64,000 bases of DNA, from contig NZ_JAGQCW010000001.1 in the NCBI RefSeq assembly GCF_024346395.1, positions 930,001-994,000 of the forward strand. The letters are read 5' to 3'. Below, one piece after another: positions 1-64,000 of the stretch; within the stretch, counting starts at the first letter, position 1, and every line of letters starts with the position of its first letter. Below the pieces are notes generated by a model. It was not told the origin of the DNA. It saw only the letters and a list, made by a program, of their open reading frames with translations, and searched no databases. The stretch comes from Cyanobium sp. AMD-g (GTDB lineage Bacteria; Cyanobacteriota; Cyanobacteriia; PCC-6307; Cyanobiaceae). The translations under genes were made by a program, and so were the position numbers.

Positions 1-1
1 C

Positions 2-1186
2 CTGCTGGCCGCCACCCTCGGGGCCATGTTCCTGTGCGGCTCCACCGACCTGGTGAGCATCTTCATTTCCCTGGAAACCCTCTCGGTCGCCAGCTATCTG
101 CTGGCGGGGTACATGAAACGGGATGCGCGCAGCTCCGAGGCGGCTCTGAAATATCTGCTGGTGGGATCGGCCGCCGCCGCGGTGTTCCTCTACGGCGCCT
201 CCCTGCTTTACGGCCTCAGCGGCGGTGCCACCAGCCTGGCCACGATCGGCCTGGCCCTGCAGACCAGCGCCTCGCCGATCACGGCCCTGGCCCTGGTGTT
301 CGTGCTGGCCACGGTGGCGTTCAAGATCGCGGCGGTTCCTTTTCACCAGTGGACCCCCGACGTCTATGAGGGTTCCCCCACGCCGGTGGTCGCTTTTCTG
401 TCGGTGGGCTCCAAGGCCGCCGGTTTCGCCCTGGCGGTGCGGCTGCTGGTGGGCTGTTTCGAGAGCTTCGATGCCCAGTGGAAGTTCCTGTTCACCGTGC
501 TGGCGGTGCTGAGCATGGTGCTGGGCAACGTGGTGGCCCTGGCCCAGACTTCAATGAAGCGGATGCTGGCCTACAGCTCCATCGGTCAGGCCGGCTTCGT
601 GATGATCGGCCTGGTGTGCGGCACCGAGGACGGCTTCTCGGCAATGGTGCTCTACATGGCGGCCTATCTGTTCATGAACCTGGGCGCCTTCGCCTGCATC
701 ATCCTGTTCTCTCTGCGCACCGGCAGCGACCGCATCGCTGACTACGCCGGCCTTTACCAGAAGGATCCCCTGATCACCCTGGGGCTGAGTCTGTGCCTGC
801 TCTCCCTCGGTGGCATCCCGCCGATGCTGGGCTTCTTCGGCAAGATCTACCTCTTCTTCGCCGGCTGGGCCGACCATCAATACCTGCTGGTGGTGGTAGG
901 TCTGGTCACCTCCGTGGTGTCGATCTACTACTACATCTCTGTGATCAAGATGATGGTGGTCAAAGAACCCCAGGAGGCCTCCGATGTGGTCAAGGCCTAC
1001 CCCGCCATCACCTGGAATCTGGCGGGCATGCAGCCCCTGCGGGCCGCCCTGGTGGGCTGCGTGGTGATCACCGCCGTAGGCGGCGTCCTCTCCAGTCCCC
1101 TGTTCGACTGGGCCAGCTCCACCGTGGCCGGCACCCCGATCCTGCAGCAGGCCATCGCCGCCGCGGCCATCGCTCCACTGGGCTGA
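2..1186 (+). CDS. ndhB: NAD(P)H-quinone oxidoreductase subunit 2 (NdhB), 5' end missing
   Basis: Proton-pumping membrane subunit of the photosynthetic complex I (NDH-1) of thylakoids, used in cyclic electron flow, respiration and CO2 uptake. The reading frame is open from the first bases of the window, so only about the last 395 residues are present; full NdhB proteins are around 500-520 residues. What is visible is a chain of hydrophobic helices typical of Nqo14/NuoN antiporter-like subunits, with the conserved segment around [20 protein letters not shown] (lysine and histidine of the proton channel) at about 305-375 nt. It ends 18 nt before the ABC ATPase start, but nothing ties the two functionally. 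Identification is firm; the true start lies outside the window. Confidence 0.96.
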
Positions 1187-1204
1187 GTCCCTAGCCTGGT
1201 GGCC

Positions 1205-1888
1205 ATGGATCTCCCCAACCCACCGGTGGCCGAACTGGTCCGCGTCTCCAAGGTCTACGGCACTGGTGACACCGAGGTCCGGGCCCTCGACGACCTCTCC
1301 CTGACCGTGCAGCAGGGCGACTACCTGGCAGTGATGGGGGCCAGCGGCTCCGGCAAGAGCACGGCGATGAACATCCTCGGCTGCCTCGACCGGCCCACCT
1401 CCGGCAGCTACCGACTGAACGGCACTGATGTGGAAAGCCTCGATGACGACGCGCTGGCCGACCTGCGCAACCAGCAGCTGGGATTTGTGTTCCAGCAGTT
1501 CCATCTGCTGCCCCAGCTGAGTGCCATCGACAACGTGATGTTGCCGATGATCTATGCCCGCGTCCCCAAGGAGGAGCGACGCCGGCGGGCCCTGGCCGCC
1601 CTGGATCGGGTGGGCCTCTCCCACCGGCTGGAGAACAAGCCCAACCAGCTCTCCGGCGGCCAGCAGCAGCGGGTGGCCCTGGCCCGGGCGATCATCAACG
1701 ACCCGGCCATGCTCCTGGCCGATGAGCCCACCGGCGCCCTTGATTCCCACACCACGGAGGAGGTGCTCAGCCTCTTCGGTGATCTCAATGCCCAGGGCAT
1801 CACGATCCTGCTGGTGACGCACGAAAGCGAGGTGGGCGCCAGGGCCGACCGGGTGGTGCACTTCCGCGACGGCCGCATCAGCGGCTGA
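1205..1888 (+). CDS. ABC transporter ATP-binding protein, MacB/LolD/DevA type
   Basis: ATPase subunit that powers a MacB/LolD-like exporter, a class acting on lipids, lipoproteins or peptides at the cell envelope. Counting from the upstream GTG at 1199 (229 residues), Walker A is GASGSGKST at about 47-55, followed by the signature LSGGQQQR, Walker B LLADEPTGALD and the switch histidine in VTHE. The length is that of a stand-alone ATPase domain. I place the start at ATG 1205; GTG 1199 is the in-frame alternative. No permease gene lies beside it, so the partner must be encoded elsewhere and the substrate is unknown. Cyanobacterial DevA, a glycolipid exporter ATPase, belongs to the same subfamily. 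Confidence 0.9.
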   Translation: MDLPNPPVAELVRVSKVYGTGDTEVRALDDLSLTVQQGDYLAVMGASGSGKSTAMNILGCLDRPTSGSYRLNGTDVESLDDDALADLRNQQLGFVFQQFHLLPQLSAIDNVMLPMIYARVPKEERRRRALAALDRVGLSHRLENKPNQLSGGQQQRVALARAIINDPAMLLADEPTGALDSHTTEEVLSLFGDLNAQGITILLVTHESEVGARADRVVHFRDGRISG

Positions 1889-1926
1889 GCACGCCCCTCA
1901 ACGCAACGGCGGCGGCAGGCCAGGAC

Positions 1927-3189
1927 TCAGCCGCGTGAAGGGCGTCCCGCCGGCAGGGGCAGCGTTTCACCGGGCAGAGGCAGGGGCGAGCGGGGCCGTT
2001 CCAGGGTGGCGATGAGCTGGCCCATCAGCAGGGCCACCGCGTCGGTGGTGCCACGGCCGTCCGGGCCGGCCAGGCCGGCGAGCAGGCTGCCGCCGGGGTC
2101 GAGATCGCCCGGGTCGGTGGCGACCCAGCCGCCATCCTGGGGCAGGCGCAGCTCGAAATGCAGGTGGGGACCGGTGCTCAGGCCCGTACTGCCCACCCGA
2201 CCGATCACCTCACCCTGGCGCACCATCTCGCCGTCCTTGACGTAGAGCTCGGACAGGTGGCCGTACAGGGTGCGGCGACGGGGGCGGTCATGCTCGATCT
2301 CCACCGCCAGGCCGTAGCCGCCGGCCAGACCGCTGCTGACGACGCGACCGGAGAGGGCCGCCACCACCGGGGTGCCCTCGGGGGCCGCCAGATCGCGTCC
2401 CGCGTGCATCAACCAGCTGCCGATCACCGGATGCAGGCGCCAGCCAAAGCCGCTGGTGGTGACCGCTGAGCCGATCAGGGGGAAGAGCAGCCGCTGGTTG
2501 CCGTTGCCGCCGATCGGAGCAGGCCGGGGCGTGACCCGGAACACGTCGGTGAGCCGGAAGCTGCCACCGGCGCCGGTGAGCAGGGCGCTGACGGGGACGG
2601 TGATCGGCGGCAGGGGGGAGGCGTCGAGGCCGAAACCGCCGAAGCCGATGCCGCTGCCCCCGGCCGCCAGGTCCGCTTCTCCCAGTCCGTCGGAGAGACC
2701 ATCCTTGCGGCCACGGCCGATGATGATCACGCCGCTGTTGCATTCCTGGACCGAGAGCGCCCCGGCACGGCAAGCCTTGCTGCGGGTGGCCGCCTCCTGG
2801 GGCGAGAGCAGGGAGCCGCGCACCCGCACCCGCTCGCCAGGGGTCACCACCCCTTCGCGAACCAGGGCATCGAGGGAGGCATCGAAGCGGCGGACCGGCT
2901 CGGGGCGGCGCTCCGCCGTGCCGGGACGGATGGTGGCAGGAGGAGCCTCACCGCCGACCGGCGGTGGCGGCGCCAGGGGTTGGACGGGGGCCTGGAACTC
3001 GGGGCGGGTGACCGGCGCGGCGATCCTCACCGAAGGGCGCAGGACCGGGGCCGGGTCTGGTGCCTGGGGTGGCGGGGCCGGCGCTTCGGGGCCAGGAACG
3101 GCCTGGGCCAGCACCAGGGGCATGGCCAGCCAGGAGACCGTGGCGCCGCCCGTGAGGGCCGTCAGGGCGGTGAGGGGCTTGGGGGCCAT
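1927..3189 (-). CDS. Secreted M23-family peptidoglycan endopeptidase
   Basis: Predicted zinc metallopeptidase of the LytM/M23 family that would cleave peptide cross-links of the cell wall in the periplasm. The 420-residue protein starts with a hydrophobic segment ending near AQA (signal peptide, residues about 10-30), followed by a long proline/alanine-rich linker (about 30-110) and a low-complexity middle. The catalytic domain is in the last 180 residues: HAGRD supplies the first zinc ligands (H and D) and HLHFE the last histidines, with the usual TLYGHLS strand between. All expected ligands are present, so it is probably active rather than a regulatory dLytM. Downstream of the biotin ligase on the same strand, 36 nt away. 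Confidence 0.9.
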   Translation of the reverse strand: MAPKPLTALTALTGGATVSWLAMPLVLAQAVPGPEAPAPPPQAPDPAPVLRPSVRIAAPVTRPEFQAPVQPLAPPPPVGGEAPPATIRPGTAERRPEPVRRFDASLDALVREGVVTPGERVRVRGSLLSPQEAATRSKACRAGALSVQECNSGVIIIGRGRKDGLSDGLGEADLAAGGSGIGFGGFGLDASPLPPITVPVSALLTGAGGSFRLTDVFRVTPRPAPIGGNGNQRLLFPLIGSAVTTSGFGWRLHPVIGSWLMHAGRDLAAPEGTPVVAALSGRVVSSGLAGGYGLAVEIEHDRPRRRTLYGHLSELYVKDGEMVRQGEVIGRVGSTGLSTGPHLHFELRLPQDGGWVATDPGDLDPGGSLLAGLAGPDGRGTTDAVALLMGQLIATLERPRSPLPLPGETLPLPAGRPSRG

Positions 3190-3225
3190 GTCAGGGAAAG
3201 GCGAAACACACTGTAAGGGGGGCGC

Positions 3226-4026
3226 TCATCCGGCGCCGAAACAGCGGTGCAGCACCCGCTCCCAGGGGCCGTGAACCAACCGCAGACCGCCATCGCTCGC
3301 CAGCCCGGCCGGGAGCCAGTCGTCGCCGTCGAGGCGGATGGGACCTGCGGGCAGCAGCAGGCGCCGCTCGGCCTGCCGGCGCACCTCCTCGGGCCGCCCG
3401 GCCCAGGCCATGGCCCACTCCAGGGCCGCCAGCACCTCCCCGCACCAGAGCAACGGATCGGCACGCCCTGGGCCCAGCACCGTTGCCACGGCCACCGCAC
3501 CCACAGGCACCCGGTTGGCGGCATTGAGGCCCACCCCCACACGGGCCCAGCGGCAGGCGCCCCCCCGCAGGCGAAGCCGGGGCAGCAGACCCGCCAGCTT
3601 CAGCGGTGCGCCGCCATTGTCGGCAGCAGTGGCAGGGACCAGCAGCAGATCATTGGGCCACTTGAGCCGCACCGCCAGCCCCCGGGCCTCCAGCCGCAGG
3701 CACAGCCCCACCGCCACCGCCAGGCCAGGAGCGGCAGCCAGATCGGCAGCGGCGGGCCAGGGCAGGGCCGCACTCAGCCAGACCCCCCCGCTCGGCGAGC
3801 ACCAGGGGCGGCCCTGCTGGCCGCGGCCGAAGCGCTGGCGGCCGGCGATCACGGCCCGGGGGGTCCGCAGCGGCCCGGTGCCGGCAAGATGCGGATCAAC
3901 GGCCAGCCAGCGATCGAGCTCCGTCTCGGTGCTGGCGCACACCGGCAGGGCCCGCAGCCGCCAGACAAACGCAGACGCAGGGGCGTCCGGCAGCGCCCGC
4001 CGCTGGGCCCCGATCGCGCCGATCAA
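3226..4026 (-). CDS. birA: Biotin--[acetyl-CoA-carboxylase] ligase
   Basis: Transfers biotin, through biotinyl-AMP, to the carrier protein of acetyl-CoA carboxylase. The 266-residue protein is catalytic domain only, with no N-terminal DNA-binding helix-turn-helix, so unlike E. coli BirA it should not act as a repressor. The adenylate-binding loop is present in the variant form GRGQQGR (consensus GRGRxGR), followed by WCSPSGGVWLSAALP and the conserved KWPNDLL lysine segment. The start is a TTG (4026-4024) overlapping the TGA of the upstream aminotransferase gene as TTGA, which suggests translational coupling. A short divergent C-terminal half is normal for this enzyme group. Confidence 0.9.
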   Translation of the reverse strand: MIGAIGAQRRALPDAPASAFVWRLRALPVCASTETELDRWLAVDPHLAGTGPLRTPRAVIAGRQRFGRGQQGRPWCSPSGGVWLSAALPWPAAADLAAAPGLAVAVGLCLRLEARGLAVRLKWPNDLLLVPATAADNGGAPLKLAGLLPRLRLRGGACRWARVGVGLNAANRVPVGAVAVATVLGPGRADPLLWCGEVLAALEWAMAWAGRPEEVRRQAERRLLLPAGPIRLDGDDWLPAGLASDGGLRLVHGPWERVLHRCFGAG

Positions 4027-5234
4027 AACCGCCGCAGCCAGTCGCCGATGCGGGCCGCCCCAGCCTCCAGGTCTGCGGCCGGGTGCACCAGGGCCAGCCG
4101 CTGCCAGCCCTCACCGCCGGGGCCGAAGCCGTTGCCGGGGGTGAGGCAGACGCCCGTTCCCTCCAGCAGGGCGGCGCAGAAACGCTCCGAATCCAGACCC
4201 CGGGCCCGCGCCACTTCCGGGATCTGCAGCCAGAGATAAAGGGCCATCGAGGGCAGCCGCACCGGCCAGCCCTGGGCCTCGAGGGCGGCGGCCATGCGGT
4301 CGCGGCGCTCCCGGTAGACGCCGCGCAACTGCTCGGGCCAGTGGGGGGCCTGCTCCAGGGCGGCAATGGCTCCAGCCTGAAGCGCCAGGGACTGGTTGAA
4401 GTCCACCACCCCCTTGAGCTGGCGCAGGGCGGTGATCAGCTCCTCGGCACCGATGGCGAAGGCGAGCCGGTAGCCACCCAGGCACCAGCTCTTGGAGAAG
4501 GAGAAGAACTCGATGCCGCAACGCCGCCAGGCGGGGTGGCGCAGCAGGGCCGGGGCCTCCCCCTCCAGGGCCAGGTCGACGTAGGGGTTGTCGTGGGCGA
4601 GCACCACGTCGTGGCGCAGGGCCCGCTCCACCGCCGCATCCAGCCAGGCCTGCTCGCCCGTGGTGGCCGTGGGGTTGTGGGGGAAGCCCAGCACCATCAG
4701 CTTGAGGGCCTGCCACTGGCTGGGGGACAGCCGGTCAAAATCCGGCCGCCAGCCGGCCTCGGCCTCGAGGGGCAGCAGCACCGGTTCGGCGCTGGCCAGG
4801 TGCAGACCCCCCATGTGGGAGGGGTAGTAGGGATCAAGCAGCAGGGCCGGATCGCCGGGATTGAGCACGGCCAGCGGCAGGTGGGCCGTGCCCTCCTGGG
4901 AGCCCACCAGCAGCAGCACCTCCGTTTCCGGGTCCACCGCCACATCGAAACGGCGCTGCGCCCAGGCCGCCACCGCCTCGCGGAAGGGCAGGGTGGCGGC
5001 GTGGAGGCAGTAGGAGGCGCTCTCCGGCCTGACCAGGCCCGCGGCCATGGCCTCAAGGGCCACGGACGGGGGCTGCAGGTCAGTGGAGCCGAGGGAGAGA
5101 TCGAGCAGCGGCGGCAGGGGAGAACCGTCCGCGCCTTCGCCGGCGGCGGCATGGGCGCTGTAGGCGGCCTTGCGCTGGTCGTTGCGGGCGAAGACGCCGC
5201 TGCCGAGCCGCGACAGGCGCTCAGAGATGGGCAT
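4023..5234 (-). CDS. Class I/II PLP-dependent aminotransferase
   Basis: Fold-type I pyridoxal-phosphate aminotransferase of the group that includes LL-diaminopimelate and succinyl-diaminopimelate aminotransferases; the exact substrate cannot be read from the sequence. Seen are the cofactor-binding DPYYPSH segment, the FPHNPTA asparagine motif, the HDNPYVDL aspartate strand, the Schiff-base lysine in SFSKSW, and the C-terminal arginine region. I chose the ATG at 5234 (MPISERL); the open frame runs 21 codons further but that would lie wholly inside the thioredoxin gene. With this start the gene overlaps the thioredoxin stop by 14 nt and is followed by the biotin ligase in a TTGA overlap, so the three form one transcription unit. 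Confidence 0.85.
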   Translation of the reverse strand: MPISERLSRLGSGVFARNDQRKAAYSAHAAAGEGADGSPLPPLLDLSLGSTDLQPPSVALEAMAAGLVRPESASYCLHAATLPFREAVAAWAQRRFDVAVDPETEVLLLVGSQEGTAHLPLAVLNPGDPALLLDPYYPSHMGGLHLASAEPVLLPLEAEAGWRPDFDRLSPSQWQALKLMVLGFPHNPTATTGEQAWLDAAVERALRHDVVLAHDNPYVDLALEGEAPALLRHPAWRRCGIEFFSFSKSWCLGGYRLAFAIGAEELITALRQLKGVVDFNQSLALQAGAIAALEQAPHWPEQLRGVYRERRDRMAAALEAQGWPVRLPSMALYLWLQIPEVARARGLDSERFCAALLEGTGVCLTPGNGFGPGGEGWQRLALVHPAADLEAGAARIGDWLRRF

Positions 5235-5571
5235 CAAGGAACGCCTTGAGCTGGGACTGGGCCATGGCGCCCTCATGGCGGGCCACTTCGAGGCCATCGC
5301 GGAACAACACCAGCGTGGGCAGACCCTGCACCTTGAGGCTGTCGCGGCTGATCGGATTGGGATCGGCCTCCAGCTTGCCGACGGTGAGGGCGCCTCCGGG
5401 AACCTCGGCGTAGGCCGTGGCCGCCCAGGTCATCAGGGGGGCCATCAGGCGGCAGGGCCCGCACCAGGCCGCCCAGACGTCCACCAGTACCGGGCCCGGA
5501 GCCTCCAGAACCGAGGCCTGAAAGTTCGCATCGGTGAGGGCGAGGACGGGGGAGTCGACGTCGGCGGGCAC
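5221..5571 (-). CDS. Thioredoxin
   Basis: Small thiol-disulfide reductase of the thioredoxin fold, 116 residues, cytoplasmic (no signal sequence). The active site WCGPC is at residues 36-40, with the cis-proline loop GLPTL about 45 residues later, as expected for a functional thioredoxin. The protein starts at GTG (5571-5569). It belongs to the standard reductase class rather than the DsbA class. The 3' end overlaps the aminotransferase start. In photosynthetic cells such proteins are reduced by the ferredoxin-thioredoxin reductase, whose variable chain is encoded at 53426-53671, or by NADPH-dependent reductase; which thioredoxin isoform (m, x, y) this is was not settled. Confidence 0.92.
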   Translation of the reverse strand: MPADVDSPVLALTDANFQASVLEAPGPVLVDVWAAWCGPCRLMAPLMTWAATAYAEVPGGALTVGKLEADPNPISRDSLKVQGLPTLVLFRDGLEVARHEGAMAQSQLKAFLDAHL

Positions 5572-5606
5572 GGTATTCGGGACGGCTGTGGCCCGATTGT
5601 ATGAAT

Positions 5607-6380
5607 TCAGAGCTTGTCGATGGACTGGCGCAGTTCCTCCAGCTCGGCATTGACCTCGGCCACCTTGACCGGCTCCAGCTGGGGGGCCGGACCGCCCTCC
5701 ATCGGCAGGGAAATGGGGGTCTTGCCGCCTTCCAGCCGGTTCTTGAGGGCCGCCAGCTCCTCGTCGACGTTGCTGCCCTCCAGGGCGGCGAACTGGCTTT
5801 CCAGGTCGGCACCGGCCAGCTCGGCGGCGGCCTGGCTGCGGGCCTCCATGTTCAGCACCTTCTCCTCCATCTGGTCGAAGGCGGCCATCGAACTGTTGGT
5901 GTTCAGGCTGCCCACGGCGTTCTGGAGCTGCTCCTGGGCCTGGGCCGCCTGGGCGCGGGCCTTGAGCATGTCCTTCTTGGTCTTGGCCTCGGCGATCTTG
6001 CCCTCAAGGGCGGTGAGGCTGCGCTTGAGGGTGTCGACCTGGCCGGCCTGGCCGTTGAGCTGGGCGTTGAGGGCGGCGGCGGTGTCGGTGTAGGTCTTGC
6101 GGCGGGAGAGGGACTCACGGGCCAGATCCTCCTCACCCTTTTTGAGCGCCAGCTCGGCACGCTCGTACCAGGTGCGGCTCTGGGCCTCGGCCTGCTCGGC
6201 CTGGTTCTGCAGCCGTTTCTGGCTGGCAATGGCCGTGGCCACGGCCTGGCGCAGTTTCACCAGGTCGGCCTGCATGTCGGCCACGGACTGATCGAGGATC
6301 TTGGCCGGATCCTCCGCCTTGCTCACCAGGTCATTGAGGTTGGCGCGCAGCAGGCGGCTGAGCCGATCGAAGAAACCCAT
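5607..6380 (-). CDS. vipp1: PspA/IM30 family protein (Vipp1)
   Basis: Membrane-remodelling ESCRT-III-like protein needed for thylakoid maintenance and membrane stress tolerance. The start at ATG 6380 gives MGFFDRLSRLLRANLNDLVSKAEDP, the amphipathic membrane-binding helix 0 of this family, followed by about 200 residues of charged, alanine-rich coiled coil. The total is 257 residues, and the stretch after about residue 215, with prolines and an acidic helix, corresponds to the C-terminal extension that distinguishes Vipp1 from PspA. The longer open frame upstream (20 codons) does not look like protein. It lies head-to-head with the DciA-like gene and 35 nt upstream of thioredoxin. Confidence 0.93.
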   Translation of the reverse strand: MGFFDRLSRLLRANLNDLVSKAEDPAKILDQSVADMQADLVKLRQAVATAIASQKRLQNQAEQAEAQSRTWYERAELALKKGEEDLARESLSRRKTYTDTAAALNAQLNGQAGQVDTLKRSLTALEGKIAEAKTKKDMLKARAQAAQAQEQLQNAVGSLNTNSSMAAFDQMEEKVLNMEARSQAAAELAGADLESQFAALEGSNVDEELAALKNRLEGGKTPISLPMEGGPAPQLEPVKVAEVNAELEELRQSIDKL

Positions 6381-6475
6381 GGAAGCGGGGCTATTGCAGT
6401 GCCTGACAGTAGCCAGAACAAGCGGGCCAGTCCCGTCCACCGGCCAGCGGATTGCCGCACCCCTAGCGTGGGGTG

Positions 6476-7051
6476 ATGGAGCCCTCCCGTTCCCGCCAGC
6501 GCCGCCAAGCCGATGGCAGCGGCTCCCGTCGCAGGATCAGCGAAGCGGTGCAGACACGGCGGGTGGGCAACATCTCGCTGCTGATGCCGCCCCCCCGGCC
6601 GCCGGCCAGCGCCCTGGCGAGTTGTCTCGATCATCTCCAGCAGGACTGGCGCCGCGACGGCCACCTGGCGGGGCTGTGGCGTGAATGGCCCCGGATCGCC
6701 GGCCCCCAGCTGGCTCCCCATTGCCGTCCCCTGCAGCTGCAGGGGGGCCTGCTGACCGTGGGTGCGGCGCCGGGGCCGTGGCTGCAGGCGCTGCAGTACA
6801 ACCGCCACCAGTTGCTGGGTTCGCTGCGGGCGGCTGGCTTCGTGGTGCGGGATGTGCGGGTGCAGCAGCACCACCCCGGCGCCCCCAGCACGCCGGGTGG
6901 CCAGAGCGAAGCGGACGTCTGGGCCGTCCATCCCAGCCGCTGCGATGTTCACGGCATGGCGGACTGCCCGGCCTGCGGTCGGCCGGCCCCGGCCGGGGAG
7001 ATGGCCCGCTGGGGCCACTGCAGCTTCTGCCGCCGCGCTGACCTGACCTGA
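6476..7051 (+). CDS. DUF721 (DciA-like) protein with C-terminal zinc-ribbon-like Cys pairs
   Basis: The middle part (about residues 45-125; SCLDHLQQDWRRDGHLAGLW followed by the EWPRIAGPQLAPHCRPL segment) matches the DUF721 family, whose member DciA helps load the replicative helicase in bacteria lacking DnaC/DnaI. The C-terminal 45 residues add two Cys pairs, DCPACG and HCSFC, which look like a small zinc site. The first 35 residues are basic and probably disordered. Start is ATG 6476, with a GTG one codon earlier. A role in replication initiation is inference from the family. Transcribed divergently from vipp1. Confidence 0.75.
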   Translation: MEPSRSRQRRQADGSGSRRRISEAVQTRRVGNISLLMPPPRPPASALASCLDHLQQDWRRDGHLAGLWREWPRIAGPQLAPHCRPLQLQGGLLTVGAAPGPWLQALQYNRHQLLGSLRAAGFVVRDVRVQQHHPGAPSTPGGQSEADVWAVHPSRCDVHGMADCPACGRPAPAGEMARWGHCSFCRRADLT

Positions 7052-7070
7052 CGGCCTCAGCCGGGGCTGT

Positions 7071-7607
7071 TCAGGGGCCGCCAGCCGCAGGACGGTCGTC
7101 GAACAGGGCCCGCCAGGCCCGCTCCTGGACCGCCGCGGCCTCGGTGCCCTCCAGGGGGAACCCGGCCAGGAAATCCTTGTCGGCGGCTGGCTCGTAGGGC
7201 CCCTGCTTGATCTCCATCAGCACCGCATCGGCGCTCAGGGCCACCAGGGTGTGGATCACGCCTTCGGCCAGCTCAATCCCGAACAGGGGCCCGCCGGCGC
7301 TGATCCGCTCCCGGCCCAGCACCCGTCCGGCGCCATCGAGCAGCAGCAGCCCCACCTCCCCCTGGAGCACCAGGAAGCATTCGAAACCGGCACCGGGAGG
7401 CTCGCGACGGTGCCGGTGAGGCCGCACATAGGTGCCGATCTGCAGCACATTCAGGAAGCGCTGCACCCGATCGGCGGGGGCATGGAAGTTGTGGTTCAGG
7501 CGCCGGCGCGGCGAGCGGGCGGCGGCGGCGGCCACCGCAGCGAAGAGGTCCTGGTCGATGCGCTGGAGAGGGGACGGGGCGGCGGAGTCCATCGCAGGGG
7601 CGGCCAT
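7071..7607 (-). CDS. WbuC-family cupin
   Basis: Cupin-fold metalloprotein of the WbuC type, about 178 residues. WbuC members occur beside O-antigen/polysaccharide genes, but their reaction is not established. Visible landmarks are SPRRRLNHNFH near the N-terminus, the metal-binding PHRHREP motif, ECFLVLQGEVGLLLLD in the beta barrel, and HTLVAL near the second cupin motif. The ATG at 7607 is chosen over a TTG two codons upstream; a further ATG at 7592 is possible. No polysaccharide genes lie next to it. It converges with the DciA-like gene with 19 nt between the stops. Confidence 0.8.
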   Translation of the reverse strand: MAAPAMDSAAPSPLQRIDQDLFAAVAAAAARSPRRRLNHNFHAPADRVQRFLNVLQIGTYVRPHRHRREPPGAGFECFLVLQGEVGLLLLDGAGRVLGRERISAGGPLFGIELAEGVIHTLVALSADAVLMEIKQGPYEPAADKDFLAGFPLEGTEAAAVQERAWRALFDDRPAAGGP

Positions 7608-7653
7608 CGGCAATGCCCCATAGATTGATCGCCCTTAGGGCAAGGGCAACGCC

Positions 7654-8838
7654 ATGGGTGCAGGTCAGCGAAGGATCCGGCAGGCGGCGGCCCCCTTGGC
7701 GGTTGTGCTCGGCACCGGCCTGACCCTGCCGTCCCTGGCGGCAACGCCCAAGCCGGGCGCCCCGCAGGCGGCCCCGGTGGCCACCTATGGCATCGAGGCC
7801 GTGACCAGCTCGGGCATGGGGGCGTCGGCCATGGGCGGCGCCGACATCATGCGGATGATGATGGGCGGCCGCCCTTCGATGAGCAGCACCAGCCGCCAGC
7901 TGGAGCTGCAGTTGCAGGCGCCCGGCAAGGCGGCCAGCCCCACAGCCGAGCACCGCATCCCTCCCGCCATGGCGATGGGCACGGCACTGCCGTTGCTGAG
8001 CGGCAGCGACAGCCCTGGGCAGCCCGCTCAGTGGCAGGACAAGGACATCCCTGAGCCGAAGGGGCGGCTGTTGATCTACCGAGGCTGCGCCGAAAGCGCC
8101 GGCGCCGGCCAGCCGGAGATCATCACCCTCAACGGGCTGTTGCCGCAGCAGCGTCGCCAGGCCCTGGAAGGCCTCAGGCGCCTGGCCGCCAGCCCCGCCG
8201 CTGGCGGCGCGCCCCTCACCAGCGGCCGCTGGCCCTCCGGCAATGAACCGCCGGCGGTGCCGCTGCAGGCCTCGCTGGTGGGCAGCCATGTGGTGGCGAG
8301 CAACTACGCGCCGGAGATCCGTTTCCAGGTGGAGAGCAGCCACGACTTCCTGGCCCCGGTGACGCTGACCACCGCCACAGCCGGCGGCGCCCAGCGACTG
8401 GCCTGGCAGCCCATCCCCACCGCCCTGGGCTACCAGGCCATGGCCACCGGCATGGGCCGCCAGGAGGGCGACATCGTCATGTGGACCTCCAGCGAGGCGC
8501 CCTGGGCCAACAGCTCGGTGCCGGGCGAACTGCGGGCCCCGGCAGCGGCCCGGCTGGTGCAACGCGGCGTGCTGCTGGCGCCTGAGCGCACCACCTGCTC
8601 CGTCAGCGCCCAGGCCATGGCAGCGATGCGGATGGCGATGCTCACCTTCACCGCCTACGGCGACACCCTGCTGCTGAACAGCGCCAAGGGCGCCCCCTCC
8701 TGGCGGCTCAGTCTGGAGCGGCGCTCCACCGCCATGCGTCCCATCGGGGAGGGTCTCGAGGGCCTCGATCCGGGAGCGGGTGCGGGGAAGGAGGAGCCCA
8801 AGAAACAGGGGGGCTTCAATCTGTTCAAGCTGTTCTGA
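7654..8838 (+). CDS. Exported protein of unknown function
   Basis: No family recognised with confidence. The 394-residue product has an N-terminal signal-peptide-like stretch (APLAVVLGTGLTLPSLAA, about residues 13-30) and is therefore probably periplasmic or surface-exposed. The mature part is rich in Gly, Ala, Met and Ser (for example GADIMRMMMGGRPSM near residue 65), shows repeated beta-strand-like segments in the middle (VVASNYAPEIRFQVESS), and ends in an unusual basic-aromatic tail, KKQGGFNLFKLF. The phrase STSRQLELQLQAPG near residue 75 resembles proteins I associate with alphaproteobacteria, so horizontal transfer is possible but not shown. Neighbours give no functional clue. Confidence 0.6.
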   Translation: MGAGQRRIRQAAAPLAVVLGTGLTLPSLAATPKPGAPQAAPVATYGIEAVTSSGMGASAMGGADIMRMMMGGRPSMSSTSRQLELQLQAPGKAASPTAEHRIPPAMAMGTALPLLSGSDSPGQPAQWQDKDIPEPKGRLLIYRGCAESAGAGQPEIITLNGLLPQQRRQALEGLRRLAASPAAGGAPLTSGRWPSGNEPPAVPLQASLVGSHVVASNYAPEIRFQVESSHDFLAPVTLTTATAGGAQRLAWQPIPTALGYQAMATGMGRQEGDIVMWTSSEAPWANSSVPGELRAPAAARLVQRGVLLAPERTTCSVSAQAMAAMRMAMLTFTAYGDTLLLNSAKGAPSWRLSLERRSTAMRPIGEGLEGLDPGAGAGKEEPKKQGGFNLFKLF

Positions 8839-8929
8839 AGGGGCGTCACGGCGGCTTTCGCTGAGGTCTCCCGTGCCGCAGCCGACCATCCAGCCCAGGC
8901 CGTGGCAAGACGTTGCCCCATTGACAGAT

Positions 8930-10663
8930 TCAGTGGCTAACCGCGCTCCTGCCTGCCGCCTGGCGCTTGAACCGGCCGATCTCCAGCTCGAGCACGCCTT
9001 CGCTGATCCCCAGCGCCCCGGCAAGCTCCCGAAGTCTGCTGTCTTCCTCGGGCTCGATCATGCCGTCGGCACAGGCGACGCGAAAAGCGGCTTCCATAAT
9101 CAGCTCGCGGCCGTTGTCATCGAGCCGCGCCCTTTCCTGCCGAAGACGAGCAAGGAGATCATCAAACGGTGATGGTGCAGCCGTGCCGGGCTCAGCATCG
9201 GTGCGCTGGCGCGCTTCAGCGGCTGCACGGAGTTCCTCGGGATCCGGTCGCACGCCCATGATCTCGGCACAGGTGTCGGCCATGGTCACCAGTTCGGGCG
9301 CTTCGATCTCGCCATCCGCCAGGGTGATGTCGATCATGCAGGCCAGCATGAGATCGCGCACCTTGGTGGCGTAGCGGTCACCAAGGGACACCGCCCAGCG
9401 CAGATCGGAGAGATCCCTTTGCTTGCGTTGGAGCTGGGAGGCCCTGGGATCGCGCTTGCAGCCGGTGTGGCCACCGGAGAGGCTGTCGTAGACGTGGAAG
9501 GTGAAACGTTCCACGAGCTGACGGCAGAAGGCGACCCCACGCACCGAGTTGCCGTAGGGATCGAGGCGGGGAGAAAACGTGGCGAATCCCATCAGGTTGG
9601 GCACCACCACCATCACCGCACCGGCCACCCCGGATTTCGCGGGCAAGCCCACCTCGAGCGTGAACACACCGGCGTTGTCATACATCCCGGCCGCCTGCAT
9701 CACGGACAGGGTCTTCTTGACCACATCGGTGGGCAGGATTTCACTGCCGGTGATCGGACACACCCCGCCATTGGCGAGGGTGGCGGCCGCCACCGAGAGC
9801 ATGTTGGCCGTCATCTCGATGCTGCAGCAGGAGAGATAAAGATCGAGCATCTTGTGGAGGTCCACCTGCCGCGGTAGTCCCTTTCGGCCCTGCAGCAGAT
9901 AGGCGATCGCGAAGTTGTTGTGCGCCGTTTCCCGCTCGGACAGCATCGTCTGCTCACTGAACCGCATCGGGCCCACCCCTCCGCAGAGGGCCGACCACAG
10001 GTTCATGATGTCCTCGGTGATCTCCCTGGCGTTCTTGTCCGGCCAGCCGGAGGCGACGACCCCGGCGGTCATGATGGCCCCGGCGTTCACGCAGGGGTTG
10101 AAGGGACGCATGTCCGGAAGCAGTTCGAGCGCGTTGAACGGGCGCCCGGAGGGCTCGACACCAACGAACTGATGGGTGAAGTCCGCTCCTTCACGATCCA
10201 GCGCATAGGCATAGGTGAGAGGTTTGGAAACGGACTGTATCGAGTGGTAGACATCAACATCCCCAATCGCCATCCGCTGGCCATCGACCGTACAGATCGC
10301 CACCCCCCACTTCTCAGGATCCGCATCCCGCAGGATCGGGATGTAATCGGCATTCGCGCCACTGACATCACGGGCGACATGGTCGTAGACAGTCTGTATA
10401 TCGCAGCAGAATTCAGCCCAGTCAGGAATAACAAGCTGGCGTCGCAAGGCTCGGTTGACCATCATCAGCTCTGGACCGACCAAACCAGCGAAGTTCTCCT
10501 GATCGATTGGCCTGCCGCCCAGGGCCGCCAGCCGGTCGATGGTGGTGCGCAGGCGAAAATCGTCGGCCGTGATGCCACTCTCGATCAGACGCGCCTGAAT
10601 CCTGGCGGCATCGGTTGTGCCGTTCTCCGAAACAGTCTCGAAAAGGGCCTGCATCCGATCCAT
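8930..10663 (-). CDS. glsA: Glutaminase with C-terminal TerB-like domain
   Basis: Hydrolyses glutamine to glutamate and ammonia. The 577-residue protein has three parts. Residues 1-75 resemble the EF-hand-like N-terminal region seen in animal and some bacterial glutaminases (IQARLIESGITADDFRLR). Residues about 80-390 are the beta-lactamase-like glutaminase domain, with the catalytic Ser144-x-x-Lys147 in QSVSKPLTY, followed by PFNPCVNAGAI and NGGVCPITG. Residues about 430-570 form a helical TerB-like region with two acidic motifs, DITLADGEIE and RVACADGMIEPEED. Ordinary bacterial glutaminases are near 310 residues, so the fusion is large. Base composition is less GC-rich than the neighbours, which would fit acquisition. 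Confidence 0.88.
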   Translation of the reverse strand: MDRMQALFETVSENGTTDAARIQARLIESGITADDFRLRTTIDRLAALGGRPIDQENFAGLVGPELMMVNRALRRQLVIPDWAEFCCDIQTVYDHVARDVSGANADYIPILRDADPEKWGVAICTVDGQRMAIGDVDVYHSIQSVSKPLTYAYALDREGADFTHQFVGVEPSGRPFNALELLPDMRPFNPCVNAGAIMTAGVVASGWPDKNAREITEDIMNLWSALCGGVGPMRFSEQTMLSERETAHNNFAIAYLLQGRKGLPRQVDLHKMLDLYLSCCSIEMTANMLSVAAATLANGGVCPITGSEILPTDVVKKTLSVMQAAGMYDNAGVFTLEVGLPAKSGVAGAVMVVVPNLMGFATFSPRLDPYGNSVRGVAFCRQLVERFTFHVYDSLSGGHTGCKRDPRASQLQRKQRDLSDLRWAVSLGDRYATKVRDLMLACMIDITLADGEIEAPELVTMADTCAEIMGVRPDPEELRAAAEARQRTDAEPGTAAPSPFDDLLARLRQERARLDDNGRELIMEAAFRVACADGMIEPEEDSRLRELAGALGISEGVLELEIGRFKRQAAGRSAVSH

Positions 10664-10863
10664 GGATCTTCCTGAACGCCAGGCAGGAGGCTATCCGCCT
10701 TCGTTCCCAGTGGCATCTCTGCAGGCGTTGGCCAGGCAGCACGGATGGAGTGGCCCCGCCCTTGAGCTGACCGTGAGTGCGTTCCGGCTCTCCTGCCCAT
10801 GGCGGGGCTTCTTAGCCTGGGCCCGATGACGGCACCCGATTCGCCGCCCGCAGGAGTCCGCCC
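10664..10863. other. Intergenic region between divergent glsA and the SDR gene
   Basis: About 200 nt that must carry the promoters of the glutaminase (reverse) and the SDR operon (forward). I see no tRNA, repeat or clear operator. An AGGAG ribosome-binding site at 10852-10856 lies 7 nt upstream of the TTG at 10864 and is the reason for choosing that start: the in-frame sequence upstream is closed by a TAG at 10813, and the nearby ATG at 10826 is in another frame. Confidence 0.5.
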
Positions 10864-11859
10864 TTGGCTGCAGCGCGCCACATCCTCCTGACCGGCGGCA
10901 ATTCCGGCATCGGCTTCGAGGCGGCGGTGATCCTCTGCCGGGCCGGCCACCGGCTCACCCTGCCCTGTCGGGACCTGGCCAGCGCCGAGGCGGCCGCACG
11001 CCGGGTGCTGGAGCGGGCCGGCACCGGCACACCGCCCGCCACCGCGGTCTGCGACCTGGCGGATCTGGAGAGCGTGCGGGCCTGTGCCGCCGCCCTGCTG
11101 GCCGAGGGGACCCCCATCGACACCCTCGTTCTCAATGCCGGCCTGCAGTACGCCGGTGCCAGCGAACCGCGCCGCACCGCCCAGGGCCATGAGCTCAGCT
11201 TCGGAGTGAATCACCTGGGACATTTTCTGGTGGCCCACCAGCTCTGGCCCCTGCTGGCGGCCGCCCAATCCCCGCGGCTGGTGGTCACCGCCAGCGAGGT
11301 GCACGACCCCACCACCGCGGGGGGCAAGGTGGGGGCGCCGGCGGGGCTCGGCGCGCTGGCGGGCCTGCGTCCGGGCGAGGGCACCACGATGGTGAACGGC
11401 ACCACTCCGTTCAGTGCCGACAAGGCCTACAAGGACAGCAAGCTCTGCAACGTCCTGTTCGCCCGCGAATTCGCCCGGCGCCTGGAGGCGCGGGGCACAC
11501 CCCTTCCCGTGATCGCCTGGAGCCCGGGGCTGGTGATCCCGCCCACCAGCGAGGGCGGCTTCTGGCGCTACAGCCGCCAGTCGAACGAACTGGGGCAGCG
11601 GCTGTTCGCCCTGGCGGCCCGCTCGCTGCTGCGCCTCACCGAGAGCGTCGAAAACGCCGGGGCGCTGCTGGCCGCCCTGGCCGTCGATGACGCCTACACC
11701 GCCGGCGGCTTCACCTACCTCCGCAACCGCGTCACGGCTCCGGGCCGGCACGTGTTCGAGGCCACCGCCACCAGCAGCGAAGGCCAGGACCCTGAACCGG
11801 CCCGGCGGCTCTGGGAGCTGAGTGCGGCCCTGGTGGGCGTGGAGGCCGATCGGCCTTGA
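10864..11859 (+). CDS. Short-chain dehydrogenase/reductase, protochlorophyllide-reductase-like
   Basis: NAD(P)-dependent oxidoreductase of the classical/extended SDR family, 331 residues. The cofactor motif TGGNSGIG is at residues 10-17, NAG (VLNAGLQYAG) follows near residue 90, and the catalytic Tyr-Lys pair reads AYKDSKL. The N-terminal GNSGIGFEAA and the FSADKAYKDSKLCN segment resemble light-dependent protochlorophyllide oxidoreductases and retinol-dehydrogenase-like SDRs, but the Cys residues expected of true POR are not clearly placed, so I do not call it chlorophyll biosynthesis. TTG start with a good AGGAG site. It is first of three overlapping genes: the hydrolase start overlaps its stop as TTGA. 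Confidence 0.85.
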   Translation: MAAARHILLTGGNSGIGFEAAVILCRAGHRLTLPCRDLASAEAAARRVLERAGTGTPPATAVCDLADLESVRACAAALLAEGTPIDTLVLNAGLQYAGASEPRRTAQGHELSFGVNHLGHFLVAHQLWPLLAAAQSPRLVVTASEVHDPTTAGGKVGAPAGLGALAGLRPGEGTTMVNGTTPFSADKAYKDSKLCNVLFAREFARRLEARGTPLPVIAWSPGLVIPPTSEGGFWRYSRQSNELGQRLFALAARSLLRLTESVENAGALLAALAVDDAYTAGGFTYLRNRVTAPGRHVFEATATSSEGQDPEPARRLWELSAALVGVEADRP

Positions 11860-12488
11860 GCGGCCGGCCCGAGCGGCTGCTGTTCCTCCCCGGTGCCTCG
11901 GGCGACACGACCTTCTGGCGTCCCCTGGAGCAGCGGCTGGCCTGCCGCGCCGAGCGGCTGCACCTGGGCTGGCCGGGCTTCGGCGAGAGCCCGCCCCGGC
12001 CGGGGGTCGAGGGATTCGAGGATCTGCTGGCCCTGGTGCTGGAGCCGCTGGATCGCCCCTGCGCCCTGATCGCCCAGTCGATGGGAGGGGTCCTGGCCCT
12101 GCGGGCCGCCCTGGCCCGGCCCCGCTGGGTGACGCACCTGGTGCTGTGTGCCACCTCCGGCGGCCTCCCCATGGCCGAGCTGGGGGCCGCCGACTGGAGG
12201 GCCGGCTTCCGCACCAGCCTGTCCCATCTCCCCGACTGGTTCGCCACGGAGACGGCGGACCTCTCCGGGCGCCTGGCGGAGGTGGCGGCACCCACCCTGC
12301 TGCTGTGGGGCGATGCCGATCCGTTCAGTCCGGTCGCCGCCGGGGAGCGCCTGGCCCAAAGGCTGCCCCGGGCCCGTCTGCAGGTGATCCCCGGCGGCGA
12401 CCATGATCTCGGCCTGCATCACGCTGAGCGGCTGGCGCCGCTGATCGACGCCCACCTGGCCGCCGCCGCTGCCGTCGCCCCACCATGA
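11856..12488 (+). CDS. Alpha/beta-fold hydrolase
   Basis: Small serine hydrolase of the alpha/beta superfamily, 210 residues. The oxyanion region is FLPGASGD near residue 12, the nucleophile elbow is AQSMGG (Ser about residue 75), the acid is in LLWGDADPFSP and the histidine in GGDHDL. All members of the triad can be seen, so it is probably active; substrate unknown. The start codon is TTG overlapping the upstream SDR stop (TTGA), and its own stop overlaps the ATG of the cupin gene, so SDR, hydrolase and cupin are translated as a unit and may act on the same small metabolite. Confidence 0.85.
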   Translation: MSGRPERLLFLPGASGDTTFWRPLEQRLACRAERLHLGWPGFGESPPRPGVEGFEDLLALVLEPLDRPCALIAQSMGGVLALRAALARPRWVTHLVLCATSGGLPMAELGAADWRAGFRTSLSHLPDWFATETADLSGRLAEVAAPTLLLWGDADPFSPVAAGERLAQRLPRARLQVIPGGDHDLGLHHAERLAPLIDAHLAAAAAVAPP

Positions 12489-12865
12489 GCAAGACCACCA
12501 GCCCCTACTGGAATCCGCTGGCGCCTGAGCAGGCCCATCGCTGGCGCTGGCTGGAGGGGCTGGAAGGGCAGGTGCAGGAGCTGGTGCTCAGTGAGGATCC
12601 GGCCACCGGGGAGATCACCCGCCTCACCCGCTTCCTGAGCGGGGCCGACACCGCCGCCTTCGGGGGCAAGGCCCACCCCTTCCCCGAGGAGATCTTCATC
12701 GTGGCGGGGCGCCTGTTCGATGCGGCCTTCGGGATCTGGCTGGAGAGCGGGCACTACGCCAGCCGGCCGCCGGGGGAGGTGCATGGCCCCTTCCGCACCG
12801 ATGGGGCGGGCTGCCTGGTGCTCGACATCTCCTTCCCCCAGCGAGGCGGGGAAGGAGTGTCATGA
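12485..12865 (+). CDS. Cupin-domain protein (ChrR-like)
   Basis: Single-domain cupin of 126 residues resembling the C-terminal ChrR-type cupin. The core segment HPFPEEIFIVAGRLFDAAFG, then the HYASRPPGEVHGPF metal-site region (His and Glu ligands) and the final beta strand GCLVLDISFPQ are clear. Stand-alone members bind a metal and may sense or detoxify reactive small molecules; that role is inference here. It begins with an ATGA overlap with the hydrolase stop and its last six bases overlap the converging PPOX-family gene, an unusually tight tail-to-tail arrangement. Confidence 0.8.
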   Translation: MSKTTSPYWNPLAPEQAHRWRWLEGLEGQVQELVLSEDPATGEITRLTRFLSGADTAAFGGKAHPFPEEIFIVAGRLFDAAFGIWLESGHYASRPPGEVHGPFRTDGAGCLVLDISFPQRGGEGVS

Positions 12866-13465
12866 GCGGAACCGGCGCAGACCCTTCAGCTCATCCTCCA
12901 GCGCAGCGATCCGCTCCTGCAACGGCCGCAGCTGGGCTTCCAGCTCCACTGCAGTGAACCGGGGGGTGATGAACTGGGGGCAGTTCCAGTCGAAGGCCTC
13001 GACCCGGATTCGGAAGAGACGCTCCACTTCCCCTCCTGCCCGCGATCCGAGCTGCTCCGCCAGCTGGGGATCATCAGTCAGAGGCACCACCTGCGCCTCC
13101 CCGTCGATCTTGAGCCGGCGACGGGCGCCGTAATCCATCAGGAACAGCGCCACCCGCGGATCGCGTCGCAGATGGCCGGCGGTGAGCAACTGGCGGTTGC
13201 CGCCGTAATCCGCGAACCCCAGGGTGCGGTCGTCGAGCACCTGCAGGAAGCCCACCGGCCCGCCCCGGTGCTGCAGGTAGGGGGCACCCGCTTCGGTGAG
13301 GCTGGCCAGGTAGAAGCTGTCGCGGGCGCTGATGAAGGTGATCTCCCTGGCACTGAGGCGATCGGAAGCCGCGGCCGGGGGCACGCCCTGGCTCTGGCCA
13401 TAGGCCTGGAGCTGGGCCTCGCCCACGGCGGGGGTGAGATGGCGGTGCAGGTAGTGCTGGCTCAT
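12860..13465 (-). CDS. Pyridoxamine 5'-phosphate oxidase-like flavoprotein
   Basis: FMN-binding split-barrel protein of the PPOX family, 201 residues. The barrel strands FISARDSFYLASLTEAGAPY, HRGGPVGFLQVLDD and FADYGGNRQLLTAGHL are characteristic; the conserved GNRQ segment lies near the expected flavin phosphate site. The C-terminal 45 residues form a predicted coiled coil (ELEAQLRPLQERIAALEDELKGL), probably for dimerisation. Members related to this one are usually stress-linked oxidoreductases rather than true PLP-synthesis enzymes. It follows the GST gene by 15 nt on the same strand and is probably co-regulated by the divergent TetR protein. Confidence 0.85.
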   Translation of the reverse strand: MSQHYLHRHLTPAVGEAQLQAYGQSQGVPPAAASDRLSAREITFISARDSFYLASLTEAGAPYLQHRGGPVGFLQVLDDRTLGFADYGGNRQLLTAGHLRRDPRVALFLMDYGARRRLKIDGEAQVVPLTDDPQLAEQLGSRAGGEVERLFRIRVEAFDWNCPQFITPRFTAVELEAQLRPLQERIAALEDELKGLRRFRS

Positions 13466-13480
13466 GGGGGATGGCTCCGC

Positions 13481-14086
13481 TCAGGCCTCCAGGCCCTTCA
13501 TGGGCACGTAGCCGGGCAGCGCCTTGATCCGCCCGATCCAGGCGCGAACGTTGGGATAGGGGGCCAGATCGATGCCGCCGTCCGGGGCCAGGGCCACGTA
13601 GGGGAACACGGCGATGTCGGCGATGGTGGGACGCTCCAGCTCGAGCCACTGCCGGTGGGCCAGGTGCCGCTCCAGTTGGTCGAGGATGAAAGCGGCCTTC
13701 TCGGTGGCCCGCTCGATCGGGATCGCCTTGACGCCGAACAGGTGATGCAGCCGGGCGCTTTCCGGCCCCTGGCGCACCTCACCGGCGGCCGTGGAGAGCC
13801 AGCGCACCACCCGGGCCTGCTCCAGAGGGTCGGTGGGCAGCCACTGGCCATCCCCCTGGCGCGCGGCCAGATAGAAGAGGATCGCCTGGGCGTCGCAGAG
13901 GGTGGTGCCGTCCTCCTGGAGCACGGGCACCTGGCCGAAGGGATTGAGCACCAGGAAGGCGGGCTGCTTGTGCTCGCCAGCCATCAAATCGACGCGGACC
14001 CAGTCGTAGTCGAGGCCGAGCAGTTCCAGGAGCAGGCGCACCTTGGTGCTGTTGCCGGAGAGTTCGTGGCCGTGGAGCTTGAGCAT
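13481..14086 (-). CDS. Glutathione S-transferase family protein
   Basis: Two-domain GST of 201 residues. The thioredoxin-like N-terminal domain starts MLKLHGHELSGNSTKVRL, with a serine in the usual activating position, followed by the NPFGQVPVLQEDG cis-proline loop and the glutathione-binding DAQAIL segment. The all-helical C-terminal domain has the PTIADIAVFPYV capping motif. I start at ATG 14086; the open frame continues 30 codons upstream but those codons read through a G-rich tandem repeat and give only Pro/Ala/Ser. First gene of the GST-PPOX unit, divergent from a TetR regulator, an arrangement typical of electrophile or xenobiotic response. Confidence 0.92.
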   Translation of the reverse strand: MLKLHGHELSGNSTKVRLLLELLGLDYDWVRVDLMAGEHKQPAFLVLNPFGQVPVLQEDGTTLCDAQAILFYLAARQGDGQWLPTDPLEQARVVRWLSTAAGEVRQGPESARLHHLFGVKAIPIERATEKAAFILDQLERHLAHRQWLELERPTIADIAVFPYVALAPDGGIDLAPYPNVRAWIGRIKALPGYVPMKGLEA

Positions 14087-14094
14087 CGGGGCAA

Positions 14095-14148
14095 GGGGAT
14101 GGGGGCCAGGGGATGGGGGGCCGGGGATGGGGGCCGGGGATGCGGGCC
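14095..14148. repeat. Four-copy G-rich tandem repeat in the GST leader
   Basis: Four head-to-tail copies of a 13-14 nt unit, GGGGATGGGGGCC, starting at 14095, 14109, 14123 and 14136; the second has an extra G and the last reads GGGGATGCGGGCC. It lies immediately upstream of the GST start codon, so on the transcribed strand the GST leader would carry runs of C and the + strand has repeated G-tracts able to form quadruplex structure. Copy number could vary by slippage and change the leader length. Confidence 0.85.
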
Positions 14149-14152
14149 GTCT

Positions 14153-14205
14153 GAGTAGACAGACCGGTCTGCGCATCCAAAGGTAGCAGACCTTTCTGTC
14201 TACTC
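14153..14205. promoter_or_regulatory. Large inverted repeat, probable TetR operator
   Basis: Two 20-nt arms at 14153-14172 and 14186-14205 are inverted copies matching at 18 of 20 positions, separated by 13 nt. Each arm itself contains a dyad (CAGACCGGTCTG in the left arm, perfect; CAGACCTTTCTG in the right, imperfect), so the region offers two binding sites as well as one large one. It sits between the divergent GST and tetR starts, 30 nt before the tetR ATG, where autoregulatory TetR proteins normally bind. Binding by this TetR is inference. Confidence 0.75.
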
Positions 14206-14234
14206 ATTAGATTGGGCGGACTGCAGCGGAATCC

Positions 14235-14849
14235 ATGCCAGCGAGCGGCGCCACCACCAGGTCCTCCGCCAAGCGGGACGCGCTGCTGGACACGGCTGAA
14301 GGGCTCTTCGCCCGCCACGGCTACCGGGCCGTGGGCATCGACACGGTGCTGGCTGAGGCCGGAGTGGCCAAGATGACCCTCTACAAGCACTTCCGCTCGA
14401 AGGAGGAGCTGATCGCCGCCGTGCTGGAACGCCGCAGCAACGCCATCGCCGCGGTGCTCGCCAAGCGGATCGCCGCGGCGCCGGAGGAGCCCGGGGCTCG
14501 CCTGCTGGCGGTGTTCGACTGGCTGGAGCAGGCGGTGCGCTCGCCGCAGTTCCACGGCTGCCTGTTCATCAAGGCCGCCAGCGAGTACCCCGCCGCGGAG
14601 GATCTGCCTCGGCAGGCGGCCGAGGCCTTCAAGGAGGGGTGCCGCGATCTGCTGGAAGGGCTCTGCCGCGATCTCGCGGTCGCCGACCCCGAGGGTCTGG
14701 CCCGCCAGCTGCAGTTGCTGTTCGAAGGCGCCTTGGTGGTGGCCTTCCTGCAGCGGACTCCCCTGGCCGCCGCCGATGCCCGGCGGGCCGCCGAAGCCCT
14801 GCTGGCTTCAGCCCCGCGAACGGGCCAGGCCGGTGGGGGCAACCGGTGA
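14235..14849 (+). CDS. TetR/AcrR-family transcriptional regulator
   Basis: One-component repressor of 204 residues. The N-terminal DNA-binding domain is clear: ALLDTAEGLFARHGYRAVGIDTVLAEAGVAKMTLYKHFRSKEELIAAVL, with the recognition helix in VAKMTLYKHF. The rest is an all-helical ligand and dimerisation domain with a single cysteine-containing FHGCLFIKAASEY segment, which might sense electrophiles. Divergent from GST-PPOX with a large inverted repeat between, so it probably represses itself and that pair until an inducer binds. The ligand cannot be deduced. Confidence 0.92.
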   Translation: MPASGATTRSSAKRDALLDTAEGLFARHGYRAVGIDTVLAEAGVAKMTLYKHFRSKEELIAAVLERRSNAIAAVLAKRIAAAPEEPGARLLAVFDWLEQAVRSPQFHGCLFIKAASEYPAAEDLPRQAAEAFKEGCRDLLEGLCRDLAVADPEGLARQLQLLFEGALVVAFLQRTPLAAADARRAAEALLASAPRTGQAGGGNR

Positions 14850-14901
14850 CAAGCAACGGCGAGCGCCCTACAACCAGAACATCGGCAGGATCATTGCGTT
14901 G

Positions 14902-15234
14902 ATGGCCAGGAACCGCCACCGCTGGCCGGCCCTGCATGCGGCCGCCCTGCTGCTGCCGGTCGCCCCCAGCTCCGCGGCGCCCCTGCCCCGTCGCCTCGGC
15001 GAGTGCCGCCCCACCTTCATCCGGGAGATCCACTCCCGGCTGAGCGCCGCCGACGCCAACGGCGTCCAGATCCCCATCGCCGGCTCCGGCTCCGCCGTCA
15101 GCTACACCAATGGGGGCTACCAGGTCTCCTACGACACGGTGCCGGCGATCCACAGCAGCCGGGAAGGGGATCGGGTGGAGCACTGCCTGAGCTTCGTGCC
15201 GGATTGTCGTGAGGCTCCCTGCGGCGGCGCCTGA
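14902..15234 (+). CDS. Small secreted cysteine-containing protein, unknown function
   Basis: Start at ATG 14902 gives a 110-residue product with a signal peptide (basic start MARNRHRW, hydrophobic ALHAAALLLPVAPSSAAP, probable cleavage after an Ala near residue 27). The mature part has four cysteines (GECR, EHCL, PDCR, PCGG), suggesting two disulfides, and a conserved-looking core GSGSAVSYTNGGYQVSY. Similar short exported proteins with a GSGSxVxxxNGxYxVSY core occur in cyanobacteria, without assigned function. The frame is open further upstream, overlapping tetR, but only the chosen start gives a proper signal peptide. Confidence 0.65.
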   Translation: MARNRHRWPALHAAALLLPVAPSSAAPLPRRLGECRPTFIREIHSRLSAADANGVQIPIAGSGSAVSYTNGGYQVSYDTVPAIHSSREGDRVEHCLSFVPDCREAPCGGA

Positions 15235-15336
15235 AGCGGCCGCGACTGAGCCGGCTGGCCCCACCCCTGCCTTTCGTCAGTTGCGGCGGCCGCCCCCAAG
15301 GCAGGAGGGTGGCCGCGACCGCAGGACAGCCCGCCG

Positions 15337-17007
15337 ATGCTCCCCTGGTTTCTGGCCGCCCTCACCCTGGTGGTGGCGGTGCTGACGGCCTTTCCCCTGG
15401 GACGGCACCTCTGGCAGGTCTTCGACGACCGCCCCCAGCCCGCCTGGGACCCCTGGCTACTGCCGCTGGAAACGGGGCTGCTGCGCTGGATCGGCGACCG
15501 GGGCCAGCCGGCGGCCACGGCCTGGGCCTACCTGCAGCCGTTCCTGGTCGCCAACGCCTGCTTCGGCGGCCTGACCTTCCTGCTGCTGGCCTTCCAGCCC
15601 GCCTGGCTCAATCCCCTCGGCTGGCCCGGCCTGCGCTGGGATCTGGCCCTGCACACCACCCTCTCCTTCCTCACCAACACCGACCAGCAGCACCTCGTCC
15701 CCGAGCAGAGCCTGGGCACCTTCGCCCAGCTGGGGGTGATCCAGTTCCTGATGTTCGTCTCGGCGGCCAGCGGCCTGGCGGTGGGCTTCGCGGTGATCCG
15801 GGGCCTGTGCGGCCTGCCGCTGGGCAACTTCCATCGCCAGCTGGTCCGCTCCCTCACCCGGGTCCTGATCCCCGGCAGCCTGCTGCTCGCCGTGCTGCTG
15901 CTGTTCTGCGGCGTGCCGATGACCCTGGCCGAGCCCCTGCGGGTCACCACCCTGGAGGGGGGCAGCCAGCTGCTGATCCGTGGCCCGGTGGCGCTGTTCG
16001 AGGCGATCAAGCAACTGGGCGAGAACGGTGGCGGCTTCTACGGTGCCAACTCCGCCCACCCCTTCGAGAACCCCAACGGACTGACCAACCTGGTGAGCAC
16101 CTGGGCGATGGTGGCTATCCCGGCCGCCAGCATCGACGCCTTCGGGCGCTTTCTCGGTAACCGGCGCCAGAGCACCCTGTTGCTGCTGCTGGTCACGGCG
16201 CTGATCGCCGTGGGAGCCGCCGTGGCGATGGCGGCCGAGCAGGGGGGCAACCCGGCCCTGGCCTCCTGGATCAGCGGCCCGAACCTGGAGGGCAAGGAGC
16301 TGCGCTTCGGGGCAGGCCTGACGGCGTTCTGGGCCGTGCTCACCACCGGCTCAATGACGGGGGCCGTCAACGGCGCCATGGATTCGCTGCTGCCGCTCTC
16401 CAACCTGGTGGCCCTGTTCAACCTGTTCCTGCAGGTGCTGTTCGGCGGCCAGGGCACCGGCATCGCCTACCTGCTGGTGTTCATGGTGCTGGCGGTGTTC
16501 CTCACCGGACTGATGGTGGGCCGGACCCCGGAGTTCCTCGGCCGCAAGGTGGAGAAGGCGGAGGTGGTGTGGAGCAGCCTGATCCTGCTGATCCATCCGG
16601 TGTTCGTGCTGCTGCCCGCGGCTCTCACCATGGCCGGGGCCACGGACCTGGCGGGGATCAGCAACCCCGGGCCCCACGGCATCAGCCAGGTGGTCTACGA
16701 GTACGCCTCGGCGGCGGCCAACAACGGCAGCGGCATGGAGGGCCTGGGGGACGGCAGCGCCTGGTGGAACCTCAGCACCAGCCTCAGCCTGCTGGGCGGC
16801 CGCTACCTGCCGATCGCCGCCCTGGTGCTGCTCGCCGACGGCTACGCCCGCAAGCCGGCCCTGCCGCCGGGTCCGGGCACCCTCGCCACCGACACCGGCC
16901 TGTTCACGGGGGTGCTGGCGGTGGTGCTGCTGATCCTGGGCGCCCTCACCTTCTTCCCCGTGCTCGCCCTCGGCCCGATCGCCGACGCCATGGTCTTCGC
17001 GGGCTGA
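15337..17007 (+). CDS. kdpA: Potassium-transporting ATPase subunit A (KdpA)
   Basis: Channel-like, potassium-binding subunit of the high-affinity KdpFABC pump in the cytoplasmic membrane. 556 residues, the usual length, with about ten transmembrane helices. Recognisable selectivity-filter regions include LTNTDQQH (first), [18 protein letters not shown] (second), [16 protein letters not shown] (third) and [14 protein letters not shown] (fourth). First structural gene of the operon; the roughly 100 nt upstream (15235-15336) should hold the promoter but I could not pick a convincing site. Such operons are induced by potassium limitation or osmotic stress. Confidence 0.97.
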
Positions 17008-17053
17008 TCGCTGCACCAGCCCTCCCGCCACCCTCACCGCCCCGACCCCCCCA

Positions 17054-19153
17054 ATGACCTCCCTGCCGGCCCGCACGCTCTTTCCCCGCATGCCGCGGGG
17101 CCGCCGCGACCAGCGGCGCTACACACCACGGCCCCGCCAGAAGGGGCTGGTGCGCCTCGCCGCCCTGCAGGCGTTCGTGAAGCTCGATCCCCGCATCGCC
17201 CTGCGCAATCCGGTGATGTTCGTGGTCTGGTGCGGCACGGTCGTCTGCCTGCTGGCCACCGTGAGGCCGGATCTGTTCGGCGACGGGGCCGAAGACAGCG
17301 GCCGGCTGTTCAACGGCCTGGTGAGCCTCACCCTGCTGGCGACGCTGCTGTTCGCCAATTTTGCCGAGGCCCTGGCGGAGGGCCGCGGCAAAGCCCAGGC
17401 CGATGCCCTGCGCCGCACCCAGGCCCGCACCCAGGCCCGGCTGCTCGATCCGGCCGGCGGCGAACGGCTGGTGGATTCCTCCACCCTGCGCAAGGGCGAC
17501 GTGGTGCTGGTGAGCGCCGGGGACACGATCCCGGCCGATGGCGAGGTGATCGAGGGGGTGGCCTCGGTGGATGAATCGGCGATCACCGGTGAATCGGCAC
17601 CGGTGCTCAAGGAGGCCGGCTCCGACGTGGCCAGCTCGGTGACGGGCGGCACCCGGATCCTCTCCGACCAGCTCACCATCCGCATCAGTGCCGATCCGGG
17701 CAAGGGCTTCATCGACCGAATGATCGCCCTGGTGGAGGGGGCCGAACGCACCAAGACCCCCAATGAGATCGCCCTGACGGTGCTGCTGGCGGTGCTGACC
17801 CAGGTGTTCCTGATCGCCGTGGCCACCCTGCCGCCCCTGGCCTCGTACCTCAAGGAACCCACCCCGGTGGTCACCCTGGTGGCGCTGCTGGTGGCCCTGA
17901 TCCCCACCACCATCGGCGGCCTGCTGTCGGCCATCGGCATCGCCGGCATGGACCGGGTGGCCCAGTTCAACGTGATCGCCACCTCAGGGAGGGCCGTGGA
18001 AGCCTGCGGCGACATCAACACCCTGGTGCTCGACAAGACCGGCACCATCACCCTCGGCAACCGGCTGGCGGAGGAGTTCCTGCCGGTGGGGGGCCACCGG
18101 GAGGCGGAGCTGGCGGAGGTGGCCCTGGCGGCCAGCTGCTTCGACCAGACCCCCGAAGGCCGATCGATCGTGCGGCTGGCGGAGCAGCGCGGTGCCGTCC
18201 TGCCCTTCGCGGCGGAGCGGGCCACGGGCCTCGATTTCTCCGCCCGCACCCGCATGAGCGGCAGCGACGACCCCGCCGGGATCGAATTCCGCAAGGGGGC
18301 GGTGGATGCCATCAAGGGGTTCGTGCGCTCCCGCGGCGGCACGGTGCCGGACGACCTCGACGGGGCCTACGAGCAGGTGTCGCGGCTGGGCGGCACACCC
18401 CTGGCGGCCTGCCGCGGCAACGCCATCCTGGGGGTCATCTACCTGAAGGACATCATCAAGCCGGGCATCCGCGAGCGGTTCGATCAGCTGCGGCGCATGG
18501 GCATCCGCACCGTGATGCTCACCGGCGACAACCCGATCACCGCCGGGGTGATCGCCCGGGAGGCCGGCGTCGACGACTTCATCGCCGAGGCCACCCCCGA
18601 GGACAAGATCGCCGTGATCGACCGGGAGCAGAAGCTCGGCAAGCTCGTGGCCATGACCGGCGACGGCTCCAACGATGCCCCGGCCCTGGCCCAGGCCAAC
18701 GTGGGCGTGGCGATGAACTCCGGCACCCAGGCCGCCAAGGAGGCGGCGAACATGGTGGATCTGGACAGCGATCCCACCAAACTCATCGACATCGTGACGA
18801 TCGGCAAGCAGCTGCTGATCACCCGCGGCGCCCTGACCACCTTCTCCCTGGCCAACGACGTGGCCAAGTACTTCGCGATCCTGCCGGCCTTGTTCGCCGG
18901 GGTGGGGCTGGGGCCGCTCAACCTGATGGGGCTGGCCAGTCCCCAGTCGGCGATCCTCTCGGCGATGGTGTTCAACGCCCTGATCATCCCGGCCCTGGTG
19001 CCCCTGGCCCTGAAGGGGGTGGAGTTCCGGCCCCTCAGCGCCGACCAGCTGCTGCGGCGCAACCTGCTGCTCTACGGCCTGGGGGGCGTGATCACCCCCT
19101 TCGTGGGCATCAAGGCGATCGATCTGGCGATCGACGCCCTGGGCCTCCTCTGA
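17054..19153 (+). CDS. kdpB: Potassium-transporting ATPase ATP-binding subunit (KdpB)
   Basis: P-type ATPase subunit (P1A) that energises the Kdp pump. 699 residues. The phosphorylated aspartate is in DKTGTIT at about residue 327; TGES (ITGESAPVL) marks the actuator domain, the [10 protein letters not shown] hinge is near residue 535, and the N-domain phosphate region is present as FSARTRMSG. The N-terminus carries a longer basic extension (about 45 residues before [16 protein letters not shown]) than the E. coli enzyme. Follows kdpA by 46 nt and is followed by the small KdpF/G gene. Confidence 0.97.
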
Positions 19154-19214
19154 GCCGCGGCCCGCGCCCTCCCCTCATCCGCCCGGCCCCCTTCCCCGCC
19201 CTGCCGCCTTCCCG

Positions 19215-19403
19215 ATGGATCTGCTCAAGCGACCGCTGTTCTGGCTGCCCCTGCTGCTCGCCGCCGGCACCGTGCTGCTCGCCCCCCTGCAGCGGGGCCG
19301 CCTGGACAGCCTCCAGAGCCATGCCCTGGCCCTGCTGATCAGCGTCACCCTGGCCCTCTCGGCCTATCTGTTCACCGCCATGGTCCGCCCGGAGAAATTC
19401 TGA
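19215..19403 (+). CDS. Small KdpF/KdpG-like subunit
   Basis: 62-residue membrane protein between kdpB and kdpC. It has two hydrophobic segments: RPLFWLPLLLAAGTVLLA (about 6-24) and ALALLISVTLALSAYLFTAMV (about 36-57). The second, ending YLFTAMVRPEKF, matches the KdpF signature (single helix, ending in a Pro-Glu-Arg/Lys-Phe tail). KdpF in E. coli is a 29-residue lipid-like stabiliser encoded before kdpA; in Anabaena an extra kdpG is reported between kdpB and kdpC, so this may be a G-F fusion. Its TGA overlaps the kdpC ATG (ATGA). Confidence 0.85.
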   Translation: MDLLKRPLFWLPLLLAAGTVLLAPLQRGRLDSLQSHALALLISVTLALSAYLFTAMVRPEKF

Positions 19404-19975
19404 TGAACGCCCTTTCCCGCCTTGGCCAGGGGCTGCGCCTCACCCTGGTGCTCTGGCTGCTCACCGTTGTGGTGATCACCCTGCCCATGCTGGGCCTGGC
19501 CCGCCTCGTCGCCCCCCAGCAGGCCGAGGGCAGCCTGGTGCGTGCCGGCGGCCGGGTGGTGGGATCGTCCCTGGTCGGGCAGGCCTTCACGGGCGATCGC
19601 TACCTGCAGGGCCGGCCCAGTGCCGTGGCCTATGGCAGCGGCGATCCGCCCAGCTCCGGCCCCAGCAACCTGGCCCCGGGCAACCCCGATCTGGCCCGGC
19701 GGGTGGCGGCGGAGGCCGCCGCCTGGGCCTCCCGGGGTGTGGCCAGGCCCGCGGCCGATCTGCTCACCAGCTCCGGTTCGGGCCTCGACCCCGACATCAG
19801 TCTCGAGGCCGCCCGGCAACAGCTGGCGCGCATCGCCGTCGCCCGGCGGCTGCCGCCCGAGCGGCTGGAGGCCTTGCTGCAACGGCAGACCCACCGGCCG
19901 CTGCTGGGCCTGGCGAGGCCACCGCTGGTGAACGTGCTGGCCTTCAATCTCGCCCTCGATCAGCTGGTTCCTTGA
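19403..19975 (+). CDS. kdpC: Potassium-transporting ATPase subunit C (KdpC)
   Basis: Accessory subunit with one N-terminal transmembrane helix (LTLVLWLLTVVVITLPMLGLARLV) and a periplasmic domain, thought to help ATP affinity or potassium capture in the Kdp complex. 190 residues, the usual size. Conserved pieces are GSSLVGQAFTGDRYLQGRPSA, SGSGLDPDISLEAARQQ and the terminal LNLALDQL-like VNVLAFNLALDQL. It overlaps the KdpF/G stop by 4 nt and its own TGA overlaps the TTG start of the KdpD-like gene. Confidence 0.96.
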   Translation: MNALSRLGQGLRLTLVLWLLTVVVITLPMLGLARLVAPQQAEGSLVRAGGRVVGSSLVGQAFTGDRYLQGRPSAVAYGSGDPPSSGPSNLAPGNPDLARRVAAEAAAWASRGVARPAADLLTSSGSGLDPDISLEAARQQLARIAVARRLPPERLEALLQRQTHRPLLGLARPPLVNVLAFNLALDQLVP

Positions 19976-21066
19976 TCCGCTCCAGCCGCGGCCGCGGCCG
20001 CCACAAGGTGTTCATCGGCATGGCCCCCGGCGTGGGCAAGACCTGTCGCATGCTCCAGGAGGGACGGGAGCTCCTCCAGCAGGGCGTCGACGTGGTGATC
20101 GGCCTGCTGGAAACCCACGGCCGGCAGGAAACCATCCGCCAGGCCGAGGGACTCGAGCAGGTGCCGCGGAAACAACTGCTGTATCAGGACGTGGCCCTGG
20201 AGGAGCTGGATGTAGCCGCCGTGCTGCAGCGCCGGCCCCAGCTGGTGCTGGTGGACGAGCTGGCCCACACCAACATCCCGGGCAGCGAACGCAAGAAGCG
20301 CTGGCAGGACGTGGAGGCCCTGCTGCTGTCGGGCCTGGATGTGTACTCCACCCTCAACATCCAGCACCTCGAGAGCCTCAACGACCTGGTGGCCGGGCTC
20401 ACCGGGGTGGTGGTGCGCGAGCGGACTCCCAACCGGGTGCTGGAGCAGGCCGATGAGGTGGTGCTGGTGGATGTGACCCCCGAGACCCTTCAGGAGCGCC
20501 TCAAGGAGGGCAAGGTCTATGCGCCGGAGAAAGTCGACCAGGCCCTGGCCAACTTCTTCCAGCGCCGCCACCTGGTGGCCCTGCGGGAGCTGTCGCTGCG
20601 GGAGGTGGCCGACCGGGTGGAGGAGGAGGAGCCCACGGCCTCGGGCCTGCGGGAGCGGGTGATGGTGTGCCTGTCCACCTACCCCAGCGCGCTGCGGTTA
20701 CTGCGGCGGGCCGCCCGCCTGGCCAGCACCATGGATGCGCCGCTGCTGGCGCTGACCATCCAGGATCCCGGCCGGTTTCTCAGCAAGGAGGACAGCATGA
20801 TGCTCGAGAGATGCGCCACTCTCTGCCAGGACGTGGGCGGCACGTTCCTGCGCATCGAAAGTGCTGATGTGCTCGGCACCATCGCCCAGGTGGCTCGGGA
20901 GCGGCGCATCACCCAGATCGTGCTGGGCCAGACCCTTCGCTCCCGCTGGCAGGTCCTGGTGCGACGGCCCATCTCCGAACGGCTGCAGCAGCAGCTGCGG
21001 GGCCTCAGCATCGATCTGCATCTGATCTCCGACAGCACGTCAGCGGGCCACTCCGAAGGGCCATAA
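19972..21066 (+). CDS. kdpD: Truncated KdpD: N-terminal sensor and USP domains only
   Basis: 364 residues, corresponding to the cytoplasmic N-terminal half of KdpD. Residues about 10-215 are the KdpD domain with a Walker A motif, GMAPGVGKT (16-24), and a Walker B-like LVLVDELAHTN; residues about 225-355 are a universal-stress-protein-like domain. The transmembrane, GAF and histidine-kinase parts of E. coli KdpD (894 residues) are missing. Short KdpD of this type is known in cyanobacteria. Start is a TTG overlapping the kdpC stop (TTGA). A separate kinase gene follows after 5 nt and could supply the missing activity. Confidence 0.92.
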   Translation: MIRSSRGRGRHKVFIGMAPGVGKTCRMLQEGRELLQQGVDVVIGLLETHGRQETIRQAEGLEQVPRKQLLYQDVALEELDVAAVLQRRPQLVLVDELAHTNIPGSERKKRWQDVEALLLSGLDVYSTLNIQHLESLNDLVAGLTGVVVRERTPNRVLEQADEVVLVDVTPETLQERLKEGKVYAPEKVDQALANFFQRRHLVALRELSLREVADRVEEEEPTASGLRERVMVCLSTYPSALRLLRRAARLASTMDAPLLALTIQDPGRFLSKEDSMMLERCATLCQDVGGTFLRIESADVLGTIAQVARERRITQIVLGQTLRSRWQVLVRRPISERLQQQLRGLSIDLHLISDSTSAGHSEGP

Positions 21067-21071
21067 GGGCC

Positions 21072-22145
21072 ATGCGACCACCCTTCCCCACGGAAAACCA
21101 GAGCCTGTTCACCAGGGTGGGCCGATCCCCGGGGGCCCTCTGGGCGCTCACCGGTCTGATCCTGCTGGTGGAACTGGCCACACCGCCCCACATCGTGTTC
21201 GGCTACCTCTATGTGATCCCCCTGTTGATCGGGGCGTCGCACCGCAACCGGTCGCAGGCCCTCGCCTTTCTGGGGCTCTGCTGCGCGCTGACCCTGCTGA
21301 ACCTGGTGGTGCCGGTGCCGGATCCCGGCTGGAAGGCCGTGCTGGTGGATCGCCTGCTGGTGTGCCTGGCCCTGACCGTGACCACCTTCCTCTGCTTGAA
21401 CAACCGCCATCTGTTGCGGCAGCAGGTGGATCTGGAGGTCCGGCTGGCCCAGGCGGACCTGCGCCGGGACGTGATCGCCACCCTCGCCCACGACCTCAAG
21501 ACCCCCGTACTGGGCACGATCGCCACGGCTCGGATGCTGGCCCTCGAGGCCGAGACGACGGCGGGAAGCCTGCTGGAGCGGGGCGTGGCGGCCATCCTGG
21601 CCAGCCAGGATCGGAGCCTGCGGCTGATCGAGGACCTGCTGCGCCTGTTCCGGGCCGACCAGGAGGGGCTGCGTCTGCAGCCGGAGGTGTGCGACCTGGG
21701 CCGCCTCGCCGCTGAGGCGATCGAGGCGGTGGGGGCGATTGCCCGCGAACGGTCCGTGACCCTGATTCAGAGACAACCCACGGGATCGCGGCCCCTCACC
21801 CTGCCGGGGGATGCCAGCGGTCTACGCCGGCTGCTGGAGAACCTGCTGCTCAATGCGATCAACCACAGCCTGCGGGGCGAGCGCGTCTGGATCGACCTGA
21901 AGCGGCTGCCGTCCCAGCTGGTGTTGACCGTGAGCGATCGGGGCCGGGGCTTCCCCGAAGCGAGCCTGCCGCACCTGTTTGAACGCTTCCATCAAAGCGA
22001 TCAGGAGCAACGGGGCAGCGGACCCGGCCTCTACCTCTCCCGCCAGATCGCCGAAGCCCATGGGGGCAGCATCCGAGCCAGCAACCTGCCCTCGGGGGGG
22101 GCCAGCCTGGAGGTCGTGTTGCCGCTGCCGGAGTCCGGACCCTGA
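21072..22145 (+). CDS. Membrane sensor histidine kinase
   Basis: 357 residues. The N-terminal third has about three or four transmembrane helices (ALWALTGLILLVELA, YLYVIPLLIGA, ALAFLGLCCALTLLNLVV, LLVCLALTVTTFLCL) and no large extracytoplasmic sensor. The dimerisation/phosphoacceptor domain has His140 in AHDLKTPVLGT; the ATPase domain has LLLNAINHS (N box), VSDRGRGFPEASL (G1), and GSGPGLYLSRQIAEAHGG (G2). Position directly after truncated kdpD and before the response regulator, with a TGATG junction, suggests it replaces the kinase half of KdpD or works with it. Confidence 0.92.
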   Translation: MRPPFPTENQSLFTRVGRSPGALWALTGLILLVELATPPHIVFGYLYVIPLLIGASHRNRSQALAFLGLCCALTLLNLVVPVPDPGWKAVLVDRLLVCLALTVTTFLCLNNRHLLRQQVDLEVRLAQADLRRDVIATLAHDLKTPVLGTIATARMLALEAETTAGSLLERGVAAILASQDRSLRLIEDLLRLFRADQEGLRLQPEVCDLGRLAAEAIEAVGAIARERSVTLIQRQPTGSRPLTLPGDASGLRRLLENLLLNAINHSLRGERVWIDLKRLPSQLVLTVSDRGRGFPEASLPHLFERFHQSDQEQRGSGPGLYLSRQIAEAHGGSIRASNLPSGGASLEVVLPLPESGP

Positions 22146-22770
22146 TGCGCGTGCTGCTGATCGAGGACGACGAGGCCTTCCGGGTGGGGATCGAAGCCTT
22201 CCTGCTGCGCCTGCCGGCGGTCAGCGCCGTCCGGGCGGTGAGCGACGGCGAGCAGGGACTGGAGGCCCTCGCGGCCGCCGGCGCCGATGTGGTGGTCCTC
22301 GACATCGGCCTGCCCGGCCTGGGGGCCTGGAGACGTGCCGGCGGATCAGCGACGACTTCGCCCTACCGGTGCTGATCCTCACCAGCCAGGAGGACGGCTG
22401 CTGGGTGCAGCGGCTCTGGGAGGCCGGCGCCAGCGGCTACCTGCACAAGGCCGAGGCCCTGACGCGGCTGGAGACGGCCCTGGCCAGCCTGGAGCAGGGG
22501 GCCAGCTGGTGGGACCGCTCCGCCACCCAGGCCCTCCGCAGCCGCGAGACCCCGGTGGACAGCGCCTCCGCTGAGACGTCCCTGGCCCTGTTGACCCCAA
22601 GGGAGCGGGACGTGCTGGCCGCCATGGCCGGCGGACTCACCAACCGGGAGATCGCCTCCAGCCTCGGCCTGGGCATAGGCACGGTGAGGGTCTACCTGCA
22701 CACCATCTTTCAGAAGTTGCAGGTCAGCAACCGCACCCAGGCGGTGCTGAAGTTTCTTCATCCGGGCTGA
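22145..22770 (+). pseudogene. NarL/LuxR-type response regulator, frame broken in a G5 run
   Basis: The receiver domain starts at ATG 22145 with the acidic pair in LLIEDDEAF and the phosphoacceptor Asp53 in VVVLDIGLPGLG. After LPGLG this frame turns to unrelated sequence and stops at 22375. The other half of the receiver (LETCRRISDDFALPVLILTSQEDG, switch Lys in GYLHKAEAL) and a full LuxR HTH (LTPRERDVLAAMAGGLTNREIASSLGL) continue in the -1 frame to 22770. One extra G in the run 22321-22325 (CTGGGGGCC) would restore one 209-residue protein. It may be a real mutation, slippage or frameshifting, or a sequencing error. KdpE is OmpR-type; this is NarL-type. Confidence 0.85.
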
Positions 22771-22867
22771 TCGACAGGCCGCCGCCCCTTGCAACTGTTC
22801 ACACGCGATGGGGTGCCCGCCGATACCCCTCTGCCTAGTCTCCCGGCATCGTTCCCCTCCAGCTTCG

Positions 22868-23635
22868 ATGGCCGTGTCTCCGATGCAGGATCCCTCCGGT
22901 GGGTCCTCCCTGAAGGTGGTCGAGGCGGTGAAGGAGGGATGGCAGGCCTTCGCCCGGGCCCCCTGGGTGTTCGTCGGTTTCACCCTGCTGGCGGGGGTTC
23001 TGAGCAGCCTCTGCTCCCTGATCCAGGGCCAGGTGGACCCCGAAGCCGCCGACGCCATCACAACGCTGCAGATGGTCAGGCTGGTGCTGGGCTCGATCCT
23101 CAGCGTGCTGGTGAGCCTGTGGAGCACCACCGGTCTGGTCCGGGGCGCCTGGAGCTCCCTGGCGGGGGGAACACCAAGCTTCGGCACCTTCGTCCGCTGG
23201 GACGGCCAGGCCAGCTGGCGGCTGTTCCGCAACGGACTGGTGCTGGGAATCCTGTTCGCCGTGGTCCTGGTGGTGGCGGCCCTGGTGGGGGTCGCCGCCG
23301 CCCAGCTCAACCAGGTGCTGGCCGTGCTGCCCTTTCTGGTGGCGTTTGCCGTTCTGATCTACCTGGCGGTGAACCAGAAATTCATGGCCCAGATCGCCCT
23401 GCTCCAGGGGCTCGGACCGATCGAATCGATCACCCGGGGGCGCAGCCTGCTGGATCCCCAGTGGGGCTCGGTGCTGCTGCTGGCCCTGGTGGAATTCGCC
23501 ATCGCCCTGCTCGGCCTGCTGGCCTGCTTCGTGGGACTGCTGGTGGCGGTGCCGGTGATCCTCTGCACCAGCACGGCCGCCTACCGCCAGGTGTTCGGCA
23601 GCGAGGACCTCACCGGGCTGCTGCCGGAATCCTGA
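22868..23635 (+). CDS. Conserved membrane protein, unknown function
   Basis: About 255 residues starting at ATG 22868 (a second ATG is at 22883, and the frame is open back to 22808). A soluble start ending VVEAVKEGWQAFARAP is followed by five or six transmembrane helices: WVFVGFTLLAGVLSSLCSL, LVLGSILSVLVSLW, GLVLGILFAVVLVVAALVGVAA, VLPFLVAFAVLIYLAV and VLLLALVEFAIALLGLLACFVGLL. The layout, with a reentrant-looking RGRSLLDPQWG segment before the last helices, resembles a widespread family of small uncharacterised integral membrane proteins. Nothing in the sequence shows a catalytic site. Single gene; a possible hairpin lies just after the stop. Confidence 0.7.
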   Translation: MAVSPMQDPSGGSSLKVVEAVKEGWQAFARAPWVFVGFTLLAGVLSSLCSLIQGQVDPEAADAITTLQMVRLVLGSILSVLVSLWSTTGLVRGAWSSLAGGTPSFGTFVRWDGQASWRLFRNGLVLGILFAVVLVVAALVGVAAAQLNQVLAVLPFLVAFAVLIYLAVNQKFMAQIALLQGLGPIESITRGRSLLDPQWGSVLLLALVEFAIALLGLLACFVGLLVAVPVILCTSTAAYRQVFGSEDLTGLLPES

Positions 23636-23637
23636 AC

Positions 23638-23659
23638 GGCAGCCGGAACCAAGGCTGCC
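23638..23659 (+). terminator. Possible hairpin after the membrane-protein gene
   Basis: GGCAGCC at 23638-23644 and GGCTGCC at 23653-23659 form a perfect 7-bp stem with an 8-nt loop, starting 3 nt after the stop codon. A second short dyad follows and then CTTGCTTTCC, which is only moderately T-rich. It could end the upstream transcript, but without a clear U-tract this is tentative. Confidence 0.4.
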
Positions 23660-23746
23660 CCACGCCCGTGGGCTTGCTTTCCGGGTCGGGATGCATACGC
23701 TGCTGACGAGCCCCTCCCTTCGTTGTGTGTCGCTTCAGAACTCGTC

Positions 23747-24520
23747 ATGTTCCTCCCCGATGATGCGGCTCCCGTTCAGAACTCCGTTCAGAACTCCGTC
23801 CAGGACTCCGGCCGGACCCCTCAAATGCTGGACCTGGAGGAGCAGATCCTGGCCTCCTGGGTCGTCAACGCCGCCGCCTGGACCCGGGCCGTCCGCCGCG
23901 GTGAGGTGCTCAGCCGCGAACGGGTGACCAATGGCGCGATCCTGGAAGCGATCACCGCTGCCGCCCCACGCACCCTGCTGGATCTGGGCTGCGGCGAAGG
24001 CTGGTTGAGCCATCATTGCGCCCGCCAGGGAATCGAGGTGCTCGGCACCGACGCCGTGGCCGAGTTCACCAGCATCGCCGCGGAAAGCGCCCCGCCCGGG
24101 GCCCGCTTTCAGACACTCACCTACCAGCAGATCGGCGCCGGCGGCCTGGACAAACGGTTCGATGGGGTGGTGGCCAACTTCTCCCTGCTGGGGGATGGCA
24201 GTCTGGACGAGGTGTTCCGGGCCCTGCCGAAGCTGCTCACCCCCGGTGGTTGTGTGCTGGTGCAGACCCTGCACCCCCTGATGGTCTGCGCCGACCACCC
24301 CTACGAAGACGGATGGCGCGAGGGCTCCTGGGCCGGCTTCTCCCCGGCCTTCCGGGCGCCGGCTCCCTGGTACTTCCGCACCATGGAATCCTGGATGCGG
24401 CTGTTCCGGCGCCACGACCTGATCGTCAAGGATGTGCGCGAACCCGTTGATCCCCTCAGCGGCCAGCCCGCCTCGATGATCTTTCAGGCGATCCACGCCA
24501 GCACCCAGAACGCCGCCTGA
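23747..24520 (+). CDS. Class I SAM-dependent methyltransferase
   Basis: 257 residues from ATG 23747. The SAM-binding motif I is LLDLGCGEGWLSHH (near residue 85), then motif II LGTDAV with the acidic ribose contact, and motif IV-like FDGVVANFSLLGD and PGGCVLVQTLHP. The tail EGSWAGFSPAFRAPAPWYFRTMESWM resembles methyltransferases acting on small molecules; substrate unknown. The N-terminal 35 residues are predicted disordered and contain VQNSVQNSVQDS, encoded by a 12-nt tandem repeat. A GTG/TTG-type start 24 nt upstream is possible. It converges with alanine dehydrogenase, leaving 16 nt between stops. Confidence 0.85.
   Translation: MFLPDDAAPVQNSVQNSVQDSGRTPQMLDLEEQILASWVVNAAAWTRAVRRGEVLSRERVTNGAILEAITAAAPRTLLDLGCGEGWLSHHCARQGIEVLGTDAVAEFTSIAAESAPPGARFQTLTYQQIGAGGLDKRFDGVVANFSLLGDGSLDEVFRALPKLLTPGGCVLVQTLHPLMVCADHPYEDGWREGSWAGFSPAFRAPAPWYFRTMESWMRLFRRHDLIVKDVREPVDPLSGQPASMIFQAIHASTQNAA
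23774..23809 (+). repeat. Three-copy 12-nt in-frame tandem repeat
   Basis: GTTCAGAACTCC occurs at 23774-23785 and 23786-23797, followed by a third copy GTCCAGGACTCC with two changes at 23798-23809. The repeats are in frame and encode VQNS-VQNS-VQDS in the disordered N-terminus of the methyltransferase, so length changes would not disturb the enzyme core. Confidence 0.85.
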
Positions 24521-24536
24521 AGGACCTGCCGCCGGC

Positions 24537-25649
24537 TCAGCGCAGGCAGGCCATCGGATGGCGGGGTGCCACCCCAAGAGCCTTGGCCACGCCGGGATGG
24601 CACACCGCCCCATCCACGGTGTTCAGCCCGGAGAGCAGTTCGGGCCGGTCGGTGACCGCCTCCAGCAGGCCCCGTCCCGCCATCACCAGGATGTACGGCA
24701 GCGTGACGCTGACCAGGGCTTCGGTGGAGGTGAAGGGCACGGCGCCGGGCATGTTGCCCACGGCGTAGTGCTGCACGCCATGAATGGTCACCACCGGATC
24801 GGTGTGGGTGGTTTCACGGCTGGTGGCGATGCAGCCCCCCTGGTCGATGGCCACATCGACGATCACCGAGCCGGGCCGCATGCGCTGCACCAGTTCTTCC
24901 CCCACCAGGGTGGGGGCACGGCCGCCCGGCAGGAGCACGGCGCCGATCAACAGGTCGGCCCCCGGCACCAGCCGCTCGATCAGGCTGCGGCTGCTGACCA
25001 GGCCCGTCATCCGGCCGCGGCGGGCGGCTTCCAGCCCCCGCAGGCGGTGGGGCGAGCGATCCAGCAGGAACACCTCCGCATCCATCGCCGCGGCGATGCG
25101 GGCCGCGTTCCAGCCCACCGTGCCGGCCCCCAGCACCACCACCCGGGCTGGCCGCACGCCCGTGCAGCCCCCGATCAACACACCACGCCCCCCGTGGGGC
25201 TTCTCCAGCAGGTGGGCCCCCACCTGGGCCGCCAGCCGGCCGGCCACCTCGCTCATCGGCGCCAGCAGCGGCAGGCTGCCGTCCTCAAGCTGCACCGTCT
25301 CGTAGGCCACCGCCGTGGTGCCCGCCTCCAGCAGGGCCTGGCCCACTTCGGGGTAGGCCGCCAGGTGCAGGTAGGTGAACAGCACCAGGTCGCTGCGCAG
25401 GAAGGCGAATTCCTGCGGCTGCGGTTCTTTCACCTTCACCACCAGGTGGGCGGCCCAGGCCTCCTCACAGCTGACGATGCGGGCGCCGGAGGCGCGGTAG
25501 TCGTCGTCGCTGATGCCGGCCCCGAGGCCGGCCCCTTCCTGGACGCGCACCTCCATGCCCTGGGACACCAGCTCATGGACGCCATCGGGGGTGAGGGCCA
25601 CCCGCTGCTCGTCGCGCTTGATTTCCGTGGGCACACCGATGCTCGCCAT
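24537..25649 (-). CDS. ald: Alanine dehydrogenase
   Basis: Catalyses reversible, NAD-dependent oxidative deamination of L-alanine to pyruvate and ammonia. 370 residues, the standard length, from ATG 25649 giving MASIGVPTEIKRDEQRVALTP. Landmarks: the substrate-binding R and K (KRDEQRVAL, VVKVKEPQ), the NAD Rossmann motif VVLGAGTVGWNAARIA, DRSPHRL as the acidic strand end, and the DVAIDQGGC catalytic loop. The last ten residues (APRHPMACLR) extend slightly past the core. The open frame upstream adds 12 Pro/Ala-rich codons that I leave out. Lies 79 nt downstream of nadE on the same strand. Confidence 0.95.
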   Translation of the reverse strand: MASIGVPTEIKRDEQRVALTPDGVHELVSQGMEVRVQEGAGLGAGISDDDYRASGARIVSCEEAWAAHLVVKVKEPQPQEFAFLRSDLVLFTYLHLAAYPEVGQALLEAGTTAVAYETVQLEDGSLPLLAPMSEVAGRLAAQVGAHLLEKPHGGRGVLIGGCTGVRPARVVVLGAGTVGWNAARIAAAMDAEVFLLDRSPHRLRGLEAARRGRMTGLVSSRSLIERLVPGADLLIGAVLLPGGRAPTLVGEELVQRMRPGSVIVDVAIDQGGCIATSRETTHTDPVVTIHGVQHYAVGNMPGAVPFTSTEALVSVTLPYILVMAGRGLLEAVTDRPELLSGLNTVDGAVCHPGVAKALGVAPRHPMACLR

Positions 25650-25728
25650 CGGAGACGCCAGGGGTGCCGGGCCGGGAGCTGGCATGGGCCGAAAAGGATT
25701 GCCGCCCGAAGGCGATCGTGGCCAAACC

Positions 25729-27414
25729 CTAGGCCGAGGCGATGGGCATCCGCCAGCCGCTGCCGAAGGCCCGATCGCTCACCTTGAGCACCGGCGCCGC
25801 CTGGCGTCGCTTGAACTCGGCCCGCCGCAGCAACCCGGCCACCCGGGCCACAAGGGCCGGATCGGCCCCCTCGGCCACCAGCTCCTCCGGGGTGCGCATC
25901 GCCTCGATGCAGGCCTTGAGCAGGGGGTCGAGCACCGCGTAGTCGGGCAGGGAATCGCTGTCGCGTTGGTCCGGGCGCAGCTCGGCGCTGGGGGGCTTGG
26001 TGCGGATCGCCGCGCCGATCAGTTCCCCATCGGGCGGCAGGCCGAGGGCGGCGCGGCAGGGGCCGGAGGCCTCCCCATCCAGCCAGTCACAGAGGCCGGA
26101 AATGGTGGTCTTGTAGAGGTCGCCGATCACCGCCAGGCCACCGTTCATGTCGCCGTAGAGGGTGCAGTAGCCCACCGCCAGCTCCGACTTGTTGCCGGTG
26201 GAGAGCAGCAGGCCCCCCTTGTCGTTGGCCACAGCCATCAGCAGGGTGCCCCGGATCCTGGATTGAAGATTTTCCTCGGTGACCCCGGCCGGGGGTGCCC
26301 CCAGCTCGGGGGTGAGGCCGGCGGCGAAGGCCTGCATCAGCGGCGCGATCGGCATGGTGGCGGTGCGCAGGCCGAGCCGGCGGGCCAGGGCGTCGGCGTC
26401 GTCCAAGGAGCCGGCCGAGCTGAACGGGGAGGGCATCCGCAGCCCCTCCACCCGGTCGGGACCGAGGGCCGCGGCGGCGATCACCGCCACCAGGGCCGAA
26501 TCGATGCCGCCGCTCAGCCCCAGCAATGCCCGCTGGAAGCCGCACTTGGCGGCGTAGTCGCGCACCCCCAGCACCAGCACCCGCAGCAGCTGCTCCCAGG
26601 GATCCGGCGGCGCCGGAGCGGGCGTCGTGGCCCCGACGGTGGTGTCCCAGACGGCCAGGTCCTCGGCGGCGCAGGCCAGCCGCAGCAGCGGCCGCCCCGA
26701 TCCATCCACCACGAAGCTGGCCCCATCGAAGACCAGCTCATCGTTGCCGCCCACCTGGTTGAGGTAGGCCACCGGGGCCCCGAGTCGGGCCGCCGCCCGG
26801 GCCGCCAGAGCCTGGCGCACCTCCCCTTTGCCGCGGCCGAAGGGGGAGGCCGAGAGGTTGAGCAGCAGGTCGATCCGACACGGCACCAGATCGGCGATCG
26901 GGTCCACCGCATCCGGCCAGCGGCTGCGAAGGTTCTCCTCCACCCAGAGGTCCTCGCAGATGGTCAGGCCCAGCCGCCAGGGGCGGCCAGCGGCCTCCAG
27001 CTCCAGCACCGCCGGGGCGTCGCCGGGCAGGAAGTAGCGGCGCTCATCGAAGACGTCGTAGGTGGGCAGCAGGCGCTTGCGACAGACATGGCGCCAGCCG
27101 CCCCGCTGCACCAGGGCCAAAGCGTTGTAAAGGCCGGGCTGGCGCCGTCCCGCCGCCGGCTCGGCCACCCCCACCAGCAGGGCCAGGCCGCCTGGGCAGG
27201 CCGCCGCCAGGGTGGCCAGCACCCGCTCCTGGCGCCGGATCAGGGCAGGCCGAAGCAGCAGGTCCCGCGGCGGGTAGCCCCACAGCGACAGCTCGGGGGT
27301 GAGCAGCAGGTCGGCCCCATCGGCCCGGGCCCGCTCCGCGGCCGCCAGAATCCGCTGGCCGTTGCCCTCCAGGTCGCCCACCAGGGGATTGAGCTGGGCC
27401 AGGGCGAGGCGCAT
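25729..27414 (-). CDS. nadE: Glutamine-dependent NAD+ synthetase
   Basis: Last step of NAD synthesis: amidates nicotinic acid adenine dinucleotide using glutamine-derived ammonia. 561 residues with two domains: an N-terminal nitrilase-type glutaminase with the catalytic triad Glu41 (PELSLWGYP), Lys113 (CRKRLLP) and Cys153 (TICEDLW), and a C-terminal ATP-pyrophosphatase domain with the loop SGGIDSA at 301-307 and the STGNKSELAVGYCTLYGD motif. Complete. Its ATG shares one base with the TGA of nadD upstream, so the two NAD-synthesis genes are coupled, downstream of a GTPase and CNNM gene. Confidence 0.97.
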   Translation of the reverse strand: MRLALAQLNPLVGDLEGNGQRILAAAERARADGADLLLTPELSLWGYPPRDLLLRPALIRRQERVLATLAAACPGGLALLVGVAEPAAGRRQPGLYNALALVQRGGWRHVCRKRLLPTYDVFDERRYFLPGDAPAVLELEAAGRPWRLGLTICEDLWVEENLRSRWPDAVDPIADLVPCRIDLLLNLSASPFGRGKGEVRQALAARAAARLGAPVAYLNQVGGNDELVFDGASFVVDGSGRPLLRLACAAEDLAVWDTTVGATTPAPAPPDPWEQLLRVLVLGVRDYAAKCGFQRALLGLSGGIDSALVAVIAAAALGPDRVEGLRMPSPFSSAGSLDDADALARRLGLRTATMPIAPLMQAFAAGLTPELGAPPAGVTEENLQSRIRGTLLMAVANDKGGLLLSTGNKSELAVGYCTLYGDMNGGLAVIGDLYKTTISGLCDWLDGEASGPCRAALGLPPDGELIGAAIRTKPPSAELRPDQRDSDSLPDYAVLDPLLKACIEAMRTPEELVAEGADPALVARVAGLLRRAEFKRRQAAPVLKVSDRAFGSGWRMPIASA

Positions 27415-27983
27415 CAGGGCTCAGAAAGGCCATAGAGATTGTGCTGCAGCAGCACGGGCCAGAGTTCGGACGGTACCTGGGCCGGGTCGGGCCGCTCCCG
27501 GATCCGGGAGCTGGCGCTGGGCGGAATCGCCAGGGGCAGCAGGTCGAGGGTGGCGCCCAGGCCCCGCAGCTGCTCCAGATCCGCCGTTTCCAGCGGCCAG
27601 CCCTCGCGCCGGGCAATGCCGAGCCGGCAGCTCCGCAGCAACGCATCGGCCCGCTTCCAGCGGGGAATCTGGCCGGCCAGGTCGCTGCCCACCACGAACA
27701 CCAGCTCCCGGTCGGGCCAGCGTGCCCGCGCCCGCTCCAGGGTCTCCACCGCCCAGGGGCTGCTGAGCTGCGGCTCGAGGCTGAGGCGGGGGTCGGCGAT
27801 GGCTCCCACCAGAGCCTCCAGCAGGGCGGTGCGCACCTCCAGGGGGGCGCCGTGCTGCTTGAGGGGGTTGTCACTGGCCCAGGTGACCACCTGGGGGAAC
27901 AGCCCCAGCAACCCCTCCAGCAAGGCCCGGTGCCCCCGGGTGGGGGGATCGGCACTGGTGCCGAACAGGGCGAGACGGGTCAA
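27414..27983 (-). CDS. nadD: Nicotinate-nucleotide adenylyltransferase
   Basis: Forms nicotinic acid adenine dinucleotide from the mononucleotide and ATP, directly before NadE. Nucleotidyltransferase fold with the N-terminal ATP motif LFGTSADPPTRGH (consensus GxFDPxHxGH, with the first acidic residue changed) and the C-terminal SSRIRE (consensus ISSTxIR). I start at TTG 27983, which overlaps the TGA of the GTPase gene as TTGA and leaves 189 residues, in line with the family; the open frame to 28031 would add 16 residues lying inside the GTPase gene. The position next to nadE strongly supports the assignment. Confidence 0.92.
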   Translation of the reverse strand: MTRLALFGTSADPPTRGHRALLEGLLGLFPQVVTWASDNPLKQHGAPLEVRTALLEALVGAIADPRLSLEPQLSSPWAVETLERARARWPDRELVFVVGSDLAGQIPRWKRADALLRSCRLGIARREGWPLETADLEQLRGLGATLDLLPLAIPPSASSRIRERPDPAQVPSELWPVLLQHNLYGLSEP

Positions 27984-29314
27984 GGCTGGAGGCCGCCGCC
28001 AGCGGACCGCTCCCCCCCCTCCTGCTGCCACTGGCTCAGCCAGCGGCGCGTTTCAGGGTCCTGCCGCACCAGCCGGCGCAGCAGGGCCCCGGGCTGGCCG
28101 GCGGCGGTGGCGGCGCGCAGCAGCTCCGCGGCCGCCAGCCGGCCCGTGCGCCGGGTGGTGTGGACCGCCAGTGCCGCCTGGGCCAGGGCCACCGGGGCCG
28201 CCGGCGCCAGGCTCAGCCCGCCGCTCAGGGGCGCCGCCAGCAGCAGCAGCTGGCGCAGGCCGCCCAGCAGCAGTTGCAGGCCCAGCTGGGCGCCCCCCAG
28301 CAGGGCGTTGTGGCCGCCCAGGCGGGCCAGCAGGGTGCGGGCACCACCGCGGGTCATGGGCAGGCCGTAGAGCTGGCAGAGCTGGATCACCAGGGCGCTG
28401 TCACAGGCCAGACCGCCGGCCAGATCGAGCAGCAGCAGGGGGTTGGCCGCCACCCCCGTGGCCTTGAGGGCCGCGAAGCGGCCGATCAGGCCCTGGGCCT
28501 GGCGGCGACCGTGGCGCAGCCGGCAGCGGTGCAGGGCCTGGCTGAAGCGGTCGGCGGCCCGCAGGGCATTCAGGGCCAGCAGCAGCTCCCCGTGGCGCTC
28601 GAGCAGGCCGGTGAGCTCCTGGCGCAGCAGCTCCACGCGAGGAGGAGCCGGCTCACTGCGCACCCGGCCGTCGGCACGCAGCCGGGCCGCTCGGGGGGCG
28701 GCCGCCACGGCCAGGGGCCGGAGGTTGCGGGCCCCCGGCGGCAGGCGCCGGCCGATGCTGGCGATCAGGGCGTCGCGCTCGGCCTCCGGCCAGCAGTCGC
28801 TGCGGTTGAGCACGAGCAGCAGGGGCTTGCCGGAGGCCAGCAGATCGTCGAGGGCCTGGGCATCCATCACGGTCAGGTCGCTGTCGATCACCAGCAGCAC
28901 CAGGTCGGCACCCACCGCCACCCGGGCCGCCAGGCGGGAGCGGGCGGCGGCGGCGATCTCGTCGATGCCGGGGGTGTCCACCAGGTCGACCCCCTCCAGG
29001 CCGGCCAAGGGCTGGCCCCAGGCCTGCTGCTGCTGGCGGCGGGTGCAGCCGTGGGCCACATCGGTGGCGAAATGCTCCTCCCCGAGCAGGGCGTTGAGCA
29101 GACTCGACTTGCCCACCCCCACCCGGCCGAACACCGCCACCCGCGGGCGGCGGCGACGCAGGCGATCCAGCTGGCGATCCAGGCTGGCCAGTTCGGGCGC
29201 CAGGGCGGCCTGCTCCCGGCCGCTCAACACCAGCCCCGATCGCCAGCGCGCCAGCAGCTGCCGGCAGCGCTCGGCGGCAGGGGGGGCGGCGCCAGGAGCC
29301 TGTTCCGCCACCAT
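27980..29314 (-). CDS. P-loop GTPase with C-terminal membrane-associated (DUF697-like) region
   Basis: 444 residues. N-terminal helical stretch, then a TRAFAC-class GTPase domain: P-loop GRVGVGKSS at 63-71, TRRQQQ switch threonine, DTPG at 113-116 and NRSD (variant NKxD) at 170-173. The last 180 residues are rich in Ala, Leu and Gly with hydrophobic helices (NPLLLLDLAGGLACDSALVIQL, GGLRQLLLLAAPLSGGL), as in the YcjF/DUF697 proteins that associate with membranes. Role unknown. Start ATG 29314 shares one base with the CNNM-gene stop; its own stop overlaps nadD. Part of a four-gene operon CNNM-GTPase-nadD-nadE. Confidence 0.85.
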   Translation of the reverse strand: MVAEQAPGAAPPAAERCRQLLARWRSGLVLSGREQAALAPELASLDRQLDRLRRRRPRVAVFGRVGVGKSSLLNALLGEEHFATDVAHGCTRRQQQQAWGQPLAGLEGVDLVDTPGIDEIAAAARSRLAARVAVGADLVLLVIDSDLTVMDAQALDDLLASGKPLLLVLNRSDCWPEAERDALIASIGRRLPPGARNLRPLAVAAAPRAARLRADGRVRSEPAPPRVELLRQELTGLLERHGELLLALNALRAADRFSQALHRCRLRHGRRQAQGLIGRFAALKATGVAANPLLLLDLAGGLACDSALVIQLCQLYGLPMTRGGARTLLARLGGHNALLGGAQLGLQLLLGGLRQLLLLAAPLSGGLSLAPAAPVALAQAALAVHTTRRTGRLAAAELLRAATAAGQPGALLRRLVRQDPETRRWLSQWQQEGGERSAGGGLQP

Positions 29315-30327
29315 CACGAGCTGCTGTCCGCGGCGGCGGCCGGCCGGCGCCACCAGCCGGCCAGCACCGCCAGCACGGCCTCGGGGCCGATCACCCCGAC
29401 GAAGCCGCCGAATTCATCCACCACCACCCGCACCCCGGAGCCGTTGCGGCGGAAGCTGGTGAGCAGCCGGTCGGCCCGGATCATCTCCGGCACGAACTCC
29501 ACCGGCTCGCAGAGATCGGCGGCCTGGCTGGCCCCCCGGCCCTCCACCAGGGCGGTGAGCAGCTGCTCGCGGCTGGCCACCCCCAGCACCTCGTCCACCT
29601 CCTCCCCCAGCACCACCCACCAGGCAGTGGTGTGGCGCAGCAGGGTGGAGCGCTGCTCATCGAGGCTCTGGTGGCCCGCCAGGGTCGGGGCCGACACCCG
29701 CGGCAGCATCAGGTCGCGGGCGGTGAGGTCGTTGAGCTGAAACACCTTGGCGATCATGGCGGCCTCATCGGCCTCGATCTGGCCCTTCTGGGAACCGAGC
29801 CTGGCCAGCAGCCGGATCTCCTCCTCGTCGGTGCTGATCTCGTTCTCGGCCGTGATCGCCGGCAGGATCCGCTCCAACAGCAGCACCAGGGGCAGCATCA
29901 GCCGGGTGAACACGCCAAGGGCCGGGGCAATGGCGAGGGCCACCGGCAGGGCCAGCTTGCTGCCGATCGCCTTGGGCAGAATCTCCCCCAGCAGAATCAC
30001 CAGCACGGTGAGGGCCACCGAGAACAGGGGCAGGGCCGGGCCGCTGATGCCGTAGCGGCCAAAGACGACGCTGGCGAAGCCGCCCACCATCAGGCTGCCG
30101 AAAATGTTGAAGATGTTGTTGGCGATCACCAGCACCGCCAGGGTGCGGCCAAGGCGTTGACGCAGGGTCTCCAGCCGCCGGGCCCCCGGCACCGGCCGGG
30201 TGCGGCTCGCCAGTTCATGCACCTTCACCGGATTGACGGTGAGCAGGGCCGCCTCCACCCCCGAACACAGGAAGGACCCCATCAGCATCCCGACCACCGC
30301 CAGCACCAGGAGCAGGAGATCGTTCAT
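29314..30327 (-). CDS. CNNM/CorC-family transporter-like protein with CBS domains
   Basis: Integral membrane protein of the CNNM (DUF21)-CBS family, linked to magnesium or other divalent-cation transport and often annotated as hemolysin. 337 residues from ATG 30327. The DUF21 region contains helices LLLLVLAVVGMLMGSFLCSGVEAALL, AVLVIANNIFNIFGSLMVGG, SVALTVLVILLGEILPKAIGS and VALAIAPALGVFTRLMLPLVLLL, followed by an acidic linker (DEEEIRLLARLG) and a CBS pair (MLPRVSAPTLAGH; VDEFGGFVGVIG). No C-terminal CorC/HlyC domain. First gene of the operon with the GTPase and NAD-synthesis genes; divergent from pepP. Confidence 0.88.
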   Translation of the reverse strand: MNDLLLLVLAVVGMLMGSFLCSGVEAALLTVNPVKVHELASRTRPVPGARRLETLRQRLGRTLAVLVIANNIFNIFGSLMVGGFASVVFGRYGISGPALPLFSVALTVLVILLGEILPKAIGSKLALPVALAIAPALGVFTRLMLPLVLLLERILPAITAENEISTDEEEIRLLARLGSQKGQIEADEAAMIAKVFQLNDLTARDLMLPRVSAPTLAGHQSLDEQRSTLLRHTTAWWVVLGEEVDEVLGVASREQLLTALVEGRGASQAADLCEPVEFVPEMIRADRLLTSFRRNGSGVRVVVDEFGGFVGVIGPEAVLAVLAGWWRRPAAAADSSS

Positions 30328-30430
30328 CCGCGGGTGATCAGGACAGACAGGAAGGGCACGCGCAGGTTCGGGGGGATCACGTGTATTTAATCGGCTGTGC
30401 CATCTTCTCGCTGTACATCCCTTCGCAGCG

Positions 30431-31762
30431 ATGCCGCCGACCCCCCCGATCGACCCCGCCCTGCTGGCCCGCCGGCGCCAGCGGTTCCTGCAGCAGCTGG
30501 GCGGTGTGGCCGCGGTGATCCCCGGGGCGGCGCTGGTGACCCACCACGCCGACGTCGAGCACGGTTTCCGCCAGAACAGCGACTTCTGGTACCTCACCGG
30601 CTTCGATGAGCCCGGCGCCGTGGCCCTGTTCCTGCCCCACCGGCCCGACAACCCCTTCGTGCTGTTCGTGGAGGCGAAGGATCCGGGCGCCGAGGTGTGG
30701 AACGGCTTCCGCTGGGGCTGCGAGGGGGCCGTCGCCAGTTTCGGCGCCGATCTGGCCCACCCCCGCAGTGAACTGGCCGAACGGCTGCCGGAGTACCTCG
30801 ACGGCGCCGAGGGGATCGCCTTCCGGGTGGGCCGCCACCCCCAGGTGGAGCCCCTGGTGCTGGCCGCCTGGGGGCGCCAGCTGGATCGGGCCCCCCGCAG
30901 CGGCAAGGCCGCCCTGGGGCTCGTGGCCCCCTGCCCGCTGCTGCACGAGTTGCGGCTGCGCAAGGAACCCGAGGAACTGGCCCGGTTGCGGGAGGCCGCA
31001 CGCATCTCCGCCGAGGCCCACGAACTGGCCCGGCGGGTGGTGCGGCCCGGCCTGAGCGAACGGCAGGTGCAGGCCGTGATCGAGCAGCACTTTCTTGAGC
31101 AGGGAGCGCGCGGGCCTGCCTATGGATCCATCGTGGCCGGGGGCGACAACGCCTGCGTCCTGCACTACACCGCCAACGCCAGCCGGCTGCGGGACGGCGA
31201 CTTGCTGCTGATCGATGCCGGCTGCAGCCTCGACGACTATTACAACGGCGACATCACCCGCACCTTCCCGGTCAACGGGCGCTTCAGCGGCGAGCAGCGG
31301 GCCCTCTACGAACTGGTGCTGGCCGCCCAGGAGGCGGCCGTGGCGGCGGTGGCCCCCGGCCAGACCGCCGAAGGCGTCCATGACACCGCCGTGCGGGTGC
31401 TGGTGGAAGGGCTGGTGGAGCTGGGCCTGCTGATCGGCGCGGTGGATGGCCTGATCGAGCAGGGGGCCTACCGCCACCTGTACATGCACCGCACCGGCCA
31501 CTGGCTCGGCCTCGATGTTCACGATGTGGGCGCCTACCGGCTGGGCGAACACCATGTGGCCCTGGAGCCGGGCATGGTGCTCACCGTGGAGCCCGGCCTC
31601 TACGTGAGCGACCGACTGGCGGTTCCCGAGGGCCAGCCGGCCATTGCGGAGCGCTGGAAGGGCATCGGCATCCGCATCGAGGACGACGTGGCGGTGAGCG
31701 ACCACGGCCATGAGGTGCTCACGGCCGCCGCCCTCAAGGCGCCGGCGGCGATGGAGCGCTGA
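30431..31762 (+). CDS. pepP: Xaa-Pro aminopeptidase (M24B)
   Basis: Cleaves the N-terminal residue from peptides with proline in second position; dinuclear metal enzyme of the pita-bread fold. 443 residues, as expected. The N-terminal domain carries FRQNSDFWYLTGFDEPGA. The catalytic domain shows all metal ligands: Asp in LLIDAGCSLDDYYNGDITRTFP (two), His in HRTGHWLGLDVHDVG, Glu in TVEPGLY and Glu in RIEDDVAV. ATG 30431 start. The 3' end overlaps the converging HAD gene by 29 nt. Confidence 0.95.
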   Translation: MPPTPPIDPALLARRRQRFLQQLGGVAAVIPGAALVTHHADVEHGFRQNSDFWYLTGFDEPGAVALFLPHRPDNPFVLFVEAKDPGAEVWNGFRWGCEGAVASFGADLAHPRSELAERLPEYLDGAEGIAFRVGRHPQVEPLVLAAWGRQLDRAPRSGKAALGLVAPCPLLHELRLRKEPEELARLREAARISAEAHELARRVVRPGLSERQVQAVIEQHFLEQGARGPAYGSIVAGGDNACVLHYTANASRLRDGDLLLIDAGCSLDDYYNGDITRTFPVNGRFSGEQRALYELVLAAQEAAVAAVAPGQTAEGVHDTAVRVLVEGLVELGLLIGAVDGLIEQGAYRHLYMHRTGHWLGLDVHDVGAYRLGEHHVALEPGMVLTVEPGLYVSDRLAVPEGQPAIAERWKGIGIRIEDDVAVSDHGHEVLTAAALKAPAAMER

Positions 31763-32531
31763 ACAGCTCCAGCACCTGGCGGGTGGAGGCCAGGACGCGG
31801 TCGGCCCCGGCCTGCCGCAACTGCGCTTCATATCCCTGCCGCTCGGCCTCCCGGCCGGCCTGCTGCAGATGGGGGGGCGCCACCGCCAGAGCCTCGAAAC
31901 GCTGGCCTGGCACCCGGTTGCGGGCCCGGCGCACCGTCTCCACATCGGCCACGGTGTCGCCGAGGTAGGCCACGGGCGGGGCGCCGGGCCCCAGGGGCAC
32001 CCCCGCCAGGCGGGCCGCCAGGTCCAGCAGGCCGGCGGGGTCGGGCTTGTCGGGGGCCTGGCCCATGGCGATCAGGGGCGGCGCCACCAGGCCCAGCCGC
32101 TGCTCCAGCACGAAGCGGGCGGACGGGGGCTCGGCACCACTGACGAAGCCCCAGGCGAGGCCCCGCTCGCTGAGAGAAGCAAAGAACGGCCCATCCACCA
32201 GCAGGGGCTCGCTGCCGATGAAGCCGCGCCAGAGGCCGGGATCCCCCTCCGGGTCGCCACCGAAGTAATGGCCGCTGAACACCGCCACCAGCTCCTCCCA
32301 GGCGGGCAGGGGGGACAGGCCGTGGCGGCGCAGCAGCTCCATCGAGGCCTGCCAGTCGTTGTTCCAGCGGCCTTCGCCCTTGAGGGCGTCGATGGCGGCA
32401 GGCTCCGGAGCCCAGCCGCTGAACTGCTGCACGGTTTCGACGATGGCGCGCCGGTAGCTGCCGCCCACATCCCTGATCACGCCGTCGATGTCGAACAGGA
32501 GAACGGCGCGGGGGGCAGCGGGGGCGGCCAG
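31734..32531 (-). CDS. HAD-superfamily phosphatase-like hydrolase, non-canonical start
   Basis: HAD subfamily IA protein of a type often annotated in cyanobacteria without assigned substrate. Motif I, LLFDIDGVIRD, is encoded at about 32475-32498; motif II is FVSGAEP, the lysine is in PDKPDPAG and motif III is YLGDTVADVE. The problem is the start: the only standard start codon in frame, GTG at 32480, lies after the catalytic DxD. Upstream to the TAA at 32561 there is no ATG, GTG or TTG; the best candidate is a CTG at 32531-32529, which I use here. Alternatively a 1-nt error in the nearby G6 run hides a normal start. Confidence 0.75.
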   Translation of the reverse strand: MAAPAAPRAVLLFDIDGVIRDVGGSYRRAIVETVQQFSGWAPEPAAIDALKGEGRWNNDWQASMELLRRHGLSPLPAWEELVAVFSGHYFGGDPEGDPGLWRGFIGSEPLLVDGPFFASLSERGLAWGFVSGAEPPSARFVLEQRLGLVAPPLIAMGQAPDKPDPAGLLDLAARLAGVPLGPGAPPVAYLGDTVADVETVRRARNRVPGQRFEALAVAPPHLQQAGREAERQGYEAQLRQAGADRVLASTRQVLELFSAPSPPAP

Positions 32532-32573
32532 GGGGGTTGCTGCGAATCGGCTGGTAAGTTAATCGTTTGCTAG

Positions 32574-33062
<489 letters not shown>

Positions 33063-33070
33063 GACCTGCG

Positions 33071-33099
33071 TTCCCTGGGAGGTTCAGCCGCCCAGGGAA
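33071..33099. terminator. Bidirectional hairpin between ycf65 and the transaldolase-family gene
   Basis: TTCCCTGGG at 33071-33079 and CCCAGGGAA at 33091-33099 form a perfect 9-bp stem with an 11-nt loop, just after the ycf65 stop; the loop region includes the stop codon of the converging gene. TCCCTTT follows on the + strand. Placement between convergent genes supports a terminator acting in both directions. Confidence 0.7.
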
Positions 33100-33746
33100 T
33101 CCCTTTCGAACTGTTCTGCGGCCGCGGCGGTGTCCGGGCTGGCGAACAGGGCTTCGGCAATGGCCGGACTGATCGTGTGGTGGGCCAGACCGGCAGCGGC
33201 CAGGCGGGCCAGATCCCCCGGCTGCCGCAGGCTGGCCACCAGCAGACGGGTGCTGGAGCCCACTCCGTCCAGAGCGCGCTGCATGGCGATCAGCTCGCCG
33301 TGGCCGTCGCGGCCGAGATCGCCGATGCGGCCCAGGTAGGCGGCGATGCCGTCGGCGCCAAGGGCAGCGGCCACCAACACCTGGGCCACCTCGTAGCAGG
33401 CGGTGAACGTGACGGGCACCCCTGCGGCGATCAGCTGCCGCGCCACCTCGGCCCCTCCCCGGGTGATCGGTACTTTCACCAGTACCCGCTCGGGATCGAG
33501 GGCCGCCAGGGCCCGGCCGATGGCCAGCTGCTGCTCGCCATCCGCGCCCCAGGTCTGCAGATGCAGCTCGCGGCACCCCAGGGCCGCAGCGTGCTGAGCC
33601 AGCCACCCCAGGTGGTCGAGATTGCAGGGCTGGCCGGCCCGCCGCAGCAGGGTCGGGTTGGTGGTGACGCCCTGGAAGAGGCCGCTGGGCAGCCAGCGCT
33701 CCCACTCCAGGGGATCGGCGCTATCGAGCAGCAGACGCAGGGCCAT
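33084..33746 (-). CDS. Transaldolase / fructose-6-phosphate aldolase-family enzyme
   Basis: Class I aldolase of the short transaldolase (TalC/FSA-like) group, 220 residues from ATG 33746. LLLDSADPLEWERWL and GVTTNPTLLRRAG give the N-terminal signature (LDTAxxxEI...GVTTNPsll), the Schiff-base lysine is in VLVKVPITRGG, and VTFTACYEVAQVLVAAALGADGIAAYLGRIGD matches the family's phosphate-binding part. Being this short, it is not the main pentose-phosphate transaldolase; it may act on dihydroxyacetone-type donors, which is inference. It lies 5 nt after the PP2C gene and could be the last gene of that operon. Confidence 0.88.
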   Translation of the reverse strand: MALRLLLDSADPLEWERWLPSGLFQGVTTNPTLLRRAGQPCNLDHLGWLAQHAAALGCRELHLQTWGADGEQQLAIGRALAALDPERVLVKVPITRGGAEVARQLIAAGVPVTFTACYEVAQVLVAAALGADGIAAYLGRIGDLGRDGHGELIAMQRALDGVGSSTRLLVASLRQPGDLARLAAAGLAHHTISPAIAEALFASPDTAAAAEQFERDSLGG

Positions 33747-33751
33747 GGCGG

Positions 33752-35098
33752 TCAGGGGGTGGTGGCTGGGGACAGGGCCCACTGCCGGCTGAGGGCCTCC
33801 AGCAGGGCCGGGCAGGCGCCGAGGGCCTGCAGGTTGCGGCGGGGATTTGCCGCTGGCGGTTTGGCCGCAGCAGGCTTTGCCGCCGTTGGACCGGCAGCGG
33901 GCAGATCCGCCGCGATCAGGGCGGCCAGGGGATCCGTGGCCGCCGCGGCTTTCAATCGGGCCGGATCCTGCCGGCCCTGGCGCAGGGCGACGAACAGGTC
34001 GCGGCGGCGGCGCAACTCCAGCGGAAGGCTGGCCGGCTGGCCGCAGAGGCGCTCCACCTCGGCCAGGGCGGCCCGCAGCCCGGGGGAGGTGGGCGCCGCC
34101 TGCGGCGAGACCTGGCTTCGGGGCCAGACCAGGGCCAGCCAGCCCGCACCGGCGGCGGCCAGGGCCAGGCCGATGGCCACGGCCCGGCCGATCGCCGGGC
34201 GCCGCCGCTGGGGACGGGGGCGGGGAAGGGACGCCTGGGCGGCCTGGGCAGGGGATGGCGTCACCGCCGGGGCGGGCAGCGGCGCCGGCGGCTCGCCAGG
34301 CGCTCCGGCGCGCCCGATGGCCACGGTCACGTCGTCGCCGCTGCCCTCGCGGCTGATCCGATCCAGCGCCTCCGGCAGGATGCCGGCCGCCTCGGCGCCG
34401 CTGCCGGCCAACCAGGCCGCCAGGGTGAGGAAATCGCTGTCGGTGGCGCAGGACTTGCGGATGCCGTCAGTGCAGAGCACCAGGGCGAAATCGCGCGGGT
34501 CCGGCGCCAGGGGATGCAGGGCCGCCCGGCGGGCGAACAGGGACGCCGCCTGGGGCTGACAGAGGCTGCAGGTGGCTTCGCCGAGGGCCGTGGGTTCGTT
34601 CTCCTCCTGCAGCAGCCGGGCACGCCCGTCCGCCTCCACCCGCACCAGGTCCCAGTCGCCCAGGCCCGTATGGCCCCACCAGCAGGTCGTCATCACCACC
34701 AGGCCCAGGGTGCTGCCGTAGAGCAGGGGCTCGAAGTCGCCCTCGCCGGGGTCGCTCTGCCAGTGGGCCTGCACAGCCTCCAGCCAGCGGCACTGGACCG
34801 CCTCGGGCAGGCCATGGGCCAGCCAGCGACTCCAGGCCCCCTCCCCGTCCCCCGGGGGCGCGGCGGCCAGGGCGTCAGCCACCACGGCCAGGGCCGTCTC
34901 GCAGGCCAGGCGGCTGCCCACCTCGCTGCGGCGGTAGCGGCGCCCCCCGTGGCCATCGGCCACCGCCATCAGCATCACGGGCTGGCCATCGGTGTCGCGC
35001 AGCTCGCGGCAGAGCACGGCGTCCTGGCAGGGGCGGCCGGCCCTGAGGTGGGCGGCCCCGGCCCGGCTGGCAGCGATCGGCGCCGCCCAGCGGTTCAC
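33752..35098 (-). CDS. PP2C-family protein phosphatase with C-terminal membrane anchor
   Basis: Ser/Thr phosphatase of the PPM family, 448 residues. The start is GTG 35098, overlapping the TGA of the VWA gene as GTGA. Catalytic-domain landmarks: AGRPCQDAVL (first Asp), AVADGHGG (metal Asp), LVLCTDGIRKSC and GSGDDVTVAIG (C-terminal Asp ligands). Residue about 250 onward is a Pro/Ala linker, one transmembrane helix (GRAVAIGLALAAAGAGWLALVWP) and a second Ala-rich domain with a repeated AAKPAAAKPPAANP, presumably outside the membrane. Together with the VWA and kinase genes it forms a TerY-P-type triad. Confidence 0.9.
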   Translation of the reverse strand: MNRWAAPIAASRAGAAHLRAGRPCQDAVLCRELRDTDGQPVMLMAVADGHGGRRYRRSEVGSRLACETALAVVADALAAAPPGDGEGAWSRWLAHGLPEAVQCRWLEAVQAHWQSDPGEGDFEPLLYGSTLGLVVMTTCWWGHTGLGDWDLVRVEADGRARLLQEENEPTALGEATCSLCQPQAASLFARRAALHPLAPDPRDFALVLCTDGIRKSCATDSDFLTLAAWLAGSGAEAAGILPEALDRISREGSGDDVTVAIGRAGAPGEPPAPLPAPAVTPSPAQAAQASLPRPRPQRRRPAIGRAVAIGLALAAAGAGWLALVWPRSQVSPQAAPTSPGLRAALAEVERLCGQPASLPLELRRRRDLFVALRQGRQDPARLKAAAATDPLAALIAADLPAAGPTAAKPAAAKPPAANPRRNLQALGACPALLEALSRQWALSPATTP

Positions 35099-35832
35099 CA
35101 CACCAGGGGACCGACGTCGTCGGTGGGATCCAGCACGGTGGGGGGCAGATCCGGCAGGGGGATGTTGCCCGCCGCAGGCTCCAGGGGCGTCTCGCCCACC
35201 CGGCTGGCCGGCATCGAGGCGGCGCCCACCACCGCCGTGGAGGCCCACTGGATGTACTGGGCCAGGGACGTGGCATTGCTGGCCTGCAGGGGGCGGCGGG
35301 GCGAGCGGCCCTCCGTGGCCGGCTCAATGCCGATGAACCGCTGCAGGACCTCCAGGTCGGCGTCGTGGCCCAGGGCGATGGCCAGACGCACCGCCTTCTG
35401 GGCCCAGGGCACCCGCAGCAAAGCCTCCAGGCCGGCGGCGAAATCATCGGTGGGCTGGCCGTCGGAGATCAGCACCAGCACCGGCGGCAGGGCGCGCACC
35501 TCCATCGGCGGGGTCTGCAGGGCCGCCGCCACCAGCTTCAGGGCCTCCCCCATGGCCGTGATGCCACCGGCCTGGAGATCGCGCCACTCCAGCTGATCCA
35601 CCGGCGTGGGGGTCTCGATGTGCCAGGCGGCATGGTCGGCGAAGCGCACGGCCCGCACCAGCACCCGTGCCTCCGGGTTGTCCCGGGCCACCGCCGCCAT
35701 GCCCGGCAGCGACTGGCGGATGGCCTGGTTGAGGGCCTGCATCTTGCCCGAGGCGGCCATGGAGCCGGAGCAGTCGCAGAGGTAGAGGAAATGGAGCGGC
35801 CGGTTGGCCAGCTTGACGTCGGGAAACGGCAT
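35095..35832 (-). CDS. TerY-like VWA-domain protein
   Basis: von Willebrand factor A domain protein of 245 residues, similar to TerY of tellurite/stress clusters. The metal-ion-dependent adhesion site is intact: DCSGS (Asp20, Ser22, Ser24), a threonine in GGITAMGEAL and the aspartate in LVLISDGQPTDDF. The last 60 residues are a low-complexity tail. VWA proteins of this type are thought to be scaffold or substrate partners of the linked kinase and phosphatase. Its stop overlaps the GTG of the phosphatase; the kinase gene ends 3 nt upstream of its ATG. Confidence 0.88.
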   Translation of the reverse strand: MPFPDVKLANRPLHFLYLCDCSGSMAASGKMQALNQAIRQSLPGMAAVARDNPEARVLVRAVRFADHAAWHIETPTPVDQLEWRDLQAGGITAMGEALKLVAAALQTPPMEVRALPPVLVLISDGQPTDDFAAGLEALLRVPWAQKAVRLAIALGHDADLEVLQRFIGIEPATEGRSPRRPLQASNATSLAQYIQWASTAVVGAASMPASRVGETPLEPAAGNIPLPDLPPTVLDPTDDVGPLVW

Positions 35833-35835
35833 CGC

Positions 35836-37191
35836 TCAGGCGGCGGGGGCTGGAGGGATGGGGCGCTGCACGGCGATCGGACCCGCCGGGGTGTGGATCC
35901 GGGTGAGTGCGGCGAGGCTACAGCTCTCGCCAGGCCCCACCGGCCAACTGCGGCCATCGGCGGCCTCGCCGCTCCAGGCGGCGGCCGAGAGATTGCATAA
36001 CCCCAGGCGACGGGGGTCCTGGGGGTGGGCCACCACCCGGGCCAGCGGCCGGCGCAGATCCTCCCCGGCCAGGGCATCGAAGTGGTGGGGGTGCAGCTCG
36101 TTGTCCGGGGCGGCCAGCACCGAGCCCCGGGGCAGGGCCAGGGTGATCGGCTCCGGCAGGGGGGCGCCGCAGCTCCAGCACAGCGCCGGGCCGCCGCTGG
36201 CCTGGAAGTTTTCCTGGCCGCAGGCGGGGCAGAGGGCACGGCGGTCGAGGGTGCGGGCCAGCTCCTGCTTCCACTGGCCCGTGAGGGCGCGGCGGGAGGG
36301 CTGCTTCATGCCGCGGCAGAAGGTCTGCTCGAACAGCGCCTGGAGGGGGCGGGGGTAGATGGGCCAGGTGATCAGGGCGGCCGCATGCTCGATCGGGTCG
36401 GGCCGGTTGCGGTCGTCGACCGGATCGAAGATGAACACCGGATCCTCGCCGCAAAGACGGCGGCGGGCCGGCTCGTCAAGGCAGCGGATCGCCAGCTCCA
36501 TCTGGCCCTTGAGCGGATCGTGGCGCGTGAGCAGCCGGAACAGCAGCGCCGCCAGGGAAAACAGGTCGCTGTCGGCGCCGGGCCGGGCCTGGCCCAGCAG
36601 CACCTCCGGGGCCATGAAGCCCGGGGTGCCCAGCACCGCGCCGTGGTCGGCGCCATCCACCGCGACGTTGTCGTTGTCGCAGATGAGGATGCCGCCGCTG
36701 CCGGGCTCCAGGAACAGGTTGCCCAGGGAGACATCCTTGTAACAGAGGCCCGCCAGGTGCAGGGCATGGAAGGCATCGGCGAGGCCGAAGCAGGCGCGCA
36801 GCACCTGGCGCAGGCCGATCGCCAGCCGGCCGGCGGCATGCTCGCAGGCCCCCACGTAGGCGGGCGGCCGCAGGGCCATCAGGTAGCCGAAGCTCTCCTG
36901 GCGGATGCGGATCAGGGGGCGGCTCTCTGGGCTGGCCCGCAGCAGGGCGATCGGCCAGAGGAAATCCTCATTCGGGGCAGTGGCCCGGATGCTGGCGATC
37001 AGGCGCCGCTCCAGGCCGCCGTCACGGGCGATGCAGGCCGGCAGATACCACTTCAGGGCCAGCCGCTCCCCCTCCATTTCCACCTCATACACCTGGCCCT
37101 GGGTGCCGCCCCCGAGGCCCCGGATGATCTGGAGCGGGGCCGCCAGACCCTCGAAGTCCAGGCTGGCGCCCTCCGGCAGGATCCAGCTCAT
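35836..37191 (-). CDS. Ser/Thr protein kinase with C-terminal zinc ribbon
   Basis: 451 residues from ATG 37191, overlapping the FHA gene stop by 4 nt. Kinase domain: glycine-rich loop GLGGGTQGQVYEV (25-37), Lys47 in ALKWYL, catalytic loop YKDVSLGN with Asp153 and Asn158 (HRD replaced by YKD), Asp172 in CDNDN (DFG replaced by DND), and APE in GFMAPEVLL. The catalytic residues are there, so activity is plausible despite the variant motifs. At 321-341 a zinc ribbon, CPACG...CWSCG, is followed by a C-terminal domain of about 100 residues. This kinase-plus-zinc-ribbon form is the kinase type of TerY-P triads. Confidence 0.9.
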   Translation of the reverse strand: MSWILPEGASLDFEGLAAPLQIIRGLGGGTQGQVYEVEMEGERLALKWYLPACIARDGGLERRLIASIRATAPNEDFLWPIALLRASPESRPLIRIRQESFGYLMALRPPAYVGACEHAAGRLAIGLRQVLRACFGLADAFHALHLAGLCYKDVSLGNLFLEPGSGGILICDNDNVAVDGADHGAVLGTPGFMAPEVLLGQARPGADSDLFSLAALLFRLLTRHDPLKGQMELAIRCLDEPARRRLCGEDPVFIFDPVDDRNRPDPIEHAAALITWPIYPRPLQALFEQTFCRGMKQPSRRALTGQWKQELARTLDRRALCPACGQENFQASGGPALCWSCGAPLPEPITLALPRGSVLAAPDNELHPHHFDALAGEDLRRPLARVVAHPQDPRRLGLCNLSAAAWSGEAADGRSWPVGPGESCSLAALTRIHTPAGPIAVQRPIPPAPAA

Positions 37192-37913
37192 GGCCGTCTC
37201 CCCGACGCCGGGGCCGGACCCATCGCCTTGCGGATGCCGTTGCGGTGGGCCAGGGCCGTCTCCAGGCTGTCGAAGCGGTGCCGGTAGGCCAGGCCGTCCT
37301 GCAGTGTCACCTCCAGCAGATGCTCCCAGCGGGAGCCCAGCAGGATCCAGCCCGCCAGCGCCCCCAGCTGCAGGGGCCAGAACAGCCACGGGAAGGGAAG
37401 CAGCAGCAGGCCGCCCAGGCAGAGCAGCAGCCACCAGCTGAAGGCCTGGGGATGGCGCCGGCGGCTGCGCACGTAGGCCGAGCGGATCCGATCGAGGGGC
37501 AGGGAGCGGCCGGCGAAATCCAGCTGCCCGGCCACCGCCTTCGGCACAGGCGGCGGCGCCGGTCGCCCCAACGCCCCGCTGGCGGCGGGGGGTGGACTGC
37601 CGCTGGCACGGAACTGCAACACCGGCCCCTGCAGGCCCAGCCGGATCTCATCGCCGTCCGAGAGGGGCCGGCAGTCCCGCAGCCGGGCGCCCTCCAGGTA
37701 GGTGCCGTTGGCGCTGCCCAGGTCACAGAGCAACCACTGGCCCGCCCGCGTTCGCGACACCCGCACCAGGGCGTGGTGGCGGGAGACGCCCTGGGCCTGG
37801 CTCAGGCAGAGGCCGCTGGCCGGATCGCGGCCGATCGAGAGGGGCGTGCGGGGATCCAGCGGCACGCTGCGGCCGGGATCGTCCCGCAGCAGCAGCCGGG
37901 GGTGGACGCTCAT
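37188..37913 (-). CDS. FHA-domain membrane protein
   Basis: 241 residues. Residues about 5-105 form a forkhead-associated domain that binds phosphothreonine: LSIGRDPASGLCLS (Arg of the binding loop), GVSRHHALV (Ser-Arg-His), and GSANGTYLEGARL (Asn-Gly). After a Pro-rich linker come two transmembrane helices (FSWWLLLCLGGLLLLPFPWLFW and LQLGALAGWILLG) and a short soluble tail. It probably recruits proteins phosphorylated by the adjacent kinase to the membrane. Overlaps the small membrane-protein gene upstream and the kinase gene downstream by 4 nt each. Confidence 0.88.
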   Translation of the reverse strand: MSVHPRLLLRDDPGRSVPLDPRTPLSIGRDPASGLCLSQAQGVSRHHALVRVSRTRAGQWLLCDLGSANGTYLEGARLRDCRPLSDGDEIRLGLQGPVLQFRASGSPPPAASGALGRPAPPPVPKAVAGQLDFAGRSLPLDRIRSAYVRSRRRHPQAFSWWLLLCLGGLLLLPFPWLFWPLQLGALAGWILLGSRWEHLLEVTLQDGLAYRHRFDSLETALAHRNGIRKAMGPAPASGRRP

Positions 37914-38194
37914 CGGGGGTCCTCACCGCCCCTGGGACGGCGGCCAAGGCGCCGGTCGGCCAGGAACCGGCCCCACCAGCCCACCGGTTCCCCCTCCCGC
38001 CAGGGGACGACCCGCCCGGGGAACAGGAGCGCCCAGCTGGCCAGCAGCAGGGCCACCAGCAGCAGCAGCAGCAGCACCCAGCCGGGGATCGCCCCCACCC
38101 AGGTGGCGGCAAAGGTGGCCCGCACCGCATACACCCCGATGGTCAGGGCGGTCCAGATGCGGAAGGGTGCCCATGGATCCCGGCGTTGCTCCAC
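37910..38194 (-). CDS. Small two-helix membrane protein
   Basis: 94 residues, no recognised family. Two hydrophobic segments: IWTALTIGVYAVRATFAATWVG (about 13-35) and GWVLLLLLLVALLLASWALLF (about 38-58), followed by a basic C-terminus (RFLADRRLGRRPRGGEDPR). First gene of the phospho-signalling operon, overlapping the FHA gene by 4 nt, and divergent from the FHA-PBP gene with 59 nt between starts. It may anchor or regulate the complex; that is inference from position. Confidence 0.7.
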   Translation of the reverse strand: MEQRRDPWAPFRIWTALTIGVYAVRATFAATWVGAIPGWVLLLLLLVALLLASWALLFPGRVVPWREGEPVGWWGRFLADRRLGRRPRGGEDPR

Positions 38195-38253
38195 CTGGCC
38201 GGCCGCTCCGATCGCTGCGGGTAGCGTATGGGAGCAAGGCAGACGGGCCGGGG

Positions 38254-40539
38254 ATGGTGGGGACGACGGAGCAGGCGTCGCCTGGCGACATCACCGCCCC
38301 TGGCACCGCACCCCACACCGCACCCGAACCCGCCGCGGGTTGGCGGAGCCTCTGGCAGGCCCTTCGCCGCACCGCTGCGGATGGGGGCCGTCGCCGGGCC
38401 GTGACCACGGCCCTGATGGACCTGAAGCACCACGGCGCCTGGCTGGAACTCTGGATCGGCGGTCAGTGCCGCCGGCGTGTGGCCCTGGAGGGTGGCCGTT
38501 ACCGCATCGGCCGGGATCCCCTCTGCGAACTGCAGGCCGACGCCACCGGCGTCAGCCGGGTGCACGCGATCGTGGAGCAGGAGCGCCCCGGCGACCGCGA
38601 CTATGTCGGTGAGGATTTCAGCTCCGCCAACGGTCTGTTTCACCGCGACCGCCGCATCCGCGCCATCCACCTGCGGGACGGGGACAGGCTGCAGCTCGGC
38701 TCGCCGCTGAAGGGGGAGGCGCCCACCCTGGTGTACCGCCACCCCCGCAGCCCCCTGGGGCAGTTGGTGCACTGGGGCGCCATCGGTGCCCTGGTGGGCT
38801 CGGGCGTCGCCCTCGGGGGCCTGCTGCTGGCCACCACCGTCGCGGGCGGTTCCTCGATCCGCTCTGTGAGCGGGCCGGTGAAGGTGTTCTCCACCGATGG
38901 CCGCCAGATCGATGCGGCCGAGGGCTCCTCGACGGCCCTGCCGACGCTGGCGGACTACCCCCTGCACCTGCGCCAGGCCCTGATCGCCTCGGAGGATTCG
39001 CGCTTCGGCTGGAACAGCGGCATCGACCTGTTCGGCACCCTGCGCTCCCTGGTGCAGGGCACCGGCGGCGGCAGCGGCCTGGCCCAGCAGGTGGCCCGCA
39101 TGGTCTACCCGGCCGTGGGCACCGACGTGTCGGTGGCCCGCAAGCTGCGGGAGCTGTGGGTGGCCTGGCAGCTGGAGGCGGGCTTCAGCAAGAACCGCAT
39201 TCTCAAGATGTACCTCGACCGGGCCTACCTGGGCCTGGGCGCGGAAGGGTTCGAGCAGGCGGCCCAGCTCTATTTCCGCAAGTCGGCCAGCGCCTTGGAT
39301 GTGGCGGAGTCGGCGTTCCTGGTGGGCCTGCTGCCGAGCCCCAACAGCTATAGCCCCTGCAACCGGGAGAACCCCACCTGGGGCAGGGAGCGCCGCGACC
39401 TGGTGCTGGGGCGGATGCACGCCGAGGGCTACCTCTCCGACCAGGCGCTGATCGACGCCCGCCGCCGACCGCTCAACATCGATCCCTCCGCCTGCGGCGC
39501 GTCCACCTATTCCAGTTATCCCTTCTTCAGCGACTATGTGATCGGCGAGCTGGAGGGGCGACGCTTCGCCCTCGACCTCAGCAGTGCGGAGGCCCGGGGC
39601 AACTACGCGGTGATCAGCAGCATCGATCCGCGCCTGCAGGCCATCGCCCAGAAGCAGTTGAAGGCGTTCCTCGAGGGGCCGGGGGGCCGGGCCGGGCTCA
39701 CCCAGGGCGCGATGATCTCGATCGACTACGCCACCGGCGCGATCCTGGCCTACGTCGGCGGCGGCGACTACAGCCGCTCGAGCTTCGATCGGGTGCAGGC
39801 CCTGCGTCAGCCCGGATCCACCTTCAAGCTGTTCGCCTTCCTGGCGGCCCTGGAGGCGGGGGCGAAGCCCGGCGATGCCGTCTCCTGCGCCCCCCTGGCC
39901 TACGTGGCCGGCTGCCGGGGCGGGGGCGGCAGCACCAGCGTGGCGGCGGGCTTCGCCAGCTCCGAGAACGTGGTGGCCCTGCGGCTGGCCCAGCAGGCCG
40001 GCCTGGGCAAGGTGGTGGCCAAGGCCCGCCAGCTGGGCATCAGCACGCCCATGGAGGAGAGCTTCTCGATGGTGCTGGGCGGCAAGGAGACCTACCTCTA
40101 CGAGCTGGCGGGGGCCTATGCCGTGGTGGCCAACGGCGGTCGCTCGGTGCCCCTGCACGGGGTGAAACGCATTTACGACCTGGGCATCTGCGGCTCGGTG
40201 CGGTCCCTGGACGACTGCCCCCCCAGCGGCGTCACCACACCGGTGGGCGAGCTGCCCCGTCAGCTGATCGAACCGGCGGTGGCCGCCGAGATGGATGCCC
40301 TGCTGCGGCAGGTGGTGAGCGGCGGCACCGGCCGCGCCGCCGGGGTGGTGACCGATGCCCGCGGCAAGACCGGCACCACCGACAACGGCGTCGATGTGCT
40401 GTTCGTGGGCTACTCCCCCTCCAGCCGCATCCTCACCGGCATCTGGATGGGCAATGACGACAACCGCCCCGCCCAGGCCGCCTCCGGCGCCCTGGTGGCC
40501 CAGTTGTGGGGGCAATACATGCGCGCCCTGGCGAGCTGA
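38254..40539 (+). CDS. Class A penicillin-binding protein with N-terminal FHA domain
   Basis: Bifunctional peptidoglycan synthase, 761 residues from ATG 38254. Residues about 55-150 are an FHA domain (YRIGRDPLCELQ, GVSRVHAIVEQ, SSANGLF). A transmembrane helix follows (GAIGALVGSGVALGGLLLATTVAG). The GT51 transglycosylase has ASEDSRFGWNSGIDLFG, GGGSGLAQQVARM and KNRILKMYLDRAYLG. The transpeptidase has Ser522-Thr-Phe-Lys525 in QPGSTFKL, the SEN motif (ASSENVVAL), and KTG in GKTGTTDNG. The FHA domain should place wall synthesis under control of threonine phosphorylation by the divergent operon. Confidence 0.93.
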   Translation: MVGTTEQASPGDITAPGTAPHTAPEPAAGWRSLWQALRRTAADGGRRRAVTTALMDLKHHGAWLELWIGGQCRRRVALEGGRYRIGRDPLCELQADATGVSRVHAIVEQERPGDRDYVGEDFSSANGLFHRDRRIRAIHLRDGDRLQLGSPLKGEAPTLVYRHPRSPLGQLVHWGAIGALVGSGVALGGLLLATTVAGGSSIRSVSGPVKVFSTDGRQIDAAEGSSTALPTLADYPLHLRQALIASEDSRFGWNSGIDLFGTLRSLVQGTGGGSGLAQQVARMVYPAVGTDVSVARKLRELWVAWQLEAGFSKNRILKMYLDRAYLGLGAEGFEQAAQLYFRKSASALDVAESAFLVGLLPSPNSYSPCNRENPTWGRERRDLVLGRMHAEGYLSDQALIDARRRPLNIDPSACGASTYSSYPFFSDYVIGELEGRRFALDLSSAEARGNYAVISSIDPRLQAIAQKQLKAFLEGPGGRAGLTQGAMISIDYATGAILAYVGGGDYSRSSFDRVQALRQPGSTFKLFAFLAALEAGAKPGDAVSCAPLAYVAGCRGGGGSTSVAAGFASSENVVALRLAQQAGLGKVVAKARQLGISTPMEESFSMVLGGKETYLYELAGAYAVVANGGRSVPLHGVKRIYDLGICGSVRSLDDCPPSGVTTPVGELPRQLIEPAVAAEMDALLRQVVSGGTGRAAGVVTDARGKTGTTDNGVDVLFVGYSPSSRILTGIWMGNDDNRPAQAASGALVAQLWGQYMRALAS

Positions 40540-40547
40540 TGTTGAGC

Positions 40548-40577
40548 GGGCTGAGGCCGGTGCCAGGGCTTCAGCCC
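40548..40577. terminator. Possible hairpin between the PBP and the rhomboid-like gene
   Basis: GGGCTGA at 40548-40554 pairs with TCAGCCC at 40571-40577 (7 bp, 16-nt loop). It lies between convergent genes and includes the stop of the reverse gene. No T-tract follows, so this is only a candidate. Confidence 0.35.
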
Positions 40578-41671
40578 AGCCAGCCCAGGCCCCGGGCCAG
40601 CTCCTGGGCGCGGGTGACCAGGGCCCAGGCCGTTCCCAGCACGGTGCCCCACCACCAGGGGCTGCTCCAGAGCCGGGCCTTGGGGCTGCTGCTGTCCTGG
40701 GGATCGCGGCGCGGCAGTTGCCAGCCCAGCTGGACGGCGCCAAAGATCACCAGCAGCACCCAGGCGGGGATCTCCACCGGACCCACCACAAAGGGATGGG
40801 CCTTCCAGTGCAGGAGGCTGAGGGCCGAAGCCAGGGCAATCAGCGCGGCGATCGGCCCGGAGGCCCCGTCCCACTGACGCAGCACCCGGGCCCGGCGGGC
40901 AATCAGCACCGCCGGTGCCGTCGTGGCCAGGGCGGTGAGGGTGTAACGCAACAGCAGGGAGGCCAGGGGCAGCGTTGAGCCCCCCAGCACGATCGCCAGC
41001 ATCACCAGGTTGAGCAGGGCCTCGCGGCTGGCGGAATGGATCCAGGGCGCAGTGATCCAGCACCAGGCGCGGCGCGGGTCACCGCTGGCCTCGAGGCTCA
41101 GGGGCCAGCGGCGGCGCAGGCCCCGCAGCGGGCCGAGGGCCAGGACCTGCAACAGGGCCAGAGCCACCACCAGCACCGCGCCGCTGCCCCAGCGCCAGGG
41201 ATCAAAGAACCACCGGTCGAGTTCTCCACCTGCCCAGAACAGCACCGGCGCCGAGGCGGCGGCAAGCGCCAGCCCGGGACCGAGGGGCCGCAGGCTCTGC
41301 AGCCAGGGCAGGCGCCCGGAGCTGACAGGGGCAAGATCGCTGGCTTGGGAATCACCGGCGGGCTGCGAGGCGGCCACCCCGGAGCAGGCCTCCAGCAGGT
41401 CGAGCAGCTCGGCCAGCACCCTCGGCGCGTAGATCCCAGCCAGATGCTGGCTGAGGGCCGTGACGGCACTGCGCTGGGGGCCACCCTGCCGTTGCAGCAC
41501 CCGCAGCAGCAGGGGCTGGGTGGCGAGATCGCGCACGGGTCCGCGCAGGCTCTCCTCCGCCCCGAGGGCGTCGATCAGCCGGTTGGCCAGGGCCTGGGGG
41601 TTGTCCAGGCTGACGGAGCCGGTGGCGACCCACTGGCGCAGTTGCAGACCGAGTTCCCGACCTTTGCCCAT
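40571..41671 (-). CDS. Rhomboid-like membrane protein, probably lacking the catalytic histidine
   Basis: 366 residues. Residues 1-125 are cytoplasmic and helical; the rest has six or seven transmembrane segments. The layout recalls rhomboid proteases: AWCWITAPWIHSASREALLNLVML (His212, Asn221) matches the first-loop region, and DGASGPIAALIAL provides GASG at 269-272 with the expected serine. In the last helix, where rhomboids have His-x-x-Gly, the sequence reads SSPWWWGTVLGTAW (Trp instead of His). I therefore call it a rhomboid-fold pseudoprotease with moderate confidence; an unrelated membrane protein is possible. It lies 32 nt after atpC on the same strand. Confidence 0.6.
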   Translation of the reverse strand: MGKGRELGLQLRQWVATGSVSLDNPQALANRLIDALGAEESLRGPVRDLATQPLLLRVLQRQGGPQRSAVTALSQHLAGIYAPRVLAELLDLLEACSGVAASQPAGDSQASDLAPVSSGRLPWLQSLRPLGPGLALAAASAPVLFWAGGELDRWFFDPWRWGSGAVLVVALALLQVLALGPLRGLRRRWPLSLEASGDPRRAWCWITAPWIHSASREALLNLVMLAIVLGGSTLPLASLLLRYTLTALATTAPAVLIARRARVLRQWDGASGPIAALIALASALSLLHWKAHPFVVGPVEIPAWVLLVIFGAVQLGWQLPRRDPQDSSSPKARLWSSPWWWGTVLGTAWALVTRAQELARGLGWLG

Positions 41672-41703
41672 GGCCGCCGCAGCCTCCGGGGCCGCAGAGA
41701 AAC

Positions 41704-42111
41704 TCAGGCGGCCTTGCTGGCCTGAAGACGGGCGCGGGCGCGGGCCAGGGCCTGCTGGGCCTTGAGCTTCTCGGGGCTGGGATCGGAACCTTCCAGGGCC
41801 GAAGCGGCCTGCTGGGCCGCCTCGAAGTCGCTTTGGGCGGCGGTGGCATCGATGCTGCTGCCCAGCTCGGCACCGTTGACGAGCACGGTGACCTCATTGG
41901 CCACCACCTCGGCGAAGCCGCCCATCAGGGCGATCGACTGCCAGCTGCCCCCCTCCCGCACCCGCAGCACACCGCTGTCGAGGGCGGTGAGCATGGAGAC
42001 GTGGCCGGTGAGGATGCCGAGCTGGCCGGTGGTGCCGGGCAGGATCACTTCGTCGGCGGTGCCGTCGAAGACGCTCTGATCGGGGGCGAGGACGCGCAGG
42101 GTAAGGGTCAT
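41704..42111 (-). CDS. atpC: ATP synthase epsilon subunit
   Basis: Central-stalk subunit of F1 that couples rotation and inhibits ATP hydrolysis. 135 residues: the beta-sandwich starts LTLRVLAPDQSVFDGTADEVILPGTTGQLGILTGHVSML, a textbook epsilon N-terminus, followed by the two C-terminal helices ending QQALARARARLQASKAA. In cyanobacteria and plastids the atpB-atpC(E) pair is separate from the main atp operon, as here, where it follows atpB after 13 nt. Confidence 0.97.
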   Translation of the reverse strand: MTLTLRVLAPDQSVFDGTADEVILPGTTGQLGILTGHVSMLTALDSGVLRVREGGSWQSIALMGGFAEVVANEVTVLVNGAELGSSIDATAAQSDFEAAQQAASALEGSDPSPEKLKAQQALARARARLQASKAA

Positions 42112-42124
42112 GGGGTTTCCCGGA

Positions 42125-43763
<1,639 letters not shown>

Positions 43764-43838
43764 CTCGCCCCATCCAGCGACGCGCCGGCCCCGGTCGTCT
43801 TCCGTCGCTGCCTTCGCGTCCATCCATCGCGTCAATTC

Positions 43839-44150
43839 ATGGCTGCCGTTTCTCTCAGCGTCTCCACGGTCAAACCCCTCGGAGATCGCGTCTTCATCAA
43901 GGTGTCCGAATCGGAGGAGAAAACCGCCGGTGGCATCCTTCTGCCCGACACCGCCAAGGAAAAGCCCCAGGTGGGTGAAGTGGTCCAGATCGGTCCTGGC
44001 AAGCGCAACGACGACGGTTCCCGTCAGGCCCCTGAAGTGGGCGTCGGCGACAAGGTGCTCTACAGCAAGTACGCCGGCACGGACATCAAGCTCGGCACTG
44101 ACGAGTACGTGCTCCTGTCCGAGAAGGACATCCTGGCCGTCGTCAACTGA
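43839..44150 (+). CDS. groES: Co-chaperonin GroES
   Basis: Ten-kilodalton lid of the GroEL folding chamber. 103 residues, start [22 protein letters not shown]; the mobile loop [20 protein letters not shown] and GPGKRNDDG...[16 protein letters not shown] are diagnostic. The GroEL-binding tripeptide of the mobile loop is GIL. Cotranscribed with groEL (53 nt gap) behind a CIRCE element. Confidence 0.98.
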
Positions 44151-44155
44151 TCTGA

Positions 44156-45841
<1,686 letters not shown>

Positions 45842-45890
45842 TCGCGCCAGCGGTCAGCGTCGGATCTCCGGTCCTTCGTCTTCAGCTCCA

Positions 45891-45917
45891 AGCGCCCCTG
45901 CCGGGGCGCTTTTTTTT
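45891..45917 (+). terminator. Rho-independent terminator of groESL
   Basis: AGCGCCCC (45891-45898), a 4-nt loop and GGGGCGCT (45903-45910) make a perfect 8-bp GC-rich stem, followed directly by a run of seven T (45911-45917, eight with the last stem base). It lies 50 nt after the groEL stop. Confidence 0.93.
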
Positions 45918-45936
45918 GCGCACCGGACCCGGCACC

Positions 45937-47052
45937 TCAGCCGCATTCCTCCCGCAGCTCCTCGCAGAGCACGCGCACCACGTCCCGCAGCGAACCTGTC
46001 CGGTCGTGAATCCTGCGTTCCCTCTGGTATGGCAGCGACCCCTCCAGGTTCTGACGCAGCCGCTCCAGGCCCCGCCGTTCATCCTCCTCGGCGTAGGCCT
46101 CAAGGCTCTCCAGGGTGGTGCGGGCCACCTCCCGGAGAGACCGCAGGGACCCCTCGTCATCGACGATCAGCTGGGCTTCGATGCCATGGCGCGAGGCCCA
46201 GAAGCAGTTCTCCTTCAGATACCACCAGAAGAGGGGGCGCAGGGCACGCTCCCCGGTCGACTCGGCGCGGGTGTCGCGCAGGAAGCGGGTCAGCGCCCGC
46301 AGCAGGGCGGCGAAGGCGAGGCTGTCGGCGAGGGTGGGCTGGGCATCCATCACCCGCACCTCGAGCGTGCCGAAGTCGCCGCGGGGCCGCAGATCCCAGT
46401 GGAGGTCCCGGATCACCCTGAGCATCCGGGCCTGGCGCATGGTGGCGACGAAGTGCTCGAACGCGGTCCAGTCCTGGAAGTCGGGAGGAGGCCCGTAGGA
46501 GCGCGAGGCGGCCAGAACCCGCTGGCGGAAGGCCGCGAAGCGGGTGTCGTCGCCCTGCCAGAAGGGGGAGGCGGCCGAGAGGGCGATCAGCAGGGGCAGG
46601 TAGGGCTTGAGTTCGCGCATCACGCGCAGGGCCTCCTCGCCGCTGGGCAGTCCGAGGTGCACGTGGGCCGCGAAGGTGACCTGATGGCGGCCAAGCCAGC
46701 CGGCCGCCCGCGACTGGCCGCGGTAGCGGGAGCCGGGTGAAGCCACGGCCGGCCGGTGGCAGAAGGGATGGGTTCCCGTGCCGCAGAGCGCCATCCCAAG
46801 CCGGTCGCAGCCCTGGATCAGCCGGGCGATCCGCGGCCGCATCACCGCCTCCAGTTCGGTCAGGTTGCGCGCCGGCGACGACGCCACCTCCACCGTGTTC
46901 TGGATGAACTCCGGCTTGATCGACGGGACATCGGCGCACTCCCTCAGCAAGGGCAGGATCCCGTCCACCAGATCCTGGGAATCGGGGTCCACCAGCTGGA
47001 ACTCCATCTCCAGGCCCACCGTGAAGGACGGGGAGGGATGGAACTGGATCAT
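45937..47052 (-). CDS. YbdK-family carboxylate-amine ligase (GCS2-like)
   Basis: ATP-dependent glutamate-cysteine-ligase-like enzyme, 371 residues from ATG 47052. The family motif FTVGLEMEFQLVDPDSQDL opens the protein; GTGTHPF, HQVTFAAHVHLGLP (metal/substrate site), SPFWQGDDTRFAAFRQ and FGTLEVRVMDAQPTLADS follow. YbdK proteins have weak or unknown ligase activity in vivo. Its start overlaps the M20 peptidase stop by 4 nt (ATGA), so the ligase and an amide hydrolase are translated together, which suggests action on the same amide-linked metabolite. Cyanobacterial GshA is a related but different subfamily. Confidence 0.85.
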   Translation of the reverse strand: MIQFHPSPSFTVGLEMEFQLVDPDSQDLVDGILPLLRECADVPSIKPEFIQNTVEVASSPARNLTELEAVMRPRIARLIQGCDRLGMALCGTGTHPFCHRPAVASPGSRYRGQSRAAGWLGRHQVTFAAHVHLGLPSGEEALRVMRELKPYLPLLIALSAASPFWQGDDTRFAAFRQRVLAASRSYGPPPDFQDWTAFEHFVATMRQARMLRVIRDLHWDLRPRGDFGTLEVRVMDAQPTLADSLAFAALLRALTRFLRDTRAESTGERALRPLFWWYLKENCFWASRHGIEAQLIVDDEGSLRSLREVARTTLESLEAYAEEDERRGLERLRQNLEGSLPYQRERRIHDRTGSLRDVVRVLCEELREECG

Positions 47053-48218
47053 GGGGGATAGAAGGCCACCGCCTCCCGCACCAGCCGATCGAAGCAGGCC
47101 GCCCCCACCCGCAGCACGGCCTCGTCGATGTCGAAGGAGGAACTGTGCAGGGGGACATACTCCTGTCCCTCGCCGCGAGCGCCGAAACGCATGAAGCACC
47201 CGGGGACCTTCTGGAGGTAGAAGGAGAAATCCTCGCCCCCCATGCTGGGGTGCTCCGGCCGCACCATGCTCCGCTCGCCCACCACGCCGGCGGCGGCCCG
47301 CCTGGCCAGCTCGGACTCGCGAAAGGTGTTCACCACCGGCGGATAACCCGGATCGATGCGCACGTCGAGGCGAGCGTTGTGAAGGTCGGCGCAGGCCCGC
47401 GCCATGCGACGGATGCCGTGGTGGATGTGGTCGCGCACCTCGGGCACGGTGGTCCGGATGCTGCCCTCGAGCCGGGCGCTGCCGGCGATCACGTTCGGTG
47501 CCGTTCCGGCATGCACGCTGCCGATCGTCACCACCGAAGGATGCAGAGGATCGACCTCCCGCGACACCAGGGTCTGCAGGGCGGTGATCAGCAAACCAGC
47601 GATCACCACGGCATCGATGGCCTCGTGGGGCCTGGCGCCGTGGCCTCCCCGACCATGCACGTCGATGGCGAACTTGTCGGACTGGGCCGTGATCACCCCT
47701 TCGGCCACCATGATCTCTCCCACCCGGTAGTGCTGGGTCACATGGGCGCCAAAGATGGCGGTGACGCCTTCCAGACCGCCCTCGGCGATCACCGTGCGGG
47801 CTCCGCCCCCCCTCTCTTCGGCGGGTTGGAACAGGAAACGCACGCCGATCCCGGGAGGCGAGGCGGCCAGCAGATGGGCGGCCCCCAGAACCATCGCCAC
47901 ATGAGCGTCATGGCCGCAGGCGTGCATCGTCCCCTCGACCGTGGAGGCGAATGGAAGGTCGGTGGTCTCTTCACCAGGCAGGGCGTCCATGTCGGCGCGC
48001 AGGGCGATCACCGGGCCTCCCTTGAGCGGCTCCAGCCGGGCGATCACGCCGCTCCCCTTGCCCCGGTAGCTGGCCGGAATCCCCAGGGTCTCGAGTTCGG
48101 CGACGATGCGTGCAGCCGTTCGCTCTTCCTCGAAGGCGAGTTCGGGATGGCGATGCAGGTCCCTGCGCACAGCCACCATCCGCTCGAAGACCGTATCGGG
48201 AACGTCATGCCAGTCCAT
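47049..48218 (-). CDS. M20-family amidohydrolase (hippurate/N-acyl-amino-acid hydrolase type)
   Basis: Dinuclear metal-dependent hydrolase of the M20D group, 389 residues from ATG 48218. Metal-site motifs: MHACGHDAHVAMVLGAA (Cys, His, His), the catalytic Glu pair in FQPAEERGGGA, HGRGGHGARPHEAIDAV in the dimerisation lid, and HPSMGGEDFSFYL near the C-terminus. Typical substrates are N-acyl amino acids or amino-acid conjugates; some members act on indole conjugates. Upstream of and coupled to the YbdK ligase gene. Confidence 0.92.
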   Translation of the reverse strand: MDWHDVPDTVFERMVAVRRDLHRHPELAFEEERTAARIVAELETLGIPASYRGKGSGVIARLEPLKGGPVIALRADMDALPGEETTDLPFASTVEGTMHACGHDAHVAMVLGAAHLLAASPPGIGVRFLFQPAEERGGGARTVIAEGGLEGVTAIFGAHVTQHYRVGEIMVAEGVITAQSDKFAIDVHGRGGHGARPHEAIDAVVIAGLLITALQTLVSREVDPLHPSVVTIGSVHAGTAPNVIAGSARLEGSIRTTVPEVRDHIHHGIRRMARACADLHNARLDVRIDPGYPPVVNTFRESELARRAAAGVVGERSMVRPEHPSMGGEDFSFYLQKVPGCFMRFGARGEGQEYVPLHSSSFDIDEAVLRVGAACFDRLVREAVAFYPP

Positions 48219-48689
48219 CCCCCCTCACCTGCGGCCCTTGCTTCCATCCTTGGGCGGAGGCCCCTGACCTGACGACGCAAAAGTGCTGCAAAGCTGCAGA
48301 GATTCTGCCGCCACCGATGGGCCGAGGAAGCCGAAAGCAGGCGCGACGACGAGCCAGCTCAGGGTTGTGAGAGGACTCCGGCTGGCCCCGCCGAAAGCGC
48401 CTATGCAGCGAACGGAGTCGAGATCCTATGGCGTTTCGGGAGACCCTATGTCACTGATCCACCATCCTGAAGTCAGCATTCTCACGTGACATTCAGCCGA
48501 CCTTCTGAGGCTTTTGAGCAGCAGAAATGGCGCCTAATCACATCAGCCGAAACGGCCGGAGAATGGAGGCAAGAAATGTGTCGGTGCCTCGTGATTGGAT
48601 TCCGGTTCCCTACGTTGAACCGGAAGGACCGTGTGGTCCGGACCGGCACCGCCGGCCTGCACCATGTCAGCTGTTTTGCTGCAGATCCG
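48219..48689. other. 471-nt gene-free region upstream of the radical SAM gene
   Basis: Lies between the divergent M20 and radical SAM starts, so both promoters should be here. It is less GC-rich than the rest, especially after 48480, and contains three CCTATG hexamers within about 50 nt (48399-48450). The radical SAM frame is open back to 48486, but the extra 68 codons read as non-family sequence. I see no tRNA or riboswitch that I can defend; a leader RNA or small RNA is possible. Confidence 0.5.
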
Positions 48690-50288
48690 ATGAACGCACT
48701 GCTGCTCTATCCCCAGTTTCCGAAAACGTTCTGGTCGTTCGACCGGTTCCTGGCGATGGCCGGCGTGAAGACCTTCATCCCACCGCTGGGCATCCTCACG
48801 GTGGCGGCCCTGCTGCCGGCTGATTGGAACCTGCGCTTCATGGACAGGAACGTCGCCGAGGAGCCGGAGGCCGACTGGCACTGGTGCGACCTCATGATCG
48901 TCTCGGCGATGATGGTGCAGCGCGAGGACTTTCACCAGCTGATCCGCAAGGCGGTGGGGATGGGGAAGAAGGTGGCGGTCGGTGGCCCCTATCCCACCTC
49001 CCTTCCGGAGCATGCACTGCAATCAGGCGCCCATTATCTGATCCTGGATGAGGGCGAGATCACCGTCCCCGCCTTCCTGGCGGCCCTCGAACGAGGTGAA
49101 CCCTGCGGAGTGTTCCGGGCCACGGAGAAGCCTGATGTCAGCCTCAGCCCCGTGCCCCGCTACGACCTGTTGCAACGCGACGCCTACCTGATGATGGCGG
49201 TGCAGTTCTCCCGCGGCTGTCCCTTCAACTGCGAGTTCTGCGACATCATCAGCCTCTACGGCCGCAAGCCGCGTACCAAGGAGAACCACCAGATCCTGGG
49301 GGAACTGCAGACCCTCTACGACCTGGGCTGGCGGGGATCCATCTTCATGGTGGATGACAACTTCATCGGCAATCAGGCCAACGTCAAACGTCTGCTTCGC
49401 GACCTGATTCCCTGGATGCGGGAGCATCGCTACCCCTTCAACTTCCTCACCGAAGCCTCGGTGAACCTGGCCGAACAGCCCGAGCTCCTGGATCTCATGG
49501 CCCAGGCCGGCTTCTTCGGGGTTTTCCTGGGCATCGAGACCCCCGACCAGGACAGTCTCGAGGTCACCCGCAAGCAGCAGAACACACGCCATCCGCTCAC
49601 GGAAGCCTGCCGCAAGATCAATGCGGCGGGGCTGGTCATCTACGCCGGCTTCATCCTCGGCTTCGACGGGGAACGCTCCGGCGCAGGGCAGCGCATCGAG
49701 GCGTTCGTCGCCGAAACGGCCATTCCCCAGCCGATGCTGGGCATCCTCCAGGCCCCGCCCAACACGGCGCTGTGGACCCGACTGGAGCAGGAAGGCCGAC
49801 TGCTGCCGGATGCCGATGGCTGCTGCGGCGACCAGAACACCCTGATGAACTTCGTGCCCTCCCGTCCGCCCCAGGACATCGGCCGCGAGTACGTGCAGGC
49901 CCTCTGGCGAATGTATGAGCCCGCCACCTATCTGGAGCGCTGCCTGCGCCACTGCCTCGCCATCACCCCCAATCCGCACTGCGCTCAGCAGATGCACATC
50001 CCGCCGGCCCGGGCCATGCGGCTGCTGACCCTGCTGATCTGGCATCAGGGGATGCGCCGCGCTTCGCTCCGCGGCCAGTTCTGGACTCAGCTGTGGCAGA
50101 TGGCGCGGCAACAGCCCCGCCTGCTGGGCCTTTATCTGGGCCTCTGCGCCGCCGGCGAACACTTCTTCGAGTACCGCCAGCTGGCCCGCGAGCGCATCGG
50201 AGGCCAGCTGGGTCACGATCCCCTGCTGCCGCCGCCGACCGTGGCCACGGTCAGCCTCAGGCAGGCCGCCCTGGTGGCGGCGGAGTAA
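48690..50288 (+). CDS. B12-binding radical SAM protein (DUF4070 type)
   Basis: 532 residues from ATG 48690. N-terminal cobalamin-binding Rossmann-like domain (about 1-140; ALLLYPQFPKTFWSFDRF, KKVAVGGPYPTSLPE), then the radical SAM barrel with the iron-sulfur cluster cysteines Cys177, Cys181 and Cys184 in SRGCPFNCEFCDI, and GFFGVFLGIETPDQDSL and IYAGFILGFDGE further on. The C-terminal 150 residues match the helical DUF4070 extension. The family includes the hopanoid C-2 methylase HpnP, which this resembles in layout, but no hopanoid gene is nearby, so substrate is open. Probably an AdoMet- and B12-dependent methylase. Confidence 0.88.
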   Translation: MNALLLYPQFPKTFWSFDRFLAMAGVKTFIPPLGILTVAALLPADWNLRFMDRNVAEEPEADWHWCDLMIVSAMMVQREDFHQLIRKAVGMGKKVAVGGPYPTSLPEHALQSGAHYLILDEGEITVPAFLAALERGEPCGVFRATEKPDVSLSPVPRYDLLQRDAYLMMAVQFSRGCPFNCEFCDIISLYGRKPRTKENHQILGELQTLYDLGWRGSIFMVDDNFIGNQANVKRLLRDLIPWMREHRYPFNFLTEASVNLAEQPELLDLMAQAGFFGVFLGIETPDQDSLEVTRKQQNTRHPLTEACRKINAAGLVIYAGFILGFDGERSGAGQRIEAFVAETAIPQPMLGILQAPPNTALWTRLEQEGRLLPDADGCCGDQNTLMNFVPSRPPQDIGREYVQALWRMYEPATYLERCLRHCLAITPNPHCAQQMHIPPARAMRLLTLLIWHQGMRRASLRGQFWTQLWQMARQQPRLLGLYLGLCAAGEHFFEYRQLARERIGGQLGHDPLLPPPTVATVSLRQAALVAAE

Positions 50289-50309
50289 CCGACCCGTTTC
50301 GCCTGAGCC

Positions 50310-50813
50310 TCAGCCCCCAGCCACGAAGGCCAGGGCCACGCCGTTGTTGCAGTAGCGCTTGCCGGTGGGCTTGGGTCCGTCGTCGAACACGTGGCCCTGG
50401 TGGCCGCCGCAGCGACGGCAGTGGTATTCGGTGCGCGGCAGGATGAGCTTGAAGTCCGTCTTGGTGACCACCGCCTTGGGCAGGGGTTGCCAGAAGCTGG
50501 GCCAGCCGGTGCCGGAGTCGAACTTGGTGCTCGAGGCGAACAGGGGCAGGCGGCAGCCGGCACAGACGTAGGTGCCGCTGCGGTTCTCCTTGTTGAGCGG
50601 GCTGCTGAAAGGGCGCTCGGTGCCCTCATCCCGCAGCACCGCATAGGCCGCCGGGCTGAGGCGCTTGCGCCATTCCGCCGGGCTCAGCTGCCAGGCGGGA
50701 TCGGTGGCCTTGGCGGCCGCCAGGGCTTTGGAAGCCGGCAGGAAGGGCAACAACCCCGCCAGGGGCGCCCCTACCCGGGCCAGCAACGTGGACAGGAAAC
50801 TGCGGCGTTCCAT
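50310..50813 (-). CDS. msrB: Exported methionine-R-sulfoxide reductase B
   Basis: Reduces methionine-R-sulfoxide in proteins. 167 residues. The N-terminus MERRSFLSTLL...PASKALAAAK looks like a twin-arginine signal peptide, so the enzyme probably works outside the cytoplasm. Structural zinc cysteines are in CAGCRLPLF and CRRCGGHQGHVF; the catalytic cysteine is in RYCNNGVALAF. SGTGWPSFWQP is the substrate-binding motif. Next to secG (5 nt gap), which lies upstream on the same strand. Confidence 0.93.
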   Translation of the reverse strand: MERRSFLSTLLARVGAPLAGLLPFLPASKALAAAKATDPAWQLSPAEWRKRLSPAAYAVLRDEGTERPFSSPLNKENRSGTYVCAGCRLPLFASSTKFDSGTGWPSFWQPLPKAVVTKTDFKLILPRTEYHCRRCGGHQGHVFDDGPKPTGKRYCNNGVALAFVAGG

Positions 50814-50818
50814 CTGGC

Positions 50819-51049
50819 TCAGCCCAACCAGCCGGCGCTCAGCACCACGGCCAGACCCAGGAACAGGGACAGCAGGGTCCAGGTGATGCGGTTGAGTGTG
50901 TTCTCAGCGCTGCGGGCGCTGCTGAACATCGAGCCGCCGCTGGAGGCCAGGCCCCCCATGCCATCGCCCTTGGGGCTATGGAGCAGCACGGAGATGATCA
51001 GCAGGGCGCCGCTGAGCATCCAGAGCGAGGAAACGATGTTCTTGACCAT
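50819..51049 (-). CDS. secG: Preprotein translocase subunit SecG
   Basis: Small subunit of the SecYEG channel, 76 residues. Two transmembrane helices, IVSSLWMLSGALLIISVLLHSPKGDGMGG and NRITWTLLSLFLGLAVVLSAGWL, separated by the conserved Gly/Ser-rich loop GLASSGGSMFSSARSAENTLNR. Upstream is gpmI on the same strand (32 nt gap), the same gene order found in many cyanobacteria. Confidence 0.95.
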   Translation of the reverse strand: MVKNIVSSLWMLSGALLIISVLLHSPKGDGMGGLASSGGSMFSSARSAENTLNRITWTLLSLFLGLAVVLSAGWLG

Positions 51050-51081
51050 TGGGCCAGACTAACCGTCCCCGCTGCGGACCA

Positions 51082-52650
51082 TCAGGCGCCGAGGGTCTGG
51101 GGGATCCGGGCGGTGGGGGCGGTGGCCGGCACCACCAGGGAGGTGCCCGTCATACGGGCCGGTTTGGGCAGACCCAGGATCTCCAGCAGGGTGGGGGCGA
51201 TGTCGGCCAGGCCGCCGTGCTCCCGAAGGCTGACGTCGTTGCCATGGCCGGGGAGCTTGCGCTTTTCGCCCTCCACCAGGATCACCGGCACGGGGTTGGT
51301 GGTGTGGGCGGTCCAGGGGAGCCCATCGGGACCCTGCATCACTTCAGCGTTGCCATGGTCGGCCGTGATCAGCAGGGTGCCGCCCATGCGGGTGGTGGCC
51401 TCCACCAGTCGGCCCACACAGCGATCGACCATGGCGATGGCTTCGGTGGCGGCCTCCATCTGACCGGTGTGGCCCACCATGTCGGGGTTGGCGTAGTTGA
51501 TCACCACCAGGGAGTAGATCCCCCGACCGATGGCGGCGATGCAGCTGTCGGTGAGTTTCTCCGCCGACATGGCCGGCGCCTGGTCGTAGGTGGCGACGCG
51601 GGGCGAGGGCACCAGGTGACGGTCTTCGCCGGGGAAGGCCTGCTCGATGCCACCGTTCATGAAATAGGTGACGTGGGGGTACTTCTCGGTTTCGGCGGTG
51701 CGGAACTGCCGCAGGCCGTGCTCGGAGACCACCTGGCCCAGCAGGCCGTCGAGGGACTCGGGGGGGAAGGCCACCTGAACCGGCAGCCCCTGCTCGTACT
51801 GGGTGAAGGTGACGACATGCAGCGGACCGATCCACTGGCGCGGGAAGCCGTCGAAGTCCGGCAGCACCAGGGCACGCATCAGCTGGCGCACCCGGTCGGG
51901 GCGGAAGTTGAAGCAGACCAGGCCGTCGCCGCTCTCCAGCAGACCCTCGGCGAGGCGCACCGGCTCAAGGAACTCGTCGGTGATGCCCTCCGCATAGGAG
52001 CCCTGCAGCACCTCCGCCGGGGTGAGGGGGCAGATCTCGGACGGCTCGGTGAGCAGCCTGAAGGCCTTCTCCGTGCGCTCCCAGCGCTGGTCGCGGTCCA
52101 TGGCCCAGTAGCGGCCGCAGAGGGTGGCGATCCGCCCAACGCCTGCGTCCTCGATCATGGCCTGAATGCGGGCCAGATACCCGGGGCCGCCATGGGGGGC
52201 CGAGTCACGGCCGTCGGTGACCACGTGCACCAGCACATCGCTGAGGCCGCGCCCGGCCGCCCAGCGCAGCAGGCCACCGAGATGGTCGATGTGACTGTGG
52301 ACGCCGCCATCGGAGCAGAGGCCGATCAGGTGCAGGGGGCGGCCGCTGGCCACCAGCGTGTCGCCCAGATCGTTGAGAGCCTGGTTGCTGGCGATGGTGC
52401 CGCTGCGCACCGCCTGACCGATCCGCACCAGCTCCTGGCGGATGATCCGGCCGGAGCCGATCGTGAGGTGGCCCACCTCGGAATTCCCCATCTGGTGATC
52501 CGGCAGGCCCACAGCGGCGCCGCTGGCCTCGATCAGGGTGTGGGGATAGGCCGCCCAGAGGGCATCCATGATCGGCGTGTCCGCCTCCCTGACCGCGTTG
52601 TGATCGCTTTCGGGCCGATAGCCCCAGCCATCCAGAATGGCCAGAACCAT
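51082..52650 (-). CDS. gpmI: 2,3-bisphosphoglycerate-independent phosphoglycerate mutase
   Basis: Interconverts 3- and 2-phosphoglycerate in glycolysis using two manganese ions. About 522 residues from ATG 52650 ([14 protein letters not shown]); the metal Asp is in ILDGWG, the phosphoserine nucleophile in MGNSEVGHL, and further ligands lie in [11 protein letters not shown] and [12 protein letters not shown] and [11 protein letters not shown]. Start is uncertain: the family usually has several residues before VLAILDGWG, so GTG 52659 or GTG near 52733 may be the real start. The frame remains open into pyrR and must be cut. Confidence 0.95.
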
Positions 52651-52843
52651 CGGGGCCACGGGGGCGGCCGTCTCGCTGGAGAGACGATCAGCTCTGCCGC
52701 TGGCGGAATGCTTCGGGGAGGGAGCTGCTTTCACCAGCGAGAAAATCTGCACGTTTCTACGCAGGGCCAACCTACATCCCCCCTCCCAAAACACCTTGCT
52801 GCGACGGAGATGCGTCAGGCTTTGGTTACACGCCAATCGTTGA

Positions 52844-53404
52844 ATGGCACGACCCCAGGCCGCTACGGCCCCAGCCGATCGGCTGGAACTGCTCTCCGCC
52901 CATGACCTGGGCCGCACCCTCGACCGGCTCGCCTCCCAGGTCCTGGAGGCCGTGGCCGACAGCCAGGACCTGGTGCTGCTCGGCATCCCCACCCGGGGTG
53001 TGGCCCTGGCGCGGGTTCTGGCCGGACGCCTGGAGGCGATCTGCGGCCATCCGATTGCCCACGGCAGCCTGGATCCCACCTTCCATCGCGATGACCTGGA
53101 GCGGGTGGGCACCCGGCTGGTGGAGGCCACCCAGCTGCCGGTGCCCGTGGACGGCCGTCAGGTGGTGCTCGTCGACGACGTGATCTTCACCGGCCGCACG
53201 GTGCGGGCCGCCCTGGAGGCCTTGCAGGCCTGGGGACGTCCCCGCCGGGTGGGGCTGCTGGTGATGGTGGACCGGGGCCACAGGGAAGTGCCGATCCAGC
53301 CGGATTACTGCGGCCGGGTGGTGCCCACCGCGCGCCACGAGACGATCCAGCTGTGCCTCCAGGCCATTGATGGCGAGGAGGGGGTCTACCTGCTGCGGAA
53401 CTGA
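52844..53404 (+). CDS. pyrR: PyrR bifunctional regulator / uracil phosphoribosyltransferase
   Basis: 186 residues of type I phosphoribosyltransferase fold. The PRPP-binding loop is [13 protein letters not shown] at 107-119; [17 protein letters not shown] near residue 45 and [21 protein letters not shown] later match PyrR. In Gram-positives PyrR binds pyr mRNA; in cyanobacteria it may function mostly as UPRTase, so attenuation here is inference. No pyr gene is adjacent. Divergent from gpmI with 193 nt between; converges with ftrV. Confidence 0.92.
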
Positions 53405-53425
53405 AGCGGCCTCAGAGGGGGACTG

Positions 53426-53671
53426 TCAGACGGTGGCCAGTTCGTCCTCGCGGAAGTGGGCGCGGAACTTGCCGAAGGCCACCACCACCGGCAGGGTCGG
53501 GCTGATGGGGCGTCCCTTCCAGTCGTTGAGGACGTTGAACACCTCTCCCTGCTGCCCTTCCATGTCGAAGGCCTCTCCCCGGTGCTGGGGGTGGTTGTAG
53601 ATGACCACGCTGCTGCTCACCCTGACCTGATCACCTGGCTGCATGTCCACCGGGACGCTCTGCGCGGCCAT
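53426..53671 (-). CDS. ftrV: Ferredoxin-thioredoxin reductase variable chain
   Basis: Structural partner of the iron-sulfur catalytic chain of ferredoxin-thioredoxin reductase, which passes electrons from photosystem I to thioredoxin. 81 residues from ATG 53671 (MAAQSVPVDMQPGDQVRV); a second ATG lies at 53635. The SH3-like barrel reads VRVSSSVVIYNHPQHRGEAFDMEGQQGEVFNVLNDWKGRPISPTLPVVVAF, ending in FREDEL, which matches the family closely. The catalytic chain gene is not in the window; thioredoxin is at 5.2-5.6 kb and ferredoxin at the right edge. Confidence 0.93.
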   Translation of the reverse strand: MAAQSVPVDMQPGDQVRVSSSVVIYNHPQHRGEAFDMEGQQGEVFNVLNDWKGRPISPTLPVVVAFGKFRAHFREDELATV

Positions 53672-53684
53672 CCTGTCATGGGGC

Positions 53685-54599
53685 TCAGCGCTGGCAGGCG
53701 CTTTCGGGGCCGGCCTCGACCACCCGGCCGCCCAGCTCCTTGCAGGCCGCCTGGAACGCCTGCCATTCGTCCATGCCGGCGGCGATGCGGCGTTGCACCA
53801 GGCCATCCAGCTTCTCGCCGGACACCGTGTGGGGCAGGGAACCGTGGCTGTCGTGCTCCCGGTCCTTGCCCTTGAGCTGATCGAGGCCCTTCTTGACCTC
53901 CTGCCGCAGCGGATCGCTCTGCTGGCGCCACCAGGGGTGGTCGATGCGGTTGAGGCTGTCGAGCGCCTCCCACCAGCGCTTCTGCTTGACCAGCAGCGTC
54001 GCCCGCTCCAGCTGGGAGCGGTTGCGGTTCCAGATCTCCTGGAGGTCGTCACCCATGGAACTGCCATCGTCCTTGCGCTCCTCCCCCAGGGGCGTGAGCG
54101 CCGCCAGAGCCCCCGGCAGATCACCGGCCTGAAAGCGATTCATCGCCATGGCCCGCAGCTGGCGCTGCCAGCGGGCGAGCCGCTCGCGGTCGGCGGGGGT
54201 GCCGGCCCTGGAGTTGATCACCTGGCGCTGCAGGCGCAGGGCCTCGCTCCAGTTCTCCTGGCCCCAGAGCTGGTCGGCCTTGGCCCGCAGGCAGCGGCCC
54301 CGATCAAAAGGGGTGCGGCCGGGCAGCCAGCTGAGGGCGGCCAGCTGCTCGCTGTAGCGGAGGCAGTCGTCGAGGCGGCCGCTGGTGGAGGCCTGCTCCA
54401 GGCGCACGGGCAGCTGACGCTCCCACCAGTAGCCCAGACCGATGGCCGCAGCGACCGAACCCAGGGTGATGGCCAGCCAGAAGCGGGGGAGTCTGTGCCG
54501 GCGGAGGGCCAAGGGGGGACAGCGGGGCGGATCTCTCTCCTTTGTATGCAACGGCGGCCACCGGCGCCCGGTCGCAGGGGCAGCCTGGTCGGCGTCCAC
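53685..54599 (-). CDS. Membrane-anchored TPR-like protein, unknown function
   Basis: 304 residues, GTG start 12 nt after the Hsp70 gene stop. A basic N-terminus (about 1-35) is followed by one transmembrane helix, FWLAITLGSVAAAIGLGYWW, then a helical domain of TPR-like repeats (CLRYSEQLAALSWLPG, WSEALRLQRQVINS, MNRFQAGDLPGALAAL, ATLLVKQKRWWEALDSLN) and a C-terminal 50 residues with two cysteines. Such proteins scaffold complexes. Its location directly after a short Hsp70 suggests it may be a membrane-bound cofactor of that chaperone; inference only. Confidence 0.7.
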   Translation of the reverse strand: MDADQAAPATGRRWPPLHTKERDPPRCPPLALRRHRLPRFWLAITLGSVAAAIGLGYWWERQLPVRLEQASTSGRLDDCLRYSEQLAALSWLPGRTPFDRGRCLRAKADQLWGQENWSEALRLQRQVINSRAGTPADRERLARWQRQLRAMAMNRFQAGDLPGALAALTPLGEERKDDGSSMGDDLQEIWNRNRSQLERATLLVKQKRWWEALDSLNRIDHPWWRQQSDPLRQEVKKGLDQLKGKDREHDSHGSLPHTVSGEKLDGLVQRRIAAGMDEWQAFQAACKELGGRVVEAGPESACQR

Positions 54600-54611
54600 C
54601 GTCCCTGGCCG

Positions 54612-56165
54612 TCAGCGCACCGGGCCAAGGCGCTGGGGCCCCAGACGGCCAGAGCCCGCAGGGGCCTCCAGATCGTCGCTGTCCACCAGGAGCTGGGCCT
54701 CGGCATCAATGGAGAACCGCAGCCGCAGCCGGTCGACGCCCCGCTGACCGGGGGAGGCCAGGGGGATGGCCAGCGGCGGCGTGGACCATGGCCGCACCGG
54801 GGCCGCCCCCGCCGGCCGCTCCCGCAGCACCGGCAGCCCCCCCTCGAAGACCACTTCGGCCCGCTCCTCGGGCAGGGGCTCCCCCAGCACCAGCTCCAGC
54901 TGGTCCTGGCCATCCCGGCTGCAGGCCAGCACCAGCTCCAGGGGCTGGTCGGTGGGCCAGCTCTGGCCCGCCATGAACAGGGGATGCCAGCGGTGGCAAC
55001 CGCTGCGCCGGTCCCAGCAGCGCAGGGACACGCCGCGGGCCAGCACGTCCCGCACCCGCACGCCGGGTGTCAGGGCAAGGGCCCCCAGGGCCACGGCCTC
55101 CACGGGCCGCTCGCTGCGCAGGGGCACGCCCGGACAGCGGCTCTCCAGCCACTGGCGGATCAGGGGGATCCGGCTGCTGCCCCCCACCGGCAGCACCGCG
55201 TCGATGGCGGCCAGCCCTAGGCCTTCGCGGCGGGCCGCCGCCAGCACCGTCTCCAGCAGACCATCAAGCAGCTGCAGCAGTCCCCGCTCCTGCAGCAGCC
55301 GCTCCAAGGCCGACCGGCTCAGGGTCAGTTCGCGGAAGGATCCGCCCGTCGCCTGGATCTGCCGGGCCTCGGGAACGTCGCTGAGCTGGCACTTGAGCCG
55401 CTCGGCGAGCTGCAGCAGGGCGCCGTCGACGGGGACGTCCGGGCAGAGGTGGGCCGCGATCCAGCGGTCGATGTCCCGACCACCAAGGGCCACACCTGCC
55501 TTGCCGATCACCCGGGCACAACGCAGGGTCTGGGTGCTGCGGGTCAGATCCCGGCCCGCGAAGCGCAGCAGCTGGGCGATCGGGGCGGCCCGCCCTTCAC
55601 CGCCCTCCAGGGCCACCAGCGACAGATCGATGGTGCCACCGCCCATGTCCACCACCAGCACCCGACTGCCGGGGGGCAGGCCGGCACCGATGGCGGCGGC
55701 GGTGGGTTCATCCACCAGCGCCAGCTCCGGCACCGCCAGCTCGCCGCTGACCCGCTGCAACCAGGCCCGGTAGCCCCGGTAGGTCTCGATCGGGGCGGTG
55801 AGCACCAGCCGTTCCGGCACCAGTTCCGGCGGCAGGGCCCGCCAGAGCCCCTGCAGCAGCAGGGCACCGGCCCGCTCGGCGGTGAGCCAGCCCGGTGATG
55901 GGCCCGTCGCCGGGGCGCCGATGTGGCGCTTGAAATCCCGGCAGAGGCCGGGATGGTCCCCATCGGCCAGGGCCGCCTCCAGCACCTGGCGGCCGATCAG
56001 GGGCCGTTCGGCCCCAGGGCTCTCCAGCCACAGCAGACTGGGCACCACGCAGGGATCGCCGCAGCTGTAGGGGGGCAGGGGCAGCAGCCCGGGGGGGCCC
56101 TGGCTGTCCTGCCAGGCCACGACGGTGGTGCTGCTGCCCAGGTCGATGGCAAGGGTGCCGGGCAT
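54612..56165 (-). CDS. Hsp70-family protein with shortened C-terminus
   Basis: 517 residues from ATG 56165. Nucleotide-binding domain: phosphate 1 motif AIDLGSSTT (6-14), DEPTAAAIG at 152-160, phosphate 2 [10 protein letters not shown] at 173-182 and adenosine motif [10 protein letters not shown]. The rest is about 150 residues with a beta-type substrate-binding part ([37 protein letters not shown]) but no helical lid and no EEVD-like end. DnaK is about 630 residues, so this is a divergent cyanobacterial Hsp70 rather than the main chaperone. Coupled to a TPR-like gene downstream. Confidence 0.88.
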
Positions 56166-56284
56166 GGGTCGGAGGGGTGCGGTGTTGGCGCAGAGGCACG
56201 GGTGGCCCCCTTCTAGGGCGTGAGCAGGGAGGAAGGGCCTACGGGGGGCTGAACTACGCTGTTGAAATTGATGATCAGGTCCGC

Positions 56285-56512
56285 ATGCCAAGCAGCGAAC
56301 TCAACGCCAAGGAGCTGGCCCAGAGAGGAGAGAGCCTGATCCGGCACTCCAGCAACCGCTACCTGACCACCGTTCGCATCGCTTTTCGGGCCAAGCAACG
56401 CCGCTTCGACGATTTCGACGGCCTGCTCGATGACTCCATGATCAAGCCTGTGCAACGGGCCATCGTCGAACTCAGCGACGAGCAGGACCAGCCCGACCTG
56501 CTGCCCGGCTGA
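56285..56512 (+). CDS. rpoZ: RNA polymerase omega subunit
   Basis: 75 residues from ATG 56285. [65 protein letters not shown] is the standard cyanobacterial omega core, here described by parts: [13 protein letters not shown] (beta-prime-binding helix) and VELSDEQ. Small stabilising subunit of RNA polymerase. The GTG start of the DUF1818 gene follows after 22 nt on the same strand. Confidence 0.93.
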
Positions 56513-56534
56513 ACCGGGCCCGCTCCAAGCCACT

Positions 56535-56960
56535 GTGGAGATCTGCGAAGGCCAGGGCTGGCGGCTGGTGGTCGATGCGTCGCGCACCCCCTACACCGCC
56601 CTGATCGGAGGTGATGGCTGGGCCTGTGAACTGACCGGCGCCGAACTGCTCGCCCTGCAACAGGCCAGCCGCCGGCTCACCGCCCAGCACGTCGCCCTCG
56701 CCGGCACCCTGATGGCGGAAGAAGCCATCGACATCGAACTGGAGTTGCCGATCGGCGATCCCGGCTCCGACGCCGGCGGGTCGCTGTGGCTGGGATTGCG
56801 GGGGGATCGCGGCGGCTGGTCGCTGCAGCTGGTGCTCACCCCCGAGCCCGGATCACGGGGGATCGAAGGGGGCTGGAATCCTGCCGCCAGTGGGGCGTTT
56901 GCCGCGGCCCTGGAGCGCCTGAGACCCGCTGGGCGGGGTGGCGGGGATCAGGATTGTTGA
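56535..56960 (+). CDS. DUF1818 family cyanobacterial protein
   Basis: 141 residues starting at GTG 56535. Matches the lineage-restricted DUF1818 family: GQGWRLVVDASRTPYTALIGGDGWACELTGAE, an internal IDIELELPIGD strand, LWLGLRGDRGGWSLQLVL and the terminal GIEGGWNPAASGAFAAAL. No catalytic residues are evident; structural or regulatory protein of unknown role. Its neighbour upstream is rpoZ, an order seen in other cyanobacteria. Confidence 0.85.
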   Translation: MEICEGQGWRLVVDASRTPYTALIGGDGWACELTGAELLALQQASRRLTAQHVALAGTLMAEEAIDIELELPIGDPGSDAGGSLWLGLRGDRGGWSLQLVLTPEPGSRGIEGGWNPAASGAFAAALERLRPAGRGGGDQDC

Positions 56961-57242
56961 TCGTTGGCGGATTCCACAGCCGCCACCCCTGTTTTGCACC
57001 ATTTCTCCCCAGGGGGCCCGCCTCTGCGGCTGCCCGCTGGCCACGGCTGGGGAGAAGCGGCACGGGCCGCCGCCCTGGCTTGACAATTCAGGCCCGCCGC
57101 TGCGATGGCTGGCTGGCGGGACCTGCGACAGCCTGAAGTCCCTGCAAGAGCTTGTGTCTCGGTCTGGGACCAGGCCGCTCCCGCCGCCACCGGCGCCGTT
57201 TGACGTTCCGTCTTCGGTGTGGAGAAGTGGCTGACGCGCTGC
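56961..57242. other. Intergenic region between DUF1818 and DUF2811 genes
   Basis: About 280 nt with no coding frame I accept. It contains TTGACA at 57080-57085 as a possible -35 box, but the sequence 17 nt on (CGATGG) is a poor -10. The position and length would also fit a small RNA; nothing in the sequence proves either. Confidence 0.4.
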
Positions 57243-57509
57243 ATGGAGTCCGCAATGGCCCGCCCGAGAACCCTGCCATTCGATGGGGCCGAGCCGCTGG
57301 TGAGCCTGCGGGCGGAGGTGCCCGAACCGCTGCTGGAGGCCATGCGGCAGTTCATCGAGCGCCACCCCAACTGGGACCAGTACCGGCTGTTCCAGGCCGC
57401 ATTGGCGGGCTTTCTGGTGCAGAACGGCATCCGCGACCGGGGGGTGACCCGCTGCTACCTGGCCAACCTGTTTCCGGGCCATCAGGCGTTCTCGGCGCCG
57501 GCGGCCTGA
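57243..57509 (+). CDS. DUF2811 family cyanobacterial protein
   Basis: 88 residues from ATG 57243, or 84 from ATG 57255. The core reads VSLRAEVPEPLLEAMRQFIERHPNWDQYRLFQAALAGFLVQNG and ends RCYLANLFPG, which matches the short DUF2811 family of cyanobacteria. One domain, probably a small helical DNA- or protein-binding fold; function unknown. It converges with the EVE gene with a hairpin over both stops. Confidence 0.85.
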   Translation: MESAMARPRTLPFDGAEPLVSLRAEVPEPLLEAMRQFIERHPNWDQYRLFQAALAGFLVQNGIRDRGVTRCYLANLFPGHQAFSAPAA

Positions 57510-57531
57510 GGTGGCCTGGGGCGCCTCAGGC
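57504..57531. terminator. Hairpin between DUF2811 and EVE genes
   Basis: GCCTGAGG at 57504-57511 pairs with CCTCAGGC at 57524-57531 (8 bp, 12-nt loop). It spans the stop codons of the two converging genes. No T-run follows, so it may be a weak bidirectional terminator. Confidence 0.5.
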
Positions 57532-57993
57532 GTCCGGTTCCACCCCCAGCAGGCTGAAGATCCGCGCGGCGCTGGCGTCAGCCACCGGCAGGATCGAGAG
57601 GCGGTTGCCCCGGCGCACCACCGCCAGATCCTCCACCGAGAACTGTTCCCGCAGGGCATCCAGAGTCAGCATCGCCGGGAAGGTGCTGCGGTAGGCGAGA
57701 CGGGCACAGTCCCAGCGGGGGGCCTCCGGCTTGGAAGCCGGATCGAAGTATTTGGACGTGGGGTCGAACTGGCTGGGATCCACCAGCCCGGTTTCGATGA
57801 CCTCCATCAGGCCGACAATGCCGGGTGGGTTGACATTGGAGTGGTAGAAAAAGGCGCGATCACCGCTCTGCATCGCGCGCATGAAGTTGCGGGCCTGGTA
57901 GTTGCGGATCCCGTCCCAGAGGGTGGTGCCCTCCGCCTGCAGGTGCTGGATTCCGTAGACATCCGGCTCACTTTTCATCAACCACCAGGCCAT
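57526..57993 (-). CDS. EVE-domain protein
   Basis: 155 residues, entirely an EVE (PUA-like) domain: WWLMKSEPDVYGI at the N-terminus, TTLWDGIRNYQARNFMRAMQSGDRAFFYHSN, and GIVGLMEVIETGLVDPSQFD. EVE proteins bind modified bases in DNA or RNA; the human homologue is thymocyte nuclear protein 1. Here the modified ligand is unknown. It follows murD by 12 nt on the same strand. Confidence 0.92.
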   Translation of the reverse strand: MAWWLMKSEPDVYGIQHLQAEGTTLWDGIRNYQARNFMRAMQSGDRAFFYHSNVNPPGIVGLMEVIETGLVDPSQFDPTSKYFDPASKPEAPRWDCARLAYRSTFPAMLTLDALREQFSVEDLAVVRRGNRLSILPVADASAARIFSLLGVEPDA

Positions 57994-58005
57994 GGATGTT
58001 CGGTC

Positions 58006-59412
58006 TCAGAGGGACAGCACCAGCCGGCGGAAGTGGTCGCCGCGAGCTTCGAAACTGGTGTACTGATCGAAGCTGGCACAGGCGGGCGACAGCAACACCC
58101 CCTGGCAGTCGAGTTCCATCGCCAGGCTGGCGGCCAGGGGCACCCCAGCCTCCAGATCCTCCACCTGCCGCACCACACCGCCGAAACCGCTGGTGAGCAG
58201 AAGGCCGGCGAATTCCTCCCGAGCCGCGCCATAGAGCACCACCGCCGCCGCCCGCTGCTGCAGACGCTCCAGCCAGGCCTTGGCGTCTCCCTGCTTCGAC
58301 TGACCACCGGCCAGCACCACCAAGGGTCCTTCCAGGGCCCGCAGGGCCACCTCGGCGGCGTCGTAATTGGTGGCCTTGCTGTCGTTGAACCAGGTGATGC
58401 CGTTCCGCTGGCGCAGGCGCTCCAGCCGATGCGGCACTCCGGGGAAGCAGCGGCAGGCGGCCTCCATCGCCGCGGGCTCCAGCCCGGCATGGAGCCCCAC
58501 CGCCACCGCCAGCAGCAGGTTCTGGCGGTTGTGGGCCCCGGGCATCGCCAGGGCGCTGGCGGGGAACAGGGGACCCTGGCGCCCCTGCACCTGATCATGC
58601 GCATCGATCCAGAGCAGCGGATCGATCCCGGCCGGCAGGGCCTCCCTGGGCCCGGCGGTGATCCAGTCGGCGTGATCCCAGGTGTCGGCGTGGCGGCGAA
58701 TGTCGGGGTCGTCGGCGTTGAGGATGCGGATCTGCGCATTCTCCAGCAGGCGCCGCTTGATGGCCCGGTAGGCGGACAGGGTGCCGTGGCGCTCCAGGTG
58801 GTCGGGGGTGAGGGTGGTCCAGACGCCGATGGCGGGGGCGACGGCGGGGGCGGCCTCAATCTGGTAGCTGCTCAGTTCGACCACCAGCCAGTCGGGGCGG
58901 GGGCCATCCTCCAGACGCCGCTGCAGCACCACCTCGGCGGCGGAGATGCCGACATTGCCGCAGAGCGGCGCCTCCTTGCCGCCCTGCTCCAGCAGGTGGT
59001 GCACCAGGCAGGTGACCGTGGTCTTGCCATTGGTGCCGGTGATGCCGATCCAGGGCACGTCCTGGCTGGCCTGCCAGGCGGGCACGATCTCCCCCTGCAC
59101 CTGCACCCCCTGGCGGCGCAGTTGCTCGAGCACCGGATGGTTCCAGGCGATCCCCGGACTCACCACCACCACGGACGGTGGCAGCGGCAGGGACTGGAAA
59201 GCCTCGACGCTGAGGGGCACCCCCAGGCGCGCCGCGATGGCCTCGCTTTCCAATGCGGCGGCCCTGGCCCGAAGCTCCGGGGAGTCGCCACTGTCGATCA
59301 CCACCACCGCTTCACCGCGGGCATGGAGCAATCGGGCAGCCCCCAGTCCCGAACGGCCGAGGCCCACCACCACCGTGCAGGACAGGGGTGGAATGGCCTC
59401 GGTTGGGCTCAC
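58006..59412 (-). CDS. murD: UDP-N-acetylmuramoylalanine--D-glutamate ligase
   Basis: Adds D-glutamate to UDP-MurNAc-L-Ala in cytoplasmic peptidoglycan precursor synthesis. 468 residues. N-terminal UDP-binding Rossmann domain (VVVGLGRSGLGAARLLHARG), ATP-binding GITGTNGKTT at 123-132, VVELSSYQIE, LTPDHLERHG and the C-terminal WFNDSKATN with VVLAGGQSK. Complete, no sign of damage. Together with the FHA-PBP and the M23 peptidase it is one of three cell-wall genes in the window. Confidence 0.96.
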   Translation of the reverse strand: MSPTEAIPPLSCTVVVGLGRSGLGAARLLHARGEAVVVIDSGDSPELRARAAALESEAIAARLGVPLSVEAFQSLPLPPSVVVVSPGIAWNHPVLEQLRRQGVQVQGEIVPAWQASQDVPWIGITGTNGKTTVTCLVHHLLEQGGKEAPLCGNVGISAAEVVLQRRLEDGPRPDWLVVELSSYQIEAAPAVAPAIGVWTTLTPDHLERHGTLSAYRAIKRRLLENAQIRILNADDPDIRRHADTWDHADWITAGPREALPAGIDPLLWIDAHDQVQGRQGPLFPASALAMPGAHNRQNLLLAVAVGLHAGLEPAAMEAACRCFPGVPHRLERLRQRNGITWFNDSKATNYDAAEVALRALEGPLVVLAGGQSKQGDAKAWLERLQQRAAAVVLYGAAREEFAGLLLTSGFGGVVRQVEDLEAGVPLAASLAMELDCQGVLLSPACASFDQYTSFEARGDHFRRLVLSL

Positions 59413-59509
59413 GCTGGCAGGCTCAGATTCAGGATCGGCCGAGGGTAGCAGCGAAGCGCATGCCGAATCGAACCTTGCCCGATTTGAGAGAAATGAATAG
59501 AACTGAAGA

Positions 59510-59581
59510 TGGGCGATACTGGAATCGAACCAGTGACTCCTACCGTGTCAAGGTAGTGCTCTACCTCTGAGCTAATCGCCC
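59510..59581 (-). tRNA. tRNA-Val (GAC)
   Basis: On the reverse strand the 72-nt sequence folds as a normal cloverleaf: acceptor GGGCGAT/ATCGCCC with discriminator A, D arm GCTC-AGAGGTA-GAGC, anticodon stem CTACC/GGTAG with loop TTGACAC (anticodon GAC), 5-nt variable region and T arm ACTGG-TTCGATT-CCAGT. The CCA end is not encoded. Lies in the gap between murD and the PSII S4 gene. Confidence 0.97.
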
Positions 59582-59747
59582 GTTGCCGGGAGGACCGAGG
59601 TGTTGGGGAAATCGACCGGCATCTCGATGAAGATCGAAATGCATGGTTCGTCGTAACTTCGCCAACGGGAAATCCGCTGGTTCCGCTTCTTCCTACGGCT
59701 TTTCCTACTCGCCGGCCTTCCCTCCTGTCAACTTGGGGCCCGAGGCC

Positions 59748-60521
59748 TCAATGGCGCTCCATCCGGATCCGGAAGCGCTCCCGCTTGGTGGGATCGATCG
59801 CCAGCACCTCCAGTTCGCCCCGCCCCTCCAGCTGCACCCGCGACCCCACCGCCAACGGCTGGCTGGGGCTGCTGACCACGCTCCAGTCGATGCGCACGGC
59901 CCCCTGGCGGATCAGGTTGGCCATGCGGTTGCGGGACAGGCCGAAACCGGCGGACGCCAGGGCATCCAGCCGCAGGGAGGCTTCCACCGTGGTCAGCTGG
60001 CGGGGCAACCGCCGGGCCGGCAGTTGCAACCCGTCGATGGGGCGGGCCTCGAAGCGCACCGGCACCGTGCGCACCAGCCCCTCGCCCCCATCCAGCCTCC
60101 CGGCCAGGGCCGCCGTGACGATGGCCTGGGCGCCCCGGTCGCCCCGCAGCCACAGATCGCCCCACTCCGCCGCGCTGGCGCCGGAGCGGGCCAGCCCCTC
60201 GAGCATGTCGGCGGCGGTGGCGGGATCGAAAAGGAAGTTGCCGCTGATTTCCAGCCCCATCAGGGCGGGAGCCACGGGCTCCTGGCCCGCCCGCACCAGC
60301 AGCAGGCAGCGGCGTTCGGCGCCGGGGTGGCCGCCGTCGCTGGCGAGGCTCAGCTCACTGAGAACACCCAGCCTGGCCTCGGCCTCCTCCCATACGGCGG
60401 CGTCCAGAAATCCACTCACCTGGGGCTCCCAGGTGCGCAGGGCCGTTTCCGCCAGGCTGAACAGGCCACCCAGGGCCTCCGGGTGGCGACTTCCCTCCAG
60501 CAGGTCCCTACGTGGAAGCAT
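59748..60521 (-). CDS. Photosystem II S4-domain protein
   Basis: 257 residues. The C-terminal 70 residues form an S4 RNA-binding domain (RLDALASAGFGLSRNRMANLIRQGAVRIDWSVV). The upstream part has RFEARPIDGLQLPARRLPRQLTTVEASLRLD and matches the photosystem II S4 domain protein family of cyanobacteria and plants, which is related to YlmH of Gram-positive cell division clusters. Function in photosynthesis is assumed from phylogenetic distribution and has not been clearly shown. Next gene downstream of a membrane unknown (60534-61037). Confidence 0.88.
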   Translation of the reverse strand: MLPRRDLLEGSRHPEALGGLFSLAETALRTWEPQVSGFLDAAVWEEAEARLGVLSELSLASDGGHPGAERRCLLLVRAGQEPVAPALMGLEISGNFLFDPATAADMLEGLARSGASAAEWGDLWLRGDRGAQAIVTAALAGRLDGGEGLVRTVPVRFEARPIDGLQLPARRLPRQLTTVEASLRLDALASAGFGLSRNRMANLIRQGAVRIDWSVVSSPSQPLAVGSRVQLEGRGELEVLAIDPTKRERFRIRMERH

Positions 60522-60533
60522 GGCGCGGCGGGT

Positions 60534-61037
60534 TCAGGTGTCGTCCAGCCGCACGACCGCCTTGGGTCGGGCCAGCTGGATGGTGGTCCAGGGGATCTCA
60601 CTGCCGGCGGGGGCCTCCAGCAGCAGCAGCCAGCAGCCCTCGTCGAGCCGGTTGCGCAGGATGCGGATGCGGTCGTCCTCCTCGGAGCTGACGCTGGCGG
60701 CGGCGGCGAAGCTGCCCATCCAGCCGGAGCCCATGCCCAGCAGGCCACCGATCAGCGGCTCTCCGTAGGCCCCGGCGAAGCTGAACGTGTGCAGATCGGT
60801 GATCTGGGTGAAGGTGAGCCCGGCCAGAAAGCCGAAGGGCAGCAGCCAGCGGACCATCGACTGTTGGCGCCGCCGTCGGGCCGTGGCCGGATCGAGCCGC
60901 TCCACGTCCGACATGGTCGCCTCGCCGCTGCCGATCGCCAGCACCCGGGTCGGGGCCGGCTGCAGCGCCAGCAAACGTTCCCGCAACGCCTGCAGGCGAT
61001 CGCGGTCGTCCAGCACCACCACCACACTCAAGGACAT
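60534..61037 (-). CDS. Conserved membrane protein, unknown function
   Basis: 167 residues from ATG 61037. N-terminal 55 residues look soluble (MSLSVVVVLDDRDRLQALRERLLAL), then two hydrophobic segments, RWLLPFGFLAGLTFTQITDLHTF and EPLIGGLLGMGSGWMGSFAAAA, the second glycine-rich and hairpin-like as in TIGR-type small membrane proteins of cyanobacteria, then a soluble tail (RILRNRLDEGCWLLLLEAP). The order resembles a stress-response or general-stress-like glycine-zipper protein but I cannot name a family. Divergent from serA with 87 nt between starts. Confidence 0.7.
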   Translation of the reverse strand: MSLSVVVVLDDRDRLQALRERLLALQPAPTRVLAIGSGEATMSDVERLDPATARRRRQQSMVRWLLPFGFLAGLTFTQITDLHTFSFAGAYGEPLIGGLLGMGSGWMGSFAAAASVSSEEDDRIRILRNRLDEGCWLLLLEAPAGSEIPWTTIQLARPKAVVRLDDT

Positions 61038-61124
61038 GGGCTCGTCTCCGCACCGCTCTCTACACTGCACCTCCGGCCTGCCCCCCTGGGGGCGTACCCC
61101 CCGCCCCACGCACCGCTGCCGGAC

Positions 61125-62711
61125 ATGACGAAGGTTCTGGTCTCTGATCCCATCGACCAGGCGGGGATCGACATCCTCTCCCAGGTTGCCCAGGTGGACG
61201 TGCGCACGGGCCTCAGCCCGGAGCAGCTGGTGGGCTGCATCGGCGACTACGACGGTCTGATGATCCGCTCCGGCACCCAGGTGACCGCTGAGGTGATCGA
61301 GGCCGCCACCAGGCTGCGCATCATCGGCCGCGCCGGCGTCGGCGTCGACAACGTCGATGTGCCCGCCGCCACCCGCCGCGGCGTGATCGTGGTCAACTCC
61401 CCGGAGGGCAACACGATCGCCGCCGCCGAGCATGCCCTGGCGCTGATGCTCTCCCTGTCGCGGCACGTGCCCCACGCCCACGCCAGCACCATGGCCGGCG
61501 GCTGGGACCGCAAGACCTACGTGGGCAACGAGCTCTACAAGAAAACCCTGGGCGTGGTGGGCCTCGGCAAGATCGGCTCCCACGTCGCCCGCGTCGCCCG
61601 GGCCCTGGGCATGGACGTGGCCGCCTACGACCCCTTCATCTCCGCCGAACGGGCCCAGCTGCTGCAGGTGCGGCTGCTGCCCCTGCCCCAGCTGTTCGCC
61701 GAAGCCGACTACGTCAGCCTGCACCTGCCCCGCACGCCCGACACCGAGAACCTGGTCAACGCGGCGCTGCTGGCCACGATGAAGCCCACCGCACGGCTGG
61801 TGAACTGCGCCCGCGGCGGCATCATCGATGAACAGGCCCTGGCCGACGCCGTCGAGAACCGGGTGATCGCCGGCGCCGCGATCGACGTGTACGCCAAAGA
61901 ACCCCTGGCGGCCGATTCACCGCTGCGCCTGGTCAAGGAGCGGCTGATCCTCACCCCCCACCTCGGCGCCTCCACCGAGGAAGCCCAGGAGAACGTGGCG
62001 ATCGATGTGGCCGAACAGATCCGGGACGTGCTGCTCGGCCTGCCGGCCCGCAGCGCCGTGAACATCCCTGGCCTGACCCCCGAGGTGATGGAGCTGCTCA
62101 AGCCCCATCTGCAGCTGGCCGAAACCCTCGGCCTGCTGCTCAGCCAGCTGGCCGGAGGCCAGATCAGCGAGCTGGAGGTGCGGCTGCAGGGGGAATTCGC
62201 CTCCCATCCCGCCCAACCCCTGGTGGTGGCGGCGCTGAAGGGGATCCTCTCGGCCGCCCTGGGCGACAGCATCAACTACGTCAACGCCACCCTGGAGGCC
62301 AAGGAGCGCGGCATCCACGTGCTCGAGGTGAAGGACGACGCCAGCCGCGACTTCGCCGGCGGTTCGCTGCAGCTCAGCTCCCGCAGCCCGCGGGGCAACC
62401 ACAGCGTCACCGGGGCGGTGTTCACCGACGGGGAACTGCGCATCACCACCATCGACGAATTCCCGGTGAACGTGACGCCGAGCCGTCACATGCTGTTCAC
62501 CCGCCACCGGGACATGCCGGGCATCATCGGCCAGCTGGGCTCCCTGCTCGGCGAGCACAACGTCAACATCGCCTCGATGCAGGTGGGGCGCCGCATCGTG
62601 CGGGGCGACGCCGTGATGGTGCTGAGCCTGGACGACCCGATCCCCCCCAGCCTGCTGGCGGTGATCCACGACATCAACGGCATCCAGGCCGCCCATCCGG
62701 TCACCCTCTGA
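61125..62711 (+). CDS. serA: D-3-phosphoglycerate dehydrogenase
   Basis: First step of serine synthesis from 3-phosphoglycerate. 528 residues from ATG 61125 (MTKVLVSDPIDQAGIDILSQ); the frame is open far upstream but that reads antisense through other genes. NAD-binding VVGLGKIGSHVARVARALG, LHLPRTPDTENL, the catalytic Arg in NCARGGIIDE and His in LTPHLGAST are present. The C-terminus has the intervening domain and an ACT domain (RHRDMPGIIGQLGSLLGEHNVNIASMQVGR), so serine feedback is expected. prmA starts on its stop codon (TGATG). Confidence 0.97.
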   Translation: MTKVLVSDPIDQAGIDILSQVAQVDVRTGLSPEQLVGCIGDYDGLMIRSGTQVTAEVIEAATRLRIIGRAGVGVDNVDVPAATRRGVIVVNSPEGNTIAAAEHALALMLSLSRHVPHAHASTMAGGWDRKTYVGNELYKKTLGVVGLGKIGSHVARVARALGMDVAAYDPFISAERAQLLQVRLLPLPQLFAEADYVSLHLPRTPDTENLVNAALLATMKPTARLVNCARGGIIDEQALADAVENRVIAGAAIDVYAKEPLAADSPLRLVKERLILTPHLGASTEEAQENVAIDVAEQIRDVLLGLPARSAVNIPGLTPEVMELLKPHLQLAETLGLLLSQLAGGQISELEVRLQGEFASHPAQPLVVAALKGILSAALGDSINYVNATLEAKERGIHVLEVKDDASRDFAGGSLQLSSRSPRGNHSVTGAVFTDGELRITTIDEFPVNVTPSRHMLFTRHRDMPGIIGQLGSLLGEHNVNIASMQVGRRIVRGDAVMVLSLDDPIPPSLLAVIHDINGIQAAHPVTL

Positions 62712-63655
62712 TGGGCCTGGTCTGGTGGCGGCTGGAGATGGCCGCCCCGGCCGAACTGGAGGAATCCCTGCTCTGGAAATTGCCGCTGCTGGGGGTGCCC
62801 CGTGTGGCCCTGCAGCATCCCCCCGAGGCCCCGGAGCGCCGCCAGTTGCTGGCCTGGCTACCCGAAAGCGACTGGCCCGCCGACCAGCGGCAGGAGCTGG
62901 AGCGGGCCCTGGCCCCGCTGGGGGAGCCTTTCAACCTGGCGCTGCCGCCCATCCACTGGCAGCGCCAGGCCGATGAGGACTGGAGCCTGAGCTGGAAGAG
63001 CCACTGGCGGCCCGATCCTGTGGGGGAGCGGCTGCTGGTGCTGCCGGCCTGGCTGGAGGTGCCGCCTGAGCAGGCCGATCGCCTGGTGATCCGCATCGAT
63101 CCGGGCAGTGCCTTCGGCACCGGCAGCCATCCCACCACACGCCTCTGCCTGGAGGCGCTCGAAACCCTGGCCGGCGAGCGCGAGCGCGCCGGCCAGGGGC
63201 CGGGCCTGCAGGGCCTGCGGGTGGCCGATCTGGGCTGCGGCAGCGGCATCCTGGGCCTGGCCGCCCTGCGGCTGGGGGCGGCGACCGTGGCGGCCGCCGA
63301 CTGCGATCCCCTGGCGGAGCGGGCGACCCGCGAGAACACCGCCCTCAATGGCCTGGACGGCGCCCAGGCGCTGACGGTGACCACAGGGTCGGCGGAGGCC
63401 CTTTCAGAGCTGCTGGCGGGGCGCGGCGCCGATCTGCTGCTGTGCAACATCCTGGCGCCGGTGATCGAAGCCCTGATTCCCTGCTTCCCGCGGCTGCTGG
63501 GCCCCGGCGGTATGGGCCTGCTCAGCGGCCTGCTGGTGGATCAGGCCCCAGGTCTGGAGCGGGATCTGCAGGCCGCGGGCTGGCGGGTGGAGCAACGGGT
63601 CGAGCAGGACCGCTGGGGCCTGCTGCGGATCCGTTCGGCCTCGGATGTTGCATAA
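62711..63655 (+). CDS. prmA: Ribosomal protein L11 methyltransferase
   Basis: Trimethylates ribosomal protein L11. 314 residues. N-terminal substrate-recognition domain (WWRLEMAAPAELEESLLWKLPLLG), then the SAM domain: DPGSAFGTGSHPTTRLCLEAL, motif I VADLGCGSGILGLAAL, AADCDPLAERATRENTALNG and DLLLCNILAPVIEAL (NILA motif). The gene starts within the serA stop (TGATG), as in many cyanobacteria. Confidence 0.95.
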   Translation: MGLVWWRLEMAAPAELEESLLWKLPLLGVPRVALQHPPEAPERRQLLAWLPESDWPADQRQELERALAPLGEPFNLALPPIHWQRQADEDWSLSWKSHWRPDPVGERLLVLPAWLEVPPEQADRLVIRIDPGSAFGTGSHPTTRLCLEALETLAGERERAGQGPGLQGLRVADLGCGSGILGLAALRLGAATVAAADCDPLAERATRENTALNGLDGAQALTVTTGSAEALSELLAGRGADLLLCNILAPVIEALIPCFPRLLGPGGMGLLSGLLVDQAPGLERDLQAAGWRVEQRVEQDRWGLLRIRSASDVA

Positions 63656-63689
63656 GGCACGCTGATCTGTGTCCTGGCTTTGATTGGCC

Positions 63690-63757
63690 TTCCCGGCCTG
63701 CGAGCCCAAGAACGCCGGGAATGCCCCCTGTCGGATGTAGGAAGGGCGGGTCCTACA
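63690..63757. promoter_or_regulatory. Two inverted repeats between prmA and the ferredoxin gene
   Basis: TTCCCGGC (63690-63697) with GCCGGGAA (63714-63721), a perfect 8-bp dyad, and TGTAGGA (63736-63742) with TCCTACA (63751-63757), a perfect 7-bp dyad. They lie 40-110 nt upstream of the ferredoxin ATG. The first may end the serA-prmA transcript; the second could be an operator or part of the ferredoxin leader. Confidence 0.45.
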
Positions 63758-63782
63758 GGCCCTGGCTGCCGGGTGTCTGTGA

Positions 63783-64000
<218 letters not shown>

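Follow-up and report, generated by a model that had tools for sequence, protein, structure and literature searches.

What does a TerB domain do at the end of a glutaminase? The question is raised by a gene in the window, that is, the whole stretch of 64,000 nucleotides of Cyanobium sp. AMD-g DNA that was analysed, in which a glutaminase is joined to an EF-hand-like N-terminal part and a C-terminal TerB domain. How the C-terminal module of human GLS, which is a drug target, controls the enzyme is understood only in part. Within one cyanobacterial family, a GLS-type enzyme with TerB occurs alongside an ankyrin form, and the pair provides a natural domain swap for testing how GLS is controlled. 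The fusion enzyme would also let the role of TerB be read from a simple assay; according to PMC8123226, which concerns calcium binding by TerD, knowledge of TerB is scant.

The combination of these known domains is new, recurrent and patchily distributed. In the full-text literature, no paper joining glutaminase and TerB was found; Pasquali 2017 (JBC), on evolution, may mention such forms. A full-text search for glutaminase, tellurite resistance and fusion gave nothing relevant as judged by the listing, and one for glutaminase, ankyrin, bacteria, cyanobacteria and domain architecture gave no paper. Our reading, which we hold at about even confidence, is that the gene encodes an active GLS-type glutaminase in which TerB would serve as a regulatory module in the ankyrin position; activity, gating and ligand are what we infer.

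Domain composition and constraint of the fusion protein

The preliminary description had proposed that a glutaminase is fused to TerB here. The open reading frame lies at that position (Table 1), and all three domains exceeded their curated Pfam cut-offs: Glutaminase (PF04960) with 323 bits against 27, TerB (PF05099) with 48 bits against 24.4 and its best stretch at residues 491-555, and EF-hand_14 (PF17959) with 35.5 bits against 23.7. The domain search suggested for the C-terminus therefore returned TerB, and the fusion recurs in other genomes, the two points on which the proposal was to stand or fall.

Table 1. Features of the fusion gene and of its insertion site, in window positions.
Feature	Position	Strand	Basis or remark
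EF-hand-like / glutaminase / TerB fusion gene	8930..10663	minus	ATG start, 577 aa, complete ORF
EF-hand_14-like N-terminal helical domain, residues 7-80	10424..10645	minus	Pfam; GAC alignment
Glutaminase catalytic domain, residues 102-392	9488..10360	minus	Pfam; active-site residues kept 26/26
Catalytic SxxK motif, Ser144-Lys147	10223..10234	minus	sequence
Conserved linker, residues 393-429 (K.DPR ... L..A...GD)	9377..9487	minus	collinear with human GLS
TerB domain, residues about 430-569, seven predicted helices	8957..9376	minus	profiles, models
Acidic motif 1 of TerB, ADGEIEAPE, residues 449-457	9293..9319	minus	present 25/26
Acidic motif 2 of TerB, ADGMIEPEE, residues 532-540	9044..9070	minus	present 26/26
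Single-gene insertion between two syntenic neighbours	8842..10792	.	blastn blocks end 8838-8841, restart 10793

The TerB fold is all-helical, with seven helices. In a whole-genome profile search, the TerB region covered profile positions 4-110 of 118, and the C-terminal 156 residues, modelled alone, gave a predicted structure of seven helices with a mean pLDDT of 88.8. The best VIA-align match of this model was 2ou3, the TerB of Nostoc (Z 8.9, rmsd 5.3, 138 aligned), followed by 2h5n (Z 8.3, rmsd 3.9, 114 aligned) and a next entry at 5.1, all below the Z of about 13 under which helical proteins may share only a common arrangement. Hence the weight is borne by the sequence match rather than by Z: the profile of the TerB domain found 2ou3 at 5e-7, with two S100 proteins (E 0.22 and 0.45) and the TerB protein 2jxu (0.59) at chance level. 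Foldseek alone placed 2h5n first at E 0.065 and returned nothing at E 0.001. Based on the model, the VIA-align matches and the profile matches together, the C-terminus forms a single TerB domain whose two halves each carry an acidic motif. The earlier claim of two acidic motifs in tandem helices stood with one correction, namely that the motifs mark the halves of a single domain and are more than tandem helices.

Conservation was read from 26 aligned proteins, comprising 24 of the 26 loci found in a genome scan (without the interrupted L081 and the remnant L085), the window protein and L057. The acidic ADG..E motif was present in both TerB halves of 25; the Polynucleobacter copy was without the first motif, with the second present and the gene retained. 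The stretch between the halves drifts, with a mean conservation of 0.48 in the same alignment.

By sequence, the best solved relatives of the protein were human GLS and GLS2 (E about 1e-97), and bacterial glutaminases ranked behind them, the salt-tolerant 3agd (8e-60) being the best and E. coli ybaS reaching 2e-47. The full-length AlphaFold model, built on 24 aligned sequences, had a mean pLDDT of 68.4 with both ends high, and the activation loop and some other stretches of the catalytic domain fell below 50, perhaps because the alignment was shallow. Residues 2-398 of the model nevertheless aligned with GAC (best Z 24.8, 343 aligned, rmsd 4.5), which bears out the described likeness of the N-terminus to animal glutaminase. 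The equivalents of Tyr249, Ser286, Lys289, Asn335, Glu381, Asn388, Tyr414, Tyr466 and Val484, which we in part take to be active-site or substrate-binding positions, were kept in 26/26. The SxxK motif and substrate-binding residues are thereby present as for a serine-dependent glutaminase.

The residues of the animal switch were different. The animal enzyme binds phosphate at Lys320 in its activation loop, and its subunits are joined by an Arg317-Glu325 bridge (PMC10912226). The equivalent of Lys320 was Ala, Ser or Asp and that of Arg317 was Pro in all 26 proteins, and that of Glu325 was Pro in 25 and Ala in one, so the animal phosphate switch is absent in the TerB family. The equivalent of Arg387 was Asn or Thr in this family, compared with Arg in 16 other glutaminases; at the Lys320 position these 16 had Ala or Ser (14) or Glu (2). 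With the activation-loop residues and Arg387 replaced, the animal gating cannot transfer whole.

EF-hand_14 was matched in 24/26 aligned proteins at E 0.01. A canonical 12-residue EF-hand loop was found in 0/26 with either a strict or a looser pattern, and calcium binding by the EF-hand-like part was rejected on this ground. Across 339 genomes of the phylum, EF-hand_14 exceeded its cut-off in three, all carriers of the TerB-glutaminase (the host, G045 and G106); two weak matches occurred elsewhere in the phylum, and one of 14 control genomes (Lactococcus lactis) had a match below the cut-off.

The fusion gene is under purifying selection. Its dN/dS was 0.105 against a 94% relative; by part, the values against the closest relative were 0.053 for Glutaminase, 0.136 for TerB and 0.245 for the EF-hand-like part. 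When both of the closest relatives were considered, the values for Glutaminase and TerB ranged from 0.05 to 0.18, and the EF-hand-like part reached 0.41-0.49 against more distant ones.

Distribution and insertion site

Two strict peptide patterns, scanned against 84,980 species genomes, yielded the 26 loci, with 62-94% identity; the remnant L085 had 67% identity over 141 residues. All 26 aligned proteins carried Glutaminase and TerB at E 0.01, so the fusion is recurrent, as the preliminary description had anticipated. A full-length or nearly full-length match (E < 1e-200) was found in 10 of 201 genomes of the host's family, its own included; G045 carries the gene twice, and one further genome, G170, has a truncated remnant. 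The two copies of G045 (G045:C1; L054 and L057) are full-length TerB-glutaminases, 73% and 63% identical with the protein encoded in the window. Among 386 genomes across the phylum (E 1e-60), matches that included TerB occurred in three, all of the host's family.

Most loci are named Synechococcus, Cyanobium or cyanobacterium, and the isolates Polynucleobacter nymphae and Ancylobacter lacus are included. Record titles of metagenome-assembled genomes (MAGs) such as Bifidobacterium, Rhizobium and Planctomycetaceae were not trusted as host identities. PsaA/PsaB were found in 19/26 host genomes and absent in L067, L080, L072, L075, L077, L079 and L082. Of these, L067 and L080 were taken for cyanobacterial MAGs with gaps in their assembly, since their proteins cluster with those of cyanobacteria. 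One branch (100/99) united the two isolates with the three MAGs L072, L077 and L082, all lacking PsaA/PsaB; absence from a MAG may reflect incomplete assembly, but all five nonetheless group together. In this gene tree, of the kind that had been suggested for the architecture, the root inside the TerB family is unsure because the single outgroup has a very long branch. The Polynucleobacter gene has a GC of 0.416 against flanks of 0.42 and the Ancylobacter gene a host-like GC3 of 0.92; this host-like composition argues against contamination. Only the centre genome was matched among 398 sampled genomes of the Polynucleobacter phylum (1e-72), 121 of the Polynucleobacter genus (1e-60) and 119 of the Ancylobacter family (1e-72). 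Viral carriage was discarded, as a viral contig scan gave 26 pattern matches and no relative, and so was plasmid carriage, as none of the 207 plasmid records matched by tblastn contained a place that spanned 80% of the query.

In the host, the gene has a GC of 0.629 against a median of 0.708, and its GC3 of 0.768 is the lowest of 133 sampled host genes, itself included (median 0.886). These genes came from the window and eight further stretches, and the codon model used in sampling favours typical genes. Besides the host and its sister G132, which carries the fusion gene at the equal position, 11 genomes hold the left-hand neighbour (13 of the 21 genomes of the genus), and five of their regions were compared. 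By tblastn, the fusion gene was in none of the five; both neighbours were kept in four, and the search for the right-hand one was negative in L120, the fifth. DNA alignment of three regions left about 40 bp between the flanking blocks in G005; the intervening sequence was a different one of about 460 bp in G1194 and of about 1,415 bp in G198, where it contains a 225-aa ORF. The site, window 8838-10793 when set against L116, L117 and L118, is thus variable in relatives. This pattern would fit either gain in two genomes or loss in the others.

The lowest GC3 and a single-gene insertion at a site that is nearly empty in one relative lend good support to acquisition of the fusion gene, or to its having been gained and lost repeatedly. 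The acquisition first suggested from low GC alone is therefore upheld, with the patchy distribution alongside. In Synechococcus sp. GFB01 (L081) the copy is interrupted, perhaps by an assembly gap, and in Synechococcus sp. J7-Johnson (L085/L058) there is a truncated remnant; these two cases suggest that the gene has been lost in places and not just gained.

Repeat pairs at the borders of the insertion were all short and imperfect, with no convincing element ends, and a scan of 8700-10900 returned 0 promoters and 0 terminators. A conserved operon partner was dismissed, as no neighbour was kept across host groups with a crude gene calling. Many of the ORF clusters shared by three or more loci were frames overlapping the fusion gene itself. 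The others came from one set of eight loci in cyanobacteria, surrounding a gene judged by eye to be gyrA-like, from L058, L063 and L085, which represent one place, and from one cluster joining L062, L077 and L082.

What the TerB domain may do

In a tree of 39 catalytic domains, in which 11 rows chosen from the 26 stood for the TerB family, this family grouped with human GLS, with L059 as the ankyrin form, and with four short glutaminases of another class (100/100). The STAS and other cyanobacterial glutaminase types fell outside this group. Owing to long branches and a tool warning on the joining of human GLS, the branching order within it is tentative. Identity over the catalytic domain was 50% with human GLS and 47% with L059, against 45% and 37% with the host's own L002 and L003. 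The linker was as conserved as the catalytic domain (0.89 vs 0.86) and aligned without gaps with human GLS over a stretch that starts at KxDPR and ends at the GD of ankyrin repeat 1, a short match of one pair whose score was reached by 3/3000 shuffles. An ungapped match at the GD ankyrin turn was weaker, being equalled by 158/20000 shuffles with human GLS and 494/20000 with L059. Among the Pfam matches of the 26 members at E 0.01, the ankyrin family was absent and TerB stood instead. Since the linker is collinear with human GLS, there is a hint that TerB may have been grafted where ankyrin repeats began.

That TerB and ankyrin repeats were instead each fused independently to an ancestor of EF-hand-like part and glutaminase is a serious possibility, a little short of even, and is compatible with any functional reading. 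It draws on the separate long branches of the TerB clade, L059 and the short forms within one group, and on L059 being without the DPR part of the linker, but it sits poorly with the collinearity that the linker shows with human GLS as far as the first ankyrin turn. In the literature, ankyrin repeats were acquired early, according to PMC13142944 citing Pasquali 2017.

On our reading of TerB as a regulatory module, the protein would split glutamine into glutamate and ammonia through a serine-dependent, GLS-type core, formed by the EF-hand-like bundle and the catalytic domain in common with animal GLS. The seven-helix TerB domain is attached where animal GLS begins its ankyrin repeats. In human GLS2, the ankyrin repeats of two paired subunits are located between their N-terminal ends and hamper the motion by which the activation loop is set (PMC10912226), and TerB might hamper that motion likewise. 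A ligand or a partner protein would then release or apply this brake; the likeliest ligand would be a divalent cation at the conserved acidic motifs. Earlier work linked Ter proteins to metal; the acidic motifs are the foremost candidates for a ligand-binding site, and metal control of the enzyme is plausible. We regard as unlikely the stronger version, in which a metal- or stress-gated switch in the ankyrin position would turn a divalent cation signal into ammonia and glutamate, in a cassette that moves among several bacterial groups.

Two other views of TerB compete with the regulatory one. As a docking domain, it would place the glutaminase on a partner or membrane surface, with neither gating nor metal sensing; PMC8123226 mentions an assumed link between a TerC-TerB complex and the inner-membrane stress response, GLS2 ankyrin repeats have also been proposed as scaffolds (PMC8130709), and loss of the first acidic motif is tolerated in Polynucleobacter. 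We nevertheless consider docking rather unlikely: the crude gene calling revealed no neighbour kept across host groups as a possible partner, TerD had 0 matches in a profile search of the host genome and therefore no sign of a ter operon was seen, and the acidic motifs persist in 25/26 proteins though the stretch between them drifts. The host has one other TerB-type protein (25.5 bits), whose candidacy as domain donor was unsupported (32% identity over 38 residues, E 0.09). A purely structural or oligomerisation add-on, on an enzyme constitutively active for want of the phosphate-site lysine, appears improbable. The K320A exchange does make GAC constitutively active (PMC10912226), and all 26 proteins have Ala, Ser or Asp there, but the lysine is equally missing from the 16 other glutaminases and so says little, and long-term constraint on the TerB motifs suggests more than bulk. 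A reading of the gene as a functionless remnant of foreign origin, now in decay, was already disfavoured and is very improbable indeed; two of the 26 database loci are not intact (L085 truncated, L081 interrupted, perhaps by an assembly gap), yet the dN/dS of 0.05-0.18 in Glutaminase and TerB, the conserved active site and the host-like composition in Polynucleobacter and Ancylobacter all speak against decay.

Comparison with known systems

The host genome encodes two further glutaminases, L002 (662 aa, with cNMP-binding and STAS-like parts; its STAS match of 20.5 bits is just under the cut-off of 22.6) and the plain L003 (337 aa). They have the catalytic domain family and probably the reaction in common with the fusion protein, but differ in having other C-terminal modules or none and no EF-hand_14 match. 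L002 (1294-3282) directly follows a gene that is HD-domain-like by eye, and catalytic domains related to its own, in long open frames, are common in the host's cyanobacterial family. With TerB (COG3793; 2ou3 of Nostoc), the fusion protein shares the helical TerB fold and an acidic ADG motif per half; 2ou3 is a stand-alone protein, whereas the domain described here is attached to an enzyme, and no ter operon was seen.

The closest bacterial counterpart is L059 (7199-9112, genome G054 of the host's cyanobacterial family), the only protein of EF-hand-like, Glutaminase and ankyrin parts seen in the 201 family genomes. Its N-terminal and catalytic parts stand in equal order, its EF-hand_14 match (19.5 bits) is under the cut-off, and it has an ankyrin C-terminus and a near-canonical EF-hand loop, DLNHDGRV, neither of which the fusion protein carries. 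Animal GLS and GLS2 are alike in the EF-hand-like N-terminal bundle, the catalytic domain, the nine active-site residues and the collinear linker. They carry ankyrin repeats and Lys320, Arg317, Glu325 and Arg387, whereas the fusion protein carries TerB and has those four residues replaced.
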